From Pseudobdellovibrionaceae bacterium (GTDB lineage: Bacteria; Bdellovibrionota; Bdellovibrionia; Bdellovibrionales; Bdellovibrionaceae): a stretch of 7,583 nucleotides of DNA. Numbering within the stretch: the stretch's first letter is position 1; every line of letters begins with the position of its first letter. Position numbers and translations under genes: made by a program. The stretch lies in assembly GCA_014376325.1 (NCBI GenBank), contig JACMRP010000143.1:1-7583 (forward strand), in the 5' to 3' direction. Below, one piece after another: positions 1-7,583 of the stretch. A model generated the notes under the pieces. The model did not search any database. It was given only the letters and a program-made list of their open reading frames with translations, and was not told the origin of the DNA.

Positions 1-189
1 GAGTGTGGTTGGGCAGGACGCGCGCTCGCAAACACGAAGCACGAAACAGAATTTCTGATGAAAAGTCTTTCCGACGAAGCAACGCAAGCCTTCTACAAAA
101 TGCGAACGGGCAAAGTCTTCCAGCTACCAGTCCGCCAAAGCAAAGCCGGCATGATCGTCCTGCCAAAATCCGCAATCACGGTGCTCTAA
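1..189 (+). CDS. 3' end of a second, inverted copy of the small exported-protein gene (partial)
   Basis: Frame 1 is open from the left edge to TAA at 187-189 and encodes 62 residues identical to residues 109-170 of the minus-strand protein at 264-776, beginning ECGWAGRAL and ending with AITVL. The 5' part lies outside the window. The two nucleotide differences from the other copy both fall in third positions of leucine codons (CTA versus CTC at 124-126, CTC versus CTT at 184-186), so the protein is unchanged. Whether this is a real second gene or one arm of an assembly or amplification fold-back cannot be decided from the sequence. The function of the encoded protein is unknown. Confidence 0.55.
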   Translation, partial: ECGWAGRALANTKHETEFLMKSLSDEATQAFYKMRTGKVFQLPVRQSKAGMIVLPKSAITVL

Positions 190-265
190 GGTACGCCCTT
201 CTTTTTGGGCAAGCGTTGCGTCAACGAAGTGACGCAACGCTTGCCCAAAAAGAAGGGCGTACCTT
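188..265. terminator. 36-bp perfect hairpin between convergent gene ends, possible bidirectional terminator
   Basis: Bases 188-223 pair perfectly with 230-265 around the loop ACGAAG. The stem includes the last two bases of both TAA stop codons. It contains a run of five T (202-206) and the complementary A run on the other arm, but no T tract follows the stem, so it is not a textbook intrinsic terminator. It may act on both convergent transcripts. It is also the centre of the larger inverted repeat, and could be where an assembly or amplification switched strand. Confidence 0.45.
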
Positions 266-776
266 AAAGCACCGTGATTGCGGATTTTGGCAGGACGATC
301 ATGCCGGCTTTGCTTTGGCGGACTGGGAGCTGGAAGACTTTGCCCGTTCGCATTTTGTAGAAGGCTTGCGTTGCTTCGTCGGAAAGACTTTTCATCAGAA
401 ATTCTGTTTCGTGCTTCGTGTTTGCGAGCGCGCGTCCTGCCCAACCACACTCGCCGACTTTAAGATTTTCGCCTTTGCCACCCGCTGGCTTTGTGGCCGC
501 ACGGAATTTATAACGAACGGAATTTTGATCGAGCTGCTCGCTCCCCGCATTTGCGGCAGTCCAATCAAAATGAAATCGACTCTTCTTCGCTTTGCAGATC
601 AGCAAATACTCACTGCCCGACGCCGCCGGTTTTTTACTTTCAACAAGCACTTCAGATTGATTACCCGAAGCGTCTAGGACCGGATCCGCGTGAGTGGCTT
701 TGCCGGCACAACCGATGATTGCCAGAGCCGCTATGAGTAAATATTTCCAGGAAAACTTTTTTGTACGTGTGATCAT
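264..776 (-). CDS. Small exported protein, probable lipoprotein, unknown function
   Basis: 170 residues. A basic N-terminus (MITRTKK) is followed by a hydrophobic stretch at about 12-22 and a lipobox-like IIGC with Cys23, suggesting signal peptidase II processing. An alternative signal peptidase I site follows Ala30 (THA before Asp31). The mature part has Cys61 (YLLICKAK) and Cys110 (VGECGWAGRAL), possibly a disulfide pair. This LxxGECxWxxRxL-type stretch resembles small secreted hypothetical proteins I have seen elsewhere, but I assign no function. The ATG at 776 overlaps the upstream EI24-family stop as ATGA, and an AGAGGTGG ribosome site lies just before it inside that gene. It is the last gene of a four-gene operon ending in the hairpin at 188-265. 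A second copy of its 3' end lies inverted at 1-189. Confidence 0.85.
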   Translation of the reverse strand: MITRTKKFSWKYLLIAALAIIGCAGKATHADPVLDASGNQSEVLVESKKPAASGSEYLLICKAKKSRFHFDWTAANAGSEQLDQNSVRYKFRAATKPAGGKGENLKVGECGWAGRALANTKHETEFLMKSLSDEATQAFYKMRTGKVFQLPVRQSKAGMIVLPKSAITVL

Positions 777-1528
777 GAAGCCACCTCTTCAGTGGATCCA
801 TTATCCCGTAGCTCTTTCAGCGCGTTCAAGCAAAAATGGGCATAGGCTAGTCCAGCAAACACCGGCATCACGACGAAAGTCAGTGGCACATAATTGAAAC
901 TTCCTAAAATCGCGCCCAATCCGTAAAGGCTGCGCTGCTGTTGGCTTTCGATGAGATGGCGCTCTTCCAAAGACGCATATTCTTCGAGGACATCATACAC
1001 GAAAACACGTTTATTAAGATACGCGCCGAGTAAAATTGGCACCAAGATCGCACCGCCAGGAATTAGCCAGAGAGGCATCGTGACGATTAGCAAAACAGAA
1101 TACACGCCGCCGGCTTTCAACGTATTCCAAATATTTCCGAGAGCGCTTCCGCCGTATTTCTTCTGAAGAGTTGGGTAATATTTCAGTCCGACAATGCGGA
1201 GTAAAATCGGCATCAAAACAATCGACACGATGACGACCGTGACCAGGTACGCGATCGGCAAAAATAAAAGCACCACCAAAGCGACCGCAATAACAGAAGT
1301 CGCAATGCCAAAAACATCCGATGAACTCCAGGCGCCAAACACCTGCGTTGCGAGGGTAGAATGCTGCATGCTCTCGGAAAGTGAAGCGACCCACACCGTC
1401 CCCAACGTCGCAAATAAAACGACTCCGACAAGCAAAGTCAGCAACAAGGGTACCAATAATAAAAATAAAATTCGTATATCCAAGCAGCTAACGAATGCAT
1501 CCTTCAGAGCCCGCCCGATATTTGTCAT
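773..1528 (-). CDS. EI24/CysZ-family integral membrane protein
   Basis: 251 residues, close to E. coli CysZ (about 250). Hydrophobic blocks lie at about 19-50, 71-114, 140-172 and 212-238, the two longest able to form paired helices. The stretch YDVLEEYASLEERHLIESQQQ (178-198), followed by a glycine-rich segment and FNYVPLTFVVMPVFAG with AYAHF, is characteristic of the EI24 domain (PF07264). The N-terminal AxxDAFxSCLDxRIL also fits. CysZ members conduct sulfate, but many EI24 proteins are uncharacterised and no cysteine-biosynthesis gene lies nearby, so no substrate is assigned. The ATG at 1528 overlaps the exporter stop as ATGA, and its own stop overlaps the next start in the same way. A purine-rich GGAAAGAAG precedes the start. 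It acts in the inner membrane. Confidence 0.88.
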   Translation of the reverse strand: MTNIGRALKDAFVSCLDIRILFLLLVPLLLTLLVGVVLFATLGTVWVASLSESMQHSTLATQVFGAWSSSDVFGIATSVIAVALVVLLFLPIAYLVTVVIVSIVLMPILLRIVGLKYYPTLQKKYGGSALGNIWNTLKAGGVYSVLLIVTMPLWLIPGGAILVPILLGAYLNKRVFVYDVLEEYASLEERHLIESQQQRSLYGLGAILGSFNYVPLTFVVMPVFAGLAYAHFCLNALKELRDNGSTEEVAS

Positions 1529-2718
1529 GAGGTCTTCTTTCCGTCATTGCCGAAATTGCGGTACTTAAGAAGGCCAATCAGCAGCAACAATCCAGAAGAT
1601 ACCATCAAAGCCTTCGACGACGAAAGCTGATTCGCTACGAGGCCCCAAGTGATGCTACCAATGCTCATTCCAAGATAAAACACCGCAAGAAAGACACCGA
1701 GCATCGTCGCTTTCAGCTGTGAGTTCGCAGCTAATCCGCGAGTGCTCATGTTCATCAAAGTTGCGAGCACGATCCACCCGACGCCGGCCAACGTCATCGC
1801 GAGGCAAGCGGTCGCGTATCCGTCAGCGAACGCGAGCGTCACCTCTCCAGCCGCAAAAATTAAGTACGCGAAACTGAGCGATTCACGCGTGCGTGAAGGA
1901 TTCATCAGTTTATTCGCGAAAAGCGCGCTCAGAAAAGCACCTAGCCCCAAACATCCTAACAGGGACCCATACTGCAGAGATTCTAAATGCAGTTCGATTC
2001 GGCCACGCACCGGATACAAAGCCCACAGGCACGAAGCCGCAAAACTGACGAAGAAAATCTCCACCCACAGCGCAGAATTTTTGCGAGAGAATAAAATCAG
2101 CCAGTCGGACTTCGTCAGTTTTTGCAACGGACGCGCGACTTCAGCGGACTTCAAGGGCCATCGATAATAATATACGATCAATCCAGAGTAAAAAACCGCA
2201 TCTAAAAAAAATGCATTCTGCGCGCCCGCAAATCCAAGCACAAAACCACCGATGGCGGGCCCGATGACACGAGTCATGTTTAAACCAATGTAATAAACCA
2301 GCACCGCGTTCTGCTGTTCGTGTGCTGGCACAAGTTCAGAAAGCACTGTCTGGTAAGCGGGACCGTTCAGCGCAACGCCGATCCCCATCATGAAGCTGAG
2401 TAAAAGCATCGAGGTCTCGGTTACGGAACCCGTCGCGGCCTGGACTCCAAGCACGGCAGAAGAAATCATCATCAAGGCTTGGGCTAAGAGCAAAATCTTT
2501 CGGCGATTTCCGTGGTCGGCCCAGAAGCCGGCCGGAATCGAAAACAAAACGATGGGAAGACTGCTAGAAAATGCGAGGAAAGAAATAACCAGCGGCGAAT
2601 GCGTCAGGTGAGTCATCACCCAACTTGCAGCGACATCGCGAATCCACGTTCCAAGATTCGACAGAAAAGCGCAGATCCAAAAAAGCGTGTAACTACGGTA
2701 CCGAAACGGCGACCACAC
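1525..2718 (-). CDS. Major facilitator superfamily exporter (MFS_3 / EntS-like)
   Basis: 397 residues, the usual length of a 12-helix MFS protein. The N-terminus (SPFRYRSYTLFWICAFLSNLG) is typical of the MFS_3 family (PF05977), which includes the enterobactin exporter EntS. Motif A is present in the loop after helix 2 as GFWADHGNRRK (64-74). LSELVPAHEQQNAV (127-140) and RVIGPAIGGFVLG (150-162) match the conserved helix 4-5 region. Substrate is unknown; small-molecule efflux is the family role. Translation starts at GTG (2718-2716), directly abutting the TAA of the upstream 49-residue gene (TAAGTG), which suggests reinitiation; the start is supported because family proteins begin at this point. 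The stop overlaps the EI24-family start. No siderophore genes are visible. Confidence 0.9.
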   Translation of the reverse strand: MWSPFRYRSYTLFWICAFLSNLGTWIRDVAASWVMTHLTHSPLVISFLAFSSSLPIVLFSIPAGFWADHGNRRKILLLAQALMMISSAVLGVQAATGSVTETSMLLLSFMMGIGVALNGPAYQTVLSELVPAHEQQNAVLVYYIGLNMTRVIGPAIGGFVLGFAGAQNAFFLDAVFYSGLIVYYYRWPLKSAEVARPLQKLTKSDWLILFSRKNSALWVEIFFVSFAASCLWALYPVRGRIELHLESLQYGSLLGCLGLGAFLSALFANKLMNPSRTRESLSFAYLIFAAGEVTLAFADGYATACLAMTLAGVGWIVLATLMNMSTRGLAANSQLKATMLGVFLAVFYLGMSIGSITWGLVANQLSSSKALMVSSGLLLLIGLLKYRNFGNDGKKTS

Positions 2719-2868
2719 TTAGTATGAGGGACCCCATTTTAGCGCCATGAACACGATCAACAAAACGGGAATCGAAGCGTAAAGAAAAAACGGCAGCATT
2801 TCTTTCGCGACGATGCGGTCTTCTTCTTCTTTGTGGGCATTTTTTGCGTTTTGTGAGTGATCGCTCAT
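2719..2868 (-). CDS. 49-residue single-helix membrane protein, first gene of operon
   Basis: The product starts MSDHSQNAKNAHKEEEDR and ends KWGPSY. A charged N-terminal half (1-23) precedes one hydrophobic helix at about 25-43. The frame remains open upstream to 2997, but the ATG at 2868 is chosen because GGAGG sits 4 nt before it (GGAGGACCCATG), and the upstream extension would cross the predicted promoter. Its TAA directly abuts the GTG of the MFS exporter, so it may be an accessory subunit or a coupling leader for it; this is inference. I recognise no family. Transcription probably starts near 2912 from the promoter at 2919-2947. Confidence 0.75.
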   Translation of the reverse strand: MSDHSQNAKNAHKEEEDRIVAKEMLPFFLYASIPVLLIVFMALKWGPSY

Positions 2869-2918
2869 GGGTCCTCCGGGGGACGTTCTAATTGCATGAA
2901 TAATGTGCAGCTCTGAAT

Positions 2919-2947
2919 ATTTTAAGCGAAAGCCTTGCGAAGCGCAA
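2919..2947 (-). promoter_or_regulatory. Sigma70-type promoter for the four-gene minus-strand operon
   Basis: On the minus strand, TTGCGC (2947-2942) is followed by 17 nt and TAAAAT (2924-2919). A start near 2912 would give a leader of about 44 nt with a GGAGG site before the ATG at 2868. The -35 element lies in the palindrome at 2934-2948, which it shares with the divergent tdk promoter. Confidence 0.6.
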
Positions 2948-2948
2948 G
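2934..2948. promoter_or_regulatory. Palindrome CTTGCGAAGCGCAAG containing both divergent -35 elements
   Basis: Six-base arms (CTTGCG and CGCAAG) flank a 3-nt centre. The plus-strand -35 candidate TTGCGA (2935-2940) and the minus-strand candidate TTGCGC (2947-2942) lie back to back with one base between them. It could be an operator, or just the result of two adjacent similar -35 boxes. No regulator gene is adjacent. Confidence 0.5.
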
Positions 2949-2963
2949 CGTCGTCGTTATAGC
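2935..2963 (+). promoter_or_regulatory. Promoter for tdk, predicted leaderless
   Basis: TTGCGA (2935-2940), a 17-nt spacer, then TATAGC (2958-2963). The -10 element ends 6 nt before the ATG of tdk at 2970, so transcription should start at or next to the start codon. No Shine-Dalgarno sequence is present before this ATG, which agrees with a leaderless transcript. Confidence 0.55.
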
Positions 2964-2969
2964 TTTTGT

Positions 2970-3587
2970 ATGCCACAAAATCAGCCCCCTTATTCAACCG
3001 ATTTTTCTCATTCTAGTCACCCGAGAGGTTGGATCGAAGTGATCGTGGGCTCTATGTTCAGCGGCAAAACCGAAGAGCTGATCCGCAGGTTGCGCCGCGC
3101 CGAATATGCTAGGCAACCTTTGCAGGTTTTTAAGCCCGGAATCGACGACCGTTACAGCATGACGGACGTCACTTCCCATAATAAGACATCCATTACGTCG
3201 ATCCCGCTAAAGTCTGCGGGCGAGCTTTGGCAGCATCTCGCGCCAGAGACGAAAGTCGTAGGCATCGACGAGGGGCAGTTTTTCGACGACGGCCTGATTC
3301 AAGTTGCGCAGGATTTAGCGGATCGCGGATTGCGCGTCATCATCGCTGGGCTCGACACGGATTGGCAAGCGAAGCCATTCGGCCCGATTCCGACCCTGAT
3401 GGCGATTGCGGAAAATGTCTCAAAACAGCATGCGGTGTGCGTAGTCTGTGGTGGCACCGCAAGCCGCACTCAGCGAACGAGCGGCGGCACCGGCCAGGTT
3501 GAAGTCGGCGCGCTCGACTCTTACGAAGCCCGATGCCGGGAGCACTTCAAGCCAATCGTTGATAGAAGTTATTCGTTCGCTCCGTAG
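2970..3587 (+). CDS. tdk: Thymidine kinase, type II
   Basis: 205 residues. The cytosolic enzyme phosphorylates thymidine to dTMP with ATP in pyrimidine salvage. The P-loop is GSMFSGKT (27-34), preceded by GWIEVI as in type II enzymes. DEGQFF (100-105) is the conserved DE(A/G)QF segment with catalytic Glu101. Residues [12 protein letters not shown] (137-148) form the typical substrate-region block. The structural zinc site is complete: Cys157 and Cys160 (CVVC), Cys189 and His192 (CREH). The lasso region contains TQRT and ends in [14 protein letters not shown]. The first 19 residues precede the conserved domain, but no other in-frame start fits. The gene diverges from the exporter operon and its last 19 bases overlap the convergent lipoprotein gene. 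No ribosome site precedes the ATG. Confidence 0.97.
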
Positions 3588-4105
3588 AATACGGAAAATT
3601 TCAGATCTATATTTTTGCAGGCGCCGGTGTTTTCGATATCGACGCGAATGACGGAGAGCTTTTCGAGCGACACCTGGTGACGCACGCCGGGAGCGACTAC
3701 CAATACCTGATTGTGATCATCTAAAAGCGTATACACCGGTTTCATTTCTGTCGAGTTCGCGCAATCCTGGTAGGACTTCGTCTCGCCTTCGATCATGAAC
3801 CATCCGTTGTACGGGATCGGCATCGCAAATATTTTACGTAGACGCAAAAATTCAGGCTTTATATCCGTCGCTGAAAAAACATTTACCGCAGCGGGATCTT
3901 GATTCACCGGAGTAATTTTTAAAGGTTCATTTTTTAGTTTTAACATCTGCAGATCGACAGCCGCCTTTTCTCTTGGCTTTAGATCCACTGAAGATTGAGG
4001 GCCCCCACCGGCCCCGCCCGTACCACCGGTAACGTCCTTTTTAACTCCGCACGCGGTCAGAACAAGAGTCATCAAGAGGGGCGAAAATAAGCATCTCGAA
4101 ATCAT
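3569..4105 (-). CDS. Lipoprotein of unknown function
   Basis: 178 residues. The signal sequence [19 protein letters not shown] has a clear lipobox LTAC with acylated Cys19. A glycine-rich linker (27-35, GGTGGAGGG) then separates the lipid anchor from the soluble domain, which should lie in the periplasm or at the outer membrane. Residue +2 is Gly, not Asp, so outer-membrane sorting is plausible by the enterobacterial rule. The domain has two cysteines (115 and 163) that may pair. No known family is recognised. GAGG lies 7 nt before the ATG at 4105. The stop region overlaps the convergent end of tdk by 19 bp, and no terminator is seen between them. Confidence 0.85.
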
Positions 4106-4160
4106 GATTGGACCTCTTCAAAGTTGGTGCCCATTTTTAACACAAAATCCGCGTTACCGA

Positions 4161-4189
4161 TTTATTTTCTTCGGGAAAAGGGATCTAAT
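4161..4189 (+). promoter_or_regulatory. Candidate leaderless promoter of the zinc-ribbon gene
   Basis: TCTAAT (4184-4189) matches the -10 consensus at five of six positions and ends 6 nt before the ATG at 4196, the same spacing as at tdk and ppiC. The -35 candidate TTTATT (4161-4166), 17 nt upstream, is poor. The only purine-rich stretch (AAAGGGA) lies about 12 nt before the ATG, which is far for a ribosome site. Confidence 0.4.
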
Positions 4190-4195
4190 AACCTA

Positions 4196-4561
4196 ATGAT
4201 GGATATAAGCGTTTATAGCCAAAGAGACAAAGTCTACGTCGCCTCGATTCCAGGAAAAGTCTACACGCCGAAGGATAAAACCCGCAGGGCCCTTCAACGA
4301 TTCTTTGGCTTCGTCGCGCTAGCGGCAGTCTCGATTTTGGCACCCGTTGCGCACTTTTTTTTGGTCCCGGCTTTCTTAATCGCAGCTCCGTTCGTCGCGT
4401 ACAAAGCGTTTCGTGAAGACGTCGTACTTGAAGGTACAGAGCTAACTTGTCCGGAGTGCAACAAAACTTCGAAGTTCACAAAAATGTCTGGCACGTGGCC
4501 ATTACACCAGCACTGCACTGAATGCATGAACCGAATCTATTTTGAACCTGCAAAATCGTAG
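4196..4561 (+). CDS. Membrane-anchored zinc-ribbon protein, unknown function
   Basis: 121 residues from the ATG at 4196; the next codon is also ATG. The frame is open upstream to a TTG at 4124, but that stretch runs into the spacer shared with the divergent lipoprotein and has no ribosome site. Order of parts: a short polar N-terminus (1-33), a hydrophobic region at about 36-70 able to form a helical hairpin (FVALAAVSILAP and FLVPAFLIAAPFVAY), then a C-terminal cytoplasmic-type zinc ribbon with Cys85-x2-Cys88 (CPEC) and Cys107-x2-Cys110 (CTEC), with His104 and His106 close to the second pair. The zinc ribbon suggests nucleic-acid or protein binding at the membrane, but no function is assigned. 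It does not overlap its neighbours. Confidence 0.78.
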   Translation: MMDISVYSQRDKVYVASIPGKVYTPKDKTRRALQRFFGFVALAAVSILAPVAHFFLVPAFLIAAPFVAYKAFREDVVLEGTELTCPECNKTSKFTKMSGTWPLHQHCTECMNRIYFEPAKS

Positions 4562-4590
4562 AAACGTCACACGTATCCCGAAAACGTGTT

Positions 4591-4620
4591 TTGTTTGTGA
4601 GTCCATTGTCGGCGCATACT
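4591..4620 (+). promoter_or_regulatory. Weak candidate promoter of the four-cysteine secreted protein gene
   Basis: TTGTTT (4591-4596), 18-nt spacer, CATACT (4615-4620, four of six consensus bases). A start near 4627 would leave a short leader that includes the GGAGG site at 4635-4639. Both elements are imperfect. Confidence 0.3.
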
Positions 4621-4644
4621 GACCTCAACTAATTGGAGGTTTAC

Positions 4645-5121
4645 ATGAAAGCAATTCTCGCGATGACATTATTTTTGACGGCCCTTTCGACCCAAGCTGC
4701 GGAACCAACAGATCCACCGGTAATTTTGCCGAGTATCGTAGGCTCTTGGACGCTAGGCGGCCTTGCGTGCAGTAGCGGCACTCCACTGAGCGGAGGTATC
4801 AAGATCGGGCAAGACACTTTGAAGGCGACTTTCGAAGAAAACAAAAGTTTTTCGCAAGTGGGAACAATCTCTGGGTGCGGGATGACCTCGAAAGGCACCT
4901 ACAAGCTTGACGGATCTGTTCTGTCGACGACGATGACGGAGTCACAAACTTGTAAAGATGCAAATCCGATTCCGATGAACGATTCAAAAACTTTCTTCGT
5001 CGCCCATTTAGGTGATCTGCAGATGGTGAGTATCGCGACCGGAAATGAAGCGGCGATGGTTTGCCCTGATGGGGATGCACTCGTACTCACTTACAACCGT
5101 GAAGTGCCGCCAAAACCTTAG
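4645..5121 (+). CDS. Secreted four-cysteine protein, lipocalin-like appearance, unknown function
   Basis: 158 residues. The ATG at 4645 follows GGAGG with 5 nt spacing; a TTG 12 nt upstream in the same frame overlaps that site and is rejected. A Sec signal peptide (MKAILAMTLFLTALSTQA) is probably cleaved before Ala19-Glu20. The mature protein begins with a proline-rich stretch, then IVGSWTLGGLAC (31-42), reminiscent of the first strand of lipocalin-like or META-type domains, and GTYKLDGSVLSTTMT (84-98), a typical beta hairpin of such folds. Cysteines 42, 78, 103 and 140 could make two disulfides in the periplasm. The fold assignment is an impression only. It converges on ppiC with 27 bp between stops. 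Confidence 0.8.
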   Translation: MKAILAMTLFLTALSTQAAEPTDPPVILPSIVGSWTLGGLACSSGTPLSGGIKIGQDTLKATFEENKSFSQVGTISGCGMTSKGTYKLDGSVLSTTMTESQTCKDANPIPMNDSKTFFVAHLGDLQMVSIATGNEAAMVCPDGDALVLTYNREVPPKP

Positions 5122-5148
5122 CGGCCAAAAACGATCTGGGCAAAGTTT

Positions 5149-5418
5149 CTAGGAATTTCGCAGGATTAAATGATAACCGAATTTGGTTTTCACTGGCTTT
5201 GTGGTCATCTGCCCTGGAGCCAACAAGTAAGCCGCGTCTTCGAAGTCTTCGTCGGCGCGGCCCTTCTTCATTTCGCCGAGATCGCCACCCTTTGGGGCCG
5301 AAGGACATTTCGAAAAACGCACGGCAAGTTCCGCAAAACTTTTGCCCTGATTCAAAAGTCGCAGCACATCCTGCGCTTCGTACTCGTGTTGCACTAAAAT
5401 ATGTGAAAATGAAGCCAT
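5149..5418 (-). CDS. ppiC: Parvulin-type peptidyl-prolyl cis-trans isomerase (PpiC-like)
   Basis: 89 residues with no signal peptide, close to the 93 of E. coli PpiC (Par10), so probably a stand-alone cytoplasmic isomerase that assists folding of proline-containing chains. The domain is complete: SHILV (5-9, His6), FAELAVRFSKCPSAPKGGDL (28-47) with Cys38, GRADEDFEDAAY (53-64) with Phe59, and PVKTKFGYHLI (75-85) with His83. The usual Met in the GxM motif is Ala55 here, while the other pocket residues are kept. The ATG at 5418 has only a weak AGG before it. The gene diverges from the aldehyde dehydrogenase and converges on the secreted-protein gene. Confidence 0.92.
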   Translation of the reverse strand: MASFSHILVQHEYEAQDVLRLLNQGKSFAELAVRFSKCPSAPKGGDLGEMKKGRADEDFEDAAYLLAPGQMTTKPVKTKFGYHLILRNS

Positions 5419-5424
5419 GCGCCT

Positions 5425-5453
5425 ATTTAACCCAAGATCCGAGTTTTGGTCAA
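5425..5453 (-). promoter_or_regulatory. Promoter for ppiC, predicted leaderless
   Basis: On the minus strand, TTGACC (5453-5448, five of six consensus bases) is followed by 17 nt and TTAAAT (5430-5425, four of six). The -10 ends 6 nt before the ATG at 5418, predicting transcription from the start codon or within a base or two of it. Confidence 0.6.
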
Positions 5454-5461
5454 TGGCGGCC

Positions 5462-5490
5462 TTGCCAAGATAACCCAGGTTAGTAAAGAT
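5462..5490 (+). promoter_or_regulatory. Candidate promoter of the aldehyde dehydrogenase gene
   Basis: TTGCCA (5462-5467, five of six consensus bases), 17-nt spacer, AAAGAT (5485-5490, only three of six), 5 nt before the ATG at 5496. An alternative is TTGGTC (5446-5451), 17 nt, GATAAC (5469-5474), which would give a leader of about 15 nt. Either way, no good ribosome site is present. Confidence 0.35.
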
Positions 5491-5495
5491 GAATT

Positions 5496-6896
5496 ATGAA
5501 CTTAGAACAACTTTTTCAAGCGCAAAAGAAGCAAAGCTGGCAACTGCGAAAACAGACGCCGAAATTGGCGCTCAAAGAACGTCGAGAGATTCTTAAAACT
5601 TTACTCCGAAGAATCATCGCCCAAGAAAAAGAAATCTGCGCGGCTTTAAAGGCGGATTTCAACAAATCCGAATTTGAAACGCTGATGACCGAAATTTACC
5701 CCGTGACTCAAGAAATCCGTTACGCGCTGGCAAATCTTGAGTCCTGGATGCAGCCAAAGCCCGTCGAATCACCAACCATCCTGATCGGAACCACAAATGA
5801 AATATACAAAGAGCCCAAGGGCGTTGTCTTGATCATTGCCCCGTGGAATTACCCGTTTCAGTTAGCGATGATTCCATTTTTATCGGCACTCGCTGCCGGA
5901 AACTGTGTGATGATGAAACCCTCTGAGCTAACACCGCACATCAGCGCTTGGCTTGAGAAGACGATCAACGATTTGTTTCCCGCAAATCATGCCGTCGTGG
6001 TCTTGGGCGATAAAGAGGTCTCGACCAATTTGCTGAAGTTGCCGTTTGATCATATCTTTTTCACGGGCAGCACGCCGGTCGGTAAGATCGTGATGGAAGC
6101 CGCCAGTAAAAATCTAACCAGCGTGACCTTAGAGCTCGGCGGCAAATCGCCGACGATTGTCGACGACACCGCAAACTTGAATACCGCGATCGATAAAATA
6201 CTCTGGGGCAAGTTCGTGAATGCCGGACAAACTTGCGTTGCGCCAGATTATTTGCTCGTGCAGTCGAGCGTGCACAAAGCCTTCGTCAAAAAACTAAAAG
6301 AGAAAATGGACGAGTGGTCGAAGACGACCGCGCAAGATCATGCCGCAATTATATCCGCCTCTCACCTGGCCCGCCTAAAAAATCTTTTAGACCGCGCGAT
6401 CGCTGGCGGGGCCGTACTTGTTTCGGGTGGCCAAGTGGACGACACCAAGAAGTCGATCGAGTCGACCGTTCTAGAAAAGGTTTCTGGCGATAGCGAAATT
6501 ATGTGCGAGGAAATATTTGGGCCCTTACTGCCCATCGTGAACTTCGCCCAGATCAACGACGCCGTCCAGTTTGTTAACCAACGGCCGAAACCCTTAGCGC
6601 TTTACCTGTTCAGCAATTCCGAAGACAACATCGCGAAGGTTTTACGAGAAACTTCTGCGGGCGGAGTCTGCATTAACGAAACGCTCATTCATTTAGCGAA
6701 TCATCATTTACCATTTGGCGGAGTCGGCGAAAGCGGAATGGGTCACTATCACGGGCAATACAGCTTCGATACTTTCAGTCATCAGAAGGCCGTGCTCCGG
6801 CAATCTTGGATGGGGCGATTTATGAAAGTCCTTTACCCGCCTTACGCTGGCTGGAAGTTGAGTCTGGTGCGCAAAATAATTCGATGGGGTCTTTGA
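5496..6896 (+). CDS. Aldehyde dehydrogenase, class 3 (NAD(P)-dependent)
   Basis: 466 residues, the length of class-3 enzymes. It oxidises aldehydes, probably medium or long-chain fatty or aromatic ones, to carboxylic acids with NAD(P). Visible landmarks: PWNYP with Asn118, KPSE (141-144), the cofactor-binding GSTPVGK (191-197), general base Glu213 in LELGGKSP, nucleophile Cys247 in NAGQTCVAPDY, EEIFGP (338-343) and PFGGVGESGMGHYHG (406-420). The C-terminal RFMKVLYPPYAGWKLSLVRKI resembles the basic, hydrophobic tail of class-3 enzymes, which can associate with membranes. The N-terminus FQAQKKQSWQLRKQT fits the family start, supporting the ATG at 5496 despite lacking a ribosome site. An 8-bp hairpin overlaps its stop. 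Exact substrate unknown. Confidence 0.96.
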   Translation: MNLEQLFQAQKKQSWQLRKQTPKLALKERREILKTLLRRIIAQEKEICAALKADFNKSEFETLMTEIYPVTQEIRYALANLESWMQPKPVESPTILIGTTNEIYKEPKGVVLIIAPWNYPFQLAMIPFLSALAAGNCVMMKPSELTPHISAWLEKTINDLFPANHAVVVLGDKEVSTNLLKLPFDHIFFTGSTPVGKIVMEAASKNLTSVTLELGGKSPTIVDDTANLNTAIDKILWGKFVNAGQTCVAPDYLLVQSSVHKAFVKKLKEKMDEWSKTTAQDHAAIISASHLARLKNLLDRAIAGGAVLVSGGQVDDTKKSIESTVLEKVSGDSEIMCEEIFGPLLPIVNFAQINDAVQFVNQRPKPLALYLFSNSEDNIAKVLRETSAGGVCINETLIHLANHHLPFGGVGESGMGHYHGQYSFDTFSHQKAVLRQSWMGRFMKVLYPPYAGWKLSLVRKIIRWGL

Positions 6897-6909
6897 TTTT
6901 CTCAAAGAC
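6889..6909 (+). terminator. Hairpin overlapping the aldehyde dehydrogenase stop codon
   Basis: GTCTTTGA (6889-6896) pairs perfectly with TCAAAGAC (6902-6909) around TTTTC. The TGA stop forms the top of the 5' arm. No T tract follows, so it is more likely an mRNA 3'-end structure than a complete intrinsic terminator. Confidence 0.4.
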
Positions 6910-6915
6910 TTAAGT

Positions 6916-6990
6916 GGTGTCACTTTTGGGGGGCACTTTTGGGACTGTCCCGACTGGCTCGGGATTTGTAATAGCGCTCACCGGTGTCAC
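6916..6990. repeat. REP-like intergenic repeat cluster
   Basis: The spacer after the dehydrogenase gene holds two direct copies of GGTGTCAC (6916-6923 and 6983-6990), two copies of CACTTTTGGG (6921-6930 and 6934-6943, period 13) and the palindrome GGGACTGTCCC (6941-6951). Such GTGTCA and GGGAC/GTCCC elements resemble dispersed REP-like intergenic repeats of some bacteria. No transposase is present here. Confidence 0.5.
6948..6964 (+). terminator. Hairpin, possible terminator after the aldehyde dehydrogenase gene
   Basis: TCCCGA (6948-6953) pairs with TCGGGA (6959-6964) around CTGGC, followed by TTTGT. The stem is GC-rich but the T tract is short. Its 5' arm shares bases with the 3' arm of GGGAC-T-GTCCC (6941-6951), so the two hairpins exclude each other. 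Confidence 0.45.
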
Positions 6991-7020
6991 TCATGACCAA
7001 TTTTATTTGAGAAAGAATCG

Positions 7021-7583
7021 ATGAGAAAGTTTTTAATTGCAATGATCCTTGCGGCTTTGACGGCGGAAGCAGCCGTCGCGGAAGAGCGCGGTCGCCCGGG
7101 CCCACCCCGCGGTGAACCACCTCCACGGAATGACGATGAAGATTGAAGAAGGGCCGAAGAAGAGCAGCAACGTCGTGACTCTGCTGCCCGTCGCGAACGC
7201 GCTAAAAGCGCTATGTCGGTTTCAAAAGTTTTTGCGGTCGGCCTAGACGAACAGCTTTGTATCGATTCTGCGAATGCACGAGTCAAAAAACTGACTGGCC
7301 ACACGGTTCGCACTTGCGAACGAAAAGCCGAAGGATTTTTTACTTGCGCGATCTCTGAACAAAAAGTTTCTGAAGCTCCGGGTCCTATCCTGGGTGTTGT
7401 CGGAAAAGGCGATTACAACCACAGTTCTGGCGACGAAACAAAATGTCGCACTTCCGTTATCAAAACGGCAGAAGCAAACGCGGTGGAACTTTGCAAAGCT
7501 AAGTTCGGGGTTGATTGCACCGTTACCAAGCGTGGCGAAGCGACCTTCGAGCTAAAAAAGAAACGTTACATTTGCGCCGCTAC
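7021..7583 (+). pseudogene. Secreted cysteine-rich protein gene interrupted by in-frame TGA, 3' end outside window
   Basis: The ATG at 7021 follows GAGAAAG with 5 nt spacing. The product begins with a Sec signal peptide (MRKFLIAMILAALTAEAAVA) and an Arg/Pro/Gly-rich stretch ending NDDED, then meets TGA at 7144-7146. The same frame stays open from 7147 to the window edge and encodes a sensible continuation: a charged helix (RRAEEEQQRRDSAARRERAK), then a domain with cysteines at 80, 99, 109, 142, 158, 166 and 185 counted from the ATG. TGG to TGA is a one-base change, so a recent nonsense mutation, a sequencing error or readthrough are all possible. TGA is a normal stop in neighbouring genes. 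The only downstream ATG (7213) lacks a ribosome site. Function unknown. Confidence 0.7.
7144..7146 (+). other. In-frame TGA within the secreted protein gene
   Basis: Codon 42 of the frame starting at 7021 reads TGA, preceded by GAT and followed by AGA. The 437 bases after it contain no further stop in this frame. Confidence 0.9.

What the first reader, a model, noticed from the sequence alone, without database searches (positions are those of the whole stretch)
1..452. Near-perfect 446-bp palindrome with a 6-nt loop at the left edge
Arms 1-223 and 230-452 are reverse complements at 221 of 223 positions. A real palindrome this long would be an unusual convergent gene duplication held against hairpin-cleaving nucleases; otherwise it is a fold-back chimera from assembly or amplification. 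Because the symmetry reaches base 1, its true extent is unknown.
Basis: partly seen in the sequence, partly recalled or inferred. Interest (0 to 1): 0.7.

Follow-up and report, generated by a model that had tools for sequence, protein, structure and literature searches.

The report
Fold-back palindrome artefact at contig edge
One end of this assembled piece of a Bdellovibrio-like bacterium runs into a gene end and then repeats it backwards, most likely because the DNA was folded back on itself during preparation or assembly, so it is probably not a real feature of the genome.

Summary
Chance is excluded. The right arm is native: it is the 3' end of a conserved lipoprotein-like gene (264-776, minus strand; 21 relatives listed). 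The left arm repeats only that gene's last 62 codons and stops at the edge. Hairpins this long were not seen elsewhere: the longest stem was 19 bp in 800 kb of a relative and 30 bp in 4.18 Mb of viral-contig stretches. Best reading (0.85): a fold-back chimera made in library preparation, amplification or assembly. One result cuts the other way: both mismatches are synonymous (chance 0.054), so the left arm may carry another strain's allele, or be a real second copy under selection. No reads were available, so a real snap-back duplication stays open (0.11).

The parts
1..223 (+). Left arm: mirror copy of the last 62 codons, the stop and 34 nt downstream of the lipoprotein-like gene; open at the contig edge; probably fold-back product
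224..229 (.). Loop ACGAAG between the arms
230..452 (-). Right arm: native 3' end of the lipoprotein-like gene and its downstream flank
187..266 (.). Mismatch-free core (37-bp stem, 6-nt loop); T-run before and A-run after the central stem, the reverse of an intrinsic terminator; no terminator-like site listed within 1-452
264..776 (-). Lipoprotein-like gene, 170 aa, no Pfam or NCBIfam match, 21 relatives listed besides itself
773..1528 (-). EI24/CysZ-like membrane protein gene, upstream neighbour; shares a contig length with the lipoprotein-like protein in 7 of 21 relatives
226..267 (+). Possible native C-terminal end (EVTQRLPKKKGVP, stop) of a convergent gene whose stop overlaps that of 264-776; weak evidence

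Best explanation
The palindrome is a fold-back (inverted) chimera at the edge of a metagenome contig, not a feature of the chromosome. Shown: the right arm is the native end of a conserved gene, the left arm is an almost exact mirror copy that runs to base 1. Inferred: during library preparation, amplification or assembly, a strand that ended just past the gene's stop paired with itself, or with the same region of a similar molecule, over a short inverted match near the 6-nt loop, and was extended back along the gene. The assembler then followed the mirrored sequence instead of the true neighbour and stopped. The two synonymous differences are best explained if the mirrored sequence came from another strain's allele. 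Which step made the chimera (library, amplification or graph) cannot be told.
For: The arms match at 221 of 223 around a 6-nt loop and the symmetry runs to the contig edge. The right arm is conserved gene sequence. In the relative L005 the gene on the mirrored side is a convergent histidine phosphatase overlapping the stop, and histidine phosphatase homologues share contig lengths with 8 of 21 relatives of the lipoprotein-like protein (a ninth equal length, 2368, belongs to a distant homologue, P0125, and was dropped). The clear genome match, G166, holds one copy only. No comparable hairpin in 800 kb of G166 (longest 19 bp) or 4.18 Mb of viral stretches (longest 30 bp). The core is not a terminator. 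Fold-back chimeras are well described: 406 of 475 chimeras in one amplification study were inverted (PMC1855051, passages), and library chimeras with palindromes and mismatched bases are described in PMC10908179 (passages).
Against: Both mismatches are synonymous, expected by chance with probability 0.054, which is odd for random error and needs a second allele. In 480 viral-contig stretches no stem longer than 30 bp was found, so such artefacts were not common there either. With k-mers longer than 37 an assembler would need reads that really join the two arms. Whether amplification was used, and which assembler, is unknown. The amplification chimeras in PMC1855051 mostly have an intervening deletion; a 6-nt loop would be a very short one.
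Confidence: 0.85

Rival explanations
1. A real palindromic inverted duplication. A broken or stalled end snapped back on a short inverted match with a spacer of about 6 nt and was copied, giving two convergent copies of at least the 3' end of the gene; both copies have since been kept under selection.
For: Both mismatches are synonymous in the coding frame. Large inverted repeats are real, if rare, in bacteria: PMC5345009 (passages) infers an ancestral 8-bp spacer in Lactobacillus bulgaricus, and PMC13155455 (passages) reports arms of hundreds to tens of thousands of bases in some complete bacterial genomes. PMC7999016 (passages) says that 5-9 bp inverted repeats with 3-12 bp spacers can drive palindromic duplication in yeast lacking Mre11 or Sae2.
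Against: The copy ends exactly at the contig edge. G166 has one copy and a different neighbour. No stem above 19 bp in 800 kb of G166. Long palindromes are hard to maintain, at least as clones in E. coli (PMC4057610, start of abstract in the listing).
Confidence: 0.11
2. A covalently closed hairpin end of a linear replicon, read through during sequencing.
For: A terminal mirror image with a small loop is what read-through of a hairpin end would give (recalled, not tested).
Against: The arms differ at two positions, which one duplex would not give. The symmetry lies at the end of a conserved chromosomal-type gene pair, and G166 continues past it. No match to plasmid records with the whole window or to phage records with 1-776. 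No protelomerase search was made.
Confidence: 0.02
3. A natural, very long hairpin (terminator or repeat element) of which only the core is real.
For: The central 80 bases are mismatch-free and fold at -87.6 kcal/mol in the 101-nt test piece.
Against: T-run before and A-run after the central stem, and no terminator-like site listed within 1-452. A 26-nt piece of the stem has no match with up to 2 mismatches in 368 of 368 genomes of the phylum, and a 21-nt piece has none in viral contigs. A 37-bp stem exceeds every stem seen in 800 kb of G166 and in the viral stretches.
Confidence: 0.02

Closest known systems
Inverted chimeras of multiple displacement amplification (PMC1855051, PMC13265396; passages)
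   Same: Sequence joined to its own inverted copy nearby; junctions often at short complementary matches
   Different: Whether this sample was amplified is unknown; loop here is only 6 nt; two synonymous differences between arms
Library-preparation fold-back reads, PDSM model (PMC10908179; passages)
   Same: Chimeric reads that hold a strand and its inverted complement, with mismatched bases, formed between strands of similar molecules
   Different: Described for human DNA at naturally occurring inverted repeats or palindromes; a natural seed could not be shown here, and the copy here is long enough to be assembled
Large inverted repeats at the Lactobacillus bulgaricus replication terminus (PMC5345009; passages)
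   Same: Inverted duplication thought to start from a short inverted match, inferred ancestral spacer 8 bp
   Different: 38-76 kb arms now separated by 1-8.8 kb, found in all 5 chromosomes of the subspecies; here one contig edge only

Membership tests
Fold-back sequencing or assembly chimera | Near-identical inverted copy with a very short loop | tested here: met
   221 of 223 matches, 6-nt loop
Fold-back sequencing or assembly chimera | Lies at a contig or read edge, with no unique sequence beyond the copy | tested here: met
   Symmetry reaches base 1; window length equals the listed contig length
Fold-back sequencing or assembly chimera | Arms identical apart from random error | tested here: inconclusive
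   Two mismatches, both synonymous; chance 0.054
Fold-back sequencing or assembly chimera | Junction reads rare against the native continuation | not testable with these tools
   No reads held
Real palindromic duplication | Unique sequence beyond both arms | not testable with these tools
   No sequence left of base 1
Real palindromic duplication | Seen in a second assembly or relative | tested here: not met
   P0001 on one contig only; G166 has one copy with a different convergent neighbour. The contigs of the other relatives could not be read
Intrinsic terminator | Stem-loop followed by a T-run | tested here: not met
   A-run follows the stem on either strand; none of the 17 listed terminator-like sites lies in 1-452
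Hairpin telomere of a linear replicon | Perfectly complementary arms of one duplex | tested here: not met
   Two mismatches
Hairpin telomere of a linear replicon | Protelomerase gene in the genome | not tested
   No genome held for the window

The most novel reading that the evidence does not exclude
A real, strain-specific snap-back duplication in a Bdellovibrio-like chromosome: two convergent, selected copies of a lipoprotein gene end, 6 nt apart, in a lineage that tolerates a palindrome of at least 446 bp. The two purely synonymous differences would be the sign of selection on both copies.
Probability: 0.11. Interest if true: 0.5.

Novelty: not a real feature. Interest (0 to 1): 0.1.

Why it matters
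As an artefact it matters only for annotation: the 62-codon open frame at 1-189 and the long frame 3-677 should not be called genes, and the contig should be trimmed to about position 230. If it were real it would be a long palindrome kept in a bacterial chromosome, which is rare and bears on how hairpin-cleaving repair acts in predatory bacteria.

Tried and rejected
Whole genome of the window: none held. Relatives' DNA by the lipoprotein alignment: none confirmed in genome contigs (58 stretches matched a pattern) or viral contigs (40 stretches). Thymidine kinase gave 4 loci, of which L001 and L002 look like relatives, but neither genome has the lipoprotein-like gene (0 of 2). In the phylum search 2 of 368 genomes match: G166 clearly, and G309 weakly and in part; in the relatives of G166, 1 of 59, itself.

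Idea that 226-267 is the end of the histidine phosphatase gene of the relatives: not supported. Similarity of the 13-residue peptide to 34 C-termini (P0038-P0071, of 120 listed) was reached by 306 of 1000 shuffles, and for the 25-residue peptide by 894 of 1000. Its codon score, 3.8, is that of coding sequence here (mean 4.55, sd 3.0) and the best of the six frames of 224-264 (next 1.43), so another convergent gene is possible; 13 codons is little.

Idea that the contig edge marks a k-mer junction: the outermost mismatch-free stretch is 125 bp, near but not equal to a k of 127 that some assemblers use (recalled); inconclusive.

Base rate of terminal fold-backs: the viral sample was drawn by four 14-base words from the stem and holds whole contigs and parts; I did not count the contig ends in it, and it is a curated viral set, so it is a loose yardstick only.

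An earlier count said that natural hairpins of G166 are A-to-T flanked; that is too strong: of the ten longest printed, four clearly are. Rfam: no match in the window. Literature: seven searches, of which one search found nothing and only two papers off the point; no paper on this locus was looked for by name.

Full report
Observation. The window's first 452 bases form a palindrome with arms 1-223 and 230-452 and loop ACGAAG. A direct comparison gives two mismatches, at 126/327 and 186/267, and mismatch-free stretches of 37, 59 and 125 bp outward from the loop. The probability of this by chance at one site is about 10^-129. The RNA of 180-280 folds into one long hairpin at -87.6 kcal/mol, z-score -16.67, 0 of 200 shuffles as good.

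What the arms are. On the minus strand, 264-776 encodes a 170-residue lipoprotein-like protein. Besides itself the search lists 21 relatives at 45-77% identity, and their conserved columns run through the part encoded in the right arm. It has no Pfam or NCBIfam match. The next gene, 773-1528, is EI24/CysZ-like (Pfam), and its relatives share a contig length with 7 of the 21. So the right arm lies in native sequence. The left arm repeats the last 62 codons, the stop and what follows, and is cut at base 1. Names given to relatives and the thymidine kinase hits (71% to L001, Oligoflexia bacterium BroJett040; 67% to L002, a Bdellovibrionaceae bacterium) place the contig among Bdellovibrio-like bacteria; this placement is an inference.

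What should stand there. In the one relative whose DNA could be read over this locus, L005 of genome G166, a convergent gene (909-1508) overlaps the stop of the lipoprotein-like gene (1498-2061, minus), and it is a histidine phosphatase (PF00300). A search with that protein listed 120 of 130 hits. Eight of the 21 relatives of the lipoprotein-like protein have a listed contig length equal to that of a close histidine phosphatase homologue: 14024, 6040, 14752, 5351, 144778, 3228, 3386 and 21539. A ninth equality, 2368, involves a distant homologue (P0125) and was dropped. Equal lengths are an inference of linkage, not a view of the contigs. The closest relatives, P0002 (860-base contig) and P0003 (21126), gave no such match. 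In the window the mirror image stands where this neighbour would be.

How unusual the hairpin is. One scan for stems with loops up to 60 gave 223 bp in the window, at most 19 bp in 800,000 bases of G166 (35 stems of 12 bp or more, 6 of 15 or more, none of 20 or more), and at most 30 bp in 480 stretches of viral contigs, 4,176,156 bases (5 of 20 bp or more). So neither a 223-bp palindrome nor a natural 37-bp seed stem fits what is usual in these samples. The core has a T-run before and an A-run after the central stem, and none of the 17 terminator-like sites listed lies in 1-452. A 26-nt stem piece has no match within 2 mismatches in 368 genomes of the phylum, a 21-nt piece none in viral contigs. 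The window has no near match in plasmid records, and 1-776 has none in phage records.

The two mismatches. Both are third positions of leucine codons and synonymous. Of 558 possible single changes in the coding part, 130 are synonymous, so two random changes would both be synonymous with probability 0.054 (0.038 if they must also fall in the coding part). This is the strongest result against simple random error. It fits a mirrored copy taken from another strain's molecule, as in the model of pairing between similar molecules (PMC10908179, passages), and it also fits a real second copy under selection.

Mechanism. Shown: geometry, native right arm, edge position, synonymous differences. Inferred: a strand ending just past the stop paired back over a short match at the loop and was extended; the assembler followed it. 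With k-mers above 37 the arms next to the loop are told apart by the inner mismatch, and above 80 no k-mer fits inside the mismatch-free core, so a graph error alone is likely only with small k; otherwise molecules that hold the junction must have been sequenced. Inverted chimeras made up 406 of 475 in an amplified E. coli cell (PMC1855051, passages), and about a third of mitochondrial reads were palindromic in amplified tardigrades (PMC13265396, passages). Whether this sample was amplified is not known.

Rivals. A real snap-back duplication is not excluded. Rare large inverted repeats exist in bacteria (PMC5345009 and PMC13155455, passages), and short inverted matches with spacers of 3-12 bp can start them in mutant yeast (PMC7999016, passages). 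I give it 0.11. A hairpin telomere and a natural giant hairpin are each unlikely (0.02).

Verdict. Ordinary: most likely a fold-back chimera at a contig edge, confidence 0.85, interest 0.1. Only reads can settle it.

Noticed in passing
window 7021-7581 (+): One reading frame, with a signal-peptide-like start, is interrupted by an in-frame TGA at 7144-7146, about 440 bases from the right contig edge: a broken gene or a base error.
   Followed up: no
window 264-776 (-): The lipoprotein-like family has no Pfam or NCBIfam model and matched only 2 of 368 genomes of the phylum, yet 21 relatives are listed from metagenome and other sources. The window's protein lacks the last residue, which is arginine in 19 of 21 relatives.
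   Followed up: partly
window 226-267 (+): A frame ending EVTQRLPKKKGVP and a stop that overlaps the stop of 264-776 has coding-like codon use (3.8 against a mean of 4.55), so another convergent gene may really lie here.
   Followed up: partly
L005 (genome G166): Lipoprotein-like gene, a gene that looks like the EI24/CysZ-like one (not tested by Pfam) and a convergent histidine phosphatase stand together, a gene order that seems conserved in Bdellovibrio-like bacteria.
   Followed up: partly
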